A stretch of 64,000 bases of DNA, taken from assembly GCA_033763975.1 (NCBI GenBank), contig JANRJM010000017.1, positions 1-64,000 on the forward strand. The letters run 5' to 3'. Origin of the DNA: Planctomycetota bacterium (lineage in GTDB: Bacteria; Planctomycetota; Phycisphaerae; Phycisphaerales; UBA1924). Below the pieces are notes generated by a model. That model was not told the DNA's origin. It saw nothing but the letters and a program-made list of their open reading frames with translations, and searched no databases. The position numbers were made by a program, and so were the translations under genes. Below are positions 1 to 64,000 of this stretch, piece after piece; position 1 is the first letter of the stretch, and every line of letters starts with the position of its first letter.

Positions 1-1
1 C

Positions 2-298
2 GATCAGGCCACCGACCGCGAAAGCCCCGGACGTCGCGAGGTCCGCCTGACGCCGATGGAGTTCAAGCTCCTGGCGTTCCTGGTCAAGCACGCGGGCAAG
101 GTGCTCACCCACCAGATGATCCTCAAGGAGGTCTGGGGTCCCCAGCACGCCAGCGACGTGCAGTACCTCCGTGTGTACGCGGGAGAGCTTCGCAAGAAGC
201 TGGAGGTCGATCCCGCACAGCCGCGGTTCATCGTCACCGAGCCTGGGGTGGGCTACCGCCTCGCGGAGGCGCGCAACACACCGATCCCCCCTGCGTGA
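2..298 (+). CDS. kdpE: KdpE-like response regulator, C-terminal DNA-binding part (5' truncated by window edge)
   Basis: The reading frame is open from base 2 and only the last 98 residues are present. They form an OmpR/PhoB winged-helix domain: LTPMEFKLL at the start, then KVLTHQMILKEVWG, then the recognition-helix region YLRVYAGELRKKLE, ending with the wing GVGYRL. The string VWGPQ followed by YLRVY resembles the potassium-responsive regulator KdpE more than PhoB. The receiver domain with its phospho-accepting Asp lies outside the window. In known systems KdpE with the kinase KdpD activates the kdpFABC potassium pump; no kdp genes are visible here. Family assignment is firm, the specific KdpE identity is probable. 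Confidence 0.75.
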   Translation, partial: DQATDRESPGRREVRLTPMEFKLLAFLVKHAGKVLTHQMILKEVWGPQHASDVQYLRVYAGELRKKLEVDPAQPRFIVTEPGVGYRLAEARNTPIPPA

Positions 299-870
299 CC
301 GTGTGCAAATGCTCTACGCCACAAGCGACTAGGTCTTGCTGGGGCGGTTCTCCGATTGTTCAGTTTCCTGCCCGTCCTCGGGCCCGCGATATCGTTCGAT
401 TACGCACTCAAAACTGTCCCCAAAAGTGTCCCCAGAACAGCAGCTCCGAATCGCGCCGATCCAAGAGATGGCTATTCGAACCGCTTCTCCGAAGGCCTGT
501 TTTTGCAGTGGTTTAGGCAATAATGCACGATTGGCGGCTCGAAGGAGAGACCGCGCCCATCGACTCCCCCCCTCTCCGCTTGCAGTGCGCGGGCGAAGCG
601 GACGACGCGGCTTCGCCGCGGGCGTGCGGCGCGAATTCCAATCGCGGCAGACCCGGTACTCAGGCCCTGAAGAGGGACCCCGTAGCGGGGCTCCGAGGCG
701 AGACGCCGAGCGGGGTGCTGGACACGGACATGACGCGAAGTGCGCGCGCCGACGCCGCGGGGTTTGCCCCGGGTAGGGCGTGTGCGGGTAGTGGTGTGAC
801 GTTCTCGGGTCCAGTAGCATCCAAGCGGGGCGCCGGCGGCACAGGCCGCGGTGGCCGCGTGGGGATGTGC
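299..870. other. Gene-poor stretch with no convincing gene
   Basis: No reading frame here has protein-like composition. Bases 300-535 have clearly lower G+C than the surroundings and contain two copies of TGTCCCC (415-421 and 427-433) separated by AAAAG. A small hairpin lies at 370-383 (GCCCG, loop TCCT, CGGGC). Bases 540-860 are G+C rich with short stem-forming strings such as CGCGGC-TTC-GCCGCG. The low-GC part may be the remnant of an integrated element, but no integrase motif is readable. Confidence 0.4.
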
Positions 871-1110
871 ATGGCACGGCAGGTGGCGGAGATCGTGGTG
901 CTGGTGGCGGCGGCGTACGCGGGCGTGGGCGTGGTGTTCGCGCTGGCGTTCGTGGTGCGCGGCGTGCAGCGTGTGGATGCGGGGGCCGCGGGGTCGGGGG
1001 TGCTGTTCCGGGCGCTCATCTTCCCGGGCGTGGCGGCGTTGTGGCCCGTGATGCTGCGGAAGTGGGTTTGGGCGCCGCGCGGCGCGTCGGGCGGGGGATC
1101 GCACGCATGA
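871..1110 (+). CDS. Small two-helix membrane protein of redox operon
   Basis: A 79-residue protein with two predicted membrane helices (about residues 5-28 and 46-62) and a basic C-terminal end. An in-frame ATG at 865 would add two residues (Met-Cys); 871 is used because both lie in the same weak context. The stop overlaps the start of the next gene as ATGA (1107-1110). I do not recognise a named family. Its position as first gene of a four-gene operon with a haem/Rieske membrane protein suggests an accessory subunit of that complex, which is inference. Confidence 0.6.
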   Translation: MARQVAEIVVLVAAAYAGVGVVFALAFVVRGVQRVDAGAAGSGVLFRALIFPGVAALWPVMLRKWVWAPRGASGGGSHA

Positions 1111-1262
1111 CGCGGTCGCATCGGCGGTGGCACTTGCGGGCGTGGCTGGTGCTCGGGCCGGCGGCGATCGTGCTGCTGGTGGCGGCGGTGGTGTCGCGGG
1201 CGCGGGCGGAGGCGGCGCTGGATGCGTCGGGCGCGCAGCGGGCGGCGGAGGGGGCCCCGTGA
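1107..1262 (+). CDS. 51-residue single-helix membrane protein of redox operon
   Basis: A very small protein with a basic N-terminus (MTRSHRRWHLR) followed by one hydrophobic helix around residues 12-29 and a short Ala-rich tail. Its ATG overlaps the previous stop (ATGA) and its own stop overlaps the GTG start of the next gene (GTGA, 1259-1262). The double overlap strongly supports translation despite the small size. The topology fits a small membrane subunit or assembly factor of the downstream ferric-reductase/Rieske protein. No function can be assigned from sequence alone. Confidence 0.6.
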   Translation: MTRSHRRWHLRAWLVLGPAAIVLLVAAVVSRARAEAALDASGAQRAAEGAP

Positions 1263-2404
1263 GCGTCGGTTATACGTGGGTGCAGTGGAGCCCGCACAAG
1301 CGGGTGTACGACGCGGTGATGGCGGCGGGCGCGGTGGCGTACATCGCGGCGTTCGTGGGCGTGGGCAAGGTGATCTGGACGGGTGCGCACTCGATCAGCG
1401 ACGAGGTGCTGGTCATGCGGGCGCTGGGGTCGTGCGGGTTCGGGCTGCTGACGCTGATCCTGTGCATTGGGCCGCTGGCGCGGCTGCACCGCCGGTTCCT
1501 GCCGGTGCTGTACAACCGGCGACACCTGGGCGTGATGACGTTCCTGATCTCGCTGGTGCATGGCGTGGTGGCGATCGGCTACTACCACGGGTTCGGCGTG
1601 CTGAACCCGCTGGTGTCGCTGCTGTCGATCAACACCGGGTTCGGCTCGCTGCGGACGTTCCCGTACCAGACGCTCGGGCTGGCGGCGCTGACGATCATGT
1701 TCCTGCTGGCGGCGACGAGCCACGACTTCTGGCTGAAGAGCCTGTCGGCCTCTGCGTGGAAGCGCCTGCACATGCTCGTCTACGGGGCGTACGCGCTGCT
1801 CGTCGGGCATGTCGCGCTGGGCGCGCTGCAGGCCGATCGCGGGTGGGGCGCCACGGCGGTCGTGCTCGCGGGGGTCGGCCTGGTGACGGGGCTTCACCTG
1901 GCGGCGGGACGGCGCGAGGTATCGCACGACAGCGCGAACGCGCCGAGCGCGGAGGACGGATGGATCGACGCGGGCCCGGCGTCGACGATCCCCGAGGGTC
2001 GCGCGCGGACGGTGTGCGCGGCGGGGGGCGAGCGGATCGCGGTGTTCCGGCATGCGGGGGGCGTGAGCGCGGTGACGAACCTGTGCGCGCACCAGGGCGG
2101 GCCGCTGGGCGAGGGGAAGGTGATCGACGGGTGCATCACGTGCCCGTGGCATGGGTGGCAGTATCGCCCGCAGGACGGGTGCGCCCCCCCACCGTTCGTG
2201 GAGAAGGTCGCGACGTACCAGGTGCGGATCGTGCGGGACCGGGTGCTGGTGAACCCCAAGGCGAATGCGCCGGGGACGCCGGTGGAGCCGGCGCGGGTGA
2301 ACGACGTGGAACGATCGGGCCGGGCATCGTCGGGTGGCGCGTCGGATGGAGCGCGGGCGTCGGATGGAGCGCAGGCGTCGGGCGCGGGGGGCGAGCATGC
2401 CTAG
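1259..2404 (+). CDS. Ferric-reductase-like transmembrane domain fused to a Rieske [2Fe-2S] domain
   Basis: A 381-residue protein. Residues 15-215 contain about six membrane helices of the ferric-reductase-like type with candidate haem ligands His101, His171 and His184. Residues 235-335 form a Rieske domain with C276-A-H278 and C295-P-W-H298, the canonical two-Cys/two-His ligand set. The C-terminal tail (345-381) is low complexity with a repeated SDGA unit. The combination suggests electrons pass between membrane haems and the Rieske cluster, perhaps to an ancillary oxidase or reductase. The start is GTG, chosen from the GTGA overlap with the preceding gene. The downstream gene begins inside this gene's last codons. 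No FAD/NAD domain is present, so the electron donor is unknown. Confidence 0.85.
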   Translation: MSVGYTWVQWSPHKRVYDAVMAAGAVAYIAAFVGVGKVIWTGAHSISDEVLVMRALGSCGFGLLTLILCIGPLARLHRRFLPVLYNRRHLGVMTFLISLVHGVVAIGYYHGFGVLNPLVSLLSINTGFGSLRTFPYQTLGLAALTIMFLLAATSHDFWLKSLSASAWKRLHMLVYGAYALLVGHVALGALQADRGWGATAVVLAGVGLVTGLHLAAGRREVSHDSANAPSAEDGWIDAGPASTIPEGRARTVCAAGGERIAVFRHAGGVSAVTNLCAHQGGPLGEGKVIDGCITCPWHGWQYRPQDGCAPPPFVEKVATYQVRIVRDRVLVNPKANAPGTPVEPARVNDVERSGRASSGGASDGARASDGAQASGAGGEHA

Positions 2405-3176
2405 TTCGACGGACGAGACGCGTGCGGCGGCGGGGCCGGACGAGATCTACGTGGGCTATCTGCCGGTGCCGCCCGGGCAGAAGCGGTTCTTGAAGGTGGT
2501 TGTGCCGCTGGTGCTGGGGGCGCTGGGGTTCATGGCGCTGGCGCTGGCGTGGACGCAGCCGGACCCCGGCGGGGCGGTGTGGGACGACGGGCGGCTGCGG
2601 ACGTTTGAGGGCACGCTGCGCGCGACGCCCTACCCGATGCTCGAGGCGGAGGACCGGGGCGATGGGAAGCCGGGAACGCTGCTGATCGTGGAAGTCGGGA
2701 AGTTCTCCGGGGGGCAGCGTGCGGCGCCGTTCGACGGGCAGCGGGTGACGATTTCCGGGTGGCTGCTGCATCGCGACGAGCGGTTCATGATCGAACTCGA
2801 GCCGGGCGAGGGGGCGATCAGCCCGGCGGGCGGCGCGCCGGCGCCGGCGCCCGAGGCGCGGCGGCTGGGGCGCATGACGCTGCGCGGGGAGATCGTGGAC
2901 TCCAAGTGCTACCTGGGCGCGATGAAGCCCGGCACGGGCAAGACGCACAAGGAGTGCGCGATCTTGTGCGTGACGGGCGGGATCCCGCCGTCGCTGGTGA
3001 CGCGCGATGAATCGGGCGCGATGACGTTCTACCTGCTCGAGGGCGCGGACGGCGGGGCGCTGGACGAAGCGGCGTACCCGTTCATCGCGGACCCGGTCGA
3101 GGTGACGGGCGAGGTTGAAGAGCGCGCGGGGCTGCTGCGCCTGCGGGTGTCGACGAGCGACATTCGGAGGCTGTGA
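2397..3176 (+). CDS. Membrane-anchored protein with conserved Cys/His motif, last gene of redox operon
   Basis: A 259-residue protein overlapping the end of the Rieske gene by eight bases. A hydrophobic anchor spans about residues 32-53; the remainder is probably outside the cytoplasm. Near residues 164-200 sits the string GEIVDSKCYLG followed by HKECAILCVTGGIPPSL, with Cys171, His184, Cys187 and Cys191 as possible metal or cofactor ligands. Two small beta-rich domains appear to flank it (about 65-135 and 155-255). The family is not one I can name, but the Cys/His motif and its linkage to a Rieske/haem membrane protein suggest a redox partner or cofactor-binding subunit. Confidence 0.65.
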   Translation: MPSSTDETRAAAGPDEIYVGYLPVPPGQKRFLKVVVPLVLGALGFMALALAWTQPDPGGAVWDDGRLRTFEGTLRATPYPMLEAEDRGDGKPGTLLIVEVGKFSGGQRAAPFDGQRVTISGWLLHRDERFMIELEPGEGAISPAGGAPAPAPEARRLGRMTLRGEIVDSKCYLGAMKPGTGKTHKECAILCVTGGIPPSLVTRDESGAMTFYLLEGADGGALDEAAYPFIADPVEVTGEVEERAGLLRLRVSTSDIRRL

Positions 3177-3250
3177 GGCAGCGGGACTGGGGAGCGGGCA
3201 CGAGAGACCGGTGAACGCAGAGCCGCGACGCCACGGCAGAAGGCATCGCG

Positions 3251-3280
3251 GCGCGCAGCAGGAGCCTACTGCTGGCGCGC
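3251..3280. terminator. Hairpin between convergent genes
   Basis: GCGCGCAGCAG pairs with CTGCTG-GCGCGC (one bulged G) around a seven-base loop. It lies between the converging redox operon and mscL and overlaps the mscL stop codon. There is no T-tract, so termination activity is uncertain. Confidence 0.3.
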
Positions 3281-3700
3281 GAGCAGGTCGCGGATCTCGG
3301 TGAGGAGCTTCTGATCGGGCGTGGGGCCGGGCGGGGGCGGCGCGGGGACGGGGCCCTTGAGCTTGTTGACGATCTTCACGAGGATGAAGACGGCGAGGGC
3401 CATGAGGAAGAAGTCGATGCACACCGAGATGAACTTGCCGTAGGTGATGGCGACTTCGGCGATGGCGGCCTGGGTGACGACGCCGCCGGCGTCCTTGACC
3501 TCGGGCGCCGCTTCCTGAAGGATGAGCTTCTGATCGCTGAAGTCGACCTTGCCGGCGGCCATGCCGATGGGCGGCATCATGATGTCGGAGACGAACGACC
3601 CGGCGAGCTTGCCGAAGGCGCCGCCGATGATGACGCCGACGGCCATGTCGAAGACATTGCCACGCACGGCGAAGTCACGGAACTCTTTGACGATGCTCAT
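3266..3700 (-). CDS. mscL: Large-conductance mechanosensitive channel MscL
   Basis: A 144-residue protein of typical MscL length. The N-terminus MSIVKEFRDFAVRGNVFDMAVGVIIG contains the amphipathic helix and the glycine-rich first membrane helix that lines the pore; the second helix spans about residues 78-102 (FISVCIDFFLMALAVFILV). The C-terminus has a Pro-rich linker and a short helical bundle segment TEIRDLLARQQ. The start at MSIVKEF matches the family; a longer in-frame extension is not conserved in type. It opens as an inner-membrane safety valve under hypo-osmotic stress. It appears monocistronic. Confidence 0.95.
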   Translation of the reverse strand: MSIVKEFRDFAVRGNVFDMAVGVIIGGAFGKLAGSFVSDIMMPPIGMAAGKVDFSDQKLILQEAAPEVKDAGGVVTQAAIAEVAITYGKFISVCIDFFLMALAVFILVKIVNKLKGPVPAPPPPGPTPDQKLLTEIRDLLARQQ

Positions 3701-3764
3701 CGGGTGTGCTCCTCTGGGAGGGCCGGAGGATACTGCGCCGCGGCAGGGTGTGCACGCCCTGGGC

Positions 3765-4787
3765 TCAGAACTCCCAGCCGAGCGTGACGAAGAAGTCGAC
3801 GTCGTTGCGCCGGGTGTTCGCGCCCGGGTCGCTCGAGTAGCGGTCGGTGACGCCGACTTTGAGGTTGGTCTTGCTGTCGGGGTCCAGGAGCACTTCGAGC
3901 CCGGCGGATGCATTGGCCCGGTGCTGCGGCCAGTCGCTCAGGCTGGGGAAAAACTCGGCGGACGCGAAGAAGCGGGTGCGCTCGGTGAACTTGTGCTCGA
4001 AGTCGGCGCCGGCGAGCAGCTCGGGTTCCAGGCCTTCGTCGTCGCCGCCGATCTCGTAGGCGGCGCCGGCACCCGCGCGCAGGCGGAGCGAGGTCGAGTC
4101 GGTCTTGACGAGTTGGTAGCTCGGGCCGGCGGAGGTCGAGAGACGCCAGTCCCAGTCCTGGAACTCGTCGTACTCGGCCTTGGCCTGCGCGAAGTAGCCC
4201 CAGCGCGAGTCGGGGATGTTCCAGTCGTTGCGGATGAAGGCCTCGCCCCGGCTGGTGCTGGTGGTGCCGGCGTCGGCGGCGTAGACGTAGCCGATGGAGC
4301 CGGTGGTTTCGAGGCGCTCGGTGGTGCGCTTGGCGGTGACGACGCCGCGGAGCGAGAGGTTGTCGCTGTTGCCTTCGGAGCCGTTGGCGCCGAGGTTGAC
4401 GGCGCCTTTCCAGCCGCGGAGCCAGGAGGTGGGCTGCGGGAGCGCGTCGGGCTCGTCGGGCGGCATGTCGGCGCCGGGGGGCGGGACGTCGGTCGGGACG
4501 GCGGCCGGCGCGGAGGGATCGACCGGCGGCGCGGACGCGTCAGCGGCGGGCGGCTCGTTGTCGCGTCGGAAGGACTCCACGCCGTCGCGCGGGATGGTGA
4601 GCGTGCCGAGCACGGCGTGGTCGAGCGTGAGGGAGGAATCGGAGACGGCGCGGATCGTGCCGCGGAGGCGCTCGCCGGAGGTGAGGACGACCTCGTCTTG
4701 GACGCAGGGGGCGGCGTGTGGGGCTGCGATCGCCGGGCCGCCGAGCGCGGCGAGAAGGGAGAAGAGACACGTCCGGCGGATGGCCAT
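3765..4787 (-). CDS. DUF481 (YdiY-type) outer-membrane beta-barrel protein
   Basis: A 340-residue exported protein. The signal peptide covers about residues 1-22 (MAIRRTCLFSLLAALGGPAIA). Residues 30-75 form a small beta domain (DEVVLTSGERLRGTI), then comes a Pro/Asp-rich linker (77-115). From about 118 onward there are repeated amphipathic strands with alternating polar and aromatic residues, ending in WEF, as expected for an outer-membrane barrel. DUF481 proteins are salt-induced outer membrane proteins of unknown function. Its presence supports a diderm envelope. It sits next to mscL, also an osmotic-stress protein, but the 65-bp gap gives no proof of co-transcription. Confidence 0.8.
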   Translation of the reverse strand: MAIRRTCLFSLLAALGGPAIAAPHAAPCVQDEVVLTSGERLRGTIRAVSDSSLTLDHAVLGTLTIPRDGVESFRRDNEPPAADASAPPVDPSAPAAVPTDVPPPGADMPPDEPDALPQPTSWLRGWKGAVNLGANGSEGNSDNLSLRGVVTAKRTTERLETTGSIGYVYAADAGTTSTSRGEAFIRNDWNIPDSRWGYFAQAKAEYDEFQDWDWRLSTSAGPSYQLVKTDSTSLRLRAGAGAAYEIGGDDEGLEPELLAGADFEHKFTERTRFFASAEFFPSLSDWPQHRANASAGLEVLLDPDSKTNLKVGVTDRYSSDPGANTRRNDVDFFVTLGWEF

Positions 4788-4893
4788 GGGGCTTCCTTTC
4801 GGGGCGGGCGGTCGGGTTTAGGAGGGCGTGCGCGGGGCGGATGGACCCGGCGGATCGAGCGGCCTGTGGGATCGACCCGGGGGCGCTCGTGCG

Positions 4894-4899
4894 TAGAAT
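4894..4899 (+). promoter_or_regulatory. Putative -10 box of tRNA-Met
   Basis: TAGAAT ends 10 bases before the first base of the tRNA, the expected spacing for transcription starting just upstream of the mature 5' end. No strong -35 box is evident; TCGACC lies 16 bases upstream. Confidence 0.45.
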
Positions 4900-4909
4900 A
4901 CGCCGCAAC

Positions 4910-4984
4910 GCCGAGGTAGCTCAGCTGGTTTAGAGCGCTGGATTCATAACCCGGAGGTCGGCGGTTCGAGTCCGCCCCTCGGCA
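4910..4984 (+). tRNA. tRNA-Met (anticodon CAT)
   Basis: A 75-base cloverleaf. The acceptor stem pairs GCCGAGG (4910-4916) with CCTCGGC (4977-4983), with discriminator A4984. The D arm contains AGCTCAGCTGGTTTAGAGC, the anticodon loop reads TTCATAA, and the T arm GGCGG-TTCGAGT-CCGCC is perfect. The anticodon stem has one A-C mismatch next to the loop. No CCA is encoded. Elongator Met is most likely; a CAT-anticodon Ile2 tRNA cannot be excluded from sequence alone. Its last 45 bases are duplicated at 6482-6526, marking it as an integration target. Confidence 0.93.
4940..4984 (+). repeat. Left attachment-site repeat (3' part of tRNA-Met)
   Basis: These 45 bases, from the anticodon arm to the discriminator base, recur without mismatch at 6482-6526. 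The intact tRNA is on this side, so this copy restores the gene after integration. It is the left boundary of a 1.5-kb element. Confidence 0.85.
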
Positions 4985-5097
4985 TTACCGATAGGGTCCG
5001 ACGATCGCGTGCTCGTCCGCGAGGTCCACGCGCGGGCGGTGTACGTCGAGTCGATTCAGTGTCCGGGGGCGGCGTGGTATGTTCGGAAAAGCGAGAT

Positions 5098-5523
5098 CTA
5101 CTTGCGCTTCGCACTTCCGAGATCGCGGGTGTGCGCCTCGAACTCAACCTTCGATGCGGTAACAGGGATCTTGTAGACGCTCGGGCGTGGCGGACTTGCT
5201 GCCTTCACGACCTCGGGCCAAACTTTGATCGCCTTCCATGCAAACTCTTCCCACTTGAGATCGAACCAGCCTCCCGCAAACAGGAAGAACGTGATCGGGA
5301 TGCCGCGAAGAACTTGAAGTTCCGCTTGGTTGCGGAGGATTCGCCCATCTCCCGAGACAACAACGGGAACCGGCGCGCGCTTCGCAATCGCCTCTAGCCA
5401 TTCGGTATCGGGAGTCGTCTTCTCAAAGAGATCATCGTGATAGACGACGTTGTGCGCGCGGTCGTAGTGCCCAAGCATTCGGGCCAGTTTTTCGGGCACG
5501 TTGCGGTCGATGAAGAAGTCCAT
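5098..5523 (-). CDS. PIN-like toxin of a DUF433-linked toxin-antitoxin pair
   Basis: A 141-residue protein starting MDFFIDRNVPEKLARML, a typical opening of VapC45-type PIN-like domains. Acidic residues that could form the nuclease site are Asp6, Asp39 (TTPDTEW) and Asp59 (SGDGRI). The last ~35 residues are basic. The gene follows the DUF433 antitoxin with a TGATG overlap, so both are translated from one transcript. By family it should be an endoribonuclease neutralised by its partner. The predicted start is ATG 5523; a GTG directly upstream would add one residue. Base composition is clearly less G+C rich than the neighbouring core genes, and the gene lies inside the tRNA-bounded island. Confidence 0.75.
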   Translation of the reverse strand: MDFFIDRNVPEKLARMLGHYDRAHNVVYHDDLFEKTTPDTEWLEAIAKRAPVPVVVSGDGRILRNQAELQVLRGIPITFFLFAGGWFDLKWEEFAWKAIKVWPEVVKAASPPRPSVYKIPVTASKVEFEAHTRDLGSAKRK

Positions 5524-6197
5524 CACGCAGCACAGGGAGCAAACTCGCCCTCGAACGCAACAGCCTGCCTGACCGCTTCGGGCGATACGTCGAACAAGTC
5601 GGCAACAAGGTCGGCGTCCTCACCGTTGGCGAAGTACGACCGGGCGAGGACGAACGTAGTAGTCCCTTCGGAAGCGATGACGGGCTTCCCGAAGGAACGC
5701 GCGGGGTCGATGACGACTCCATTCGCGATGTGCCAGCGTGCAGCGGTTTGCGTGTCGGGAGCGTACTCGATTTGCTTCAAGTACGGCTTCAAGATCTCGG
5801 GCATCGCCCGTTGTCCGCTCAACACCTCTTGCAGGTGCGAATCCCCCTCGACGAGGTCCACCGTCTCCATGAAGATCGTCCGCCCGTCGGTGAAAAGGCG
5901 TCGATGACTAAACGGGTGTGGTGTGCCGAGCGAGTCCCGCAACCGTCCGTAGACGCGGCGGATCGTTTGGAGTGAGACGCCCTCATCCCGGAACCTGCCC
6001 ACCACAAGGAGATCGACGAGGTCGAGGAAGGAGAGGGCGTAGCGGCGATCGACGGGTGGAAGGTCGGGCTTGAACAGTCGATCGCGGCGATCCTGCCCTC
6101 CGCCCCCCATCCAGCGATTCGCGGTGCGCACGTTGACCCTCGCGAAGCGACAAGCCTCGGGAATCCCATACGCGCCTAGACCGACCAGACTCTTCAC
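5523..6197 (-). CDS. DUF433 antitoxin with N-terminal MerR-like helix-turn-helix
   Basis: A 224-residue protein from a GTG start. Residues 8-75 (AYGIPEACRFARVNVRTANRWM, then ALSFLDLVDLLVVGRFRDEGVS) look like a MerR-type DNA-binding region. Residues 160-217 match the DUF433 fold: GVVIDPARSFGKPVI, then a ...ADLVADLFDVSPEAVRQAVAFE ending. DUF433 proteins pair with PIN-like toxins in VapBC45-type modules and usually repress their own operon. The stop overlaps the toxin start by TGATG. Lower G+C than the core genome indicates horizontal transfer with the island. Confidence 0.75.
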   Translation of the reverse strand: MKSLVGLGAYGIPEACRFARVNVRTANRWMGGGGQDRRDRLFKPDLPPVDRRYALSFLDLVDLLVVGRFRDEGVSLQTIRRVYGRLRDSLGTPHPFSHRRLFTDGRTIFMETVDLVEGDSHLQEVLSGQRAMPEILKPYLKQIEYAPDTQTAARWHIANGVVIDPARSFGKPVIASEGTTTFVLARSYFANGEDADLVADLFDVSPEAVRQAVAFEGEFAPCAA

Positions 6198-6323
6198 GGC
6201 AAACTCTCCGGCTCATCCGCTCTTCGGCGGGAAGGAACCCTAGGACGTCCCGACGTCGGGCACTATGCGGGCAGGTCCGCGAATCCCATGCCACTCTCAT
6301 CGGACACCCGAAGCGCTGTGCGC

Positions 6324-6343
6324 AATCCGGTATTGACCGGATT
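6324..6343. promoter_or_regulatory. Perfect palindrome upstream of the toxin-antitoxin pair
   Basis: AATCCGGT and ACCGGATT form an 8-bp perfect inverted repeat around ATTG. The right half, extended to TTGACCGGATT, recurs at 6387-6397. The arrangement resembles an operator or an arm-type binding site. It lies about 130 bases upstream of the antitoxin start inside the island. Confidence 0.4.
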
Positions 6344-6405
6344 CGGATTCTCGACCCCCTTTGGCGCGTCCAGAACCGGGCATGACTTGACCGGATTATC
6401 CCGGC

Positions 6406-6434
6406 TTGCGATCCGTGCGATAGTGCGGTATACT
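6406..6434 (+). promoter_or_regulatory. Orphan sigma70-type promoter pointing at the right att site
   Basis: TTGCGA (6406-6411), a 17-base spacer and TATACT (6429-6434) form one of the best sigma70 matches in the window. It points rightward to the duplicated tRNA end and has no annotated gene to drive in the integrated state. In a circularised element it would read across the junction. Confidence 0.5.
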
Positions 6435-6481
6435 CTGACGAATCAAGCGTTTACGGCGTGGCTCGGCCATGCGAGAAAATC

Positions 6482-6526
6482 GGATTCATAACCCGGAGGT
6501 CGGCGGTTCGAGTCCGCCCCTCGGCA
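6482..6526 (+). repeat. Right attachment-site repeat (tRNA-Met 3' duplication)
   Basis: A 45-base exact copy of tRNA-Met bases 4940-4984. There is no acceptor or D-arm half upstream, so it is not a functional tRNA. It marks the right boundary of the island. Confidence 0.88.
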
Positions 6527-6591
6527 CTTCACTTTCGCCCAGACGTTGAGCAGGTCGACGGCCGCCGGTGCGCGTCTGTCGCGCGGCGGGC

Positions 6592-6798
6592 TCAGTGCAC
6601 TTTCTTGCAGATCGTGCAGGCCATGGGGCTGGGCAGTTTCTTATTCAGGTCGCGGATCTGTTTGAGGACGTTGTCCATGGTCTTCTGGGCGAAGGCTTTG
6701 TCCTGCGCGTTGGGATACTTGTCGCGTTTGGTCAGGTGCTCGTGGTAGGCCTTGAACTGGCCTTCGAGTTTGGTGCGGACGTCCTTGTTGTCGCCCAT
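6592..6798 (-). CDS. Small conserved-looking helical protein ending in CxxC
   Basis: A 68-residue charged, helical protein (MGDNKDVRTKLEGQFKAYHE..., ...DNVLKQIRDLNKKLPSP) ending in ACTICKKVH, where Cys-x-x-Cys could bind a metal or form a disulfide. The start at MGDNKD is chosen over an upstream in-frame ATG because the upstream residues are low complexity and cover a palindrome. It lies just outside the right island boundary and is divergent from the EEP-family gene. I do not recognise a family. Confidence 0.55.
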   Translation of the reverse strand: MGDNKDVRTKLEGQFKAYHEHLTKRDKYPNAQDKAFAQKTMDNVLKQIRDLNKKLPSPMACTICKKVH

Positions 6799-6818
6799 GG
6801 CAAGATCTCCGTGCCGCG

Positions 6819-6836
6819 GTGTGGAGGGTACCACAC
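6819..6836. promoter_or_regulatory. Inverted repeat in divergent promoter region
   Basis: GTGTGG and CCACAC are separated by six bases (AGGGTA) in the 53-bp gap between divergent genes at 6798 and 6852. The location suggests a shared operator. Confidence 0.3.
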
Positions 6837-6839
6837 GTC

Positions 6840-6845
6840 TACGCT
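6840..6845 (+). promoter_or_regulatory. Putative -10 box close to EEP gene start
   Basis: TACGCT ends seven bases before the ATG at 6852, which would give a leaderless or near-leaderless mRNA. No clear -35 box is visible. Confidence 0.3.
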
Positions 6846-6851
6846 CGCGCG

Positions 6852-7607
6852 ATGGGCGAGGGAACGACGAGGTTTGTGGCGTGGAACATCCTGCACGGGG
6901 GCGGGGCGGCGCGGACGGCGCCGATCGCGCTGGCGCTGCGGGAGATGGGCGCGGACGTGCTGGTGGTGACGGAGTTCCGCGTGACGCGGGGGTCGCAGAT
7001 TCGCGGGGTGCTGGCGGACGCGGGGCTGGAGCACCAGGTGGTGTCGGGGGGCGTGGAGGGGAACGGGGTGCTGCTGGCGAGCCGCTGGCCTCTGGGGGGC
7101 GCGGCGGCGTCGCCGGCGGGGTTCCAAGGGCGGTGGCTGGAGGCGTGGTGCCCGGCGTTGGACATGACGATCGTGGGTGTGCACGCGCCGGACGACACGA
7201 CGTGGGCGCGCAAGGCGGCGTTCTGGGGGCACCTGATCGACCTGGCGCGGACCGCGTGCGACCGGCGGGTGATGGTGCTGGGCGACATGAACGCGGGGCG
7301 ACGCGGGCAGGACGGGCTGTTTTTCAAGGGTGAGGCGCTGCTGGGGCAGTTTTTGACGCTGGGGATGCGTGACGCGTGGCGGCATCTGCACCCGGGCGCG
7401 CGGGAGGTGTCGTGGGCGGGCGCGTGGGGCGCGGGGCGGTTGGACGCGGCGTATGTGACTGCGCCGCTGTGGGATGCGGTGATCGACGCGCGGTTCGCGC
7501 ACGCGTGCCGGACAGAGGGATTGTCGGATCACAGCCCGCTGATCGTGACGCTGCGGGGGCGCTGCGCGGCGGGCGGTGAGCGTGGCAACGGGCTGTTTTC
7601 TGCGTGA
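6852..7607 (+). CDS. Endonuclease/exonuclease/phosphatase (EEP) family protein
   Basis: A 251-residue protein with the EEP signatures in order: AWNILHGG (residues 9-16; Asn for metal binding), the GDMNAG motif near residue 140, and a C-terminal LSDHSPL with the catalytic Asp-His pair. Family members cleave phosphodiesters in nucleic acids, sphingolipids or inositol phosphates; the substrate here is unknown. No signal peptide is seen, so it is probably cytoplasmic. The start at MGEGTTRF is preferred over an upstream ATG at 6819, which would run through the palindrome. It is transcribed away from the small CxxC protein gene. Confidence 0.85.
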   Translation: MGEGTTRFVAWNILHGGGAARTAPIALALREMGADVLVVTEFRVTRGSQIRGVLADAGLEHQVVSGGVEGNGVLLASRWPLGGAAASPAGFQGRWLEAWCPALDMTIVGVHAPDDTTWARKAAFWGHLIDLARTACDRRVMVLGDMNAGRRGQDGLFFKGEALLGQFLTLGMRDAWRHLHPGAREVSWAGAWGAGRLDAAYVTAPLWDAVIDARFAHACRTEGLSDHSPLIVTLRGRCAAGGERGNGLFSA

Positions 7608-7791
7608 GAAACGCGCGCGACTTTGTGAATGTGTGCAGGCTCGCGGTGGAAACAGCCGAAAAAACGCACGAAATCAGGCGGATTGAACGCGGGGGCCCCT
7701 TGCACGCCTCATCGGGAGGTGCTACAAGAACGCCTTCGTCCGGCGAATACACGCCGATTCCGCAGAGGCGTGCGAGCGAAGGCTCCGCACC

Positions 7792-7798
7792 GGGAGGA
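7792..7798 (+). promoter_or_regulatory. Shine-Dalgarno site fixing the HU-like start
   Basis: GGGAGGA lies six bases before the ATG at 7805. This strong site selects MAKK over the longer open frame that begins at 7604. Confidence 0.7.
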
Positions 7799-7804
7799 TC
7801 CCAG

Positions 7805-8197
7805 ATGGCGAAGAAAGTTGCCGCGAAGAGCGCACCCAAGGCCGCACCGAAGCCGGCGCCCAAGCCCACGAAGATCGTGGCGAGCGCGAAGCCTCGCAAG
7901 AAGGGTGAGCTGTTCAACCTGCTCGCGGAGCACGCGGGCCTGAAGCGCAAGGACGTGGCGAACGTCTTCGACGTGCTGGGCAAGATCATGGCGGTTGACC
8001 TCGCCAAGCCGGGCAAGGACAAGCCGAAGATGTTCGTGGTGCCCGGGCTGATGCGGGTGAAGAGCGTGTTCAAGCCCTCGCAGCCGGAGCGTCGCGGGAT
8101 CGACCCGTTCACCAAGACGGAGAAGACGTTCAAGGCCAAGCCGGCGAGCACGGCCATCCGCATCCGCCCGCTCAAGGGCCTGAAGTCGATGGTCTGA
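7805..8197 (+). CDS. HU/IHF-family DNA-binding protein with Lys/Ala/Pro N-terminal tail
   Basis: A 130-residue protein. Residues 1-38 are a tail of Lys, Ala and Pro (AKKVAAKSAPKAAPKPAPK) like that of eukaryotic linker histones. The remainder resembles an HU-type fold: helices ELFNLLAEHAGLKRKDVANVFDVL, then strands around KMFVVPGLMRVKSVF and a DNA-binding arm near ERRGIDPFTKTEKTFKAKPAS. Such proteins bend and compact DNA, and Planctomycetota often carry extended variants. A clear rho-independent terminator follows, so the gene is probably a single transcription unit. Confidence 0.8.
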   Translation: MAKKVAAKSAPKAAPKPAPKPTKIVASAKPRKKGELFNLLAEHAGLKRKDVANVFDVLGKIMAVDLAKPGKDKPKMFVVPGLMRVKSVFKPSQPERRGIDPFTKTEKTFKAKPASTAIRIRPLKGLKSMV

Positions 8198-8247
8198 CGA
8201 TCGCGGCCGAGCCCGATCGGGGCGTCGGACAGTGTGCACGATCCATA

Positions 8248-8270
8248 CCCGCCGCGAGGGCGGGTTTTTT
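8248..8270 (+). terminator. Rho-independent terminator after the HU-like gene
   Basis: CCCGCC pairs with GGCGGG around a five-base loop (GCGAG), followed directly by six T. This is the clearest intrinsic terminator in the window. Confidence 0.9.
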
Positions 8271-8318
8271 GTTGCGCGACGGCGGCGCGGGTTGACTCGT
8301 TCGGCGGCGCACGCCGGG

Positions 8319-8324
8319 TAGACT
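8319..8324 (+). promoter_or_regulatory. Putative -10 box directly before psuG
   Basis: TAGACT ends five bases before the ATG at 8330, so transcription would start at or next to the start codon. A TTGACT lies 21 bases upstream, longer than the usual spacing. Confidence 0.4.
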
Positions 8325-8329
8325 GGGCC

Positions 8330-9196
8330 ATGAACGTACTTCGACGGGCGGGCCCACGCGGGGTGGCACTGGAGACGACGCTGCTGCTGCACGGCGTGCC
8401 GCGGGAGCGGGCGCTCGGGCTGGCGCGCGAGTTGGGCGAGGTGGTTCGCGCGGGCGGGGGCGAGCCGGCGATCGTCGGCGTGCTGGGCGGGCGGGCGGTG
8501 GCGGGGCTGACGGAGGCGGAGCTTCGGACGCTGCTGGACGCGGGCGACGTGCCGAAGGTGAACGCGTCGAACCTGGGCGTGGTGATGCACCGGGGCGGGC
8601 ACGGCGCGACGACGGTGAGCGCGACGATGGAGATCGCCGCGGCGGCGGGGCTGCGCGTGTTCGCGACCGGCGGGCTGGGCGGGCTGCACCGCGGGGACGG
8701 CTCGATCGACATCAGCGCGGACCTGGGCGCGTTCACGCGGTTTCCGGTGGCGGTGGTGTCGAGCGGGGTGAAGGGGCTGCTGGACGTCGAGGGGACGCGC
8801 GAGTTGCTCGAGGCGCTGGGCGTGTGCGTGGTGGGCTTCCGCACGGACCGGTTCCCGGCGTTCTATCAGCGCGAGAGCGGGGCGCGGGTGGATGCGCGGT
8901 TCGACGACGAGGCGGACCTGGCCCGGTTCCTGCGGTGCGAACTGGCGCGGACCGGGCGGGGCGTGCTGGTGGCGAACCCGGTGCCGACAGAGGCCGAGAT
9001 CCTGCCGGATGAGTGGCGCGCGTGGCTCGCGGAGGCGATGAATCGGGCCGGGGGCGCGAGCGGGCGCGACGTGACGCCCCGAGTGCTCGCGGGGCTGCAC
9101 GAGGTGTCGGGCGGGCGGACGCTCGAGGCGAACGTGGCGCTGGTCAGGGACAACGCGCGGCTTGCCGGACGGCTGGCGGCGGCGTGGCTCGGGTAA
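8330..9196 (+). CDS. psuG: Pseudouridine-5'-phosphate glycosidase
   Basis: A 288-residue protein of family length. Conserved features include ALETTLLLHGVP near the N-terminus, KVNASNLGVVMHRGGHGATTVSAT (residues 76-100, with the active-site Lys and Asn), the GGLGGLHRG loop, the DISADLGAF segment and the KGLLDVEGTRELLE helix. The enzyme splits pseudouridine 5'-phosphate into uracil and ribose 5-phosphate in RNA-derived nucleoside salvage. The start MNVLRRAG is chosen because upstream in-frame sequence covers the promoter and terminator. No pseudouridine kinase (psuK) is adjacent. Confidence 0.9.
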   Translation: MNVLRRAGPRGVALETTLLLHGVPRERALGLARELGEVVRAGGGEPAIVGVLGGRAVAGLTEAELRTLLDAGDVPKVNASNLGVVMHRGGHGATTVSATMEIAAAAGLRVFATGGLGGLHRGDGSIDISADLGAFTRFPVAVVSSGVKGLLDVEGTRELLEALGVCVVGFRTDRFPAFYQRESGARVDARFDDEADLARFLRCELARTGRGVLVANPVPTEAEILPDEWRAWLAEAMNRAGGASGRDVTPRVLAGLHEVSGGRTLEANVALVRDNARLAGRLAAAWLG

Positions 9197-9219
9197 GGCG
9201 CAAGGATGATTGCCCGCCG

Positions 9220-9621
9220 TCAGCGGCTGGCGAACCAGTCGCGGACGGCCTCGGGCGAACGCAGCGTGCCGACGCGGAGGTTCGAGGGCGTCCAGCGGAC
9301 GCTTGCGTCGCGCGTCGGGACACGTGCCACGCGCACCGGCGGCACTGGGCGGGGCGCGTCTGCGGGCGGGGCGAGGGTGATGACCCGGGGCCGCAGGTGC
9401 AGCGGCTCGGGTGGACGCGTGAGCAGGGCGATGGAGATGGCGGCGGTGAGCGCGAGGGCGGCGCCGGCGCCGATGGCGGGCAGACGGGTCTTCCAGCGCC
9501 GGTGCGTGACGCGCCGGGCGAACGCGGTGAAGGCGGGATCGCCGGCGGGCTGGTCGTTCGCGGCGGAGCGCCCCCAGTCGTCGAGGCGCGATTCGAAGTC
9601 GGTGGCGCGCGGGTCAGGCAT
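9220..9621 (-). CDS. Small membrane protein, putative anti-sigma factor
   Basis: A 133-residue protein with one membrane helix at about residues 46-66 (AIGAGAALALTAAISIALL), a charged cytoplasmic N-terminus and a Pro-rich, Trp-containing outer part. It directly follows an ECF sigma gene and overlaps its end by eight bases. That pairing and topology are typical of membrane anti-sigma factors, though no zinc-binding anti-sigma motif is visible. A start at 9639 would add six residues; MPDPRATDF is preferred. Confidence 0.55.
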   Translation of the reverse strand: MPDPRATDFESRLDDWGRSAANDQPAGDPAFTAFARRVTHRRWKTRLPAIGAGAALALTAAISIALLTRPPEPLHLRPRVITLAPPADAPRPVPPVRVARVPTRDASVRWTPSNLRVGTLRSPEAVRDWFASR

Positions 9622-10180
9622 GGCGGACCTCCAGTGCATTGTTCGCGCGTGCGGGGCGGGGCGGGGCGGCCACCGTGCCGCGGAGGGTGTCGAGGGCGAG
9701 TTGGTACCGCGAGAACGCGGTCGTGCGGGGGATGTCGAGCGAGAGGGCGATCTGGTCGAACGAGAGGCCCGCGACGTGGCGGAGCACGACCGGCTCGCGC
9801 AGGCGTCGGGGGAGTGCTTCCACCGCCCGGGCGATGTCGGCGGACTGGTCCGGGGATGCGTGCGTGCCCGGCGCGGGCGCGGCCCGGCGGCGGCGTCGCT
9901 CGCGTGCGGCGGAGCGGGCGTGGGTGAGGGCGAGATGGCGCGCGACGCCCAGCAGCCAGGCGCGGACGTTCTCGACGCTCGCGAGCGTGCGCTCCGGGGT
10001 TTCGAGCACGCGGCAGAAGGTGTTCTGCACGACGTCGTCGCAGGTGGCGTCGCGATCGGCGGCCCCGAGCACGGCGCGCGCGAACGCCCGGACGACCGGG
10101 GCGTGTGAGGCCCAGAGCGTCCGGGCGGCGGCGGGATCTCCCCGGGCCGTGCGGAGCAGGGTGTCGCGATCGTGCGGCAT
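9614..10180 (-). CDS. ECF sigma-70 factor (module 1)
   Basis: A 188-residue ECF sigma factor. Region 2 covers about residues 25-92 (CDDVVQNTFCRVLE, then VRAWLLGVARHLALTHAR). Region 4 covers about 120-170 (RLREPVVLRHVAGLSFDQIALSLDIPRTTAFSRYQLAL), a helix-turn-helix for the -35 element. It starts two bases after the stop of the exported protein gene and overlaps the putative anti-sigma gene. It presumably directs RNA polymerase to a stress or envelope regulon released by the anti-sigma partner. Confidence 0.88.
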   Translation of the reverse strand: MPHDRDTLLRTARGDPAAARTLWASHAPVVRAFARAVLGAADRDATCDDVVQNTFCRVLETPERTLASVENVRAWLLGVARHLALTHARSAARERRRRRAAPAPGTHASPDQSADIARAVEALPRRLREPVVLRHVAGLSFDQIALSLDIPRTTAFSRYQLALDTLRGTVAAPPRPARANNALEVRHA

Positions 10181-10182
10181 GG

Positions 10183-11232
10183 TTACTTCACGTCGCGGAG
10201 GATCGCGCGGGTGGCGTCGAGTTCGGCGCGGTTCTTGCGGTCGGCCTGGAGGAGGCGCGAGGCGGAGGCGCCGATGACCGGGGCGAGCGGGCCGTACTCC
10301 AGGGCCTGGGATCGGGCCTCGAGGTCGGCGATGCGTGCTTCGGCGTCGGGGGCGTCGAAGGCCTGGAGGATGTCGGCGTAGTAGGAGCGGGTGCGGGCGA
10401 TCTCGCGGTTGGCGCCGACCGCGTCGAGCACGCGGAGCACCTCGAGGTTGGGTGCGCCGCCCGCGTCGACGCCCACGCGCGTCAGCGTGTCCACGAGGGC
10501 CTCGCCGGCGTCGGGGCCTGTCGCGACGCGGCGGAACGAGTCGGCGAGGACCTCGCCCTCGGTGGCGAGAGCGCGGCGGATGCCGAAGGGGTCGCGCTGG
10601 TCGTAGCGGTCGAGTTCGGCGAGGATGGTCCGGGCCTGCGCGGCGGTGAGCCGCCCGGACTTGGCGAGGGCGGCGACCTCGGCGTGTCCGACGCCGGTCA
10701 CGGCGGCGCTCACCAGCGACGAGATGAGCACGGGCTCGCGCGAGACGTGCAGCGCCACGCGGTAGACACCGGCGGTGCGCTCGACGGCGGCGTCGGTGCG
10801 GCCTTCGGCGGTGGCGAGCGAGGCGTCGGCGCCCAGCAGGCGGGCGGAGGCGCGGATCTTCGAGAGGTGCGGGACGACGGCGAGCAGGCCGGAGGTGTAC
10901 TGCACACCGAAGTCGCACTCGGGCAGGCGCGAGGCGGAGAGCAGGGACTCGACGACGTTGGAGTTCTCGCGGAGGGTGCGCGCCAGGTCGCTCGCGGGAT
11001 CGACGGGCGTGCCGGAGGAGTACGCCTCGCGGACCTTGTCGGCGAGGTCGGCCGGCTCGGTCGCCCAGATGCGCCAGTAGACGAGGGCCGCGTTGGTCGG
11101 GTCGGCGGGGATGGCCGGGGAGAGGGCGCCGCGGGCGTCGGGCGGCTGTGGTGCGGCGGGCTGGGCCGAGGCGAGCCCGGCGGAGCCGAGCAGCAGTGCG
11201 AGGGCCAGCGAACGGATCGGTCGGTGCGACAT
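10183..11232 (-). CDS. Exported helical protein at the head of ECF module 1
   Basis: A 349-residue protein with a signal peptide (MSHRPIRSLALALLLGSAGLASA) and a mostly helical mature part with no enzyme motif. It carries a single Cys (PECDFG). It precedes the ECF sigma gene by two bases and so shares its transcript. It may be a periplasmic sensor or a target protein of the sigma system, which is inference from order only. The start MSHRPIRS is chosen because it begins the signal peptide. Confidence 0.65.
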   Translation of the reverse strand: MSHRPIRSLALALLLGSAGLASAQPAAPQPPDARGALSPAIPADPTNAALVYWRIWATEPADLADKVREAYSSGTPVDPASDLARTLRENSNVVESLLSASRLPECDFGVQYTSGLLAVVPHLSKIRASARLLGADASLATAEGRTDAAVERTAGVYRVALHVSREPVLISSLVSAAVTGVGHAEVAALAKSGRLTAAQARTILAELDRYDQRDPFGIRRALATEGEVLADSFRRVATGPDAGEALVDTLTRVGVDAGGAPNLEVLRVLDAVGANREIARTRSYYADILQAFDAPDAEARIADLEARSQALEYGPLAPVIGASASRLLQADRKNRAELDATRAILRDVK

Positions 11233-11398
11233 CGTCGTGCTCCTGCGTGGGGTGCGGGGCAGGGCGGGAAGTTCCGCCCCGTCGAGGAACAGACGCCGCC
11301 GAGGAGGACGCATCCGAAGAAAGCCGGGAAATCTCGTCGGGTCGTGCGGGCGCGCCGCGGGAAGAGGCGGATGGGCGTGCGTCGGCTCGCGGGGTAAC

Positions 11399-11404
11399 TA
11401 TACC
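11399..11404 (+). promoter_or_regulatory. Putative -10 box before guanine deaminase
   Basis: TATACC (within GGTAACTATACCGG) ends seven bases before the ATG at 11412, again implying a very short or absent leader. No good -35 box is seen. Confidence 0.35.
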
Positions 11405-11411
11405 GGCGGGC

Positions 11412-12695
11412 ATGCATTCCTCCCCCACCGCGAGCGACGTCGTCTTCGAGGGCCAACTGCTGCTGCCTGTGGGCGACGGCCCGCGTGCGCCCGTCTCGCT
11501 CGCGTTCGGGCGGGTCGTCGTGCGGGGCGGGGTGATCGAGCAGGTGATCGTGGGAGAGGGCGGGCCGCGGGCCGACGTGGGCGGCGGCGACTACTTCATC
11601 GCGCCGGGGTTCGTGGACGCGCACGTGCACCTGGCGCAGTTCGGGGTGATCGGCGCGACCGGCATGCCGCTGCTCGAATGGCTGGCGCGGATGGTGTTCC
11701 CGGCCGAGGCGTCGTGGGCGGACGAGCGGGAGGCGGCCGCGCAGGCCGAGCGGGCGGCGCGGAGCCTGCTGTCGTTCGGAACGACGGCGGTGGCGGCGTA
11801 CGCGACGAGCCACGCGCCGGGGGCAACGGCGGCGTTGCACGTGCTCGCGGAGTTGGGGATGGCGGGGCACGTGGGGCAGGTGCTGATGGATCGCGGCGGG
11901 CCGGCGGAGTTGCTCGTGCCGGCGGAGCGAGCGCTGCGCGAAGCGGCGGGGATGCGGGCGCGCGGGCGCGTGTCGCCTGCGGTGACGCCACGCTTTGCGC
12001 TGTCGTGCTCGCCGGAGTTGCTCGCGGGCGCCGGGCGGCTGGCAAAGGCGACGGGCTGGCTGGTGCAGACGCACGTGAGCGAGACGATCGAGGAATGCGA
12101 GGCGGTGCGGGAGTTGCACGACGCGCCGGACTACGCGAGCGTGTACGACCGGGCGGGCCTGCTGGGGGGGCGAACGCTGCTGGCGCACGGGATCCACCTG
12201 AGCGACGATGAACGCCGCCTCATCGCGGGGCGCGGGGCGAGCATCGCGCACTGCCCGACGGCGAACCGGTTCTTGCGGGCGGGGACGTTTGGCCGGGCGC
12301 GGGCGCTGGAGGCGGGGGTGGGCGTGTGCTTGGGGAGCGACGTGGCGGGCGGGCCGGAACGGTCGATGGTGCGTGTGGGGCGGGCGATGATCGAGGCGGC
12401 GGAGGCGGTGGCGGACGGGCAATCGCGGCGGCCCTCTGACGGGCCGCGCGTGCCGACGCCGGCGGAGGCGTGGTGGCAGATCACCGCGGGGAACGCGGCG
12501 GTGCTGGGCCTGGAGGGGTGCGGGCAACTGCGGGCCGGGGGCGATGCGGACGTGGTGGTGTGCCGCCCGGACGCGGGGTGGCGCGATGCGCCCGACCCGC
12601 TGTCGTACCTGCTGTACGCGTGGGACGACCGGTGGATCGAGGGCGTGTGGGCGGCGGGGGTCCGGCGGCACGGCGGGCCGGTCGGGGGCGGGTAG
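11412..12695 (+). CDS. guaD: Guanine deaminase-type amidohydrolase
   Basis: A 427-residue metal-dependent amidohydrolase. The first metal motif is PGFVDAHVHLAQ (HxH near residue 75). Further ligands follow in QTHVSE and LAHGIHLSD, and SIAHCPTANRFLRAG resembles the guanine-deaminase string CPTSN-F. The late metal Asp is in LGSDVAGGP. The C-terminus has the usual GCGQLRAGGDADVVV beta segment. It would convert guanine to xanthine plus ammonia in purine catabolism; related chlorohydrolase-type deaminases of this fold are the alternative. No xanthine dehydrogenase is nearby. Its start is decided by the promoter position and by homologous length. Confidence 0.8.
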   Translation: MHSSPTASDVVFEGQLLLPVGDGPRAPVSLAFGRVVVRGGVIEQVIVGEGGPRADVGGGDYFIAPGFVDAHVHLAQFGVIGATGMPLLEWLARMVFPAEASWADEREAAAQAERAARSLLSFGTTAVAAYATSHAPGATAALHVLAELGMAGHVGQVLMDRGGPAELLVPAERALREAAGMRARGRVSPAVTPRFALSCSPELLAGAGRLAKATGWLVQTHVSETIEECEAVRELHDAPDYASVYDRAGLLGGRTLLAHGIHLSDDERRLIAGRGASIAHCPTANRFLRAGTFGRARALEAGVGVCLGSDVAGGPERSMVRVGRAMIEAAEAVADGQSRRPSDGPRVPTPAEAWWQITAGNAAVLGLEGCGQLRAGGDADVVVCRPDAGWRDAPDPLSYLLYAWDDRWIEGVWAAGVRRHGGPVGGG

Positions 12696-12755
12696 CCCGG
12701 CGGTTGGGCGGCGCGGGCGAAACGTGAACCCCTCGCGTTGTGCGGGCGCTCTCTG

Positions 12756-12761
12756 TATGCT
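12756..12761 (+). promoter_or_regulatory. Putative -10 box upstream of POT transporter
   Basis: TATGCT lies 45 bases upstream of the ATG at 12807. No clear -35 box is seen. Confidence 0.25.
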
Positions 12762-12806
12762 CGACGGCTTGAGGTTCGCAACCGCCATCATCGGAGCACC
12801 CCTCGC

Positions 12807-14747
12807 ATGAGCGCCGCCGCTACTTCGCCAGCCGCTTCCCAGCCCGCCCCCGGCTCGGGTCCGGAGATGTTCGGGCATCCCACGGGTCTGTTCACGCTCT
12901 TCTTCGCGGAGATGTGGGAGCGGTTCTCGTACTACGGCATGCGGGCGCTGCTCGTGTTCTACATGATCAAGGGGTTCTTGGGCTACGGCGACACGGAGGC
13001 GTACTCGGTGTACGGGGCGTACACGGCGCTCGTGTACGCGACGCCCTTCATCGGCGGGCTGCTCGCCGACAAACTGCTCGGAGCGCGCAAGGCGGTGGTG
13101 CTGGGCGGGCTGCTGATGGCGGCGGGGCACCTGCTGATGGCGGTGGAGAACGAGTACGCCTTCTTCGTGGCGCTGGCGCTCTTGATCTGCGGCAACGGGT
13201 TCTTCAAGCCGAACATCTCGACGATGGTGGGCCAGCTCTATCCCAAGGGCAGCGGGAAGCGCGACGCGGGCTTCACGATTTTCTACATCGGCATCAACCT
13301 CGGCGCGGCGCTTGCGCCGCTGCTGTGCGGGTACGTCGGCGAGACGTACGGCTGGCACTACGGGTTCGGGCTCGCGACCATCGGCATGCTCATCGGCGTG
13401 GCGATCTTTGTGGCGCCGACGGTGGTGACGCAGGGGCTGATCGTGGTCGGAGCGCTGGCCACCGCGGGCAGCATGGTCGTGGTGCAATGGAACGATCCGC
13501 TCATGCTGGCGATCTACTCGCCCGTGGGGCTGGCGTTGCTGGTGGCGGCGGGTGCCGCGACGGCGGCGCTGGGCAAGGGCGGGCTGCCCAAGCATGTGGG
13601 GCGTTTGCCGGCCCCTGCCGCGGGAAGCGCGCCGCGACTTTCCTTCGGGTTCGCCCAGTTGCTGGTGTACGCGGGGGTGATCGTCGCGGTGCCGATCCTG
13701 GCGTTCCTGGTGAGCCGCAACACGCTGGCGGGGTATGCGCTGTCCGGGTTCGGGATTCTGGCGCTGGGGATGATCTTGTTCGAGGCGTTGCGCTCGCCGA
13801 AGATCGAGCGAGAGCGGCTGTTCGTCGTCCTGATCCTGATGTTCTTCTCGATGCTGTTCTGGGCGTTCTTCGAGCAGGCGGGCAGCAGCGTGAACAACTT
13901 CACGGACCGCAACGTGAACCGCGTCGTGGACGCCGAGACGTTCACGCCGGGGCAGGTCGGCACGACGGTCGAGGTGCCGGCGAACCAGGCGCTGGTGGGG
14001 CTCAAGCGTCCCGACGGAAGCACGGTGGTGCTGACGGAAATCGACGGGCTGGTGGAGGCGTATCGGAAGGAGAACGAGGACGCGTTCCTGCGGGGCGAGC
14101 GACCGACGGTGTCATGGCAGGTGCTGCCCGAGCACGTGGGCAAGCAGTACGGAGGCCAGGAGGTCAAGGCGTCGATCTTCCAGGCGGTGAACCCTGTCGG
14201 CATCATGATCTTCGGGCTGATCTTCTCGGCGCTGTGGGGGCTGATGGGACGATTGAAGTTGGAGCCCAACACGGCGGTGAAGTTCGCGCTCGGGCTGGCG
14301 CAGCTCGGCCTGGGGTTCATCGCGTTCTGGTACGGGGCGTCGAACGCGTCCGATCGAGGGATGACCTCGATGATGTTCCTGGCGCTGGGGTATGTGCTGC
14401 ACACCACGGGCGAGTTGTGTCTGTCGCCGGTGGGGCTGTCGATGGTGACGCGCCTGTCGCCGGCGAGGATGGTGAGCACGGTGATGGGCGGGTGGTTCCT
14501 GGCGACGGCGTTCTCGAACTACCTGGCCGGCGCCATCGCCTCGCTGACGGGGGTCTCGCACGGGGAGGATGGCTCTGGCGCCCTGCCCCCGCCGCAGGAG
14601 ACGGTGGGCGTGTACGGCTCGGTGTTCGGGCAGATCGGCATCGCGGCGTGCGTCTCGGCGCTGATCGTGCTGGCGCTCTCGCCGCTGCTGAAGAAGTGGA
14701 TGCACGCCGGCGCCGACGCCCCCGAGCCGAGCACGGGCGGGCACTAG
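12807..14747 (+). CDS. POT/PTR-family peptide transporter with an internal insertion
   Basis: A 646-residue MFS protein. The POT signature FAEMWERFSYYGMRALLVFYM (residues 33-53) and GFTIFYIGINLGAALAP (155-171) are clear, with about 12-14 membrane helices. These proteins import di- and tripeptides with protons. Between the helix ending FFEQAG (359) and the next helix beginning around FQAVNPVG (458), a hydrophilic segment of about 85 residues (371-453) is inserted, with beta-like strings (GTTVEVPANQ, LKRPDGSTVV). The gene converges on galK, and the two stop codons overlap by two bases. Confidence 0.88.
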   Translation: MSAAATSPAASQPAPGSGPEMFGHPTGLFTLFFAEMWERFSYYGMRALLVFYMIKGFLGYGDTEAYSVYGAYTALVYATPFIGGLLADKLLGARKAVVLGGLLMAAGHLLMAVENEYAFFVALALLICGNGFFKPNISTMVGQLYPKGSGKRDAGFTIFYIGINLGAALAPLLCGYVGETYGWHYGFGLATIGMLIGVAIFVAPTVVTQGLIVVGALATAGSMVVVQWNDPLMLAIYSPVGLALLVAAGAATAALGKGGLPKHVGRLPAPAAGSAPRLSFGFAQLLVYAGVIVAVPILAFLVSRNTLAGYALSGFGILALGMILFEALRSPKIERERLFVVLILMFFSMLFWAFFEQAGSSVNNFTDRNVNRVVDAETFTPGQVGTTVEVPANQALVGLKRPDGSTVVLTEIDGLVEAYRKENEDAFLRGERPTVSWQVLPEHVGKQYGGQEVKASIFQAVNPVGIMIFGLIFSALWGLMGRLKLEPNTAVKFALGLAQLGLGFIAFWYGASNASDRGMTSMMFLALGYVLHTTGELCLSPVGLSMVTRLSPARMVSTVMGGWFLATAFSNYLAGAIASLTGVSHGEDGSGALPPPQETVGVYGSVFGQIGIAACVSALIVLALSPLLKKWMHAGADAPEPSTGGH

Positions 14748-15964
14748 CCGGCGTTCGGCGGGGCGCTCGCCCGCGCACCGTCGGACGCACGGACCTCGGT
14801 GACGGTGCACGCGCGCCCGAACCGCGCGGCGAAGCGCGAGGCGATGTGCGCCCGCGCGTTGTCGGCCGCGTCGCGGCGGGCGAGCACGACGGCGCTCCCG
14901 CCGAAGCCCGCGCCGGTGAGGCGAGCGCCGTAGACCCCCGGGTGCTCGCGTGCGGCGTCGACCACGGCGTCGAGTTCGTCGCACGAGACGCGGTAGTCGT
15001 CGCGCAGCGACGCGTGCGAGGCGAGCATGATCGCGCCGAGCGCGGGCCAGTCGCGGGCCGCGAGCGCGCGGATGAACCCGTCCACGCGGTCGCGCTCGCT
15101 CAGGACGTGCCGTGCGGCGCGGCGGATGGTGTCGGGCATGGCGAGGATTGCGGCGTCTGTCTGCGGGCCCGATGGGGCGTCGCAGAGCACGCGCACGCCC
15201 AGCGCGCGGGCGGCGGTCTCGCACGCGGCGCGGCGATCGGCGTACGCGCCGTCGGCGAGGGCGTGGCGCACTCCGGTGTTCACGACGAGCAGCGCGCACG
15301 ACGCGGGGTCTGGCGCGGGCACGTACGAGATGGCGGACGCGTCGCCCATCTGCACGCGGTCGCAGGCGATGCGCATGGCGTGCCCGGCTCGTCCGAACAC
15401 GGAGGCTGCCTGGTCCATGATGCCGCAGGGCACGCCCGCGTAGCGGTGCTCGGCGCGCTGGCAGAGGAGCGCGAGGCGCACGGGCTCGATGGAGAGGCGG
15501 CGGCACGCGGCGCACGCGGTGGCGACGCTCACTTCGAGAGCGGCGGAACTCGAGAGGCCCGCGCCCAGGGGCACATCGCCCGCGAAGGCGATGTCGCAGG
15601 CGTGGTTCGCATCGGGGCCTTCGGGAGCGATGCCGCGGACCTCGGCGTGGAGTTCGGCGAGCGTGCCCAGGACGTACGGGCGCCAGGCCGGAGCGGCGAG
15701 GGCCAGGCTCTCGGGCGAGAGATCTGCGGGCACGCGGAGCATCTCGCCCGAATCTGCGGCCAGCACGCGCAGGAAGCCGGGTTCGCCCGGCGGCCCGACG
15801 CACGCGGCGCAGCGCGCGTCGATCGCGATCGGGAGGACGGGCCCGCCGCAGTAGTCGATGTGCTCGCCGATGAGGTTTACGCGGCCCGGCGCGGAGCCGA
15901 TGACCTCGGGCGGGCGGGCGAAGGCGCGTTCGAACGCGGCCCGCGCGCGAGCGGGGGCGTTCAC
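14744..15964 (-). CDS. galK: Galactokinase (GHMP family)
   Basis: A 406-residue GHMP kinase. The galactokinase signature GRVNLIGEHIDYCGG is near residue 27, the phosphate loop PLGAGLSSSAALEVS near 135, and GARLTGAGFGGS near 355. It phosphorylates galactose to galactose 1-phosphate in the Leloir pathway. The start is GTG, fixed by a GTGA overlap with the upstream membrane protein gene. No galT or galE is adjacent. Confidence 0.9.
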   Translation of the reverse strand: MNAPARARAAFERAFARPPEVIGSAPGRVNLIGEHIDYCGGPVLPIAIDARCAACVGPPGEPGFLRVLAADSGEMLRVPADLSPESLALAAPAWRPYVLGTLAELHAEVRGIAPEGPDANHACDIAFAGDVPLGAGLSSSAALEVSVATACAACRRLSIEPVRLALLCQRAEHRYAGVPCGIMDQAASVFGRAGHAMRIACDRVQMGDASAISYVPAPDPASCALLVVNTGVRHALADGAYADRRAACETAARALGVRVLCDAPSGPQTDAAILAMPDTIRRAARHVLSERDRVDGFIRALAARDWPALGAIMLASHASLRDDYRVSCDELDAVVDAAREHPGVYGARLTGAGFGGSAVVLARRDAADNARAHIASRFAARFGRACTVTEVRASDGARASAPPNAG

Positions 15965-16755
15965 CGGGCGGCCCCGGCGCCGGCGTCGGCGATCCAGTCG
16001 TACGCGACCAGCGCGGTCCAGGCGGCGATCGCCCCGAGCGCGTGCAGGCCCGCGACGAGCGTGAGTCGCTCGCGCGGGAGACGCAGCAGCGCGTGCAGGG
16101 TGAGGATGTAGGCGCACGCCGCGGCGGGGATGAGCAGCAGCCGGCCCCAGGCGCCGAGCGCCGGAAGCGTCAGCGCGTTGACCAACTGGAACGCCGCGAC
16201 GGAGCCGGCGATGGCGGCGATGGCACGCGACCACGAGCCGACGATGACGCCCTGGAAGTGGGCCGCGAGTCGGATGGCGCCCACCCCGACGCCGAAGCCG
16301 AGCATGGCGAAGTAGACGACGGACACACCGGCCGCGAGACGCGCGGCGTCGGCGGTGGCGGCCCCCACCGCCGCGGCGACGACGAGCACCGCGATGGCGG
16401 CGCCGACGACGATCTCGGGGTCGAGTTTTGAGGGGAGCACGAGCGCGCCGCCGGACGGGTGGTCGTCGTCTTCGTCGTCGTGCGGCACGCCGCCGCTAAC
16501 GCGGGCGCCGACGGGCCCCGCGGCGGGACGGGGCTTCTTCTTCGCGCGGGGTCGGCCGAGGGCGGCGTCGACTTCCGGGTCGCGTTCGAAGTCGGCGTCT
16601 TCGTCGAAGCCCTCGAGGAGGCTGTCCTTTTGCGGTCCGGCGGGGTGCGGATGGGGCTCGAGTTCGTAGACGTCCGAATCGGGGGCGGACGGGTCGGGCG
16701 CGGGGGCGTTCTCGTCGGGCGCGGGCTCTTCGGGTGGCGTGGGATCGCTGGGCAT
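15961..16755 (-). CDS. Membrane protein with acidic Pro-rich cytoplasmic N-terminus
   Basis: A 264-residue protein. The first ~110 residues are highly acidic and Pro-rich (EEPAPDENAPAPDPSAPDSD, then HDDEDDDH). Five or six hydrophobic helices follow from about residue 115 to 255. No enzyme motif or named family is recognised. Its stop overlaps the galK start, so the two are translationally coupled. The gene upstream, 37 bases away, is the degenerate phosphoglycerate-mutase homologue, so the three may form one operon. Confidence 0.65.
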   Translation of the reverse strand: MPSDPTPPEEPAPDENAPAPDPSAPDSDVYELEPHPHPAGPQKDSLLEGFDEDADFERDPEVDAALGRPRAKKKPRPAAGPVGARVSGGVPHDDEDDDHPSGGALVLPSKLDPEIVVGAAIAVLVVAAAVGAATADAARLAAGVSVVYFAMLGFGVGVGAIRLAAHFQGVIVGSWSRAIAAIAGSVAAFQLVNALTLPALGAWGRLLLIPAAACAYILTLHALLRLPRERLTLVAGLHALGAIAAWTALVAYDWIADAGAGAAR

Positions 16756-16792
16756 CGCGTGCTCCCCGTGGGGTCGCCGGTCGGCGAGGCGG

Positions 16793-17995
16793 TCAGCGCC
16801 GGCGGCCGGTCAGTCCCGATTTCAGGACGAACTCGAGCAGCGTGTGCCCGGGGTCGACCTGCAGGTCTCCCTCTGCCGCGTCCGCTTCCGTCAGGCGCCG
16901 GGGCACCACGCCCCGGATCCAGGCGCCGCTGACGACGAAGGGTACGTGCGCGTCGAGCACCCGCCCGGTGGAGGCCTCGACGCGGCGTCCGGGCGTGACG
17001 AGGACGCGCCAGTCATCGCCGGCGCGCTCCGCGAGGGCGTCGAGCGCCGGCGCGAGGAGGTCGGCGTCGAGGCGTTCGAGGGCGTCGACCTTGTCGCGCA
17101 CGTCGCGCGTCGCGCGGGCGGCCGAGGCGTCGTGCACGCAGACAACCTCGTCGTGCCCGGCGGCGTCGCGCGTGCGATCGGCGAGGGCGCCGGGCGCGAC
17201 GGGCTCGCTGGTCCACCCGAGCAGGCTCGCGACGGCGCACGCATCGTCGGACTCGCTCAGGAATACGCGGCGTCGGTCGGGGGTGCGGGGCGCCGGCGCG
17301 GGGCCACCCCCCCACACCCAGGCGAGCGTTGCGCGTCGGAGGCCTTGCTCACGCCGGGCCGCGTTGACCTCGTGGACGCCGAGGACGGCGCGGGCCTCGC
17401 GCATGCACCGGGCGAGAACCTGGGCCGGGGCGCGGCGTCCGGTGGGTCCCAGGTCGGCCCACGCGCGTCCGATCACTGCGGACGGGCCTGGGCAGGTGAC
17501 GCGGTCCCAGGTTTCGCCGGATTGATCGAGCAGCAGGGCGGCGCCCGCGCGGACGTGCGAGACCGTCCAGGCGCCGCAGGGGTCCAAGAGCGAGGCGCGC
17601 AGGCGGCTCATGACGGCCTCGACCAGCGCGCGGGTCTCGGCCTGGCTGATGGCGTGGCACCACTGCGCGATTCCCTGCGTCTGGTCGGACTCGCCCTCGC
17701 CGAGGAGGTCGAGGCAGAGCGGGACGCCGGGGACGGGGCCGAGGCCCCAGGCGTGGGCGCGGATGGCGCCGCCGGGGAGCGGGACGACGCGAGGGTCTTC
17801 GCCGAGCACGCCGGTGAGCCAGGCCCAGTCGTCGCCGCCGACCTCGAGCGGTGCGAAGCGGGCCATGCCGACGCGTCCGGCCTGCGCGAGTGCGTCGAGG
17901 CGCGGCGTGCGGGCGACCTCAAGCGGCGTGCGGTCGTCGAGCGCCTCGGAGGGCTCGTCGGTGGCGCCGTCGATGATGACGAAGAGGTACCGCAC
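16793..17995 (-). CDS. Degenerate homologue of archaeal-type phosphoglycerate mutase (probable pseudoenzyme)
   Basis: A 400-residue protein with the N-terminal pattern of cofactor-independent ApgM: IDGATDEP, TPLEVARTPRLDALAQAG. Where the family has its nucleophilic Ser in a GSDTAHL-like string, this protein has GGDDWAWL (residues 53-59), with Asp in place of Ser. The DExxHDGD metal motif is replaced around residues 288-298 by HDASAARATRD, and the GDHxTP motif by TPGRRV (334-339). The ending PGHTLLEFVL is retained. Several metal ligands and the nucleophile are therefore gone while the fold is kept. It probably lacks mutase activity and may bind a ligand or act as a regulator. Coordinates and frame are secure. 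Confidence 0.75.
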   Translation of the reverse strand: MRYLFVIIDGATDEPSEALDDRTPLEVARTPRLDALAQAGRVGMARFAPLEVGGDDWAWLTGVLGEDPRVVPLPGGAIRAHAWGLGPVPGVPLCLDLLGEGESDQTQGIAQWCHAISQAETRALVEAVMSRLRASLLDPCGAWTVSHVRAGAALLLDQSGETWDRVTCPGPSAVIGRAWADLGPTGRRAPAQVLARCMREARAVLGVHEVNAARREQGLRRATLAWVWGGGPAPAPRTPDRRRVFLSESDDACAVASLLGWTSEPVAPGALADRTRDAAGHDEVVCVHDASAARATRDVRDKVDALERLDADLLAPALDALAERAGDDWRVLVTPGRRVEASTGRVLDAHVPFVVSGAWIRGVVPRRLTEADAAEGDLQVDPGHTLLEFVLKSGLTGRRR

Positions 17996-18035
17996 GCGAG
18001 GGCCAGCGTATCGCGTGCGCGGGGAGGCGGACGGC

Positions 18036-18041
18036 TACGCT
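18036..18041 (+). promoter_or_regulatory. Putative -10 box of agmatinase-family gene
   Basis: TACGCT lies 27 bases before the ATG at 18069. It is followed by a Shine-Dalgarno GGAGG at 18058-18062, so this leader is short but normal. Confidence 0.3.
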
Positions 18042-18068
18042 GGCGTCCTGCACGAGTGGAGGTGACGC

Positions 18069-19145
18069 ATGCCGTTCGATCCTGACGCCGCGGCGCAGCC
18101 CGGGGCGGGCATCTTTGGGTTGCCTGAGAACGCGGCGGACGCGGGGGTGGTGCTGGTGCCGGTGCCGTTCGACGCGACGACGTCGTACCGGCGAGGCACG
18201 GCGGGCGGGCCGCGCGCGGTGTTCGAGGCGTCGATGCAGGTGGATCTCTTCGACCCGCGACTGGGGCGGGTGTACGAGCGCGGGATCGTGATGCAGCCGG
18301 AGGATGCGAAGATCCGGCGAGCGAACGCGGAGGCGCGCCGGGCCGCGGACCCGATCATCGCGCGGGGCGGGGTCGAGCCGGACGCGCCGGTGCCGGCGTC
18401 GGTGCGTCGGTCGCTGGCGAAGGTGAACGCGGCGTGCGAGCGCGTGAACGAGATCGTCGACGCGCGCGTGAGCGAGATTTTGGAGGCGGGGCGCGTTCCG
18501 GGGGTGCTGGGCGGCGAGCATTCGGTGCCGTTCGGGGCGATCCGCGCGGTGGCGCGGCGGTTCCCGGGTGTGGGCATCCTGCACGTGGACGCGCACATGG
18601 ACCTGCGCGAGGCGTTCGAGGGGTTCGCGTGGTCGCACGCGTCGATCATGCACAACGTGCTGACGCGCCTCGCGGGCGTGGCGCACGTGGTGCAGGTGGG
18701 CATCCGCGACTTCGGCGAGCGGGAGCGCGCGTTCGCGCTCGAGCAGGGGTCGCGGGTGCGGGTCTGGTACGACCATGAACTGGCCGAGGCGCTGCTGGAG
18801 GGCGAGCGGTGGAGCGTGCTCGCGGCGAAGATCATCCGGTCGCTGCCGCGCCAGGTGTACGTGTCGTTCGACATCGACGCGCTGGACCCGTCGCTGTGCC
18901 CGCACACGGGCACGCCGGTGCCGGGGGGGCTGTCGTTCCACCAGGCGTCGCTGCTGCTGGAGGCGTTGCGGGCGAGCGGGCGCACGGTGGTGGGCTTTGA
19001 TCTCGTGGAGGTCGCGCCGGGTGCGAAGGGTTCGCCCGAGTGGGACGCGAACGTCGGCGCGCGCGTGCTGTACAAGTTGTGCGGGCTGGCGGGGAGCGTC
19101 GAGCCGACGGGGCGCCGCCGTGCGGGCGGCCGGCCGGCTCGCTAG
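18069..19145 (+). CDS. speB: Agmatinase/arginase-family ureohydrolase
   Basis: A 358-residue ureohydrolase with all metal motifs: GGEHSV (about residue 152), DAHMDLRE (about 175) and SFDIDALDPS (about 268), which together bind two manganese ions. The family hydrolyses guanidino groups; agmatinase (agmatine to putrescine plus urea) is the likeliest role, with arginase or formiminoglutamase as alternatives. The protein is about 50 residues longer than classic SpeB, with an extra segment around residues 75-125. The start follows GGAGG by six bases. It converges on the M50 protease gene with overlapping stops. Confidence 0.82.
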   Translation: MPFDPDAAAQPGAGIFGLPENAADAGVVLVPVPFDATTSYRRGTAGGPRAVFEASMQVDLFDPRLGRVYERGIVMQPEDAKIRRANAEARRAADPIIARGGVEPDAPVPASVRRSLAKVNAACERVNEIVDARVSEILEAGRVPGVLGGEHSVPFGAIRAVARRFPGVGILHVDAHMDLREAFEGFAWSHASIMHNVLTRLAGVAHVVQVGIRDFGERERAFALEQGSRVRVWYDHELAEALLEGERWSVLAAKIIRSLPRQVYVSFDIDALDPSLCPHTGTPVPGGLSFHQASLLLEALRASGRTVVGFDLVEVAPGAKGSPEWDANVGARVLYKLCGLAGSVEPTGRRRAGGRPAR

Positions 19146-19822
19146 ATGGGGGATCGCCAGTCACCGCCGGCGAGCGTGAGCCCTGCGCGCACGGCGAAGG
19201 CCGCGGTCGTGTGCACGGCCTCCCAGACGTACCGCCCGCCGAAGAGGAAGAGCGCGGCGAACGCGGCCATGCCGTACATGGCGGCGTTGGGCCCTTCCCA
19301 GATGCGCCGGTAGGCGGGGACGAGGCTGCGGAGGATGTGCGAGCCGTCGAGCGGGGGGACGGGGAGCAGGTTGAACATGAAGCCCATGAGGTTGATCATG
19401 AGGCCGGTCCAGAGCACGGTGTGGACGTTGGCGTGGAAGGGATCGGGCGTGGAGGTCATGAACGTGAGCCAGGCGACGTCGAGCACGAGGCAGACGGCCG
19501 CGAGCAGCAGGTTCATGGCGGGGCCGGCGAAGGAAACCTTGGCGTCGTCGTAGCGCCCGCGGAAGTTGGCGGGCTGGACGGGCATGAGCCCCCAGGTGAA
19601 TCCGAAGAGCGCGAGCATGATCCACGCCCAGGGGAATGGGATGTGGACGGTGGGGTTCCAGGTCATGTGCCCGGAGCGGATGGGGACGTCATCGCCGCAG
19701 AGGATCGCGACCCAGCCGTGGGCGAGTTCGTGGAGGGTGATGGAGACGATGACCCAACCGAGCCACGCGAGCGCGAAGACGGGGTTGAGGTGCCAGATGT
19801 CGCTGAGCCACCAGCCGGTCAT
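19142..19822 (-). CDS. Site-2-protease family (M50) membrane metalloprotease
   Basis: A 226-residue protein with about five or six membrane helices. The zinc site HELAH is at residues 31-35 and the third ligand is in NLLPVPPLDGSH, so this copy looks catalytically complete. Such short M50 proteases cleave membrane-embedded substrates, often in regulated release of sigma factors. Three ECF sigma modules lie within 10 kb, but no direct link is shown. Its stop codon overlaps the end of the agmatinase-family gene on the other strand. Confidence 0.9.
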   Translation of the reverse strand: MTGWWLSDIWHLNPVFALAWLGWVIVSITLHELAHGWVAILCGDDVPIRSGHMTWNPTVHIPFPWAWIMLALFGFTWGLMPVQPANFRGRYDDAKVSFAGPAMNLLLAAVCLVLDVAWLTFMTSTPDPFHANVHTVLWTGLMINLMGFMFNLLPVPPLDGSHILRSLVPAYRRIWEGPNAAMYGMAAFAALFLFGGRYVWEAVHTTAAFAVRAGLTLAGGDWRSPI

Positions 19823-19902
19823 GGGCGGAGCGTATCTGCACGCGCGCGAAATATCTCAGGCGCGTGGGCGACAGCGCCGCGGGGCCCGCCGGGGGACGGG
19901 GC

Positions 19903-20280
19903 TCAGGCGGTCTTGGCGGGGGTGGCGCGGCTGGCCTGCACGGCGCTCTGGCAGATCGTGTCGAAGAGCTTGGGGTCTTCGATGGCGATCTGGCTGAGCA
20001 TCTTGCGGTTCAGGAGGATGCCGCTGCGCTTGATGCCGTTGAGGAAGAGGCTGTAGCGGGTGCCCCGCATGTGGCAGGCGGCGGTGATGCGCGTGACCCA
20101 GAGGCGCCGGTAGTCGCGCTTGACGCGGCGGCGGTCGCGGAAGCGGTAGACGCCCGCGCGGACGAGCGCGTTGACGGCGTGGTACTTGTTCTTGGACTTG
20201 ACGCCGAAGTACCCGCGTGCCTTGCGGAGGACACGCTTGCGGGCCTGGGCGCGGGCGGCGCCTTTGCGGACACGAGGCAT
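19903..20280 (-). CDS. rplT: 50S ribosomal protein L20
   Basis: A 125-residue protein with the L20 pattern: PRVRKGAARAQARKRVLRKARGYFG at the N-terminus, then RRLWVTRITAACHMRGTRYS and LNRKMLSQIAIEDPKLF. It binds 23S rRNA early in large-subunit assembly. It lies 78 bases downstream of rpmI on the same strand. The usual leading gene infC is absent from this neighbourhood. Confidence 0.97.
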   Translation of the reverse strand: MPRVRKGAARAQARKRVLRKARGYFGVKSKNKYHAVNALVRAGVYRFRDRRRVKRDYRRLWVTRITAACHMRGTRYSLFLNGIKRSGILLNRKMLSQIAIEDPKLFDTICQSAVQASRATPAKTA

Positions 20281-20358
20281 CTCGAGGCTCCTTCAATCAC
20301 GCCGCGTGCGGGGCGGAGGGGCGGCCCTCCGGCTTCAAGCCCGACGGGCAGGGATCGG

Positions 20359-20646
20359 TTACGAACTCTTGGCGGCCTGACGGGCGGCGCGGCGCTGGGC
20401 GGGCGAGGGGCTGCGGCGCATCGCCGACTTGGGCTGCGTTCGCCCGCGCAGTCGGCGGTACAGCAGTTTCTCGAGGCGCTTCGTGTCCGCCGAGGCCATG
20501 TACGGGTCCTTGCGCATCTGGAGGAGGCGCTGTCCGCCCTTGCCCGAGCGCAGGTGCTTGTGACCGGCCATGCGATGACGGACCTTTCCGGTCTTGGTGA
20601 TCCGGATGCGCTTCAGCAGGCCTTTGTGGCTCTTGTTCTTGGACAT
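20359..20646 (-). CDS. rpmI: 50S ribosomal protein L35, extended C-terminus
   Basis: The first ~65 residues match L35 (KNKSHKGLLKRIRITKTGKVRHRMAGHKHL). The protein is 95 residues long, about 30 longer than typical, because of a basic Arg/Ala/Ser-rich C-terminal tail (SPAQRRAARQAAKSS). The start MSKNKSHKG fits the family; an upstream in-frame ATG at 20682 is not needed. It heads the rpmI-rplT pair. Confidence 0.93.
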   Translation of the reverse strand: MSKNKSHKGLLKRIRITKTGKVRHRMAGHKHLRSGKGGQRLLQMRKDPYMASADTKRLEKLLYRRLRGRTQPKSAMRRSPSPAQRRAARQAAKSS

Positions 20647-20772
20647 CCAGCGGGCTCCGCGTGCGATTCGACCGCCCGACACGAAAAGTCGCGCCGGGCA
20701 GGGTCAGGATGCTAGGCGTCAGCCCCGCCGGGTTCTACCACCCGTGGGCGGGCGCGTTCGCCGGGGAGCGGG

Positions 20773-22008
20773 TCACGGCGTGAGGAACGCGTCTTCCTCG
20801 GAGGAGGGGAACTCGCGCCCGCGGATCTCGATGAAGCCCTCGCGGACGCCGCGACGCCCCAGTTCGAGCGCGGTCTGCTCGGCGAGCTGCATCGGGGTGG
20901 TCAGCCAGATGTTGTCGCCGTCGACGACCGGGGAGGTGACCCAGCCGCCCGAGCCGTCGTTGCGCAGGACCCATTGGCCCTTGCCGCCGTGGTTGGCGGA
21001 GTTCTGCCCGGCGACCCAGGCGGACCCGGCCAGGACGCTGCGGACGACGGGCGACGCGTCGGCGAGGATGACGAGGCGGGGGCCCTGCGACCAGCGCGGG
21101 CGGCTCTCGCCGAACATGTTCTGATAACTGTACGAAACCTCGGAGATGCAGGACCAGTCTTCGGCGTTCGTCGGGCAGCGGCCGGCGGGGGCGGCGTCGT
21201 TGTTCGGGCAGGCCATCGCCGTAAGCGTGGTGTACTGGAGTTTGGGCAGACGGAAGAGATTGGCGGAGTTGGACTTTCCGGGCCCGCCGCCGACCTCCCA
21301 CCACGCGCCGCCACCAAGGCCGGCGGCGGCGACGGGCAACTGGTCGCGATAGTCGTTGGAGTACATGCCGAAGGCACCGGCGAGCGTGGCGTAGTTGGTG
21401 CCGCACGCGCCCCGGGCCTGGTGCGAGCGGACGGTGGAGACCATCGGGACGAGGATGGAGGAGGCGATGAGCAGCGTGGCGGCGACGGAGACGAGATCGC
21501 CCAGGCGGAAGCCGCCGAACACGGCGCGCGAGGAGCGGTCCTGGCGGCGGACGCGGATGGGCACGCCCGACAGCGTGCGCTCGACGAGCGAGGGGTTGGA
21601 GATGGCGGGCCCGGCCGAGGCCGTGAGGAGCGAGCCGATGAGGGCGAGTCGCTCGGCGCGTGGGCGGAGCGAAGCGGGGACGCGCTCGGGGCTGAATCGT
21701 TCGGTGACGAAGGCGTCGAGGGCGTCCTGGTCGTCGGTGGAAAGGGCCGGCTCCCGGGCCGGGGCGGCGCGGAGCACGCGAGCCATGGTGACATCCGCGA
21801 GGGTTGCGGGGTCGCGGGCGCGCAGGCCGGGATCGGCGCGATCGAGCAGGGAGAGGAGTGAGACGATGCGATCGGCCCGGTGTCGGCGCTCGTCCGAGAC
21901 GCGGCGCGGGTCCCAGCCTGCGGAGCAGATGTCGTCGAGAGCGTGCTGGTCGGCGGGAGAGAGCCGGTGCTGATTGAAGTCGGTCGGATGGGCGTGGTCG
22001 GTGGTCAT
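20773..22008 (-). CDS. Putative anti-sigma factor with prepilin-like C-terminal domain
   Basis: A 411-residue protein. The first ~185 residues hold two similar helical segments (each with a DALD...-RxxxR pattern) that look like cytoplasmic anti-sigma repeats. A membrane helix follows at about 192-215 (VSVAATLLIASSILVPMVSTV). The outer part contains ANHGGKGQWVLRNDG...VDGDNIW, like the H-x-DG prepilin-like domain common in planctomycetes (DUF1559 type). The ATG overlaps the stop of the upstream ECF sigma gene (ATGA). It is probably a membrane sensor that holds the sigma factor; the ligand is unknown. Confidence 0.65.
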   Translation of the reverse strand: MTTDHAHPTDFNQHRLSPADQHALDDICSAGWDPRRVSDERRHRADRIVSLLSLLDRADPGLRARDPATLADVTMARVLRAAPAREPALSTDDQDALDAFVTERFSPERVPASLRPRAERLALIGSLLTASAGPAISNPSLVERTLSGVPIRVRRQDRSSRAVFGGFRLGDLVSVAATLLIASSILVPMVSTVRSHQARGACGTNYATLAGAFGMYSNDYRDQLPVAAAGLGGGAWWEVGGGPGKSNSANLFRLPKLQYTTLTAMACPNNDAAPAGRCPTNAEDWSCISEVSYSYQNMFGESRPRWSQGPRLVILADASPVVRSVLAGSAWVAGQNSANHGGKGQWVLRNDGSGGWVTSPVVDGDNIWLTTPMQLAEQTALELGRRGVREGFIEIRGREFPSSEEDAFLTP

Positions 22009-22640
22009 GGCGTGTGAGGCGGCGTCCTGGGGTGGTCTTCTGTCGAACCTCGTGCGCGGGCGAGCGCGTCCCACTTTTTCGCGAACGCGGCGACGGCCGC
22101 GTGGAGTCGAGATTTCACGGTGCCGAGCGGGATTCCCAGTTCGTCGTGCATCTGTGCGTAGCTGAGGCGTTGGAAGTAGGCCAGGAGCAGGATTTCTCGG
22201 AGGAGCGGGGGCATCTCGTCGAGGGCTTCCTGGACGAGCCGGCTTGTCTCCTCCGCGTCGAGCCGGGCGTCGGGCCCGGGCAGGTTGATCTCCATCAGGT
22301 CGACGTAGGACGTGCCCGAGTCGTCGGAGCCGTTGTCGACCGGGGCGGAGAGTTCCAGCATCCTCCGCCGTCCCTTCCTACGGAGGTAGTCGCGCGCTTT
22401 GTTCGCCGCGATCGTGAAAAGCCAGGGACGAAAGCGGCGCGTGGGGTCGAATGTGTCGGCGGAGAGGTGAATCTGGAGAAAGGTCTCCTGGAAGACGTCC
22501 TCGGCGCCGGCGGCGTCGCCGGCCAGGCGGATGAGGAACCGCATGAGTTCCGCCTGGTGGCGTTCGATGAGCGTTCGGAGGGCGCCCCGGTCGCCGGTCC
22601 GATACTGCTCGAACAGTACTTCGTCGCTGGCCTGCTCCAC
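22005..22640 (-). CDS. ECF sigma-70 factor (module 2)
   Basis: A 211-residue ECF sigma factor. Region 2 includes AEDVFQETFLQIHLS and RRFRPWLFTIAANKARDYLRR (residues 46-90); region 4 includes LREILLLAYFQRLSYAQMHDELGIPLGTVKSRLHAA (145-180). The HTH motif GIPLGTVKSRL is classical. It is translationally coupled to the downstream anti-sigma/prepilin hybrid. The start is ATG at MEQASDEV. Confidence 0.92.
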   Translation of the reverse strand: MEQASDEVLFEQYRTGDRGALRTLIERHQAELMRFLIRLAGDAAGAEDVFQETFLQIHLSADTFDPTRRFRPWLFTIAANKARDYLRRKGRRRMLELSAPVDNGSDDSGTSYVDLMEINLPGPDARLDAEETSRLVQEALDEMPPLLREILLLAYFQRLSYAQMHDELGIPLGTVKSRLHAAVAAFAKKWDALARARGSTEDHPRTPPHTP

Positions 22641-22685
22641 CCGGCCCCTTTCCGCACGGCGCTGATTGAAGGACGCCCGGCAATA

Positions 22686-22991
22686 CTACAGGATCGTTCC
22701 GAGTGTGCGTTCGAATCGCACCCCCCGCGTGCCGAAGCGCTGGACGCCCTCGGCCCGCAGCGCGGGGGCGACCTCCGCGACATAGCGGTCATAAGCCGCC
22801 CGGTCAGGGAAGACGTACCGCGTGATGACCTGCGGTGGTGCGGCGGGCTCGAGCACGAGGACGACCTCGGCGGCGAGCGCGCCGCCCCGGACGACGGCGG
22901 CGGTGTGCCCGTCCTGAAGCCACCGAACATACTCTTGACGAACGGCATCGTCCGGAAGAAACGCGGCGACCGTGTAGACGACCTGGTGCAC
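22686..22991 (-). CDS. DUF4286 family small protein
   Basis: A 101-residue cytoplasmic protein with a ferredoxin-like layout: VVYTVAAFLPDDAVRQEYVRWLQDGH at the start and ITRYVFPDRAAYDRYVAEVAPALRAEG later. This matches DUF4286, whose function is not established. The start codon is GTG. It lies 45 bases upstream of the ECF module 2 sigma gene on the same strand and may share a transcript with it. Confidence 0.7.
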   Translation of the reverse strand: MHQVVYTVAAFLPDDAVRQEYVRWLQDGHTAAVVRGGALAAEVVLVLEPAAPPQVITRYVFPDRAAYDRYVAEVAPALRAEGVQRFGTRGVRFERTLGTIL

Positions 22992-23060
22992 GGGGGAAAC
23001 CTAGGCTCGGGCGCCGGGAAAAGGCAATGAGCGGGCGGCGGCGGCGTTGTGCGCCGGGCA

Positions 23061-23066
23061 AGGAGT
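23061..23066 (+). promoter_or_regulatory. Shine-Dalgarno site fixing ECF module 3 start
   Basis: AAGGAG lies ten bases before the ATG at 23077 and supports MGHEHP over the start at 23047. Confidence 0.55.
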
Positions 23067-23076
23067 TCGACAGGCG

Positions 23077-23703
23077 ATGGGGCATGAACATCCCCGGCAC
23101 GAAGAAGCCGTCGGCTCTGCGCTGCCGTCCGGAGGGGACGGACCCGACGCCGACCTGGCGCGCGTGCTGCGCGAGGCGGCGGGCGGGAGCCAGCAGGCGT
23201 GGGGCGTGCTGGTGGGGATGTACGGGCGGCGGATCTTCGCGCTCGCGAAGAGCCGCTGCAGGAAGCGCGAGGTGGCGGAGGACATCACGCAATCGGTGCT
23301 CGCAACGGTTGCGACGAAGCTGTCGAGCGGGGAGTACGTGGAACAGGGCCGGTTCGAGGCGTGGCTGTTCCGGGTGGTGATGAACCGCGTGCGCGACCAT
23401 GTGCGGTCGGTGCGGCGGCGTCCGGAGATGGCGGCGGGCGAGGCGGTGGAGGGCGTGGCGGCGAGCGGGCATGCCGCGACGGGCGGGAGCGAGTTGGACG
23501 CGCTGCGGAGCGCGATGGATCGTCTGGCGGACGCGGACCGGGAGGTCATCGAGTTGCGTCACCACGGGGGCATGAGTTTCAAGGAGATGGCCGAGATGCT
23601 GGGCGAGCCCCTGGGCACCTTGCTGGCGCGTCACCACCGGGCGCTGCGCAAGCTGCGGGAAATGATGGAAGCGGCGGAGGTTCGCGGGGAGGTCACGACA
23701 TGA
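23077..23703 (+). CDS. ECF sigma-70 factor (module 3)
   Basis: A 208-residue ECF sigma factor. Region 2 spans about residues 40-110 (EVAEDITQSVLATVATKL, then RFEAWLFRVVMNRVRDHVRS). Region 4 spans about 140-190 (DREVIELRHHGGMSFKEMAEMLGEPLGTLLARHHRAL). Its stop overlaps the next start (ATGA), giving coupled synthesis with a single-helix anti-sigma candidate. It is divergent from module 2 and separated from it by the DUF4286 gene. Confidence 0.92.
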   Translation: MGHEHPRHEEAVGSALPSGGDGPDADLARVLREAAGGSQQAWGVLVGMYGRRIFALAKSRCRKREVAEDITQSVLATVATKLSSGEYVEQGRFEAWLFRVVMNRVRDHVRSVRRRPEMAAGEAVEGVAASGHAATGGSELDALRSAMDRLADADREVIELRHHGGMSFKEMAEMLGEPLGTLLARHHRALRKLREMMEAAEVRGEVTT

Positions 23704-24173
23704 CGCACAACGAACACACACACGACACGCCCGACGCCCTGATGGCGTCCCGCCTCGACGCGCTGGCGCGTGCGGAGCGCGCCGAGCCCGACGCCGGGTT
23801 CGAGGCGCGCCTGACGGCGGCGACCGTGGGGCGGCTGCGAGCCGCGCCGGTGATGGCGATTGCGCATGCGCCGGACGAAGTCGGCTCGGTGCGCCCGGCG
23901 GGGCGCCACCGCGCGGGCGGCGGGTGGCGGGCGGGCCTGCGCGTGGCCGCGGTGCTGGGTCTGGCGGCGGTGGCGGGCACGGCGATCCTGGGTCGTCTGG
24001 GCGGGGAGCCCGGGGCGCCGCCGGTCGTCGCGTCGCTGGCGGACGTGTCGGACGAGGATCTGTCGCTGGTGTTCGACGACCGCGCGATGACCGTGCTCTT
24101 CAGCGAGGCGGACGCCCTGGCGGAGTCGGTGCGGTCGCTGGACGAGGACGATGTGCTAGGAGGCGCGCTGTGA
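23700..24173 (+). CDS. Putative membrane anti-sigma factor (module 3)
   Basis: A 157-residue protein with a charged His/Asp-rich N-terminus, a helical segment at 15-45 and one membrane helix around residues 82-98 (RVAAVLGLAAVAGTAIL). A short acidic tail follows. Overlaps on both sides (ATGA with the sigma gene, GTGA with the next gene) place it in a three-gene operon. The assignment as anti-sigma factor rests on position and topology. Confidence 0.6.
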   Translation: MTHNEHTHDTPDALMASRLDALARAERAEPDAGFEARLTAATVGRLRAAPVMAIAHAPDEVGSVRPAGRHRAGGGWRAGLRVAAVLGLAAVAGTAILGRLGGEPGAPPVVASLADVSDEDLSLVFDDRAMTVLFSEADALAESVRSLDEDDVLGGAL

Positions 24174-25105
24174 GGAAGCCGATGGTCGCGGCGTTGGTGC
24201 TCGTGATGGCGTGCGGCGCGGCTGCGGCGCAGCCGGCGGGCCCGGGGGGGGCTCCACCTCCGCCGGCGGACGTGCCGCGCGCGGGGTTCGGGAACGGCGA
24301 AGAACTCAAGCGGCGGCTGGAGCGCTGGCTGGACGAGATGGACGAGCGCGAGCAGCGGATACGAGACGCGCTGACGCGTCTGGAGGCCGGGGAAGAGCCG
24401 CGCGAGGTCGTGCGCGGGCTCGAGGGGATCTTGCGGATGGGCGCGCGCCTGGAGCCGGGCCGGGGCGAGGGCCCGCGGGGCGAGGGTGCGGAGCGGCGGT
24501 TCGGGCCGGACGGACCGGATGGGCCGGGGCCGGGCGACGATCGTCCGCGGCCTCGGGAAGGGGAGGGCTGGGGCCTGGCGGGCCCCGGGCAGCCCCTGAC
24601 CCCCGAGTCACGCACGCGAGTTCTGAAGTTCCTGGGCGAGGTCATGCCCCAGTTCGCGAAGCGCCTGGAGCAGTATCGGGAGGTTGATCCCGAGGCGGCG
24701 GACCGGTTCCTGGGGCGCATCGCGCCGCGACTGCAGGACGCGGCCCGCCTGCGGAACAGCGATCCCACGCTGTTCGCGCTGCGCGTCGACGAGGTTCGTG
24801 CCGGGGTCGAGGTTATCGAGGCGATCCGCGAGGTGCGCCGGGCGCAGAGCGCGGGCGAGGACCTCAAGGCCCCCACCGCGCGTCTGCGCGAGACGATGGT
24901 GGCGCAGAACGAGGCTCGCTCGAAGTTGATGGCGCACGAGATCACCGTGCTCGAGAAGCGCATCGAGTCGATGAAGGGCGAACTGCGCCAGCGCGACACA
25001 GATGCGGCCGAACGCATTGATGATGTGGTGCGGCGCGTGCTCGAGGGACGGGGCGGCGAAGAGGGTCCCGGGCGTCCGGGCGGTCGGCCGGGGCGCAAGC
25101 CCTGA
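24170..25105 (+). CDS. Exported coiled-coil protein of ECF module 3
   Basis: A 311-residue protein with a signal peptide (about 1-21, ending AAAAQP). Two helical regions (44-100 and 145-290), rich in Glu, Arg and Leu, are separated by a Gly/Pro/Asp-rich linker (105-140). The C-terminal helices (ITVLEKRIESMKGEL) look like a coiled coil. The start is GTG in a GTGA overlap. The layout recalls CpxP/RseB-like periplasmic sensors of helical type, but no family motif is certain. Confidence 0.6.
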   Translation: MRKPMVAALVLVMACGAAAAQPAGPGGAPPPPADVPRAGFGNGEELKRRLERWLDEMDEREQRIRDALTRLEAGEEPREVVRGLEGILRMGARLEPGRGEGPRGEGAERRFGPDGPDGPGPGDDRPRPREGEGWGLAGPGQPLTPESRTRVLKFLGEVMPQFAKRLEQYREVDPEAADRFLGRIAPRLQDAARLRNSDPTLFALRVDEVRAGVEVIEAIREVRRAQSAGEDLKAPTARLRETMVAQNEARSKLMAHEITVLEKRIESMKGELRQRDTDAAERIDDVVRRVLEGRGGEEGPGRPGGRPGRKP

Positions 25106-25129
25106 AGCGGGTGCCTGGGTTCGGCGGAA

Positions 25130-25534
25130 CTACGAGACGATCGAGCCCGGGGGCATCTCGCTGCGCGTGGTGAGCACGACGACGCGGCGTTCGACGCCGG
25201 CGTCCTTGGGGGCGTCGCTGGCGGCGAGGAGCATGCCGTTGGAGTCTTCGCCCCGGATCTTGCGGGGCGCCAGGTTGGCGACGATGACGATGGTGGCGCC
25301 GACGAGGTCGGAGGGCTGGTAGTACTGACGGATGCCCGCGCAGATCTGGCGGGGCGTGCCCGAGCCGTCTTCGACCTGGAGTTTGTACAGGCGGTCGGCG
25401 GTCGGGTGCGGCTCGCACGAGAGCACCTTGGCGACGCGGAGGTCGACCTTGGCGAACTCCTCGAAGGTGATGGTGGGCTTGGGCTGGGGCTCGCCGGCGG
25501 ACTGGCCCGCGGCGGACGGTGCGACCTCGGACAT
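25130..25534 (-). CDS. tRNA-binding domain protein (MetG C-terminal/Trbp111 type)
   Basis: A 134-residue protein with an OB-fold tRNA-binding domain: FAKVDLRVAKVLSCEPHPTADRL at residues 28-50, CAGIRQYY, and a later APRKIRGEDSNGMLLAAS segment. This is the stand-alone version of the C-terminal dimerisation domain of bacterial methionyl-tRNA synthetase. It binds the tRNA elbow and can form a homodimer. MetG itself is not in the window. The start at MSEVAP is preferred over a GTG three codons upstream. Confidence 0.88.
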   Translation of the reverse strand: MSEVAPSAAGQSAGEPQPKPTITFEEFAKVDLRVAKVLSCEPHPTADRLYKLQVEDGSGTPRQICAGIRQYYQPSDLVGATIVIVANLAPRKIRGEDSNGMLLAASDAPKDAGVERRVVVLTTRSEMPPGSIVS

Positions 25535-25606
25535 GGGCAACACTCCCGATCGCCCGGCGCGGGCGAGGCCGACTCTAGGTGCGCGTTGCGCCGGGCGGGC
25601 GGTGCG

Positions 25607-26602
25607 CTACGAGCCGGAGGTGCTGGGCGCGGGCGTGCTCGTCGCGGGCTCGTTGCTCGGCGCGTCGGCGGGTTCTTCGGCGGGTTCTGAGCCGTCGGGC
25701 GTGCGGACCCAGCGGCCGTCGCGCCAGTAGACGGCGCGCGGGTCGACTTCGAAGACGCGGGCCACGCCATCGGGGGTTGGATCGTGCAGGGGCGCCCCGG
25801 CATCGGTCACGACCTGGGCGGCCCAGGAGCGCTGGGTTCCCTCGAGCACCCAGGATTCGAAACGCAGGTGCGCCAGCAGTTCGGCGCGGGTCAGCCGGGG
25901 GCCGGGGTTGCCCGCGCAATGGAAGCAGATGCGCGGGTCGGCACGCCCGCGCTTGAGCAGGCGGTCGTTGCCGCACTCCGGGCAGGGCCAGCGTTCGGCC
26001 TCGCGCGAGAGCGACGAGACGCTGCCCGCGCCCAGGCGACGCAGCAGCGTGTCGTAGCGGTCGAGCGAGGCTCGCACCGCGGGCCGCGCGAGCAACTGAC
26101 GGGCGCGGAGCCCTTCGCCGCTGCGAACGAGCCCGAGAAAGAGCACGGCCTGGTACTCGTCGGACTCGACGGCGGTGGGCGGGCCGGCCTGCATCCAGGG
26201 CGGGGGCGCGTGGCGCGGGTCGAACGTCCGCGCGAGCGCGACGAGCCACCGGCGTTCGCCCTCGTCGCGGGTGAGGTCGGCGAGCGCGAGGCACGCGGCG
26301 GCGCTGATCCACCCGGAGCCAGGGGCCGCCCGTCCGGTCTCGAACGCGAGCACGAGCAGGGTGGTCGCGAGCTCGCGCGAATCGGCGTCTGGCGCTTCGG
26401 CGGCGGCCTCTTCGCCCAGGAGCAGATACGCCTCGGGATCTGTGGGCGCCAGCGCCAGCAGCCGGTCGGAGAGGCGTCGCTCGATCGGTTCGGCGGGCGG
26501 GATCGCCTGCCCGGCTGCTTCGGGGGGCGTCGGGGGCGCGGGCTGCGCGTGGGCCGCCACGGCGGCGGCGAGGATGACGGCGGGCACGAGCCGGCGTGTC
26601 AT
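25607..26602 (-). CDS. Exported protein with zinc-ribbon-like Cys motif, last gene of VWA/ExbBD operon
   Basis: A 331-residue protein with a signal peptide (MTRRLVPAVILAAAVAAHA). Residues 45-200 are helical and repeat-like, including DPEAYLLLGEEAA, reminiscent of tetratricopeptide repeats. A CPECG...CFHC motif lies around 207-229, an unusual zinc ribbon for an exported protein. The C-terminus is Pro/Ser/Thr-rich. The ATG overlaps the stop of the preceding gene (ATGA), so it belongs to the eight-gene operon. I recognise no named family. Confidence 0.65.
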   Translation of the reverse strand: MTRRLVPAVILAAAVAAHAQPAPPTPPEAAGQAIPPAEPIERRLSDRLLALAPTDPEAYLLLGEEAAAEAPDADSRELATTLLVLAFETGRAAPGSGWISAAACLALADLTRDEGERRWLVALARTFDPRHAPPPWMQAGPPTAVESDEYQAVLFLGLVRSGEGLRARQLLARPAVRASLDRYDTLLRRLGAGSVSSLSREAERWPCPECGNDRLLKRGRADPRICFHCAGNPGPRLTRAELLAHLRFESWVLEGTQRSWAAQVVTDAGAPLHDPTPDGVARVFEVDPRAVYWRDGRWVRTPDGSEPAEEPADAPSNEPATSTPAPSTSGS

Positions 26603-29388
26603 GAGGCACCCCCACCGAAGCGGAGCAGGTTGAGTCGGAGCATCGCGCGTTCACCGGCCTCGATCTGCGAGAAGACGTGGCGTGCGCCGGCGCGGGAGGC
26701 TTCCAGGTCGGCGAGGGCGGCCTTGGCCTCGGAAGCGGCATCGGCCCGCTCGGACGCAACCATGTACGCGAGGAGTTCGCACAGCGACACCTGCTCGGCG
26801 GCGAAGGCCTGGATGCGTCCGGAGGCGACCTGCACGCGAGCGGCACGGCGGGCGTCGAGCTCGAGCAGGCCGAACGGCTCGCGCCCGGTGACGAGCAGCG
26901 ATTCCGCGTCGCGGCGCATGCGGGCGCGGAGCGTGGCGGCGGAGGCTTCCGGCGGAGGAGGCTCGGCGGCGTCCGCGGCGGTGTCGCCCAGTCGCCCGAG
27001 GTACGAGGTCGCGATCTCGGCGGCGGCCTTGTCGAAGAACGCGAGTTCGCCTTCGTCGGTGACGAGTTCGATGAGGCGCTCGACGAGCGCCCGCCGGACC
27101 GCGACGCGCCATTGCGGGCTGCGCGGAGAAGGGAGCGGGGAAAGGCAGACCTGGGCGAGCAGGTTGGAGTTGTCGCGCGTGGCGGGCAGCGTCGGGCTGA
27201 GTTCGAGCAGGGCGTTCACGATGGTCGCCTCGCCCGAGTAGCGCAGCACCAGCGCCCGCGCGTCCTGTCGCACCTGCACGGGCGAGCCGCGCATCGCCTC
27301 GTCGGCGATGATGTCGGCCTCGAGCGGCGAGGGGGGCTGCGAGATCTGATTGAGGATCTCGCGGCGCGGGGGGATGGCCTGCCCGGCGCTGAGGTACCGC
27401 ACGGCCCAGGTGGTCGTGAGCACGTCGGCGTCGGACCGGAGCAGCGCGGGCGCCGACGCGCCGGGCGTCGGCGGGGCGGGCGGCTGGAGCGGTGCCGCGG
27501 AAATCAGCGACGCCACGCCCTCGGTGCGACCGGCCCAGAGGAGGGTGGCGGCCTCGTTGAGGCGCGCGAGGGTTGTCGCGGCGGCGATGTCGCCGGCGGG
27601 GGTGCCCGGCGGCGGCACGAGCGCCTCGCGCGCGAGGGTCATCCAGCGGTCGAGCAGTTCGGATCGCGTCGGGCCCGCGAGCACGCCCCACACGCTCCCG
27701 TAGCGTTCGCGCAGTTCCGATCGCTGGGAGTCGGTGGCGCCCGGGGAGAGCACCATCGTGAAGTCCACGCCCGGCGCGCCGGATTTCGTGGCGATCGCCG
27801 CGGTCACCGCGTGCAGGTCGGCGCCGCTGATCGCGGGCGAGCCGAACCAGCCGAGCAGCGCGTTCCGCGTGGCGTCGCCCTCGCGCCAGGACAGCGTCGC
27901 CGTGAGGCGGGTGAGCGCGTCGAACACGGCGCGGCTCTGGAATGGCTCGGGGGCTTCGCGCATGAGCTGGTCCATCGCCTGCACGCCGAAGCGCTGGTCG
28001 AGCGACTCGCCATCGCCCTGCAGGGCCCGGGCGGTCGCGAGGTACGCGTCCCACGCCTGGTCCGCGTCGCGGAGCGTGCGCTCGTCGGCGTTCGGCGGCA
28101 CGAGCAGGCGGGCGGGCAGGGCCGCGAGCGACGCGAGCGCGCCGGCGCGGAAGGTGGTCTCGGCGGGCGCCGATCCGCCCGCGAATGCGCGTGCGAAGGC
28201 GTCGCGGCAGGCGTCGCGGACAGGGGTGGGCAGGTCGCGCTCGCGGAGGAACCGGGCGGCGAGCCCGCCCCGCCAGGTCTGCGTCGAGACGAGTGACGCG
28301 CTGACGGGAGCGGAGGCCGCGCGGGCGTCGGGAGGGATGGCCGCGGCAACCGCGATGGCGCCGCGGGAGGCGCTGTCGGACGCGCGGTAGACGAACTCGA
28401 CCTGCGAGGCGACGGCGGCGACGACGGCGTCGGGGCTGCCGGTCACCCATTCGACCTCCACGCGCCGGCAGGCCCGCTCGTAGCGGTCGAGGGCGGCGTC
28501 GGGATCGAGCTCCAGCGCCTGCACGCTCGCGTCGAGTTCACGCAGCACGTCGGTGAAGTCGCCCACGCGCGCCGGGGTGGGCGGCGGCGTTGGTGCGGGC
28601 GTCTGCGGGGGCGGCGCGGGGAACAACTGCGCGGGGGCATCGGCCCCGGCCGGCGCGACGGGGGGCGCAGCCTGCGCGATTTCGGGCGTGGGCGGCGGAG
28701 GCGTGGCGCCCGGGGGCGCGGAGGGCGTGCCGAGCAGGATGAGGACGCCCACGATCGCGACGAGCACCACCACGCCGACGATTGCCGCGCCCGCAACGAC
28801 GAGCACCTTCACCGGGCGGTTGCCGGTCTCGATGGGCGGGAACTCGTCGGCGCCGATCGGGACTGGCGGCGTGCTCGAAGGCACATCGATACGTCGCGCG
28901 GCGGGCGCGACGGCGGTTTGCGGCGGGGGCGAGGGCAGCGGCGGCGCGGCCTCTCGGAGTCGGAGACGAGGCGGCGGCGGGGACGCGGGCGCACGCGTCA
29001 GGTCTGCGACGGCGGCCATCAGTTGGTCGGCGTCGATGCCGTGCGACTGCGCGATGAGCGTGACGCGGCGCATGGCGTCGCGATTCCACCCGCCGGAAAC
29101 ACCGACCGCGCGGAGGAGTTCTTCGCGCAGCGAGGTGTCGTTGGCGGGCGCGTCGGACGCCGCGATGAGCAGGCGGGCGGCGGCGGCGTGGAGCGCCATG
29201 CGGACTTCATCGGCGAGCACGCTGTTGGCGTTGGGGTGGGCGTCGATGGTGGCGAGGCGGGCGTGCAGGGCGTCGAGGACGTCCTGGTCGAGGTACGGGC
29301 CGTCGGGCAGCGCGAGCAGGCTGCGCGGATCGGAGCGCACGTCCGCGCCGAAGAACTGCTGCGCCGGGCTGCGCTGGGTGTCGCTCAC
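26599..29388 (-). CDS. 929-residue single-pass membrane protein of VWA/ExbBD operon
   Basis: The N-terminal part (1-135) is helical and cytoplasmic, followed by a Pro-rich linker. A membrane helix spans about residues 194-219 (VLVVAGAAIVGVVVLVAIVG), then a second Pro-rich stretch (225-285) and a long helical domain to the end, probably in the periplasm. The two Pro-rich linkers resemble the periplasm-spanning regions of TonB and TolA, but there is no TonB C-terminal domain. Translation starts at GTG in a GTGA overlap with the upstream gene. A role as the force-transmitting arm of the ExbB/ExbD motor is possible but unproven. Confidence 0.65.
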   Translation of the reverse strand: MSDTQRSPAQQFFGADVRSDPRSLLALPDGPYLDQDVLDALHARLATIDAHPNANSVLADEVRMALHAAAARLLIAASDAPANDTSLREELLRAVGVSGGWNRDAMRRVTLIAQSHGIDADQLMAAVADLTRAPASPPPPRLRLREAAPPLPSPPPQTAVAPAARRIDVPSSTPPVPIGADEFPPIETGNRPVKVLVVAGAAIVGVVVLVAIVGVLILLGTPSAPPGATPPPPTPEIAQAAPPVAPAGADAPAQLFPAPPPQTPAPTPPPTPARVGDFTDVLRELDASVQALELDPDAALDRYERACRRVEVEWVTGSPDAVVAAVASQVEFVYRASDSASRGAIAVAAAIPPDARAASAPVSASLVSTQTWRGGLAARFLRERDLPTPVRDACRDAFARAFAGGSAPAETTFRAGALASLAALPARLLVPPNADERTLRDADQAWDAYLATARALQGDGESLDQRFGVQAMDQLMREAPEPFQSRAVFDALTRLTATLSWREGDATRNALLGWFGSPAISGADLHAVTAAIATKSGAPGVDFTMVLSPGATDSQRSELRERYGSVWGVLAGPTRSELLDRWMTLAREALVPPPGTPAGDIAAATTLARLNEAATLLWAGRTEGVASLISAAPLQPPAPPTPGASAPALLRSDADVLTTTWAVRYLSAGQAIPPRREILNQISQPPSPLEADIIADEAMRGSPVQVRQDARALVLRYSGEATIVNALLELSPTLPATRDNSNLLAQVCLSPLPSPRSPQWRVAVRRALVERLIELVTDEGELAFFDKAAAEIATSYLGRLGDTAADAAEPPPPEASAATLRARMRRDAESLLVTGREPFGLLELDARRAARVQVASGRIQAFAAEQVSLCELLAYMVASERADAASEAKAALADLEASRAGARHVFSQIEAGERAMLRLNLLRFGGGAS

Positions 29389-32108
29389 CGTGGGGGTGCC
29401 TCCGTGGGAGCGGGTGTCCCGGGAGCGGGCGCGGGTGGTGGTGCGGGCGGGGCGGGGCGGGCGAGCTCCAGCTCCTGGAACTTGGAGCGCCAGGGCTCCG
29501 GGCCGCGGTCGGGGTGAAGGACGATGAACTGCTCGAAGGCGGCGTGCGTGTTGGGGTCGGTGGTCTTGACCATGAGCCGGAGCGAGTGGTAGCGGGCCTC
29601 GAACCAGGCGTCGCTGGCGCTCTCGGTGCTGAGCAGCACCTCGTTCCACGCGCTGAGGGCACCGGCGGGGTCGCCGTCGCGCTCGAGCAACTCGCCGAGG
29701 CGGCGGAGCGAGGCGAGGGTGCGCTGCCCGCTCTCGAGCTGGGCGCGATCCGTGCGGATGGCGAGCTCGCGCATGGCGGGGTCGTCGGTGGCGCGGAAGA
29801 GTGCCGCGGCGGCGTCGGCGACGGACTCGCGGACGGAGGCGAGCACCACGCCCTCGCCGGCGCCCTCGAGTTCGTCGAGCACGCGCAGGCCGAAGCCGAC
29901 GACATCGCGGGCGGCCTGGGGATCGTGCGGCGCGTCCTTCCAGCGGAGCTGGGCGCGCCGGAGCATGAGCCGGTCGGCGCCGCGCGAGAACCCGTCGGGG
30001 TCCTGGCGGAGGAGATCGAGCAGGCGGCGGGCCTGCGATTCGTCGTCCTTCGCGAGCGCGATCTGGAACCGGCGAAATCGCAGCTCGGACTGCAGTTCAT
30101 CGAGCGGGAGACCGTGGTGCGACTGCACGGCGTCGAGCGCCAGCATCGCGGCCTCGGCACGCGCGACGTCCGGCGCCGCCAGCGAGAGCAGCGCGTCGGC
30201 GAGCTGGCGGACGCGGAGCACCACCGCGTCTGCGGCCCGACGCGATTCCTCGTCGTTGCCCGCCAGCGCCCGCGCACGCTCGAGGCGAAGGGCCAACTCC
30301 CCCACGTCCGCGAAGCGCAGGGCGGCGAAGTCGCGATCGGCGGGCGAGGCCCGCTTGAACAGCGCGTACAGCAGGCGGGCGGCCTGGCGACGCGACGCCT
30401 CGAAGAGCGGGGAATCGTCCGGCACCGCGAGCAGCACCTCGACGGACTTCGCGTCGCTCAGACGATCGGCGCGCGTCTGGCGCAGGAGCAGGCGGGCGGC
30501 GTTGTCGGACCCCGGAAACTCCTGCAGGTACAGCGTCGCCAGGCGGTCGCGCGGCTCGATGTTCGACGCCAGCCCGCGCTCGACCGCGCGGTCGAGCGAC
30601 ACGATGGCGTACCACAGCGCGTCGCGCCGCACGTCGGGCGGGGCACCCTGCGCGGCCCGCTGGAAGCGCTCGGCGGCGGGGGCGAACGCGCCCGCGTAGT
30701 AGAGCGCCAGGCCTTCGCGCACCCGGGCGCGCGGGAGTTCGGCGGGAAAGTCGCGTGCGTCGGCGGCGTCGAGCGCCGCCCCGAGCAACTCGGCGGCCTC
30801 GCGGTAGAGGTTGGAGGTGGCGGCGTCGGTCGCGGGCTCTTCGGCCGATCCCGTGGCGCGGTGCGACTCGCGGGCGCGTTCGTACGTCTGCAGGCCCCGG
30901 ACGTAGCCGACGATGAAGCCCTTCTCGCCGATGGGCGCGGTGCCGAAGAGGCGGACGAGGTCGAGCACGTGCCCGACCTCGGCGCGAGAGACGAGATCGG
31001 CGAGGGCGATCTGGGCGCATCGCTCGGCGATGGGGCGCAGGCCCGGGCGGGTGTCCTGGCTGCGGGCCGCCTGGAGTGATTCAATCGCGAGCAGGCGGGC
31101 CTCGGGGACGGTGAGGCGCGGATCCTCTCGCCCGAGTTCGTCGTCGACGAGGCGATGGCGCTTCACGCGCAGGTCGATGTCGGCCCAGTAGCCGGCGGCG
31201 GCGGCGACGCGGATGCGCCGGGCGAACAACTGCTCGGCGACGCTCGGGGGCAGGTCCTCGGCGCGTTCCAGTTCGTCGAGCCAGCGCTGGGCCTCGACAT
31301 GCGAGCCCAGCAGCGAGGCGCACAGGGCGGCTCCCATGCAGGCGCGGGCGACGTGCTCGTAGCGCAGCAGGTCCTTGGGCATGCGTTCGACGCTCGCCGG
31401 GCGCCCGGGGACGGCGTTGAGGATGGCGCCGAAGTCCACGAGGGCCGCCTGGGCGTCGCGGGGCGAGTTGGTGAGCATCGCGAGGTAGCACCCCGACCAG
31501 CCGGCGTAGTAGCGGGCGAGCGAGCGCAGGCGGCGTGCGTCGGAGAGTTCGGCGCGGATGGCCTCGAGGTCGGCGTCGCGCGCGTTGGGCTCGCGCGCCT
31601 CGAGCACCTCGATCTTGCGGTGCAGCTTGGCGCCGAGTTCGTCGAAGACGGGGCGCACGGTGCGCAGCACGCGCTCGGCCTCGGCCCGGTCCGCGGGCGA
31701 GAGGAGTTTCAGCGCGTCGCGCTCGGCGAGTTCCTCCGCCTGGAGGTACGTCGCCTTCGCGAGGTTGATGCGCAGTTCGTACGACTCGGCCTCGGGAACG
31801 ATCTCGAGCAGTTGGCGGGACTCGGCCTCGAGCGATTGGCGCCGGGCGGCGTCGGTCGTGCCGGTCAGCATGCGGACGTACAGGCGGCCCAGCGACTCGG
31901 CCGCCTCAACGCGGTCTTCCGGGGCGCCCTCGGACAGTCGCCTGCGGAGGTGGGCGGCGAGCACGCGCTCGAGCCCGTGGTCGGCGAGGTAGGCCTCCAG
32001 AACTTCGTCGCCGGTGGGTTCGCTCTGGGCGAGCAGTGTCGAGGCGGGCGCGAGCACGCCCAGCAGCGAGCAGAAGGCGAGGAGTTGGACGCTACGACCC
32101 GGGCACAT
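29385..32108 (-). CDS. 907-residue exported helical-repeat protein of VWA/ExbBD operon
   Basis: A signal peptide (MCPGRSVQLLAFCSLLGVLAPASTLLAQ) is followed by almost continuous amphipathic helices rich in Ala, Arg, Leu and Glu, in the style of tetratricopeptide-like solenoids (EAAELLGAALDAAD, AAERFQRAAQGAP). No catalytic motif is visible. The start overlaps the end of the second ExbD gene by 17 bases. The protein probably works as a periplasmic scaffold next to the motor subunits. Confidence 0.65.
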   Translation of the reverse strand: MCPGRSVQLLAFCSLLGVLAPASTLLAQSEPTGDEVLEAYLADHGLERVLAAHLRRRLSEGAPEDRVEAAESLGRLYVRMLTGTTDAARRQSLEAESRQLLEIVPEAESYELRINLAKATYLQAEELAERDALKLLSPADRAEAERVLRTVRPVFDELGAKLHRKIEVLEAREPNARDADLEAIRAELSDARRLRSLARYYAGWSGCYLAMLTNSPRDAQAALVDFGAILNAVPGRPASVERMPKDLLRYEHVARACMGAALCASLLGSHVEAQRWLDELERAEDLPPSVAEQLFARRIRVAAAAGYWADIDLRVKRHRLVDDELGREDPRLTVPEARLLAIESLQAARSQDTRPGLRPIAERCAQIALADLVSRAEVGHVLDLVRLFGTAPIGEKGFIVGYVRGLQTYERARESHRATGSAEEPATDAATSNLYREAAELLGAALDAADARDFPAELPRARVREGLALYYAGAFAPAAERFQRAAQGAPPDVRRDALWYAIVSLDRAVERGLASNIEPRDRLATLYLQEFPGSDNAARLLLRQTRADRLSDAKSVEVLLAVPDDSPLFEASRRQAARLLYALFKRASPADRDFAALRFADVGELALRLERARALAGNDEESRRAADAVVLRVRQLADALLSLAAPDVARAEAAMLALDAVQSHHGLPLDELQSELRFRRFQIALAKDDESQARRLLDLLRQDPDGFSRGADRLMLRRAQLRWKDAPHDPQAARDVVGFGLRVLDELEGAGEGVVLASVRESVADAAAALFRATDDPAMRELAIRTDRAQLESGQRTLASLRRLGELLERDGDPAGALSAWNEVLLSTESASDAWFEARYHSLRLMVKTTDPNTHAAFEQFIVLHPDRGPEPWRSKFQELELARPAPPAPPPAPAPGTPAPTEAPPR

Positions 32109-32511
32109 AGCTGATCTTCGTGAAACCCGCCTCCCGACCGGCCGCGACCGCGGCGGCCGCGGCACCCACGGGAACGTCGGCGTTCACGCGGATGACGATG
32201 CCCGCGGAAGTCGGCAGGCTGCGGAGGACCGCCCCCAGCGCCTCGCGCGACTCCATCACGCGCTCGCCCATCCTGTACCGGACGCGGCCCCCCGCGGATT
32301 CAACGATCAGGACCTGCGGCACCAGGCCCCCCGACGCGCCGCCCGGGCTGGTGTCGGCCTGGATGGCGCTGGCCAGGTGGCGTTCTTCGGGCGTCAGGTC
32401 GGCGACATAGCAGAAGTACAGCAGCAGGAAGAGGACGACGTCGATGATCGCGACGAGCGGGAGGCGGGGCGTGTGCCCGTGCCCGCGGCCCGTGGAGCGG
32501 GCGAAGTTCAT
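32092..32511 (-). CDS. ExbD/TolR-family protein (second copy)
   Basis: A 139-residue protein with a short cytoplasmic N-terminus, one membrane helix (LPLVAIIDVVLFLLLYFCYVADL, about 18-40) carrying the conserved Asp (IIDV), and a periplasmic domain ending INADVPVG/ISYVPGS-like beta strands. That Asp in the membrane is the proton-carrying residue of ExbD/TolR motors. It starts within the previous ExbD gene (ATGA). The two ExbD copies differ strongly in sequence, suggesting a hetero-dimeric plug in the ExbB ring. Confidence 0.82.
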   Translation of the reverse strand: MNFARSTGRGHGHTPRLPLVAIIDVVLFLLLYFCYVADLTPEERHLASAIQADTSPGGASGGLVPQVLIVESAGGRVRYRMGERVMESREALGAVLRSLPTSAGIVIRVNADVPVGAAAAAVAAGREAGFTKISYVPGS

Positions 32512-32942
32512 GGGCGGGGGCCCTCCTCGGCGGAGGTGGCGAGGCGCCAGGTGCGGACGCCCGCACGGGAGAGCACGCCGGCGAGGGTGTTGAGGTGAGC
32601 CGCGGACGCGGCGCGGTCGGCGCGGACGATGACGTCGAGGTTCTGCCCGCCGCCGGCGGCGCGGACGTCGCGTGCGACGGACTGCACCAGCCATTCGGGG
32701 TCGGCCCGCTGCCCCATGACGAGGAACGAGCCGTCGCGGGTGATGTCGATGACGAGGGCCTTTGGCGCGGCGCCGGCGGCCTCGCGGGCGCCCTGCTCAC
32801 GCGGGAGGTCCACGGGCGTGGCGAGCGTGCGCGTGAACTGCGCCGTGAACGCGAAGAAGATGACGAGCAGCATCACGACGTCGACCATCGCGGTGAGGTC
32901 GAACTCGGCGGTGTCCTCGTGGATGGTGCGGCCGAACCTCAC
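32508..32942 (-). CDS. ExbD/TolR-family protein (first copy)
   Basis: A 144-residue protein: EFDLTAMVDVVMLLVIFFAFTAQF (about 13-36) is a textbook ExbD/TolR membrane helix with the key Asp in MVDVV, followed by TPVDLP and a periplasmic alpha/beta domain (VIVRADRAASAAHLNTL). It starts with GTG in a GTGA overlap with the ExbB gene. Together with ExbB it should form a proton-driven motor in the inner membrane. Confidence 0.9.
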   Translation of the reverse strand: MRFGRTIHEDTAEFDLTAMVDVVMLLVIFFAFTAQFTRTLATPVDLPREQGAREAAGAAPKALVIDITRDGSFLVMGQRADPEWLVQSVARDVRAAGGGQNLDVIVRADRAASAAHLNTLAGVLSRAGVRTWRLATSAEEGPRP

Positions 32943-33736
32943 GGGGCACCCACCCCGCGGGGGGCGTCGGGGCGCGGCGCGGGGCGCTGGACCGGCGCGG
33001 GCTGGGCCGCGCGGGGAGGCGCGGGCTTGTCGGGCGCGCCGCGCCCTTCAAGCGGCGTGACGATGCGTTCGACGACGGTACCGGCGTCGGTCGCGAGGCG
33101 GTCGATGCGGCGCTTGAAGTAGAAGTAGAACGCGGTGCAGGGGATGGCGACAGCCAGGCCCTGCGCGGTGTTCACAAGGGCGAGGGACATGAACCTGGCC
33201 AGCTCGCGCGAGCGGGTGGCGCCCTCGAGGTCGGCGAGGCTGCCGAAGGCGCCGATGAGGCCGATGACGGTGCCCAGCAGGCCCAGCATCGGGCCCAGGG
33301 CCGCGAGGAGCTGGAGCCCGTCGTTCGTGCGGTAGCGCCGGTCGGCCTCGATCTGGCCGGCCTCTTCGATGGCGCTGCGCAGTTCGAGGAAGCCGAAGGC
33401 GCTGCGTCCGCAGCGGGCGAGGGCGCGGCCGATGACGGCGGTGAGGAAACTCGCGTTGGCGGGGTCGTCGCAGTAGCGGCGCACGCCGTCGAGGTCCTGC
33501 TCGCGGACGAGGCGGGTGAGGGCGTCCTGCACGTCGCGCGGCATCCAGGCGTCGGCGCGCAGGCGGATGAACTGGAGGATCACCAGCGCGAGCGACGAGA
33601 TGGAGAGCCCGATGAGGATGTACCCCAGCAGCCCGCCCGCGCGGATGTAGTCGAGCAGCGAGCGGGTGGTCTCGGGCTCGGGGGCGGGGGCCTGCGCGAG
33701 CAGCGCGAAGGAGGCCTGGGCGGTCACGTCGATCAC
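32939..33736 (-). CDS. MotA/TolQ/ExbB-family proton channel protein
   Basis: A 265-residue protein with three membrane helices (about 36-58, 145-168 and 185-208). The family core is clear: LAALGPMLGLLGTVIGLIGAF and ALVNTAQGLAVAIPCTAFYFYF. The C-terminus is Pro-rich. GTG 33736 is preceded by a Shine-Dalgarno GGAGG (33743-33747, minus strand) at six bases and overlaps the previous stop. ExbB/TolQ pentamers use the proton gradient to drive ExbD/TolR rotation or movement. Confidence 0.92.
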   Translation of the reverse strand: MIDVTAQASFALLAQAPAPEPETTRSLLDYIRAGGLLGYILIGLSISSLALVILQFIRLRADAWMPRDVQDALTRLVREQDLDGVRRYCDDPANASFLTAVIGRALARCGRSAFGFLELRSAIEEAGQIEADRRYRTNDGLQLLAALGPMLGLLGTVIGLIGAFGSLADLEGATRSRELARFMSLALVNTAQGLAVAIPCTAFYFYFKRRIDRLATDAGTVVERIVTPLEGRGAPDKPAPPRAAQPAPVQRPAPRPDAPRGVGAP

Positions 33737-34962
33737 GGGGGACCTCCTGCGGTTGGTGCGTCGTCTGGCTCGGTTGGGGCGGGCGATGCGCGTCGGGCCT
33801 GGGCACGCAGCGGCGCCAGGGCGTCCCACGCGAGCACGGGGTGCCCGGCGAATCGTTCGGTCAGGTCTGCGTACAGCGAGTTCGCGGCGTCGGGCTCGCC
33901 CAACTGGTGCAGCGTGACGGCGGCCTCGGCGAGGCACAGCCCGGTGAGGTAGGGCACGTCGCGCTCGAACTGGGCGGGCACGCGCAGCAGTTCGGCGACG
34001 CCCAGCAGCTTCGTCTCGGTCTCGAGCTCGCGGATCATGGAGCGCCCGACCGCCGCGTGCAGCCAGGCGCGCGTCCACGCCGGGGTGTCGGGCGTGAGGC
34101 GGGCGCGCAGGGCGACGACGGCCGCGGCGCGGGCGGGCGGGTCGCCGGTGCGGGCGGCGACGACGTCGTGCGCGAGCAGCACGCCTTCGTCGGCGTCGGG
34201 CCGCGGGGCCAACCGGGTGGGGAGCCCGGCCTCGTGTCGGAGCGCGTGCAGGTAGATCTGGGCGAGGCGCGCGCCCCTCCCGTCGCCCAGGCCGCTCGCG
34301 AGCGCGTCGCCCCGCTGGGCCTGCGCCCGGACGCTGGGCAGCGGGGCCCACATGGGGGGCACGCCGGGGCTGAGGCGCAACTGCTCGTCCCACGCGAGGC
34401 CCGACGCGAGGCGGTCGCCCGGCGCGCTGATGGACGGGGGCTCGGCGGGCAGCCAGGACTGGTCGCCCTCGCTGCGGGATGCCGCCAGCGCGAGCATGGG
34501 CTCGACCGCCCCCACCACCGCGCCGCGCGCCAGGCGGCACTTGAGCAGGCCCGACGCGACCGCGGCGGGCGTGGGCCCCACCAAGCCCCGCATCGCGGGG
34601 AACAACTCTTCCAACAGCGGCTCGGCGGTGACGTAGTCGCCCCGGCCAACGCGCGACGCGGCCCGCCAGGCGTCATCGGCCAGCGTGCGCATCTCGGGCG
34701 GCAGGCTCGGGACATCGGCGACGCGTTCCCATCCGATGAGGGTGCGGCGGCCCTCGGCGATGACGACGAGCGCCTCGGGCGTCGACTCGACGACGCGGAC
34801 CCGCAGCGCCTGCCCGCCGCGCAGGCGCAGGACCTGGGCCGGCGGGTCGGGCGCGGATGCCCGGGCCGGGCCTTCGCTTGCCGGGGCCTGCGCACGCGTG
34901 GCGGGCGCGGTGCACAGGCACACGCCGGCGGCGAGCAAGATCGCGCGCGGGCGGGGGGTCAT
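33733..34962 (-). CDS. 409-residue exported protein of VWA/ExbBD operon
   Basis: A signal peptide (MTPRPRAILLAAGVCLCTAPATRA) precedes a small beta domain (about 42-85: VLRLRGGQALRVRVVEST... LIGWERV), similar in style to the N-terminal domain of the DUF481 protein at 3765-4787. The rest is helical with solenoid-like repeats. No catalytic motif is seen. It is coupled to both neighbours: ATGA with the VWA gene and GTGA with exbB. A periplasmic adaptor role is inferred from position. Confidence 0.6.
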   Translation of the reverse strand: MTPRPRAILLAAGVCLCTAPATRAQAPASEGPARASAPDPPAQVLRLRGGQALRVRVVESTPEALVVIAEGRRTLIGWERVADVPSLPPEMRTLADDAWRAASRVGRGDYVTAEPLLEELFPAMRGLVGPTPAAVASGLLKCRLARGAVVGAVEPMLALAASRSEGDQSWLPAEPPSISAPGDRLASGLAWDEQLRLSPGVPPMWAPLPSVRAQAQRGDALASGLGDGRGARLAQIYLHALRHEAGLPTRLAPRPDADEGVLLAHDVVAARTGDPPARAAAVVALRARLTPDTPAWTRAWLHAAVGRSMIRELETETKLLGVAELLRVPAQFERDVPYLTGLCLAEAAVTLHQLGEPDAANSLYADLTERFAGHPVLAWDALAPLRAQARRASPAPTEPDDAPTAGGPP

Positions 34963-35942
34963 CGGTCCAGCCTCACGAAGGTGAAGGTGCCCTTGGTGGC
35001 GCGGGCGATTGCGCGCATGCGGGTCTCGCCTTCCTGAGAACCCAGGCAGATACCGTGCACGGGCACTTTCATCTGCTTGGCCATGGCGATGATTCGGGTG
35101 GTGTCGTCGTCGCTGAACTCGCCGTCGGTCATGAAGTAGATCGCGTCGGGGCGTGGGCGGCGGGCGGCGACGATCTCGAAGCCGGGGACCGGGAAGGTGT
35201 TGGCCTCGGCCAGGAGCCCGTCGATGTGGGCGCGCATCGCGCGGCGCACGGCGGGTGACGCCTCCTGCCAGCCCTCGACGTCGCCGATCTGCTTGGCGTC
35301 GGACGAGTACTTGATGATCATGAACTGGGCGGTCTCGAGGAGCGCCTCGACCGAGCGGATGAGTTCGCGCCGCAGGGCGTTCATGCGGACGTCGTCCATG
35401 GAGGCGGAGACATCGACGATGTACGCGAAGCGGTGACCGGTGGCCTCGACGCCGAAGAACGACGCGCCACCCCCGCCGCCCCCCAGGCCGGACCCTTCGC
35501 CCCCGCCGCCGATGTCGCCCCCGCCGCCGACGTCGCCGACTTCGCCGATCTGCCCGGGCTCGCCGCCGAGTTCTCCCTCGCCCCCGATGGCCTCGGGGAT
35601 GTCGGCGGTCATGCCGACGTCTTCGGGAAGGGCGTCGGGCACGCTGGGCGTTCCGGCGTCGATGGCGCTGCCGATGATGGCGTCGAGTTCGCCCTGGGAG
35701 AGAATGGCCATCTCGACGGAGCCGTCGTCCTCGCCGCCCTGCTGGGCGCGGGTCGAGGGGCCGATCTGGATGAAGCGGGAAATCTGCCAGCCGGCCAGGT
35801 GAAGCCCGAGGGAGGCGAGAAGCGCGAGCACGGCGGCGCTGCCGATCCAGCGGAGGAGGAGCTCGCCGAGAGTCGGCGGGATCACCGCGTCACGGTCGTT
35901 GCCGATCTGCGGCGGGGCGTGCTGGGTCGGCGTGGTGTTCAT
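34959..35942 (-). CDS. Membrane-anchored von Willebrand factor A (VWA) protein
   Basis: A 327-residue protein. One membrane helix lies at about 33-52. A Gly-rich, acidic linker (118-160) leads to a VWA domain beginning FAYIVDVSASMDD (173-184) with the metal-binding DxSxS at Asp177, Ser179 and Ser181. A later FMTDGEFSDDD segment adds the remaining metal-site acidic residue. VWA domains bind protein partners in a metal-dependent way. It is the first gene of the eight-gene operon and probably faces the periplasm, recruiting substrates or anchoring the motor. The start MNTTPTQ is chosen over an ATG 15 codons upstream. Confidence 0.85.
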   Translation of the reverse strand: MNTTPTQHAPPQIGNDRDAVIPPTLGELLLRWIGSAAVLALLASLGLHLAGWQISRFIQIGPSTRAQQGGEDDGSVEMAILSQGELDAIIGSAIDAGTPSVPDALPEDVGMTADIPEAIGGEGELGGEPGQIGEVGDVGGGGDIGGGGEGSGLGGGGGGASFFGVEATGHRFAYIVDVSASMDDVRMNALRRELIRSVEALLETAQFMIIKYSSDAKQIGDVEGWQEASPAVRRAMRAHIDGLLAEANTFPVPGFEIVAARRPRPDAIYFMTDGEFSDDDTTRIIAMAKQMKVPVHGICLGSQEGETRMRAIARATKGTFTFVRLDR

Positions 35943-35995
35943 CCGTGAACGCGCCCTGTGGGCGGCCCGGGGAGTGTATCGGACCACCGCGTGCG

Positions 35996-36001
35996 TACGC
36001 T
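35996..36001 (+). promoter_or_regulatory. Putative -10 box of pyrH
   Basis: TACGCT lies 33 bases before the ATG at 36035, in the divergent gap between the VWA operon and pyrH. No clear -35 box is seen. Confidence 0.3.
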
Positions 36002-36034
36002 TGGCAGACCGCTCGGGTCGATGGAGTGACTCGC

Positions 36035-36793
36035 ATGGGCACGGCGACGAGGACGCGCGGGGGGGGCGATTCTGCCCGCCGCGCCTACCGGAGGATTCTT
36101 CTCAAAATCAGCGGCGAGTCGTTCTGCAAGCCCGGGGGCTTCGGGATCGATTCCTCGGAGTTGGACGCGATCGCGGGGGAGATCCGCGAGGCGCGCACCG
36201 ACGGGGTGCAGTTGGCGGTGGTCGTGGGCGGGGGGAACATCATCCGCGGGGCCGAACTGGCGGCCCAGGGGCACATCGCCCAGGCGACGGCGGACCAGAT
36301 GGGCATGCTGGGCACGGTGATCAACGCCCTGGCGCTGAAGGAAAAACTGGTGTCGCTGGGGGTTGATTGCCGGGCGATGAGCGCGATCGAGATCCGCGCG
36401 GTGGCGGAGCCCTTCATCCGCAGCCGCGCGCTGCGGCACATGGAAAAGGGGCGGGTCGTGATCCTCGCGGCGGGGACGGGCAACCCGTTCTTCACCACGG
36501 ACACGTGCGCGGCCCTGCGGGCGACGGAGCTCGAGTGCGAGATCCTGCTGAAGGCGACGAAGGTGGACGGGGTCTACAGCGCGGACCCCAAGAAGGACCC
36601 GACGGCGGTGAAGTTCGAGTCGCTGAGCTTCTCGGAGGCGATGGCCAAGAACCTGCGCGTGATGGACATGACCGCCTTGGCGATGTGCAGCGAGCAGCGG
36701 ATTCCGGTGATCGTGTTTGATTTCAAGCGTCCCGGGAACATCGCGCGGGTGGCGCGGGGTGAGCCGATCGGCACGCTGCTGCACTCGGCGTAG
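36035..36793 (+). CDS. pyrH: UMP kinase
   Basis: A 252-residue amino-acid-kinase-fold protein. Conserved segments are ILLKISGESF (about 22-31), VVVGGGNIIRG (about 65), TADQMGMLGTVINALAL, GTGNPFFTTDTCAALRA and KVDGVYSADPKKDP. It phosphorylates UMP to UDP and is regulated by GTP and UTP in other bacteria. It precedes frr by 185 bases, the common pyrH-frr order. The N-terminus has an extra ~18 basic residues (TRTRGGGDSARRAYR). Confidence 0.97.
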   Translation: MGTATRTRGGGDSARRAYRRILLKISGESFCKPGGFGIDSSELDAIAGEIREARTDGVQLAVVVGGGNIIRGAELAAQGHIAQATADQMGMLGTVINALALKEKLVSLGVDCRAMSAIEIRAVAEPFIRSRALRHMEKGRVVILAAGTGNPFFTTDTCAALRATELECEILLKATKVDGVYSADPKKDPTAVKFESLSFSEAMAKNLRVMDMTALAMCSEQRIPVIVFDFKRPGNIARVARGEPIGTLLHSA

Positions 36794-36916
36794 CGGCGGG
36801 CACCCCCGGCACGGGCGGGCGCGGGCGGGCCGACGCCCCACGGACCAGCCATGGCCCCGTATCGCTGTACCGCTCGCGGGCCCCGAAGGTTGCGTGAGAA
36901 CCCGCGGGGAGTGACG

Positions 36917-36922
36917 TAGACT
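36917..36922 (+). promoter_or_regulatory. Putative -10 box of frr
   Basis: TAGACT, the same hexamer as before psuG, sits 56 bases before the frr start. TTGCGT lies 21 bases upstream. It suggests frr can be transcribed independently of pyrH. Confidence 0.35.
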
Positions 36923-36978
36923 GACGCACGGCGCGGGATCGGGTTTCGTGGGAACTCGGCCCGCCGGTTCGGAGATGC

Positions 36979-37551
36979 ATGATGTCGGACCCTGACACGA
37001 TCCTGCTCGAGGCCGAGGAGCACATGGAGAAGGCCCTGGACTACCTGAAGGCCGAACTCCGAGGGGTACGCACGGGGCGGGCGTCGCCGGCGCTGGTGGA
37101 GTTCGTGAAGGTCGAGTACTACGGGTCGCAGTCGGACCTCAAGAGCATCGCGTCGGTGTCGGTGCCCGAGCCCACGCAACTGCTCATCAAGCCGTTCGAC
37201 CAGGCGTCGATCGCGGCGATCAAGCAGGCGATCGAGAAGTCGGGGCTGGGGCTCAACCCCATCAGCGAGGGCAAGCAGATCCGGCTGATGGTGCCCCCGA
37301 TGTCGGCCGAGCGCCGCGCGAAAGACGCGGCCCGCATCAAGAAAATGGGCGAAGAGGCCAAGGTCGTCATCCGCAACGCGCGGCGCGACGCGAACAAGCA
37401 CGCCGACGCCCTGAAGAACCAGCCCGGGCACAACATTCCCGAGGACGAGATCGAGACCCTCAAGGAAGAGATCCAGACGCTGCTCAAGAAGTACGAGGAC
37501 GCGGTGGATCAGCGCATCGACGAGAAGACAAAGGAAGTCATGACGCTGTGA
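36979..37551 (+). CDS. frr: Ribosome recycling factor
   Basis: A 190-residue protein of standard RRF length. Key segments are HMEKALDYLKAELRGVRTGRASPALVE, YYGSQSDLKSIASVSVPEPTQL and the C-terminal EDEIETLKEEIQTLLKKYEDAVDQ. It splits post-termination ribosomes with EF-G. Two consecutive ATG codons (36979 and 36982) are possible starts. It converges on the small zincin gene. Confidence 0.97.
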   Translation: MMSDPDTILLEAEEHMEKALDYLKAELRGVRTGRASPALVEFVKVEYYGSQSDLKSIASVSVPEPTQLLIKPFDQASIAAIKQAIEKSGLGLNPISEGKQIRLMVPPMSAERRAKDAARIKKMGEEAKVVIRNARRDANKHADALKNQPGHNIPEDEIETLKEEIQTLLKKYEDAVDQRIDEKTKEVMTL

Positions 37552-37562
37552 GCGCCGATTCA

Positions 37563-37578
37563 CCGGCGGAGCCGCCGG
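37563..37578. terminator. Hairpin between convergent frr and zincin genes
   Basis: CCGGCG pairs with CGCCGG around GAGC in the 37-bp gap between converging stops. It lacks a T-tract, so bidirectional termination is only suggested. Confidence 0.3.
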
Positions 37579-37588
37579 CCCCGGGAGG

Positions 37589-37984
37589 CTACTGGTACCC
37601 CAGGCGGTCGAGGTCGTCCTCGTCGAGCCCGAACTGGTGTCCGATCTCGTGCAGCAGCGTGACGCGGATCTGCTCGCGGACGGCGTCGTCGGCGTCGGGC
37701 CCGTCCCAGCCCCCCGCGTGATCGACGATGCCCTCGCGGAAGAGCCGGATGTCGGCCGGTAGTTCGGCGTGGTGCTCGACGCTCTGCTCGGTGAAAGCGA
37801 CGCCGGTGTGCAGCCCGAGCAGGGCGAGGGGATCGTCCTCGCCCATCTCGCGGAGCAGGGCGGCGTCGGGCACGTCATCAACGACAACGGGAATCTCGTC
37901 GAGCAGGGCGCGAACGCCGCGGGGCAGGGCGTCGATAACCTCTTCGAGGAGAGCGTCGAACCGGTCTCGCTGCGCCTGCTTCAT
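37589..37984 (-). CDS. Minimal zincin metallopeptidase (MMP-like, DUF1025 type)
   Basis: A 131-residue protein. The C-terminal zinc site HEIGHQFGLDEDDL (about residues 112-125) contains HExxH plus a downstream acidic residue, as in the small cytoplasmic zincin family formerly DUF1025. The N-terminal half (FDALLEEVIDALPRGVRALLDEIPVVVDDVP) matches the family. Substrates are unknown. Its start overlaps the stop of the zinc-ribbon membrane protein (ATGA), so both form one transcript. Confidence 0.85.
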   Translation of the reverse strand: MKQAQRDRFDALLEEVIDALPRGVRALLDEIPVVVDDVPDAALLREMGEDDPLALLGLHTGVAFTEQSVEHHAELPADIRLFREGIVDHAGGWDGPDADDAVREQIRVTLLHEIGHQFGLDEDDLDRLGYQ

Positions 37985-38931
37985 CGGGGCGGGTCTTTCT
38001 GGGCGCCCCGGGGTGCGGCCGGGCGGGCCGCGATGATCTGCCCGAACGACAGCGGGGCCTCGGTAAGCACAGGGTAGAGACGGACGCAGTCGTAGGCGAC
38101 GCCGACGAGGCCGATGGTGAGCAGCAGCGAGCCGATGAGCGTGAGGACCTGCCCGGCCTGATCGAGCATCTCGCGGGGGCCCAGGCTACTGCCAATTCCG
38201 GCGAGGCGGAGCAGGTCGCCCAGCAGGAGCACCCCCGCGACGGCGGCGAGCGCGAGCATGGTCTGGCGGTCGACGCGTCCGGCGCGCATGAGCATGCTGC
38301 GGGCGGCGAGCGTGCGGGCGTTGGGGCGGAGCAGCAGCAGGATGGCGCCGATGCAGACGTTCGCGACGACCCGCGTCCAGAGGCGGGCGGGGAGAGGCGT
38401 CGCGTCGCTCCCGTAGACGCCGAGGTGGCCGGCGAACGGGCCGGCGTGGAGCCGCCACAGGGCCCAGACGAGGGGGATGTAGAGCGCCACGCCGCAGAGC
38501 GTGACGACGACGTCGCGCGGGCGGATGCCGGCGTGCGGGCGGACGAGCGCGAGCGCCGCCAGACCTGAGAGGGCGATGAAGACGACGCCAAGGACCGGTG
38601 GCGAGAGCCAACCGTCCGGCCCCCACGTGGGGCCCGCCACGCGGAGCGACCAGAAGAGCGCGGCGGCGAGACCCGGCGCGATTCCCCACACGAGCAGGGC
38701 GAGGGCGGTGAGTCGGGGCGTGCGGAGCGGGCGGAGTTCGTCGGCGTAGGGGTCGACCTTGGTGAGGATGGTGGCGCGGACAGGGGTGGCGCACTCGGGG
38801 CAAGTGCCGCGGATGGAGAGGCCCCGGAGGTTGTACCCGCAGCGGGCACAGCGCAGGTCGCCGCCCAGTTCGACGTCGAGCGGGCGGGTCGGGGGCGGCG
38901 GGGGTTCGGCTGGCGCCGAATCGGGCTGCAT
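37981..38931 (-). CDS. Zinc-ribbon multi-pass membrane protein
   Basis: A 316-residue protein. Residues 28-50 hold a zinc ribbon (CARCGYNLRG, then CPECATPV), a pattern common in planctomycete membrane proteins. About six or seven membrane helices follow from residue 75 to 290. No transport or enzyme motif is evident. It is divergent from moxR and upstream-coupled to the zincin gene. Confidence 0.7.
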   Translation of the reverse strand: MQPDSAPAEPPPPPTRPLDVELGGDLRCARCGYNLRGLSIRGTCPECATPVRATILTKVDPYADELRPLRTPRLTALALLVWGIAPGLAAALFWSLRVAGPTWGPDGWLSPPVLGVVFIALSGLAALALVRPHAGIRPRDVVVTLCGVALYIPLVWALWRLHAGPFAGHLGVYGSDATPLPARLWTRVVANVCIGAILLLLRPNARTLAARSMLMRAGRVDRQTMLALAAVAGVLLLGDLLRLAGIGSSLGPREMLDQAGQVLTLIGSLLLTIGLVGVAYDCVRLYPVLTEAPLSFGQIIAARPAAPRGAQKDPPR

Positions 38932-38956
38932 TGCGCGCAGCGTATCCGGCGGCGGC

Positions 38957-38962
38957 TATCAT
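38957..38962 (+). promoter_or_regulatory. Putative -10 box before moxR
   Basis: TATCAT lies 14 bases before the ATG at 38976. It would give a leader of only about seven bases. Confidence 0.35.
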
Positions 38963-38975
38963 CGCAGCCGCCCGC

Positions 38976-39902
38976 ATGCACGACGCCATATCCCGACTGC
39001 GTGACAACGTCGCCTCGGTCCTGTTCGGGAAGCAGGACGTCGTGGACCGCGTGATCGTGTGCCTGCTGGCGCGCGGGCACCTGCTGATCGAGGACGTGCC
39101 GGGCGTGGGCAAGACGGTGCTGGCGACGGCGCTGGCCCGGAGCATCGACGCGACGTTCAGCCGCGTGCAACTGACGCCCGACCTGCTGCCGAGCGACATC
39201 CTGGGCGTGGAAGTGCTGGACGCCCGCACGGGGACGTTCACGTTCAAGAAGGGGCCGATCTTCGCGAACGTGGTGCTGGCGGACGAGGTGAACCGCACGC
39301 CCCCGCGGACGCAGGCGGCCCTGCTCGAGGCGATGGCCGAATCGACGGTGACGGTCGACGGGCGGGTGCTGGCGCTGGAGGCGCCGTTCATGGTGATCGC
39401 GACGCAGAACCCGTTCGACTTCGAGGGGACGTACGCCCTGCCCGAGAACCAGCTCGACCGGTTCCTGATGCGCGTGAGCATCGGCTACCCCAGCCCGGAC
39501 GAGGAATCGCGCGTGCTGCGCGATCGCCCGGCGAACTCGCCCCTGCACTCGCTCCGGCCGGCGATCTCGCGGGCCGACCTGCTGGCACTGCAGGAGGCGG
39601 TCGACCGCGTGACGATCGCGCGCCCGCTGCTGGAGTACATCGTCGCGTTCGCGAACGCGACCCGGCGTGACCCGCGCCTGCTGCACGGGCTCTCGCCCCG
39701 CGGGTCGCTCGCGCTCGCGCAGGCGGCCCGGGCGTCGGCGCTCTTCGCGGGGCGCGACCATGCGCTGCCCGAGGACGTCGTCGAGAACGTCGTCGCGGTG
39801 TGCGCGCACCGCGTGGTGCCCAAGGGCGGGACCATCGCCGACGCCGCGTCGAGCGAGCGCGTCGTCACGGATATCCTGCGATCGCTCCCGCCGATCGTGT
39901 AG
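38976..39902 (+). CDS. MoxR-family AAA+ ATPase
   Basis: A 308-residue AAA+ protein. Walker A is in EDVPGVGKTVLATALARS (about 37-54), Walker B in VVLADEVNRTPP (about 103), sensor regions in VIATQNPFDFEGTYALPENQLDRFLMR. MoxR ATPases act as chaperones for cofactor insertion or assembly of complexes, usually with a DUF58 protein and VWA proteins encoded next to them. Neither partner is adjacent here, although a VWA operon ends 3 kb away on the other strand. Confidence 0.92.
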   Translation: MHDAISRLRDNVASVLFGKQDVVDRVIVCLLARGHLLIEDVPGVGKTVLATALARSIDATFSRVQLTPDLLPSDILGVEVLDARTGTFTFKKGPIFANVVLADEVNRTPPRTQAALLEAMAESTVTVDGRVLALEAPFMVIATQNPFDFEGTYALPENQLDRFLMRVSIGYPSPDEESRVLRDRPANSPLHSLRPAISRADLLALQEAVDRVTIARPLLEYIVAFANATRRDPRLLHGLSPRGSLALAQAARASALFAGRDHALPEDVVENVVAVCAHRVVPKGGTIADAASSERVVTDILRSLPPIV

Positions 39903-39955
39903 GCCTCGTTCGGCGGGCCGTTCACGCCGCCCGTCACGCCACGAGGACGACACCC

Positions 39956-40189
39956 ATGCCGCGACTCATCCGACTCGACGCCACCGGCCCGGTCCGCATC
40001 GACCCGGCGGACTTTCCGCGCGACGAGCAGGGCAACCTCAAGCCGATCTTCGTGTGCGCGTGCGGGCTGTCGGGGCGGTTCCCGATGTGCGACGGGACGC
40101 ACAAGGCATGCCGCACGAGCGAGCAGGCCGACGTGCTGTACACCTACGACCACGTGACGAAGACGGTGATCGACCAGCGGCCGCTGTAG
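39956..40189 (+). CDS. CDGSH iron-sulfur domain protein
   Basis: A 77-residue protein with the CDGSH pattern CACGLSGRFPMCDGTHK (about residues 36-52): three Cys and one His that bind a [2Fe-2S] cluster. This small soluble form is common in bacteria and probably transfers electrons or clusters. It lies 53 bases after moxR in the same direction, so it may be co-transcribed. Confidence 0.9.
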   Translation: MPRLIRLDATGPVRIDPADFPRDEQGNLKPIFVCACGLSGRFPMCDGTHKACRTSEQADVLYTYDHVTKTVIDQRPL

Positions 40190-40208
40190 CGGGCGTCGGG
40201 CGGCGTGC

Positions 40209-40694
40209 TCAGCCGGGCTCGTGCGCGAGGTTGGCGAGCGCCTCGCCCTGCAGCCGGAAGATGGTCCAGTCGGAGAGGGGCGTGGCGCCCAGGGCCTTGT
40301 AGAAGCCGATGGCCGGCTCGTTCCAGTCGATGACGAGCCAGTCGACGCGCGGGCAGCCGCGCGCGAGGGCGACGCGGGCGACCTCGCGCAGCAGGGCGCG
40401 CCCAAGGCCGTGCCCGCGGGCGGCGGGGCGGACGAAGAGGTCTTCGAGGTACACGCCGCGGCGTCCCGTCCAGGTCGAGAAGTTGTGGAAGATGACGGCG
40501 ATGCCCTGCGCGACGCCGTCGACCTCGCCGATGAACGCCTCGCAGGCGGGGCGCTCGCCGAAGAGCGCGTCGCGCAGCATCACGGGCGTGGTCTCGACGG
40601 CGTTGGGCGCCCGCTCGTAGACGGCGAGATCGCGGACGAGTTCGAGGATGACGCCGACATCGTCGGGCGTCGCGGGGCGGACGCGGATGGTCAT
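40209..40694 (-). CDS. GNAT-family N-acetyltransferase (diamine acetyltransferase-like)
   Basis: A 161-residue GNAT protein. The acetyl-CoA site is VYLEDLFVRPAARGHGLGRALLREVA (about 85-110), followed by VDWLVIDWNEPAIGFYKALGA. The sequence resembles spermidine/spermine and related amine acetyltransferases (YLEDLFV). Its start overlaps the stop of the large GlcD-GlcF fusion (ATGA). The substrate cannot be read from sequence. Confidence 0.85.
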   Translation of the reverse strand: MTIRVRPATPDDVGVILELVRDLAVYERAPNAVETTPVMLRDALFGERPACEAFIGEVDGVAQGIAVIFHNFSTWTGRRGVYLEDLFVRPAARGHGLGRALLREVARVALARGCPRVDWLVIDWNEPAIGFYKALGATPLSDWTIFRLQGEALANLAHEPG

Positions 40695-43600
40695 GCGGGC
40701 GTCTCCAACAGCGCCGCGGCGACTTCGATGGGGTGCAGCGCGTCGCGGTGCAGGGCGTCGTGCACTTGGTGGCGGCAGCTCGTGCCGGTGGCGCAGGCGA
40801 TGGCGTCGGGCGCGCCGCGCAACGCGGGGAAGAGCGCCAGTTCGCCGATCTTCTGCGAGAGGTCGAAGCGGTCGCGGGTGTAGCCGAAGGAGCCGGCCAT
40901 GCCGCAGCAGCCGGTGTCGAGCACGGTGAGCCGCCCCGGCGCGACGCGCCGGAGCAGCGCGGCGCTGGTGTTCGCGCCCCACAGGGCCTTCTGGTGGCAG
41001 TGCGCGTGCAGGAGGACGTCGGCGGTGGGCCGGCGGAAGGCGGGCGCCCGCGGATGCGAGGTCCAGCGCGACTCGACAAAGTCCTCGGGCAGAAAGGCCT
41101 TGGCGGCGATCGTCGCGCGGGTGGTTCGCTCGGCACGCACTTTGAGGGCGAGCCAGTCGTCCTTGATGGCCGACAGGCACGAGGGCTCGGCCACGAGGAT
41201 CGCGACGACGCGCGGGTCGGCGGCGACGGGCGCGAGACGCTCGATGGTGGCGTCGATCTCGTCGATGGCCTGCGGGAGCAGTCCGAGGGAGATCTTCGCG
41301 CGCCCGCAGCAGCCGGCGTCGGCGAGGACGACCTCGTAGCCGCAGGCTTCGAGCACGCGGCGCGTGGCGAGGCCGATGCCCGGCTCGTTGAACATGGTGA
41401 AGCAGTCGCCGAACAGCGCGACGCGCGGGGCGCCCGGCGGGGGTGAGCCGTCGGCGAGCCCGGCCTGTGCGCGGGCCGCGTGCTCCTCGTCCCATCGCGC
41501 GGCGAGCGAGCGTGCGAAGCGCGGCAGCGACCGTCGGGGATCGAGCCCGAGCACGATGTCGGCGAGCGCGCGCGCCGGGCCGAACGCGGCGCCGAAGTTT
41601 GCGATCCGCGGCGCCAGAGCGCCCAGGCGGTTCAGCGTGCGGATCTCGCCCATGATGCGGTGCGCGAGGGGCGCGCCGGTCTCGCGGTACTGCTGGGCCG
41701 CGTACTCGGCCTTCAGGCGCGCGATGTCCACGTTGCTCGGGCACTCGGTCTTGCAGGCCTTGCACGACAGGCACAGGCGGAGCGTCTCGTTCGTGCCGGG
41801 GTCGTTCCACGCCGGGCGCGGGCGGCCCGCGCGGGGCGCGGCTTCGCCGGGAGATTGCTCGAACTGGCCGGTGATGGCGAGCCGCAGCGCGTTGCCCCGC
41901 CCGCGGGTGGAGTGTCGCTCGTCGAGCGTCGCCATGTACGAGGGGCACATGGTGCCCCCCTGCTTCTTGCGGCAGACGCCCGCGCCGTTGCACATCTCGA
42001 CCGCGCCGTCGAAGCCGTGCTGGTCGGCGTAGTCGAAGTAGGTCTCGACGCCGCCCCAGTCGACCTCCGGGCGGCGCGGGCCGGGCTCGGGCGAGGACAG
42101 GTCGGCGCGGAGGTTCCAGGTGATGGATTCGAGCGGGCGGGGGCTGTCGCCGGCGATGTCCACGATGTTGCCGGGGTTCAGCAGGTTCGCGGGGTCGAAG
42201 AGGCGCTTGACGTCGCGGAAGGCGCCCATGAGGTCGTGGCCGAAGTGGCGCTCGAGGAAGGGCGAGCGGATGCGTCCGTCGCCGTGCTCGCCGCTCATGA
42301 CCCCGCCGAGGCTGCGGGCGAGGTCGGCGGCCTCGAGCGCGATGGCCTTCATGCGGACGCGGTCGTGCGGGTCGTGCAGGTCGATGAGCGGGCGCACGTG
42401 CAGCACGCCCACGCTGGCGTGCGCGTAGTACGCGGCGATCGTGCCGTGACGCGTGACGATCTCGCGCAGCGACCGGACGAACTCGCCGAGGCGTTCGACG
42501 GGCACGGCGTTGTCCTCGATGAACGTGATGGGCTTGCGGTGCCCGGGGATGCCGTGCAGCAGGGGTTCGCCCGCCTTGCGGAGCTTCCAGGCGTTGAGCA
42601 TCGCGCCGGCGTCGACGTGCTCCTGGGCGGCGACGCCCGGGCAGAGGCGGCGCACCGCGGCGAAGCGCTCTCGCACATCGTCGGCCGAGTCGGCGAAGAA
42701 CTCGACGTAGAGCACGCCCTTGAGCGGGCCCTCGACGGGCTGGGGCATCAGGTCGACGTACCGCCGGTATTCGGCGTTCGCCCGCGCCAGGTCGACGACC
42801 ATGTCGTCGAGCAGTTCGACGGCGGAGGGGGCGGTGGTGAGGATGGCGGGCACGCGCTCGATGGCTTCGTCGACGCCCGGGAAGCCGAGCACCATGAGCC
42901 CCTTGGCGCGCGGGCGAGGGTGCAGGCGCAGCGACGCGCCGAGCGTGACGCAGAGCGTGCCCTCGCTGCCGCAGACGAGGTGCGCGAGGTTGACGCCCGC
43001 GCACACGCGCTCGTCGATCGCGCCGCCGGGGCTCCAGCCGGCCCGCTGCATCTGGTCGAGGATCATGTCGAGCGCGTAGCCGGCGTTGCGCCGGATCGTC
43101 CTGGGAAATCGCTCGCGGATCTGCGCGTGGTGGCGTGCGACGATCTCGCACACGGCCCGCGTGAGGCGTGCGACGCGCGGATCTCGCGACGCGGCGCCCT
43201 CGTCGAGCGTCAGGCGCGTGCCGTCCGCCAGGCAGACATCCACGCCCAGCAGGCTCTCGCTCGTGCGCCCGTAGCGGACGGAGCGTGCGCCGGCGGCGTT
43301 GTTGCCGATGCACCCGCCGATGTTCGCGTGCCGGCTCGTGGCGGGGTCGGGGGCGAAGAAGAGCGAGGCGTCTTCACCGCCCCGGGCCGCGAGCGCGTCG
43401 TTCAGGTCGTCGACGGTGATGCCCGGCTCGACGCGGACGCGCCGGGCGGGGGCGTCGACCTCCAGCACGCGGGCGCAGCGCGGAGAGAAATCGATGACGA
43501 CGGCCCGGTTCGTGCATTGCCCGGCGAGGCTCGTTCCGCCGCCCCGCGGGAGGATCGGCACGCCCCGCGCGGCGCACACGCGAACTGCCTCGACGGCGTC

Positions 43601-43774
43601 GTCGGTGCTCGCGGGGATGACGACGCCGAGCGGCTCGACCTGGTAGAGCGACGCGTCGGTCGCGTAGAGCATGCGGTCGTGCTGGTCGAAGCGCACCTCG
43701 CCGGCGATCGCGTTGGTGAGGGCGCGCTCGAGGTTGGCGGCGCCGGGCTGGGTTCGCAGGACGGGCAGCTCCAT
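40691..43774 (-). CDS. FAD-linked oxidase/iron-sulfur fusion (GlcD-GlcF or D-lactate dehydrogenase type)
   Basis: A 1027-residue fusion. Residues 30-270 form the FAD-binding PCMH domain (PRGGGTSLAGQ, GCIGNNAAGARSVRYGRT). Residues 270-540 are the FAD-oxidase C-terminal domain (GGVMSGEHGDGRIR, then LFDPANLLNPGNIV). Next come ferredoxin-like clusters (CNGAGVCRKKQGGTMCPSY and CLSCKACKTECPSNVD), then two CCG domains (DAGCCGRAKISLG and DTGCCGMAGSFGY). The architecture matches membrane-peripheral 2-hydroxyacid dehydrogenases that pass electrons to the quinone pool. The substrate is likely D-lactate, glycolate or 2-hydroxyglutarate. It is coupled to a GNAT gene. Confidence 0.9.
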   Translation of the reverse strand: MELPVLRTQPGAANLERALTNAIAGEVRFDQHDRMLYATDASLYQVEPLGVVIPASTDDAVEAVRVCAARGVPILPRGGGTSLAGQCTNRAVVIDFSPRCARVLEVDAPARRVRVEPGITVDDLNDALAARGGEDASLFFAPDPATSRHANIGGCIGNNAAGARSVRYGRTSESLLGVDVCLADGTRLTLDEGAASRDPRVARLTRAVCEIVARHHAQIRERFPRTIRRNAGYALDMILDQMQRAGWSPGGAIDERVCAGVNLAHLVCGSEGTLCVTLGASLRLHPRPRAKGLMVLGFPGVDEAIERVPAILTTAPSAVELLDDMVVDLARANAEYRRYVDLMPQPVEGPLKGVLYVEFFADSADDVRERFAAVRRLCPGVAAQEHVDAGAMLNAWKLRKAGEPLLHGIPGHRKPITFIEDNAVPVERLGEFVRSLREIVTRHGTIAAYYAHASVGVLHVRPLIDLHDPHDRVRMKAIALEAADLARSLGGVMSGEHGDGRIRSPFLERHFGHDLMGAFRDVKRLFDPANLLNPGNIVDIAGDSPRPLESITWNLRADLSSPEPGPRRPEVDWGGVETYFDYADQHGFDGAVEMCNGAGVCRKKQGGTMCPSYMATLDERHSTRGRGNALRLAITGQFEQSPGEAAPRAGRPRPAWNDPGTNETLRLCLSCKACKTECPSNVDIARLKAEYAAQQYRETGAPLAHRIMGEIRTLNRLGALAPRIANFGAAFGPARALADIVLGLDPRRSLPRFARSLAARWDEEHAARAQAGLADGSPPPGAPRVALFGDCFTMFNEPGIGLATRRVLEACGYEVVLADAGCCGRAKISLGLLPQAIDEIDATIERLAPVAADPRVVAILVAEPSCLSAIKDDWLALKVRAERTTRATIAAKAFLPEDFVESRWTSHPRAPAFRRPTADVLLHAHCHQKALWGANTSAALLRRVAPGRLTVLDTGCCGMAGSFGYTRDRFDLSQKIGELALFPALRGAPDAIACATGTSCRHQVHDALHRDALHPIEVAAALLETPA

Positions 43775-43805
43775 GCGGGCGGACTGTAGATTGCCCGCGA
43801 CGGGC

Positions 43806-46022
43806 TCAGAACAGCCCGGGCTGGTCTTCGGCGGGGACGAGCTTGCCGTTCACGAGGCGAACCTTGGGCTTTGCGGCGCGGGCGGGAGGGGCGGAGGGGG
43901 GAGACTTTTCGCCGGTGCTGCGGGTTCGTACAGGGCCGGAGGAAGAAGGAGCAGGAGGGGAAGAACCCTCGCTCGCGCCACGGGCTCGTGCTGCGGAGGG
44001 GGATCCCTCGGCACGGTCGGGCGCCGGGGGCGGCTCGGGCTGCCCGACGATCAGCACGCCCTCCTGGTCGGCGGGGTTCTCGTCCCGGATGCGTTTGCCC
44101 TCGTCGTCGAGTTCGAGGTCGGCGATGGCGGTGCGCTTGCGCGCCTGCGCCAGCAGCGCGTCGTAGAGCGTCTTCGCGTCGTCGCCGCTGATCGCCTCGA
44201 CGGCCTTGGCGATCTCGCCGATGTACCGCTCGAAGACGTCGCGACGCTCGCCCTCGCGCTTCATCTTCGCGCGCTTGCGGAGGTACGTGCCGAGCTTTCG
44301 CCCGCACTCCATGAGCGCGAGCTTCATCTCCTTGCGAATCTCGTCGTAGTCGGCGATCGCTTCCTTGCTCTCGCTCGTGAACGGCACCCACACGCTCGCC
44401 ATGTGGATCATGATCACCAGCGGGCCGATCGGCAGCGCCCCGCGCGGGTGCTGCAGGTCGTAGTTGCGCCAGTTCGTCTCCGCGACGGCCTTGAACGACG
44501 AGCACGCCGACTGCTGGAAGAGCAGCGGCACGCGGTTCGCGAACCGGATGACGCGGGCCGACTCGTCCGACGGCAGTTCGCCCCCGAACGCGATCGCCGT
44601 CTCGATCAGGAACGGGCGCCCGCGGTAGATGTCCGGCTCGCGCGAGCTGGCGGCGTAGAACTCGGCGCGCACGCCCTTGAACATCCCCTTCAGCAACTGC
44701 TGCACGCCGATCGGGGCGAGGCAGTCCGTCGGGGGCGGTGCCAGCTTGGCCGTCTGGAACGCCTTGTACAGCGCCTCGGCCTGCGGGGGCTCGATGTCGG
44801 CGACCTTCGTGCGGCTGGTGACGTCGATCTGCTCGCAGAAGTCGGCGGCGGTCGAGGCGGACACGCGGCAGAACTGCTCCTGCAGAAAGTTGTACAGCGT
44901 GCCCGCCTTGTGCGATTCCTGGTAGTCCTTCAGCATCTGCAGCAGCGTGCCCAGTTCCACGCCCCGCGGGTGCGGCTGGATCTCCTTGGTCTCGGGCGGG
45001 AGCGTCTGCACGGCACGCGGGAAGACGGCGAGCGGGCCGAAGTCCTCGGTGATGACGTTCGGGTCGATCTCGCCCGGGTCGCCCGCGGGCGCGTTGCCGG
45101 CGCGGGTGGTCGCCGCGTCGAGGCGCGACTGGCGCGAGTCCTGCTGGTCGTCGTCGTCGGTCGCGCGCGTGGGGCGGACGAAGGTGAACTTCGCGTGCGG
45201 GTTGGCGATGGCGGTGAGCTCGAGGAACTCGTCCACGCTGCCCCGTCCGCGCTGGTACTTGCCCTCGAGCTCGATGGTGACGCTGGTGCCCGTGGGGAAG
45301 GCCTCGCGCGAGAGGAACTCGCCCCGGTGGGCGAGGTCGCGGACGCCCGGCAGGTCGCGCAGGCGCGCGAGCGGGAAGTCGTCGGTCTCCTCGTCGTGCG
45401 TCACCTCGGCGCGGTTCGTCTTCGTGTTCATCGCGAGCTCGATGTGGTGCGCACGCTTGCGGGCGTCGGGGCGGGTCTGGATCATCATGGGCTTGCCCGT
45501 GGTGATCAGGCCGTACATGCCCGCGGCGGAGATGCCGATACCCTGCTGCCCGCGCGACATCTTGAGGCGGTGGAACTTCGAGCCGTAGAGCAGGCGTCCG
45601 AAGATGTTCTCGACCTGGCGGCGGACGATCCCCGGGCCGTTGTCCACGACGGTGACGCGGTAGCGCGAGGACTTGGCGTTCGCGGGGCGATCGGGCTGCA
45701 GGTCTTCGATGACGACGGCGACCTCGGGCAGGATGCCGGCTTCCTCGCAGGCGTCGAGCGAGTTGTCGACGGCCTCCTTGATGGTCGTGAGGAGGGCCTT
45801 GCGCGGGTTGTCGAACCCGAGCAGGTGCCGGTTCTTGGCGAAGAACTCGGAGACGGAGATGTCGCGCTGGCGCGAGGCCATGGACTCCGCCGTGGCGCGG
45901 GGCCCCTCGGCGGACTTGCGCTTCGACACGCGCTCGCGCGCTCGCTCCAGCTCGAGTTCCTCACCTGGCGTCATGGCTGCGGTTGGGGCGGAAGTCGGGG
46001 TGACCGTCGGGGGCGTGTCCAT
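43806..46022 (-). CDS. top6B: DNA topoisomerase VI subunit B
   Basis: A 738-residue GHKL ATPase. The N box is EAVDNSLDACEEAG (about 85), the G1 box DNGPGI (about 130), and the G2 box MSRGQQGIGISAAGMYG (about 155-172). A transducer-like region and helix-two-turn-helix portion follow (YNFLQEQFCRVSA..., LKGMFKGVRAEFYAASSREPD). The C-terminal ~100 residues are low-complexity with a Lys-rich end. Topo VI passes DNA duplexes through a double-strand break and is typical of archaea and plants but sporadic in bacteria. The catalytic A subunit is not encoded anywhere in the window. The start ATG 46022 is preferred to an upstream GTG. Confidence 0.93.
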   Translation of the reverse strand: MDTPPTVTPTSAPTAAMTPGEELELERARERVSKRKSAEGPRATAESMASRQRDISVSEFFAKNRHLLGFDNPRKALLTTIKEAVDNSLDACEEAGILPEVAVVIEDLQPDRPANAKSSRYRVTVVDNGPGIVRRQVENIFGRLLYGSKFHRLKMSRGQQGIGISAAGMYGLITTGKPMMIQTRPDARKRAHHIELAMNTKTNRAEVTHDEETDDFPLARLRDLPGVRDLAHRGEFLSREAFPTGTSVTIELEGKYQRGRGSVDEFLELTAIANPHAKFTFVRPTRATDDDDQQDSRQSRLDAATTRAGNAPAGDPGEIDPNVITEDFGPLAVFPRAVQTLPPETKEIQPHPRGVELGTLLQMLKDYQESHKAGTLYNFLQEQFCRVSASTAADFCEQIDVTSRTKVADIEPPQAEALYKAFQTAKLAPPPTDCLAPIGVQQLLKGMFKGVRAEFYAASSREPDIYRGRPFLIETAIAFGGELPSDESARVIRFANRVPLLFQQSACSSFKAVAETNWRNYDLQHPRGALPIGPLVIMIHMASVWVPFTSESKEAIADYDEIRKEMKLALMECGRKLGTYLRKRAKMKREGERRDVFERYIGEIAKAVEAISGDDAKTLYDALLAQARKRTAIADLELDDEGKRIRDENPADQEGVLIVGQPEPPPAPDRAEGSPSAARARGASEGSSPPAPSSSGPVRTRSTGEKSPPSAPPARAAKPKVRLVNGKLVPAEDQPGLF

Positions 46023-46152
46023 CCGTGAACCCTCGCTGGAATGCCGCACGATCCATCGTGCGGGCGGACGCTTGCTCGTCCCAAAGATACGCCCACGAGC
46101 CCGGTCGTGGGACGCGGCGTGCCGGGCACGCGGACCCGACGCCGTGCCCGAC

Positions 46153-46767
46153 CTACACGCGGGCCGGGCGGGCGGCGGGCCAACCTACGCGCTCGAGCGC
46201 CCGCTTCCAGCGGGCGCGTTCGGCGGCGGCCTCGGCGTGCTCGGCGCTCCACCACCAGACCGCCTCGATGGGCGCGCCCAGGTCCGCCGCGAGATCGACG
46301 ATCTGCGTGTCGGAAAAGTCCAGCAGCGGGGTCTCGACCCGGATCGACGGCATCGCGTGCGTCGATGCGTCGAGGGCGACCAGGCGTCCCACGAGCAGGG
46401 CGCGGTCGGCGGCCTGCGCGAGACGATCGATATCGATGCCCTCGCCGCGCCATGCGGTGACGGGCCAGACCACCACGCTCGCGCCGGCCCGGGCGGCGCC
46501 GTAGGTGGCGGCGAGGAGGTCGCGCGTCTCGCCCTCGCCGTCGGCGGAGGCCAGCGTGGGCTGGACGGGCGGGAGGAGGTCGAGGCGCAGACGCTCGCAC
46601 TGGCGGCGGATCGCGTCGGCGTAGATCTCGCCGCAGGGGAAGGCCGGCGTCGGAACCACGAGCGGGTGATCGCCCGCCCCGGCGAGCAGCGCCTCGTCGG
46701 CGGCGAGTGCGGCGGCGACCAGCGAAGGGAGCCCGCCGTCGGAGAGGATCAGCCGTCGCTCGGACAT
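46153..46767 (-). CDS. Degenerate QueC-like PP-loop protein
   Basis: A 204-residue protein. At its N-terminus LSDGGLPSLVAA stands where PP-loop ATPases have SGGxDS, so the ATP-binding Asp-Ser pair is broken. The C-terminal part, IRVETPLLDFSDTQIVDLAADLGAPIE, resembles QueC (IRFETPL... ALA). The Cys residues that bind zinc in QueC are missing. The protein may have lost synthase activity for the queuosine precursor preQ0. Tgt, the enzyme that inserts that base, is encoded 7 kb away on the same strand. Family assignment is moderate. Confidence 0.5.
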   Translation of the reverse strand: MSERRLILSDGGLPSLVAAALAADEALLAGAGDHPLVVPTPAFPCGEIYADAIRRQCERLRLDLLPPVQPTLASADGEGETRDLLAATYGAARAGASVVVWPVTAWRGEGIDIDRLAQAADRALLVGRLVALDASTHAMPSIRVETPLLDFSDTQIVDLAADLGAPIEAVWWWSAEHAEAAAERARWKRALERVGWPAARPARV

Positions 46768-46857
46768 CGAGGGATGGTACCGCGGCGTTCGGGGCGGCAC
46801 GCGACCGCCGGCCGCGCACTCCGGCGAGGGCGGGCAAGCCCCCGGGCGGGGGAGGGC

Positions 46858-47829
<972 letters not shown>

Positions 47830-47876
47830 GTGAGTCTGCCCCCCTTCGAGTGTCCGGCCTTGCGCCGGACGCGAGT

Positions 47877-48926
47877 TTACGCGCGGCCGGCACGCAGCAG
47901 CCGCGCGTACTCGACGATCGCCCGCTCGGGGTCGCGGGCGGGGCGCCAGGAGAGTCCCTCGGCCGCCAGACGCATGTCGGCGCAGGTGAAGTCCTGGTAG
48001 AAGCGGCGCACGGCGGGGGGCATCTCGAAGTACTCGGTCTCGAGCGTGCCCGCGGGGATCTCGAGGGCCTCGCGCAGGCAGCGGACGATCTGGTTGAACG
48101 ACGTGGCGCGCCCGGAGCCCAGGTTGTACACGCCCGAGCGGATCGGGGACGCGCCGAACAGGCCCGACGCGCGGAGCGTGCAGTCGACCACGTCTTCGAC
48201 GGGCACCTGGTCGCGGGCCTGCGTGCCGTCGGTGAACAGCCGGGGCGCCTGGCCCGCCAGCAGGCGCGTGGCGAGCTGGTAGACCATCGACGCCATGTGC
48301 CCCTTGCGCGATTCGCCCGGGCCGAAGACGTTGAAATAGCGGAGCCCGACGATCGTCGCCCGGCCGGTGATCGACTGCGCCGTGCCGGCGTGCTCTCGCT
48401 CGAAGCGCGCGTGCTCCTGCTCCATCAGCCACTTGCTGAAGCCGTACACGTTGCTCGGGCGCCCGGCGGCGTGCTCGGGGAAGGGCGTACGGTCGGCGGC
48501 GTCGGCGGGCGAGCCGTACGTCGCGGCGGACGAGGCGTACACGAGCGGCACGTCCGTCGCGTGGCACGCGGCGAGCATGCCCGTCTCGAGGTCGGCGTAA
48601 AAGCCCCCGAGATTGGCGTGCAGCATCCGCTGCTCGTCGGTCACCGTCGTGTCGGTGATCGCCCCGAGGTGGAACACGCCCGCGGCTCGGGTGGTGCGGA
48701 GCATGTGGGGCCAGTCCATGTTGCCGGCGTGCTCGGGGAGCACCTCGCCCCGGAACGGGCGCAGCCCGGCGCGTGCCAACGCCTCCACGATGTTCGCGAA
48801 CGAACCCGAGAGCATCGGGTCGACGACGACGACGTGCGCCTCGGGGCGCCGGCGCAGGATCTCCGCGACGAGGTTCGAGCCGATGAACCCGGCGCCGCCG
48901 GTGACGATGTACGTGGTAGTGCTCAT
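47877..48926 (-). CDS. hldD: ADP-L-glycero-D-manno-heptose 6-epimerase
   Basis: A 349-residue SDR epimerase. The NADP site is [12 protein letters not shown] (about 9-20); the catalytic YGFSK is near residue 148. [20 protein letters not shown] is the heptose-epimerase signature. It converts ADP-D-glycero-D-manno-heptose to the L-glycero form for LPS inner-core heptose, evidence for an LPS-type outer membrane. It is coupled to the LysM gene upstream (ATGA). Confidence 0.93.
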
Positions 48927-49642
48927 CGGGGGTCGCTCGCGGGGCGGGGCGGGATGCGCAGGGTCTGGCCGATCTTCAGCGAGTGCTCGTCGTCGAGCAC
49001 GTCGCGGTTGGCGTCGAAGATGACCCCCGCCAGGCGAGGATCGCCGTACACGGACTTGGCGATGCCCGACAGCGTGTCGCCGGACTTCACGACGTACGTC
49101 CGCTCGGCGCCCGCCGGCGGCGGGGTGGGCGTGGGCGACGGGTCCGGCTGGCCCGGCAGCGGCTCGCCCTGCACGTTCGACGGGTCGCGCGGCACGCGGA
49201 TGGTGCGACCCACCTTCAGCCGGTTCGGGTCCATCAGCGGGTTCGCACGCGCGATCGCCTCCGCGAGTTCGCTCCGCCCGTACCGGCGACGCGCGATCGA
49301 CGCGAGCGTGTCGCCCTCGCGGATCACGTAGTCGTCAAACTCGGGCGCGCGAACGGCCGGAGGCGCGGGCTTCTGCGGCGCTGGCGTTGGCGGCGCCGGC
49401 TTCTCGGGTTGCACTTCCTCCGGCGCGGGGGCCGGGGGCGGCGTTGGCGCAGGCGTCAGCCCGGGCCCCGCCTCGCGGGGCTCGGGCGGGAGCCCGCCGC
49501 CGGTTCGGTCGTCCTCGGGCGCGGGCTCCTGCGCGAATGTCACCGGCGGCTCGGCCGGCCACGACCAGTACACGACGATCCAGAGGATCGCGAGCAGGGC
49601 CAGCCCGGCGGCGAACTTGGGCGCGGCGTCTCGCAGGGCCAT
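48923..49642 (-). CDS. Membrane-anchored protein with two LysM domains
   Basis: A 239-residue protein. A membrane helix or signal anchor lies at about 10-30 ([19 protein letters not shown]). A Pro-rich linker (55-99) precedes LysM1 (about 104-151, [18 protein letters not shown]) and LysM2 (about 183-231, [18 protein letters not shown]). LysM domains bind N-acetylglucosamine polymers, so the protein probably anchors to peptidoglycan. It lies between secDF and hldD in a polarised envelope gene run. Confidence 0.88.
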
Positions 49643-49659
49643 TGCTCCCGGAAGGCGGC

Positions 49660-52600
49660 CTACACGGCCTGCGGCGTGATGCCCCCCATCGCGGCGAACT
49701 CGCGGTCAAACTTCCGCGACCACACCAGCGGGGCCGCGACCGCCACCGACGAGTACGTGCCCACGATGAGCCCGGTCAGCAGGCAGAACGCGAACGAACG
49801 CATCCCCTCGCCGCCGATCGCATAGAGGATCAGGCACGACCCGATCGTCGTGCCGCCCGTGATGACGGTGCGGCTGAACGTCTGGTTGATCGAGAGGTTG
49901 ATGATCGCGGACGTCGCGTGCGGGAGCTTCCCGCGATTCTCGCGGATGCGGTCCATCACCACGACCGTGTCGTTCAGCGAGTACCCCGCGATCGTCAGCA
50001 GCGCCGCCACCGCGTTGAGATCGATCTTGAAGGGCAGCAGCCCGATCGCGATCGCGAATCCCTGCGTCGCCTCCCACTCGTACAAGATCTCGCACAGCGC
50101 GAGCAGCCCGACCACCGTCACCACGTCGTGCACGAGCGCGACCACGGCGGCCAGCGAGTACCTGGGCGTCTTGAACCGCACCCAGATGTACACGCCGATC
50201 AGCAGGAAACTGACCAGCGACGCGGTGATGGCGTCGGCCCGGAACGTGCTCGCGACGCTCGCCGAGAAGTTCTGCACGCTCGCCGGCGTCGTCGCGCGCG
50301 TCAGCGCCCGCTGCACCAGCGTCCACTCGCGGTCGCGAACATCCCGCTCCCACCGCGCCTGGCTCTCGAACAGCGTCGAATCCGGCGCGTAGACGAGGAT
50401 CACCGCCGCGGTCGCGGCGTCGTCGGTGCCCGACAGGGGCTGCACCTCGACCTTGCGCGACAGCGTGTCCGAGAACTCGGCCGTCTGCCGCTCGCTGTGC
50501 ACCCGCTCGGCCAGATCGCGCACGGCCTCCGGGGGCGAGATGTCGTCGATGACGATCGCCGCCCCGCCCATGAACCCTCGCACCGACCACGTCACCTCGG
50601 GGCGGTCGATGTTCTGTCCCAGGACCTCCTTGTCGATGGGGAACACCGGCGCCTGGGCGCCGGCGCGCACGTCGGCCCCGCGGAAGTCCAGCGGCGGCTT
50701 GATCCGCGTGACGTCGCGGAACTTGGGCAGCACCGCGTCGAGCACGGCGCGGCTGTTCTCGATGACCGTCTTGATCTGGAACTGGTCCGACGTCACGCCG
50801 TCCGCTTCCGGGTCGATCGGGTAGACCTCGGCGGAGGCGAGCTTGCGCAGCTCGTCGCCCGCCGGCGCTTCCTCGGCGACCTGGCGGACCCGCGCCTCGA
50901 CGTCCGGGCGGCGCATCGTGACGCGGGCGTCCTCGCTCCCCAGCTGCAGCGTCACGACGGTGCCGCCCAGGAACTCGTTGTCGAGCATCCGGCTGCCCTG
51001 ATACGCGATCAGGCCGATGCCCAGCCCGACGTAGATGAGCGAGACGACGGCGAACACGTAGCGCAGGCGGATCCAGTTGACGTTGGGCGTCAGCAGGCGC
51101 TGGATCCCCGGGAGCGCCATGGGCAGCATGGACGTCTTGCGCCACCCGGCGGCGAGCATGAGCGTGAAGATCAGCCGGCTGACGACGAGGGCGGAGAAGA
51201 GCGTCGCCACGACGCCCACGCCCATGGTCACGGCGAAGCCCTTGATCTCGGTCGTGCCGAGGTAGTAGAGCACGACGCAGACGATGAGGTTCGTGACGTT
51301 GCCGTCGACGATCGAGGCGAGCGCGCGATCGAACCCCAGGCGGATCGCGGTCTTGAGGTCGGCGCCGCGCTGCAGCTCCTCGCGGACGCGTTCGTAGATG
51401 AGCACGTTGCTGTCGACGGCCATGCCGAAGGTGAGGATCAGGCCCGCGATGCCGGGCATGGTGAACGCGGCCTGCGACACCGCCATGGCGCCCACGATGA
51501 TCATGGAGTTGACGAAGAGCGACACGACCGCCACGACGCCGCTGCTGAAGTAGTAGAGGATCATGAACCCGGCGACGATGATGATCGAGTAGATGCCCGA
51601 GACAACGCCCTTGCGGAGGTTGTCGGCCCCGAGCTCGGGGCCGACGGCGTTGATGCTCAGGGGCTCGGGGACGAGCTTGGCCTGGAGCGAACCACCGCCC
51701 AGCACGCGCACCACGTACTGGATCTCCTCGGGGCTGAACTTGCCCTCGATGCTCCCGTTCGAGCTGATCCGCCCGCGCAGGTTCGGGGCGGTGTACACCT
51801 CGTCGTCGAGCAGCACGGCCATCTGATCGCCGATGTGGTCGCCCGTGAGGCGCCCCAGCAGGATCGCGCCGTTCGTGTTCATCTGGAAGTTGATCGACGC
51901 GCGCCCGTAGCTGTCCACGCCCGGGTAGGAGCGTGCCACGGCCCACGATCCCTCTTCCTGCGTCAGGCGCGCGGCGCGGGTGTCCCAGCAGAGCATGTAG
52001 TAGCTGCCCCCGAAGGGCTCGACCACGTACCCCATGCCGCCGAAGTACCGCGCCCCGTAGTTCGGGTCCTCGTTGAAGGCGCGGGCCTGCTCGGGCGTTT
52101 CGATCCACGTCTGGATCTCGTTGATCCGGCACCACTTGACGTCGGTCGCGGAGATCGCGCCCGGGCCGCGTTCACGCAGTTCGTCGCGCGCCTGCTGCTC
52201 GCCGGGATACTCCCCGGGCTTCACCGTGATCCGGAAACTCAGCACGCCCGCGTTGCGGAGCAACCGCACCACGTCCTGCGGGTCGTCGAACCCCTTGCGC
52301 CGCGCCTCGTACGCGCTGTGCAGGGCGAGAAGGCGGTCGATGTCGGCGGCGGCCTCGGGATGGGCCGCACGCACGCGCCGCTCGGCGACCTCGCGCGCGC
52401 TGTCGAGCTGCACCGCGCCGTCCTTGCCGGACACGCTGCGCTTGGTCTTCGAGGCGTTCACGATCGCCAGGATCTCTTCGGCCGAGACCGCCCCGCGGAT
52501 CGCGGCGTCGCGGGCGTCCTCGTACGCGATGAGCGCCGCGCCCACGCCCAGTTCCATGGCTCGCTTCGCCGCGGCGTCGGGCGCCGCGTCGTACGCCTGC

Positions 52601-53091
52601 TTGGCCTGCTGGTAGGCGTCCCACGCCGCGACCGCCTTCTCGAGCAGTGCGCGCCGCGAGTCGCTGCCGGCCGAGAGCGACGCCAGCGTCGACGCTCGGT
52701 CGGCGGGGGGCGCTTTCACCATCAGGTCGACGCGGGCCGCGTTCAGCGAGGCCGCCCCGAGTTCGGCGAGCGCCTGCTCGAAGGCCGCCTTCAGCGCCTT
52801 GACCTCGTCGTTGGGCAGCGGCATCGAAATCTCGATGCGGTCGCGGCCCATCGAAACGATCTGCACCTCCATGACGCCCGTGGGGTCCAGACGGCGCTTC
52901 AGCGCGTCGATCAGGCGGGGCATGATCTCCCGGTGATCTTCCGACGGGCCGATCTGCACGGCGTAGATCATGCTCACGCCGCCCGCGAGGTCCTTCCCGC
53001 GGCGAAGGCTCTGCTCGGGCGGCACGATCGCGTAGATCGCGAGGAGCAGCACGGCGACAACAAGAGCGAGAGTGGTCCAGGTGCGTTTCAT
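49660..53091 (-). CDS. secDF: Fused SecDF protein translocase subunit
   Basis: A 1143-residue fusion of SecD and SecF. SecD starts MKRTWTTLALVVAVLLLAIYAIVPPEQSLRRGKDLAGG; its six-helix core ends with FGMAVDSNVLIYERVREELQRG. SecF follows from about residue 700, with GYSLNDTVVVMDRIRENRGKLP as its signature. The fusion pulls exported proteins through SecYEG using the proton gradient. The first periplasmic region of SecD has a helical insertion at about 145-235 (AAWDAYQQAKQAYDAAPDAA). It follows yajC by 48 bases, the conserved order. Confidence 0.96.
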   Translation of the reverse strand: MKRTWTTLALVVAVLLLAIYAIVPPEQSLRRGKDLAGGVSMIYAVQIGPSEDHREIMPRLIDALKRRLDPTGVMEVQIVSMGRDRIEISMPLPNDEVKALKAAFEQALAELGAASLNAARVDLMVKAPPADRASTLASLSAGSDSRRALLEKAVAAWDAYQQAKQAYDAAPDAAAKRAMELGVGAALIAYEDARDAAIRGAVSAEEILAIVNASKTKRSVSGKDGAVQLDSAREVAERRVRAAHPEAAADIDRLLALHSAYEARRKGFDDPQDVVRLLRNAGVLSFRITVKPGEYPGEQQARDELRERGPGAISATDVKWCRINEIQTWIETPEQARAFNEDPNYGARYFGGMGYVVEPFGGSYYMLCWDTRAARLTQEEGSWAVARSYPGVDSYGRASINFQMNTNGAILLGRLTGDHIGDQMAVLLDDEVYTAPNLRGRISSNGSIEGKFSPEEIQYVVRVLGGGSLQAKLVPEPLSINAVGPELGADNLRKGVVSGIYSIIIVAGFMILYYFSSGVVAVVSLFVNSMIIVGAMAVSQAAFTMPGIAGLILTFGMAVDSNVLIYERVREELQRGADLKTAIRLGFDRALASIVDGNVTNLIVCVVLYYLGTTEIKGFAVTMGVGVVATLFSALVVSRLIFTLMLAAGWRKTSMLPMALPGIQRLLTPNVNWIRLRYVFAVVSLIYVGLGIGLIAYQGSRMLDNEFLGGTVVTLQLGSEDARVTMRRPDVEARVRQVAEEAPAGDELRKLASAEVYPIDPEADGVTSDQFQIKTVIENSRAVLDAVLPKFRDVTRIKPPLDFRGADVRAGAQAPVFPIDKEVLGQNIDRPEVTWSVRGFMGGAAIVIDDISPPEAVRDLAERVHSERQTAEFSDTLSRKVEVQPLSGTDDAATAAVILVYAPDSTLFESQARWERDVRDREWTLVQRALTRATTPASVQNFSASVASTFRADAITASLVSFLLIGVYIWVRFKTPRYSLAAVVALVHDVVTVVGLLALCEILYEWEATQGFAIAIGLLPFKIDLNAVAALLTIAGYSLNDTVVVMDRIRENRGKLPHATSAIINLSINQTFSRTVITGGTTIGSCLILYAIGGEGMRSFAFCLLTGLIVGTYSSVAVAAPLVWSRKFDREFAAMGGITPQAV

Positions 53092-53139
53092 GGAGGGGGG
53101 TACCGTAGAACGGGCGGAACGGGCGGCGCGACGGACGTG

Positions 53140-53628
53140 TCAGACGGGTGCTTTGACCTCGGGCTTGGACTCCACCGTGGCGCCCGGCGCCCGGGTGGAC
53201 TGCAACACACCCTGGATCGCGCTCTTGGCCACGCGCACGCGGCCTTCCTCGAGCCGCAGCACCACGTCGTCGTCTCCCAGTTCGGCGATCGTTCCGATAA
53301 TCCCGCCCATGGTCTGCACGCGGTCGCCCCGCTTGATCCCCGCGAGGAGTTCCTGCCGGCGCTTCTTTTCCTTGCGACCGCCAAAGACGCTCACCAGCAC
53401 CATGACCAGCAGCATGGCGGGCAGGATCCAGAAGATCGGGTCCATCCCGGACTTGGGCGCCGGGCCGGGGGGAGGGCCGCCGGGCGTCGGCGCGCCGGTC
53501 ACCGGGGCGGCACCGGTCGTCGCGTCGGAACCGCGAACCCCGATCGGAACCACGGGGCCGGCGGTTGTGCCGGGTGTCTCAGTGCCGGCCTGCGCGACGA
53601 TCCACAGCCCGAAGTCCACGTTCGTCAT
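53140..53628 (-). CDS. yajC: Preprotein translocase subunit YajC
   Basis: A 162-residue protein. After a Gly/Pro/Thr-rich N-terminal segment, the YajC core begins at about residue 70 (FWILPAMLLVMVLVSVFGGRKEKKRRQELLAGIKRGDRVQTMGGIIGTI). Both the membrane helix and the KRGDRVQTMGGI motif are diagnostic. The N-terminus is about 60 residues longer than usual. It belongs to the tgt-yajC-secDF order known in many bacteria. The start MTNVDFGLW is preferred over an upstream ATG. Confidence 0.95.
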   Translation of the reverse strand: MTNVDFGLWIVAQAGTETPGTTAGPVVPIGVRGSDATTGAAPVTGAPTPGGPPPGPAPKSGMDPIFWILPAMLLVMVLVSVFGGRKEKKRRQELLAGIKRGDRVQTMGGIIGTIAELGDDDVVLRLEEGRVRVAKSAIQGVLQSTRAPGATVESKPEVKAPV

Positions 53629-53686
53629 CGTCCAGTTTCCCCGACGCGGGACCATGCCCCCGCGCCCACCCGAACCAGGTTCGCCA

Positions 53687-54925
53687 TCACGGGGCGACGA
53701 TCGCGCCCCTGGCAGCCGGCCAACGCGCCAGCAGCGCGGCCCAGTCGTCCGTCGGGATGGCCTCCCGCACGTCGGACATGAACCGCTGGAAGTGCCGTAG
53801 GTTATGCAGGCTCACGAGGATCGGACCCAGCATTTCGCCGGCCATGAACAGATGGCGAAGGTAGGCCCGCGTGAAGGGCCGCGCGTCGGGGGTCTTCCAG
53901 CCGTGGGCGCTCGGGCGGCAGGCCGGGCAGTCGCACCCGGGATCGATCGGCCCGTCGTCTTCGGCGAACTGCTGATTGCGCAGGCGGATCTGGCCCGCGG
54001 GCGTGAACGCGTTCGCGTTCCGCCCGTTGCGCGTCGGGAGCACGCAGTCGAACATGTCCACACCGGCGAGCACGGCGTTCAGGAGGTCACGCTCGTACCC
54101 CACGCCCATGAGGTAGCGCGGGCGATCGAGCGGCAGGAGCGGCGCGGTGGCCCGAACGACCCGGGCGATCTCGTCGGGCGGCTCGCCCACCGCGACCCCG
54201 CCGATGGCGTAGCCCGGCAGGTCGATCTGCGTGACGCGCTCCGCGCACCACGCGCGCCGGGCTTCGTCGGTGCCACCCTGCACGATGCCGAAGAGCGACT
54301 GCTCGTCGGCGCGGGCGTGCGACGCCTTGCAGCGTTCGAGCCAGCGGAGGGTGCGCTCGTTGGCGATGTCGAGGCGCTTCTGGAAGTCGGCGCCGGGCGC
54401 GACCCGATCGCGCCGCAGCACGCGAGAGAGACGCGCGTCGGGGGCGTCGGCGTCGTCCGCGCCCTGCGCGGGCGGACAGTCGTCGAAGGCCATGATGATG
54501 TCGGCGCCCAGTTCGTTCTGCACGTGGGTGGCGCGTTCCGGGGTGAGGCGGACCATGCTGCCGTCGATGATGGACTTGAAGGTGACGCCGTCGTCGTCGA
54601 CGCGGTTGACGTCGGCCATGGAGTAGGCCTGATACCCGCCGGAATCGGTGAGGATGGGGGCGTCCCAGTTCATGAAGCGGTGCAGCCCGCCCCGGCGGGC
54701 GACGAGATCGGAGCCCGGGCGGAGCAGCAGGTGGTAGGTGTTCGCGAGCAGGATCTGGGCGCCGGTGCGTGAGACCCAGTCGGGGACGATGCCCTTGACG
54801 CTGGCGCGGGTGCCGACGGGCATGAAGGCCGGAGTGTCGAACGAGCCGTGGCGCGTGGTGACGCGTCCGCGCCGCGCGCGGCGGGCGCCCGAGCGTGCGA
54901 AGATCTCGAAGCGCAGGGCGCTCAC
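53687..54925 (-). CDS. tgt: tRNA-guanine transglycosylase
   Basis: A 412-residue TGT enzyme. The substrate-binding TDSGGYQAYSM and the catalytic GVDMFDCVLPTRNGRN with nucleophilic Asp are intact. The zinc site CDCPACRPS...H is present near residue 330. It exchanges guanine-34 in GUN-anticodon tRNAs for preQ1. Translation starts at GTG, overlapping the rhomboid gene's stop (GTGA). Confidence 0.96.
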   Translation of the reverse strand: MSALRFEIFARSGARRARRGRVTTRHGSFDTPAFMPVGTRASVKGIVPDWVSRTGAQILLANTYHLLLRPGSDLVARRGGLHRFMNWDAPILTDSGGYQAYSMADVNRVDDDGVTFKSIIDGSMVRLTPERATHVQNELGADIIMAFDDCPPAQGADDADAPDARLSRVLRRDRVAPGADFQKRLDIANERTLRWLERCKASHARADEQSLFGIVQGGTDEARRAWCAERVTQIDLPGYAIGGVAVGEPPDEIARVVRATAPLLPLDRPRYLMGVGYERDLLNAVLAGVDMFDCVLPTRNGRNANAFTPAGQIRLRNQQFAEDDGPIDPGCDCPACRPSAHGWKTPDARPFTRAYLRHLFMAGEMLGPILVSLHNLRHFQRFMSDVREAIPTDDWAALLARWPAARGAIVAP

Positions 54926-55839
54926 GCGACGCCGCCCGAGCGGCGGGCCTCGGTGGCGCGGCGGAGGAGCGACTTCTCCGCGTCGGTCAGGCTGTGCAGG
55001 CCCTGCGAGGCGACCTTGGCGAGGATGCGGTCGACCTCGGCGTCTTCCTCGGTGGTGGCGCGCCGTGCGGGCGGGCGCGAGGGAACGTCGGGCGCGCGGG
55101 CGGGCGGGCGCGCGGACTTGCGCGAGTCGGTGAAGACGTCGAAGAAATCGCGGAGCAGGTGCGCGCGCCGGATGAGCACGAACCCCGCGGCGGCGCCCCC
55201 GAGGTGGGCCGCCTCGCCCCCGGCGTTGTTGCTCTGGAAGAGCACCGAGATCGCGGCGATGCCGACGTAGAGGTAGGCCATGGTCCGGAGTTTGAGGGGG
55301 ATCGGCGGGAAGAGCAGCTGCACGACGATGTTGGGAGCGATGTACGCGCACGCGAGGATGACGCCGAACACGCCCGCGGACGCGCCCACCAGCGGGGTCT
55401 TGACGTCGTTGAACAGCAGGAACGGCACGCGGAACCCCCACTGCGAGGCGAGGTATCCCCCCGCGTTGAGGAGCAGGTAGAACAGCGCACCGGCGATGCC
55501 GCAGGTGAGGTAGAACGCGAGGTAGCGCTTGCGCCCCAGGTGGGCCTCGACCATCGGGCCGAACATGTACATGCCGAACATGTTGAAGGCGATGTGCATG
55601 ATGTCGGCGTGGAGGAACTGGAAGGTGAGGAACCGCCAGAACTCGAGCCCGCCCTGGCTCGTGACCTTGTAGGTGGAGAAGTAGCCGAACGCCCGGATGG
55701 GGAGGCTGGACTGGCGCGACATGACATCCACGACGAAGACGATGATGTTGGCGATGATGATCCAGGTGTTGACGGACCACATCGCCGGCCGGGCACGCCG
55801 GCGCGACCCCCACACGTACTCGCGGTCGTAGATCCCCAT
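54922..55839 (-). CDS. Rhomboid family intramembrane serine protease
   Basis: A 305-residue protein with about six membrane helices. HADIMHIAFNMFGMYMFG (77-94) carries the structural His-x-x-x-Asn, the catalytic Ser154 is in VGASAGVFG, and His212 in AAHLGGAAAG completes the dyad. The cytoplasmic tail after residue 240 ends with a conserved-looking segment VDRILAKVASQGLHSLTDAE. This tail resembles the tail of the pseudo-M50 protein encoded immediately upstream. It is likely to be active and cleaves membrane helices. Confidence 0.93.
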   Translation of the reverse strand: MGIYDREYVWGSRRRARPAMWSVNTWIIIANIIVFVVDVMSRQSSLPIRAFGYFSTYKVTSQGGLEFWRFLTFQFLHADIMHIAFNMFGMYMFGPMVEAHLGRKRYLAFYLTCGIAGALFYLLLNAGGYLASQWGFRVPFLLFNDVKTPLVGASAGVFGVILACAYIAPNIVVQLLFPPIPLKLRTMAYLYVGIAAISVLFQSNNAGGEAAHLGGAAAGFVLIRRAHLLRDFFDVFTDSRKSARPPARAPDVPSRPPARRATTEEDAEVDRILAKVASQGLHSLTDAEKSLLRRATEARRSGGVA

Positions 55840-55924
55840 CGCGGCGTCGCCTCCCGAACGGACGCGGCGTCCGGCGCGGTCGCGCCGGGCCCGGAACGTC
55901 CGTGCTCCGGTCTAGACGCGGAGT

Positions 55925-56914
55925 TTAGCGTCGCCGCCGACGCTCGGTCTCACGCTCGAGCACCCGGCGCTCCTGGGGCGTGAGCGAGGCCATCCCGTCG
56001 CGCGAGATACGGGCGAGCACGTCGTCGAGGTCCGGGGGCGGGGCGGGCTCCGCCTCGAGGCTCACATCCGGGGCCGGGCGCTCGGCGGGCACGTCGCGCA
56101 CGGTGATGGTCTGCGTGCCCAGCGCGATGAACTCGAGGCGCCGTGTGTCGAGGTACGTCGCCAGCCCCCCCAGCGCGGCGACCGCCATCAGGCGCGTCTC
56201 GCCCGCGCTGGCGCCGATCACGAACACCGCCAGCGCCGCGAAGAGCCCGATGCGCAGGGCGAGCGCCCGGTAGTCGTCCCGGGCGCGCCGGGCCCAGGAC
56301 TGCACCACGCGCCCGGCATCGAAGGCCGACATCGGCAGCAGCAGGTTCGCCGCCAGCATGATGAGATTCGCGTAGTAGGCCCACCAGGCCCACACCTGCC
56401 AGGTCGAGCGCAATCCCGCCGCGGTGATGCGCGGGTCCAGCGGCGAGGGGAGCAGCGCCTCGGGCGATGCCCCCGACGCCAGCACCAGCGACCCCAGCGC
56501 CGGCACGAGCAACACCCCGGCGACCAGCCCGCCGCACTCGGCCAGGGGCGACGGCCCGCCCGGCGAGATCGGCGTGGGCGACAGCCCGCCCAGCGGCCAG
56601 AGCACCGACGGTGCGCTCTCGCACCCCAGGCGTCGCGCCACCGAGGCACGGAACAGTTCGCGGAACGCCGCGATGACCAGCAGCGATGTGACGACCGCCA
56701 CGACGTGCACGAGCCCCACGGCGTCGCGCCGCAGCCAGGTCACCAACTCGGCGCCGATCCAGATCGGGACCAGCGCGTGCACGCGCAGCACGCCCGGGAT
56801 CAGCGGGAACGACCAGACGATCGGGTCTTCGCCCGCGCCCGGCGACCGCAATCCGCGGGCTCCCGGCGGGGGCGCCGGCGTCCGCGTCTCGTCGTGTGCC
56901 CCGCGCCCGGTCAT
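55925..56914 (-). CDS. Catalytically dead M50 (site-2 protease) homologue
   Basis: A 329-residue protein with the M50 membrane layout and surrounding sequence (ARRLGCES... VLWPLGGLSP). The zinc motif HExxH reads R85-E-L-F-R89, and the usual PLDGGR reads AFDAGR (197-202), so two His ligands are lost. The fold is otherwise retained, with about six helices. Its C-terminal tail LDDVLARISRDGMASLTPQERRVL matches the rhomboid tail of the next gene. It may bind membrane substrates and present them to the rhomboid, which is inference. Confidence 0.8.
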   Translation of the reverse strand: MTGRGAHDETRTPAPPPGARGLRSPGAGEDPIVWSFPLIPGVLRVHALVPIWIGAELVTWLRRDAVGLVHVVAVVTSLLVIAAFRELFRASVARRLGCESAPSVLWPLGGLSPTPISPGGPSPLAECGGLVAGVLLVPALGSLVLASGASPEALLPSPLDPRITAAGLRSTWQVWAWWAYYANLIMLAANLLLPMSAFDAGRVVQSWARRARDDYRALALRIGLFAALAVFVIGASAGETRLMAVAALGGLATYLDTRRLEFIALGTQTITVRDVPAERPAPDVSLEAEPAPPPDLDDVLARISRDGMASLTPQERRVLERETERRRRR

Positions 56915-56930
56915 GCAAGCCGCTCCGACA

Positions 56931-57530
56931 TCACGCCTCGAGCATCCCCCGCGTCCACGCCGCCTTGGCCGCCGCGGGCATCGCGGGCGCGTTCGCCGCC
57001 AGGAACATGGTCAGCATGCTCTTGGCATCGGACAACACCCCGCGCCGGATGAGCGCCGGCACACTCCCCAGGGGCGTCGGCTCGACAACGATGTGCTCGT
57101 CCGGCTCCGGCCGGGCGTCACCCCCGGTCAACCCCCGCGCCAGGAACGCCCACATCACCTCGTCGGACAGGCCTGGCGAGGTGTGAAACCACCCGATGGG
57201 GTCGAGAGTTGCGGCGGCGAAGCCGGTTTCCTCGCGCAGTTCCCGGGCCGCGGCGTGCCGGGGGTCTTCGCCCCTCCCCAGCGTGCCCGCGGGAAGCTCG
57301 AGGATGGCGCGGGCAAGGCTGAGGCGCCAGTTACGGATGAGGACGACCCGAGGGCCCGCGTGATCCTCGAGCAGAGGCAGGATGACGACCGCGCCCGGGT
57401 GCCGGATGAACTCGCGGGTGATCGGCGTGCCGTCGCGCGCGGGAAGCGAGGCCTGGACGAAATCGAACTTGGCGCCGTGATGAAGAATGCGTGTGGGGAG
57501 AGCGGTCGGAAAGTTCGCGTCGCCTAACAT
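56931..57530 (-). CDS. Nudix hydrolase, ADP-ribose pyrophosphatase type
   Basis: A 199-residue Nudix protein. The Nudix box is complete: G-x5-E-x7-REUxEExGU in GTLGRGEDPRHAAARELREETGF. Upstream segments (VVILPLLEDHAGPRVVLIRNWR... ILELPAGTL) match ADP-sugar pyrophosphatases. It hydrolyses nucleoside diphosphate derivatives, likely ADP-ribose. The gene is divergent from mlaF, whose possible upstream ATG at 57529 overlaps its start codon. Confidence 0.9.
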   Translation of the reverse strand: MLGDANFPTALPTRILHHGAKFDFVQASLPARDGTPITREFIRHPGAVVILPLLEDHAGPRVVLIRNWRLSLARAILELPAGTLGRGEDPRHAAARELREETGFAAATLDPIGWFHTSPGLSDEVMWAFLARGLTGGDARPEPDEHIVVEPTPLGSVPALIRRGVLSDAKSMLTMFLAANAPAMPAAAKAAWTRGMLEA

Positions 57531-57555
57531 GGCAGATTGTAGTGGCGAGCACGCG

Positions 57556-58422
57556 ATGGGCCGCGCGATGAGCACGGGCAGCACCGACGAGAACCAGAGG
57601 GCGAGCGCGGGAACGGCGGGCGCCGCCGCGCCGATCATCCGTCTCGTGGGGCTGCGCAAGTCGTTCGGCCCGCAGGTGGTGCTCGACGGGGTGTCGATCG
57701 ATTTCGAGCCCGCGAAGACGACGGTGATCATGGGCCCGTCGGGGTGCGGGAAGTCGGTGACGCTCAAGCACATTGTGGGGTTGCTGCGTCCGGACGCGGG
57801 CGAGGTGTACGTGCGCGGGCGACGTGTGGACGCGCTGCGCGAGCGCGAGTGGCTCTCGATCCGCCTGGAGATCGGGCTGCTGTTCCAGATGGGAGCGCTG
57901 TTCGACTCGATGACCGTGCTCGAGAACGTCTGCTTCCCGCTGCGCGAGCACACCGACCTCTCGGAGCGGGCGCGCGTGGAGCGGGCGCACGAGGCGCTCG
58001 ACGTGGTGGACATGGTGGGGTTCGACGATCGGCTGCCCTCGCAGCTCTCGGGCGGGCAGCGCAAGCGCGTGGCGCTCGCACGGGCGATCGTGCTGCGTCC
58101 CAGCGTCGTGCTGTACGACGAGCCGACCACGGGCCTGGACCCCGTGCGATCCGACGGGATCAACCAGCTCATCCTGAAGCTCCGCCGCACGCTGGGGGTG
58201 ACGAACATCGTCGTCACGCACGACCTCACCAGCGCCCGGACCATCGCCGACCGCGTCGTGATGCTGCTGGGCGGGAAGGTGGCGGCGTCGGGCACGCTCG
58301 ACGACCTCGCCCGCTCGCCCGATCCGCGCGTGCAACACTTCCTGTCGGGCACGTACGTGCGGGAGGAAGACGAGCCCGACGCCCCGACCCCCGCCTCGCC
58401 CTCGCTCTCGGAGACCCGGTAG
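57556..58422 (+). CDS. mlaF: Phospholipid/sterol-type ABC transporter ATP-binding protein MlaF
   Basis: A 288-residue ABC ATPase. Walker A is GPSGCGKSVTLKHIVG (about 58-73), the signature LSGGQRKRVALARAI (about 165), and Walker B VVLYDEPTTGLDP (about 190). MlaF powers retrograde phospholipid transport between outer and inner membrane with MlaE and MlaD. MlaD follows directly (start one base after this stop). MlaE is absent from the window. Starts at 57529, 57556 and 57568 are possible; the middle one is used. Confidence 0.9.
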   Translation: MGRAMSTGSTDENQRASAGTAGAAAPIIRLVGLRKSFGPQVVLDGVSIDFEPAKTTVIMGPSGCGKSVTLKHIVGLLRPDAGEVYVRGRRVDALREREWLSIRLEIGLLFQMGALFDSMTVLENVCFPLREHTDLSERARVERAHEALDVVDMVGFDDRLPSQLSGGQRKRVALARAIVLRPSVVLYDEPTTGLDPVRSDGINQLILKLRRTLGVTNIVVTHDLTSARTIADRVVMLLGGKVAASGTLDDLARSPDPRVQHFLSGTYVREEDEPDAPTPASPSLSETR

Positions 58423-59463
58423 ATGTTCAAGCATCCGCTGCTGCGCGATTTTCTGACGGGCGTGTTCGCGCTTGGCGCGGTCGCCGGCCTGGCGGCGGTG
58501 CTCATCCTCTTCGGCGAGATGAGCGACCTGGGCACCCGGTACTACCGCTTCACCGTTGTCCTTCCCTCCGCGGGCGGGCTGGGGCCGACCTCGCCCGTCA
58601 CGGTCAACGGCGTGCGCGTCGGGCAGGTGCTCGAGACCGACGTCGTGCCCGAGGGCGCGGCGCTCCTCATCAAGGTGCGCGAGGACGTCAAGATCCCCAC
58701 CACCTCGCCCGTCACGGTCGAGAAGGGCCTCATCGGCGATTCGGCGCTCGAGTTCACCGTGCGCGACGCGACGAACGTCGCGGCGGAGGCGTTCGTGCGG
58801 GACGGCGGGCGCATGGCGTCGACGGCCACCGGCGGGTTCTTCGATCGCATCGCGGGCTCGTTCCAGAAGCCCCTGGACCGGTTGACGGCGTCGGCCGACA
58901 AGTTCGACCGGCTCGCCGACACCTGGACGCAGACGGGCGAACTCGTGAACGCGATGCTCCGCCCGCGGACGCCGGGCGAGGTCGACGCCGGCGCCACGCC
59001 GAACATCGCCAGCGTCGTCGCGCGCCTCGACGGCGTGGGGGCCGCGGCGCAGTCCTGGCTCGCCGACGATCAGATCCGCGCGGGCGTGCGCGACACCGTC
59101 ACCCGCGCGGGCGTGGTGCTCGCCGACCTCCAGACGTTTCTCGAGGCGTGGACGGCCACGGCGGACTCGGTGGACATCACGGCGCAGAAGGTTGGCATCG
59201 TGGCCGAGAACGTGGATCGCCAGGCCGCCGGGCTCGCGCAGGACGCGTCGAACACGCTGCGGCGCGTCGACGCCGCCGCCGCCGAACTGCAGACCGCCCT
59301 GGGCGCGATCAACGCGGGCGAGGGCACCGCCGGGCAACTCGCCCGCAACCCGGACCTGTACAACTCGCTCAACAGCGCGGCCCGGCGCCTGGACGGCGTG
59401 CTGACGGAACTCAACCTGCTGGTGCAGCAGATGAAGGCCGAGGGCGTGAAGCTCAAGCTGTGA
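58423..59463 (+). CDS. mlaD: MCE-domain substrate-binding protein MlaD
   Basis: A 346-residue protein. A signal anchor (about 10-30, LTGVFALGAVAGLAAVLILF) precedes the MCE domain (about 40-115, VVLPSAGGLGPTSPVTVNGVRVGQVLE). A long helical tail follows, rich in Ala, Asp and Val, as in MCE proteins that form tubes between membranes. It begins immediately after mlaF and must be co-translated. It would bind phospholipids in the periplasm. Confidence 0.9.
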   Translation: MFKHPLLRDFLTGVFALGAVAGLAAVLILFGEMSDLGTRYYRFTVVLPSAGGLGPTSPVTVNGVRVGQVLETDVVPEGAALLIKVREDVKIPTTSPVTVEKGLIGDSALEFTVRDATNVAAEAFVRDGGRMASTATGGFFDRIAGSFQKPLDRLTASADKFDRLADTWTQTGELVNAMLRPRTPGEVDAGATPNIASVVARLDGVGAAAQSWLADDQIRAGVRDTVTRAGVVLADLQTFLEAWTATADSVDITAQKVGIVAENVDRQAAGLAQDASNTLRRVDAAAAELQTALGAINAGEGTAGQLARNPDLYNSLNSAARRLDGVLTELNLLVQQMKAEGVKLKL

Positions 59464-59620
59464 GCGAAGGGACTGGGGACTGGGGAGGGATTGCCGCCGC
59501 ACGCGGGGCTGGGCGCGCGCGGAACTGCGAGGGGAGAAGCCCTTGCGTGCGCTTGACGCGAGCGCGACGAGGAGCACTCGCTTGCGCTTCGGGCTCGGAG
59601 CGATTCGGCTGCTTGGCGGA

Positions 59621-60967
<1,347 letters not shown>

Positions 60968-61021
60968 TCAGTTCGCGGGCGTGTCGGCGGACCCGAATCG
61001 ACGGCGCGTCCGCGGGGGGGC

Positions 61022-61027
61022 TATGTT
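61022..61027 (+). promoter_or_regulatory. Putative -10 box of phoU
   Basis: TATGTT lies 15 bases before the ATG at 61043. A GAGG at 61034-61037 may be the Shine-Dalgarno site. Confidence 0.3.
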
Positions 61028-61042
61028 TTACCCGAGGTACGC

Positions 61043-61753
61043 ATGCCGACGTCGGCCGAGGGATTCAGCGCACGCGCCGACGCCCTGAAGGGCGATCTTG
61101 TCGCCCAGGGGCGCCGTGTGCAGGCCATGCTCGAGGGCGCCTTCGAGGCGCTGTTCGATCGCTCGATCGAGCGGGCGTCGTGGGCGATCGCCCAGGACGA
61201 CGAGATCGACCGGCACGACGTCGAGATCGAGCACGCGTGCGTCGCGCTCCTCACCGACGCCACCCGCCAGGGGGCGGAACTGGCGCCCCAGCAACTGCGG
61301 GCGGTGCTGATGGTCGTGAAGGTGAACAACGAGCTCGAGCGTGCCGCGGACGTGGCGACGGACATCGCGACCCTCGCGAAGGATGCCCCGGCCGATCAGC
61401 CGCCCTTCCCGGACACGTTCCGCGTGATGGCCAACAGCGTGATCGGCATCGTCCGCGACGCGAACACCGCGATGGCCCGCAGCGACCCGGCGCTCGCGAA
61501 CATCGTGCTGCAGAGCCAGCACGCCGTCACGGCGTTCAAGGACGCCGTGCTCCGCGACGCGGAGAACAGGCTGGCGACCGGGGCCATGCGTCCCGATTTC
61601 GCGTTCTTGCTGCACGAGATCGCAAGCGCGTGCGAGACCGTCGCCGACCATTGCACGAACGTCGCCGAGCAGGTGATCTACCTGACCACCGGGTCGATCG
61701 TCCGCCACATGCCCACGAGCTGGGTGCAGGTGGGACGCACCAGCGCGGGCTGA
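61043..61753 (+). CDS. phoU: Phosphate transport regulator PhoU
   Basis: A 236-residue protein with two PhoU helical repeats, each containing metal-binding-type motifs: DDEIDRHDVEIEHACVALL (about 51-69) with VKVNNELERAADVATDIATL, and ASACETVADHCTNVAEQVIYLTTG near the C-terminus. PhoU links the Pst phosphate transporter to the PhoR-PhoB two-component system. pst and pho genes are not adjacent. It converges on the NPRxRM-repeat protein gene. Confidence 0.93.
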   Translation: MPTSAEGFSARADALKGDLVAQGRRVQAMLEGAFEALFDRSIERASWAIAQDDEIDRHDVEIEHACVALLTDATRQGAELAPQQLRAVLMVVKVNNELERAADVATDIATLAKDAPADQPPFPDTFRVMANSVIGIVRDANTAMARSDPALANIVLQSQHAVTAFKDAVLRDAENRLATGAMRPDFAFLLHEIASACETVADHCTNVAEQVIYLTTGSIVRHMPTSWVQVGRTSAG

Positions 61754-61755
61754 GG

Positions 61756-61773
61756 CCCGCGGCCACCCGCGGG
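61756..61773. terminator. GC-rich hairpin between convergent phoU and repeat-protein genes
   Basis: CCCGCGG pairs perfectly with CCGCGGG around CCAC. It fills the 24-base gap between the two stop codons, which suits a bidirectional terminator. There is no T-tract. Confidence 0.4.
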
Positions 61774-61777
61774 GCTG

Positions 61778-63892
61778 TCAGTCGGCGACGCGCACGCCGT
61801 CGAGCACGAGCACGCCCTCGGGCGCGTCCTCGACCGAGAGTTCGCTCAGCACGCCGGTGACCGCGATGATCGAGCCGGGCGCGAGCGGACGCGTGGGCTC
61901 GCTCAGCAGCAGCACGACGACGGGCGACGGGGCCTCGCTGCGCCCGCGTGCGCGGCAGTACAGCACCTGCCCGCCCGAGGCGTCGCTCTCCGCACGCTCG
62001 AGCACCAGTTCCCAGGCGCCGGCGACGGACTTGCCCAGGTACCGCCCGGCAACAGCGGCCCGCTCGCCCAGCGTGGAGCCGCGGATGGTCTCGATGACGC
62101 GGACGGGCGTGTCCGACCAGTCGAGCACGCCGCCGCGAGAGGACGCGCGGTACACCACCGACGCGCGCGGGGCGTCGGCGGCGGGCGGGGCGACGCGTTC
62201 GTCGGCGAGCGCCGGGGCCGGTACGGGTTCGAACCAGTCGGACGGCAGGTCCCGCCACTGCGTGCCCGAGTCGTCGGCGACGGGGATGTCGAGATACGTG
62301 GAGACGCCCGGCGCGGCCGAGGCGGTGTAGATCGCCTCCGCGCCCAGCGAGGCGGAATACACCGAGCCCGCGTCGTACCACGGCACGGCGGGCTCGCACC
62401 ACGCGCTGTACGCGGGGACGGCCGGAATCACGGCGCAGTACGACACGGGGCGGCAGATTACGACGGGCGTGCACCACGCGCCGCACGGATCGAACCCGCA
62501 GCGGTGCCACGAACGCCAGGACGGCGGGCAGGGGGCGTAGTGGTAGCGGTGCCCGTACCAGTGCGAGCGGTACGACACGGTCGTGTACCACGGGTCGCAC
62601 CAGGGGTCGCGATACCAGTGCGACCAGCCGCTGGAGTACCCGACCGAGACGCCCCACCCGGCGGAACCGAAGCCGATGGAGATGCCCCAGCCGGAGGAAC
62701 GGGGACGGATCCAGTCGCAATCGTCTTCCCAGTGCCGGTAGCCGCGGGAATGCCGGTAGTGGGCGTACGAGCCGTGCCCGTGCCCGTAGCCGCGGTGGTC
62801 ATCGTGATGATCCCAGTGCCGCTCGGAATGGTGGCCCCGGTACGAATCGTGCCCGCGCCCGTCGTGGAGACGCTCGGGCGTCTGGGCCGCGACGGCGACC
62901 GATCGCTCGACCATGCGGGCCCGCGGGTGCGTCGATGCGTACGTGAACGACTCGGGCGCGGTGCGCGTGCTCGGGGTCCGCTCGCGCGAGACGACCTCGA
63001 CCGCGTTGGGCTCGGCCTTCTCCGCGGGGCGAGTTGCGGCCCGGTCGATCGGCGTGAAGATGCGGCGTGCCGGGCCGGTGCGCGTGCTGGGATCGGTGCG
63101 CACGACCTCCGCCGGCGGGCGGTTCTGCGGGACGTTCTTCACCACGCCGTCGGGCCCGGTGAACGTGGAGGGCGGGGCGACGCGCGGCGCATCGGCGTTC
63201 GAGGCGGAGTCACGCGCGCGGTCCATCATTCGGAACCGCGGGTTGGTCGGCGCTCGCTCCACCGTCCCTCGCCCGACGGTGGAGCGGTCCATCTTGAGGT
63301 CGCTGGGCGGGGGCGTCGCCGGCCGGGTGGGCGCGCGGTCCGGCCCGGACAGGTCCGAGGGCGTGCTCGACTGCATCGGAGGCGGAGAAGTTCGCGGCTG
63401 AGGCCCGGTCCGCTCGAGCATGCGCTGGCGGGGGTTCGGGGGCGCGACGTACCCGCCCGGCACGCTGGACGAGGAGCGCGGCGCGGGACCAACCTGCGGC
63501 GTGCGCGCCCTGGGTGCCTGCGGCGCGGGGGCCGCCTGCGGCGCGCGAGGTCCCGGGGCCGGCGCGGCGCGGCGGTCGTCGGAGCGCGGCGGGGGCGTCG
63601 GGCCGGCACGCTCGATCATCCGGGCGCGCGGGTTCGAACTGGGCGCGGGACGCGAAGGCTCGGCGCGCGGCGGCTCGGCGCGCGGCGCGGGAGCCGCCCG
63701 GGGCGCCTCGACACGCGGCGCGGGACGCGGCTGCTCGGCACGCGGCGCCTGCTGGCGCGCGCGTTCCACCATCTTCGCGCGCGGGTTCTTGTTCTTGTCG
63801 TCGTCAGCCCTCGAGATCGGCGTGCCGGCGACCATCACCAGCGCGGCGCACGCGGCGAGCGGGATCCAACGGCTCTTCATCTCAGGGTTCAT
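61778..63892 (-). CDS. Large exported protein with five NPRxRMxER motifs and an aromatic/His-rich domain
   Basis: A 704-residue protein with a signal peptide (about 1-29). A Pro/Ala/Arg-rich region carries five copies of a nine-residue motif at residues 36-44, 87-95, 153-161, 217-225 and 322-330 (NPRAKMVER, NPRARMIER, NPRQRMLER, NPRFRMMDR, HPRARMVER). Residues about 340-480 are rich in His, Tyr, Trp, Ser and Gly with several Cys. The last ~180 residues form a mixed beta domain. The repeated motif suggests multivalent binding to a partner such as a surface polymer or DNA, but nothing is established. Starts at 63892 and 63880 are both possible. Confidence 0.7.
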   Translation of the reverse strand: MNPEMKSRWIPLAACAALVMVAGTPISRADDDKNKNPRAKMVERARQQAPRAEQPRPAPRVEAPRAAPAPRAEPPRAEPSRPAPSSNPRARMIERAGPTPPPRSDDRRAAPAPGPRAPQAAPAPQAPRARTPQVGPAPRSSSSVPGGYVAPPNPRQRMLERTGPQPRTSPPPMQSSTPSDLSGPDRAPTRPATPPPSDLKMDRSTVGRGTVERAPTNPRFRMMDRARDSASNADAPRVAPPSTFTGPDGVVKNVPQNRPPAEVVRTDPSTRTGPARRIFTPIDRAATRPAEKAEPNAVEVVSRERTPSTRTAPESFTYASTHPRARMVERSVAVAAQTPERLHDGRGHDSYRGHHSERHWDHHDDHRGYGHGHGSYAHYRHSRGYRHWEDDCDWIRPRSSGWGISIGFGSAGWGVSVGYSSGWSHWYRDPWCDPWYTTVSYRSHWYGHRYHYAPCPPSWRSWHRCGFDPCGAWCTPVVICRPVSYCAVIPAVPAYSAWCEPAVPWYDAGSVYSASLGAEAIYTASAAPGVSTYLDIPVADDSGTQWRDLPSDWFEPVPAPALADERVAPPAADAPRASVVYRASSRGGVLDWSDTPVRVIETIRGSTLGERAAVAGRYLGKSVAGAWELVLERAESDASGGQVLYCRARGRSEAPSPVVVLLLSEPTRPLAPGSIIAVTGVLSELSVEDAPEGVLVLDGVRVAD

Positions 63893-63951
63893 GAGAGTGT
63901 TTGAGGCGCGGGGAGAGAGGATGTTCCGAGATTCCGCGCCCCACCTTTGTA

Positions 63952-63968
63952 CGGACGATATCCGTCCG
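63952..63968. promoter_or_regulatory. Inverted repeat upstream of NPRxRM gene
   Basis: CGGACG pairs with CGTCCG around ATATC. It lies about 60 bases upstream of the gene start and may be an operator. Nothing else is recognised between 63893 and the window end. Confidence 0.3.
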
Positions 63969-64000
63969 GGTTTCCCGGGGCATCCCGCAGGGCGCCGGCA

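Follow-up and report, generated by a model that had tools for sequence, protein, structure and literature searches.

A conserved eight-gene planctomycete operon for a VWA protein, an ExbB/ExbD-type motor and large envelope partners

Described envelope motors and the layout of the operon

Proteins with a vWA domain and the topology of TonB or TolA have been proposed to act as force transducers driven by the proton-motive force (PMC12204202, Mol Biol Evol 2025). In the sections of that paper drawn on here, the genes of these transducers are placed, for the PVC group and the Planctomycetes within it, next to a TPR gene, a tolQ gene and a pair of dissimilar tolR genes. Moreover, 'many' of the proteins are said to carry the SHLS motif, a disordered linker precedes the C-terminal vWA domain, and gliding is suggested as a possible role. 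In TonB and TolA the motif reads Ser-3X-His-6X-Leu-3X-Ser, and its Ser and His form a contact hub with TM1 of ExbB/TolQ in which a conserved Ser on TM1 and a Pro on TM3 take part; the motor residues of E. coli are given as Asp25, Thr148 and Thr181 (extracts of PMC12905483). A further machine of related make-up is Agl-Glt of Myxococcus, in which, according to the portion of PMC3169522 used here, one TolQ and two TolR proteins (AglR, AglQ and AglS) occur together with exported TPR proteins and a bitopic partner.

The operon described here lies in a window of 64,000 nucleotides, that is, the whole stretch of DNA that was analysed. It consists of eight minus-strand genes at 25607-35942, all of which are open reading frames without internal stops at the following coordinates:

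Gene A, 34959..35942, minus strand: candidate VWA force transducer of 327 aa, with an N-terminal TM helix, a Gly-rich linker and a C-terminal VWA domain
Gene B, 33733..34962, minus strand: exported protein of 409 aa, with a beta domain (43-83) and TPR-like helical repeats (89-392)
Gene C, 32939..33736, minus strand: ExbB/TolQ-like channel of 265 aa (Pfam MotA_ExbB, 2e-24)
Gene D, 32508..32942, minus strand: first ExbD/TolR-like protein, 144 aa (Pfam ExbD, 2e-17)
Gene E, 32092..32511, minus strand: second, divergent ExbD/TolR-like protein, 139 aa (Pfam ExbD, 1e-8)
Gene F, 29385..32108, minus strand: exported TPR-type solenoid of 907 aa
Gene G, 26599..29388, minus strand: single-pass protein of 929 aa, with a J-like region (1-132), a TM helix (194-218) and a periplasmic all-alpha solenoid (278-923)
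Gene H, 25607..26602, minus strand: exported protein of 331 aa with a four-cysteine zinc-ribbon
C-D-E motor cassette, 32092..33736, minus strand: missing en bloc from the interval between B and F at 10/66 assessable database loci

Every junction overlaps, by 4 nt (ATGA or GTGA) at A/B, B/C, C/D, D/E, F/G and G/H and by 17 nt at E/F. Among the assessable relatives, overlaps of 1 or 4 nt recur at A/B (29/36), B/C (20/31), C/D (26/31), D/E (24/33), F/G (22/39) and G/H (21/39), and an E/F overlap of 14, 17 or 20 nt in 27/33, with the reservation that the relatives' start codons were picked nearest to the position predicted from the window protein, which may somewhat favour these counts. On the sequences compared, the overlap of junctions in relatives exceeds chance. 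The combination of a VWA protein, one ExbB and two ExbD subunits, proposed in an earlier note made from the sequence alone, is borne out by Pfam (VWA, MotA_ExbB and twice ExbD). B, F, G and H match no Pfam family above cut-off. None of the eight proteins shows a TonB/TolA domain in Pfam or NCBIfam, nor an outer-membrane receptor or barrel, transporter or Pal-like family in Pfam. The neighbours of the operon are pyrH, often frr, and a gene for a tRNA-binding protein.

Judged from these features, the operon is of the vWA force transducer kind outlined in PMC12204202. Both have a Ser-x3-His in the TM helix, a linker (Gly-rich here), a C-terminal vWA domain and synteny with a TPR gene, tolQ and a tolR pair. 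In contrast, the vWA gene lies downstream in the arrangement of that paper and first in the present operon, which in addition carries B, G and H and in which the Leu and the last Ser of the motif are unconserved. Relative to the text drawn on, four features seem to be new: the make-up of eight genes, the VWA-first order, a transmembrane solenoid with a J-like domain, and a motor cassette that has been lost repeatedly. No further account of the operon appeared among the literature matches listed. The claim of the earlier note that no described system has this composition is therefore to be narrowed to the wider gene set, which is absent from those sections, as the vWA/TPR/tolQ/two-tolR kind has been described.

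The likeness to better-known machines is partial. The cluster has in common with Tol-Pal the homologues of a motor driven by the proton-motive force, a TonB/TolA-like transducer topology and a TPR partner, but it lacks a recognised TolA or TolB domain, and C and D lie below the tolQ/tolR equivalog level (NCBIfam: C 53.5 bits vs a tolQ cut-off of 221, D 37.1 vs a tolR cut-off of 127.3); C is far under the exbB equivalog cut-off as well. With the Ton system (TonB-ExbBD) it shares motor homology and half of the TM motif, whereas the own genome (G000) encodes no TonB_C and no Plug at E<=1e-3, and TonB import was accordingly rejected for this genome. Agl-Glt resembles the operon in all the components named above; in a comparison made by description and not with Glt sequences, however, no Glt outer-membrane protein was recognised in the operon, and the VWA protein appears here to be tethered to the inner membrane. 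Zorya or another anti-phage system was also considered and dismissed, with 0 PADLOC families for the 8 proteins at E<=0.1.

The motor, the candidate transducer and their partners

The residues on which an ExbBD-type motor of 5:2 composition depends are kept, namely the TM Asp of ExbD, present in 34/34 homologues both for D (D21) and for E (D24), and the two Thr of the ExbB channel, which in C are T156 and T190 (each in 32/32). From the motifs, we read D21/D24, T156 and T190 as the equivalents of E. coli Asp25, Thr148 and Thr181. S45 and P199 of C are each found in 32/32 homologues too and, in our reading, would correspond to the TM1 Ser and TM3 Pro of the contact hub; the partner Trp named in the extracts of PMC12905483 is absent from C. 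At the level of conserved residues, then, a motor with its proton path intact adjoins the VWA protein.

The VWA domain of A is recognised by Pfam at 6e-8 (residues 175-322); against the PDB, A gave by sequence seven weak matches, none of them VWA by name, with a best E of 0.002. In the window protein and 36 relatives, both residues of the Ser-x3-His in the membrane helix (S44 and H48) and all those of the VWA metal site (MIDAS; D177, S179, S181, T249 and D273) are conserved in 37/37, and in a 27-sequence alignment (A7) S44 and H48 are the sole invariant residues between M1 and F162. The full SHLS motif, S-x3-H-x6-L-x3-S, is not conserved in A at its Leu and last Ser (positions 55 and 59). The linker is visibly Gly-rich in the alignment. 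A single hydrophobic segment is present in 36/37 homologues, so that A looks like an inner-membrane tethered protein and not a surface lipoprotein.

The same motif was scored by script in 76/80 database A loci. By eye it is present, out of 79, in 77 with Ser and in 2 with Thr, the four script misses comprising L204 (on the same contig as L066), which has S-x3-H, two proteins with T-x3-H and one truncated protein. Among distant loci it occurs in 11/12 A proteins; the helix picker did not find it in L177 (family f5), and both VWA proteins of L126 (family f6) carry, by eye, Ala instead of Ser, for which reasons the motif is looser outside the families with the eight-gene set. As far as the sequences go, a force transducer like TonB or TolA is the reading that suits A best. 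The role of envelope-spanning partner, which the earlier note had given to G, is thereby reassigned, the TonB-like element being A.

Of the remaining proteins, B, F and G are predicted to consist largely of helical repeats. The model of B (mean pLDDT 89.8) comprises a small beta domain and TPR-like repeats and has no Foldseek match at E<=1e-3; an N-terminal hydrophobic segment is found in 35/37 homologues. F of the window matches TPR_2 only, at E 0.13; members of its alignment (A3) match TPR families (TPR_6 in 12/28, best 1e-15), and an N-terminal hydrophobic segment is present in 37/40, in agreement with the exported, solenoid-like protein of 907 residues foreseen in the earlier note. The small exported zinc-ribbon protein of that note also holds, as H has all four zinc-ribbon Cys in 36/40 homologues and an N-terminal hydrophobic segment in 33/40. 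H proteins of family f4 (L085-L089) have additional CxxC knuckles, which we take to resemble the cysteine-rich region of DnaJ.

For G, the model (mean pLDDT 84.8) begins with a helical domain, crosses the membrane with one helix and continues as a long alpha-solenoid, with no Foldseek/PDB match at E<=1e-3. The single-pass topology attributed to G stands, with one hydrophobic segment in 40/40 homologues; the Pro-rich linkers, presented as spanning the periplasm, are in fact stretches on both sides of the membrane helix. The first ~190 residues, preceding this helix, are read as cytosolic. The N-terminus is aligned by hhalign with 4 J-domains of the own genome (72.5%, E 3.2e-5), its HP falling on their HPD; direct J matches are weak (DnaJ 2 as best PDB match at E 0.13; Pfam DnaJ in 1/40 at 0.18), and the HPD of J-domains is not kept, HPx being found in 28/40, HPD in 2 of those 28, and HPN in the window protein. 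In sequence, the N-terminus of G resembles a degenerate J-like cytosolic domain. Neither FHA nor TonB_C is among the Pfam matches of G.

Structural likenesses to other proteins were discarded as generic helical repeats, uninformative about function: NprR for B (best VIA match, Z 12.8, 249 residues, rmsd 5.9) and beta-catenin for G (best VIA match, Z 8.2, 199 residues, rmsd 16.3). A mutual kinship of B, F, G and H was likewise given up, since hhalign did not support it (best E 0.076 among six pairs), and PHROGs returned nothing useful for these four proteins (best 0.13).

Distribution of the operon and absence of the motor cassette

F and G each match 44/61 related genomes and, in the own family, F is found in 35/37 and G in 36/37 genomes (E<=1e-3). 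In the neighbourhoods of 39 relatives, F, G and H are present in 39/39 and A and B in 36/39, the other three being cut by contig ends. D/E were found in 33 of them, C-D-E is absent in 5, and the contig ends first in 1. pyrH was found in 36/39 neighbourhoods, divergent from A in 35 and in the same orientation in L093. A scan of species genomes with an A profile (one peptide pattern) yielded 299 stretches encoding a relative, of which the best 80 were kept, a choice that biases the set towards the window's own kind; with 14/80 loci set aside for having less than 9.5 kb after A, 66 were assessable. A-B...F-G is found in 66/66 of them and H in 65. For five of the 66, the order of C, D or E came out swapped in the script's output, which is taken as an artefact because open reading frames were sorted by open-frame start.

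Across the phylum, an F profile built from 24 of 40 homologues and 4 sequences of families f5/f6 matched 251/392 genomes at E<=1e-3; many of these matches are short and TPR-like and are therefore not counted as orthologues. Near full-length matches were obtained in the own order and also in family f73, which does not belong to the class and contributed seven genomes. Six f73 loci were fetched: four (L155, L157, L158 and L159) have all eight genes in the same order, L156 has seven, with E not called, and L154, cut by the contig, has B-C-D-E-F. The gene order is thus not limited to the present genome, and the proposed vWA force transducers gain a fixed eight-gene neighbourhood that extends past one planctomycete class. 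At L157:2817-3845, the f73 VWA transducer starts with a CxxC...CxxC zinc-ribbon-like stretch upstream of the membrane helix.

Variants of the arrangement were also met. L168 (family f56) has A-B-C-D-E-F, and L169, of the window's class, has A-C-D-E-F, a 784-aa protein unmatched by the G profile and then H, with no B match. In f5/f6 (Phycisphaerales), a core is found that consists of a VWA protein, doubled in 3/7 loci (L124, L125 and L126), a B-like protein, ExbB, two ExbD, with a third in L124 and L125, and then an F-like protein, without matches to G or H alongside. The F-like protein measures 890-1020 aa in L124-L126, L129 and L177; a 1038-aa protein takes its place in L128, and none was called in L131. 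F and the f5/f6 F-like group are homologous (hhalign: 796 columns, 98.9%, 3.5e-17). The f5/f6 B-like proteins, colinear with B over 287 columns at E 0.0062, are so named mainly by position, given an hhalign probability of just 6%. Another phylum layout, seen in L171, L179 and L188, has a protein of ~1000 aa, ExbB, ExbD and a protein of 1186-1318 aa. L206 (QWIH01000039.1), titled Leptolyngbya sp. PLA1, groups with Phycisphaerales on the F tree and is probably mislabelled.

The motor genes are the changeable part of the operon. C, D and E lie between B and F in 56 of the 66 assessable database loci and are missing in 10, and all ten cassette-less loci retain S-x3-H in A. The absence is clean, with B-F gaps of 2, 23, -4, -4 and -4 nt in five cassette-less relatives, and three of the 14 set-aside short loci also have A, B and F without C. 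On an F tree of the 66 loci and an outgroup, 7 changes are needed to account for the presence or absence of the cassette, and well-supported branches force at least 5 of these, compared with an average of 9.5 for shuffled labels; the tree does not prove the direction of change, and the changes are read as losses because the cassette occupies the same place in f73 and in f5/f6.

Genomes without the cassette have other motor genes. An ExbD pair is present elsewhere in 5/5 cassette-less genomes examined: in G017 the orthologues of C-D-E themselves are found at another site (C 9e-82, D 9e-42, E 3e-49), and in the other four (G020, G024, G035 and G009) the remaining ExbB/ExbD score like an orphan ExbB-ExbD-ExbD motor of the own genome (L104:9041-10604). 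The latter has no VWA or TPR profile match adjoining and is flanked by what we take to be tsaE-like and fur-like genes. At least two ExbD matches were obtained in 14/14 genomes checked, G011 having the operon pair and one single ExbD and no orphan pair. In addition, the own genome encodes a second VWA protein of the f5/f6 type (open frame at C13:12969-14039; L308:8969-10039) with S-x3-H in its membrane helix. Its homologues in G035, G024 and G017 also have S-x3-H (G017 by eye), and the locus of G028 is truncated; in G035 (L309) a 669-aa gene comes next, with a 4-nt overlap. The orphan motor may have this second VWA transducer as its proper partner.

As to the wider envelope, nine own-family genomes gave one weak TonB_C (G024) and Plug in none, TonB_C is present in G042 (family f2), and the two f73 genomes that were checked contain TonB_C as well as Plug. 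Since f73 combines these with the operon and G042 has TonB_C, the operon does not simply take the place of Ton. Omp85 in 11/12 genomes, own genome included, and OmpA/Pal-like domains in 12/12 make these genomes look diderm. The earlier statement that TonB, TolA, TolB and Pal are lacking is, as regards Pal, right for the cluster and does not extend to the genome, where Pal-like/OmpA domains occur elsewhere; a Pal-like partner encoded outside the operon is possible.

A possible mechanism and competing explanations

The operon is a real, conserved and probably energised envelope machine. We give a probability of roughly 0.55 to the reading that, on sequence and models, it encodes a trans-envelope force machine in which proton flow through C/D/E would drive A inside a B/F/G scaffold. 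More specifically, proton flow would move the helix of A, docked on C through S44/H48; the linker would transmit the force to the VWA domain, and the metal site of that domain would grip a partner in the envelope by one of its acidic side chains. This partner would be held in position by a periplasmic scaffold made of F and B, for which G would provide the connection to inner membrane and cytosol. In genomes where C-D-E is missing, A would most likely dock on another ExbB-ExbD-ExbD motor. By weaker reasoning, the task could be the cyclic loading and release of a link between outer membrane and cell wall, in analogy with Tol-Pal. Envelope maintenance is the favoured biological role, as a set that is near-universal in its own family and adjoins pyrH, and often frr, is more in keeping with a core function of the envelope. 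These findings would bear on how the outer membrane is energised in diderm planctomycetes without recognisable TonB.

A tentative extension, that may well be wrong, is that the motor is exchangeable: A would dock on the ExbBDD encoded with it or, once the cassette has been lost, on an orphan ExbBDD that is shared, and the J-like domain of G would tie the force-bearing scaffold to cytosolic chaperones. If true, Ton and Tol would be joined by a third energised envelope system, which would be the principal one where a lineage has no TonB. The second VWA transducer may itself partner the orphan motor, and motor exchange is therefore put forward as a hypothesis and not as a result. Nevertheless, motor genes lost with the docking motif retained amount to a natural experiment, which makes the exchange testable. 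The same ten loci, where A-B-F-G-H persist without C-D-E, mean that these five proteins may have a motor-independent role, so that they could form a periplasmic assembly or quality-control complex, with TPR scaffolds, the J-like cytosolic domain and the zinc ribbon as its parts and ExbBDD as an accessory lost repeatedly. The number of changes on the F tree, the clean B-F junctions and the J-like domain of G would all suit this explanation, which we nonetheless hold to be unlikely: S-x3-H persists in A of all ten cassette-less loci, hard to explain without a motor, and each of the five such genomes examined has its ExbD pair elsewhere.

Compared with the force machine acting in envelope maintenance, a role at the cell surface appears distinctly improbable. 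According to that explanation, motor-driven scaffolds would move an adhesin-like VWA element along the surface or across it, as in a motility or transport machine like Agl-Glt, with which the operon shares the one-TolQ, two-TolR motor make-up, exported TPR proteins and a bitopic protein (PMC3169522, in the portion used), and the possible gliding role raised in PMC12204202, again in the sections drawn on, points the same way. However, A looks tethered to the inner membrane by its one hydrophobic segment, no protein of the eight matches an outer-membrane barrel family in Pfam, G has no FHA or TonB_C match, and the operon is near-universal in its own family. Least probable of all, and hardly to be expected, is a TonB-like import or a secretion of large molecules. 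ExbB/ExbD homology and the likeness to an energised envelope system would speak for it, but the own genome has neither TonB_C nor Plug, the eight genes include no transporter or receptor family in Pfam, and the neighbours are pyrH, frr and the gene of a tRNA-binding protein; the suggestion of secretion or large-molecule uptake in the earlier note finds no support in a set so widespread in its family.

Two further features of the window lie outside the operon. MoxR proteins are often paired with VWA proteins, and a MoxR-type AAA ATPase is encoded at 38976-39902, separated from the VWA gene by four others. On the other side, at 22005-22640 and 23047-23703, two sigma-70-type (ECF-like) factors are encoded near each other on opposite strands.
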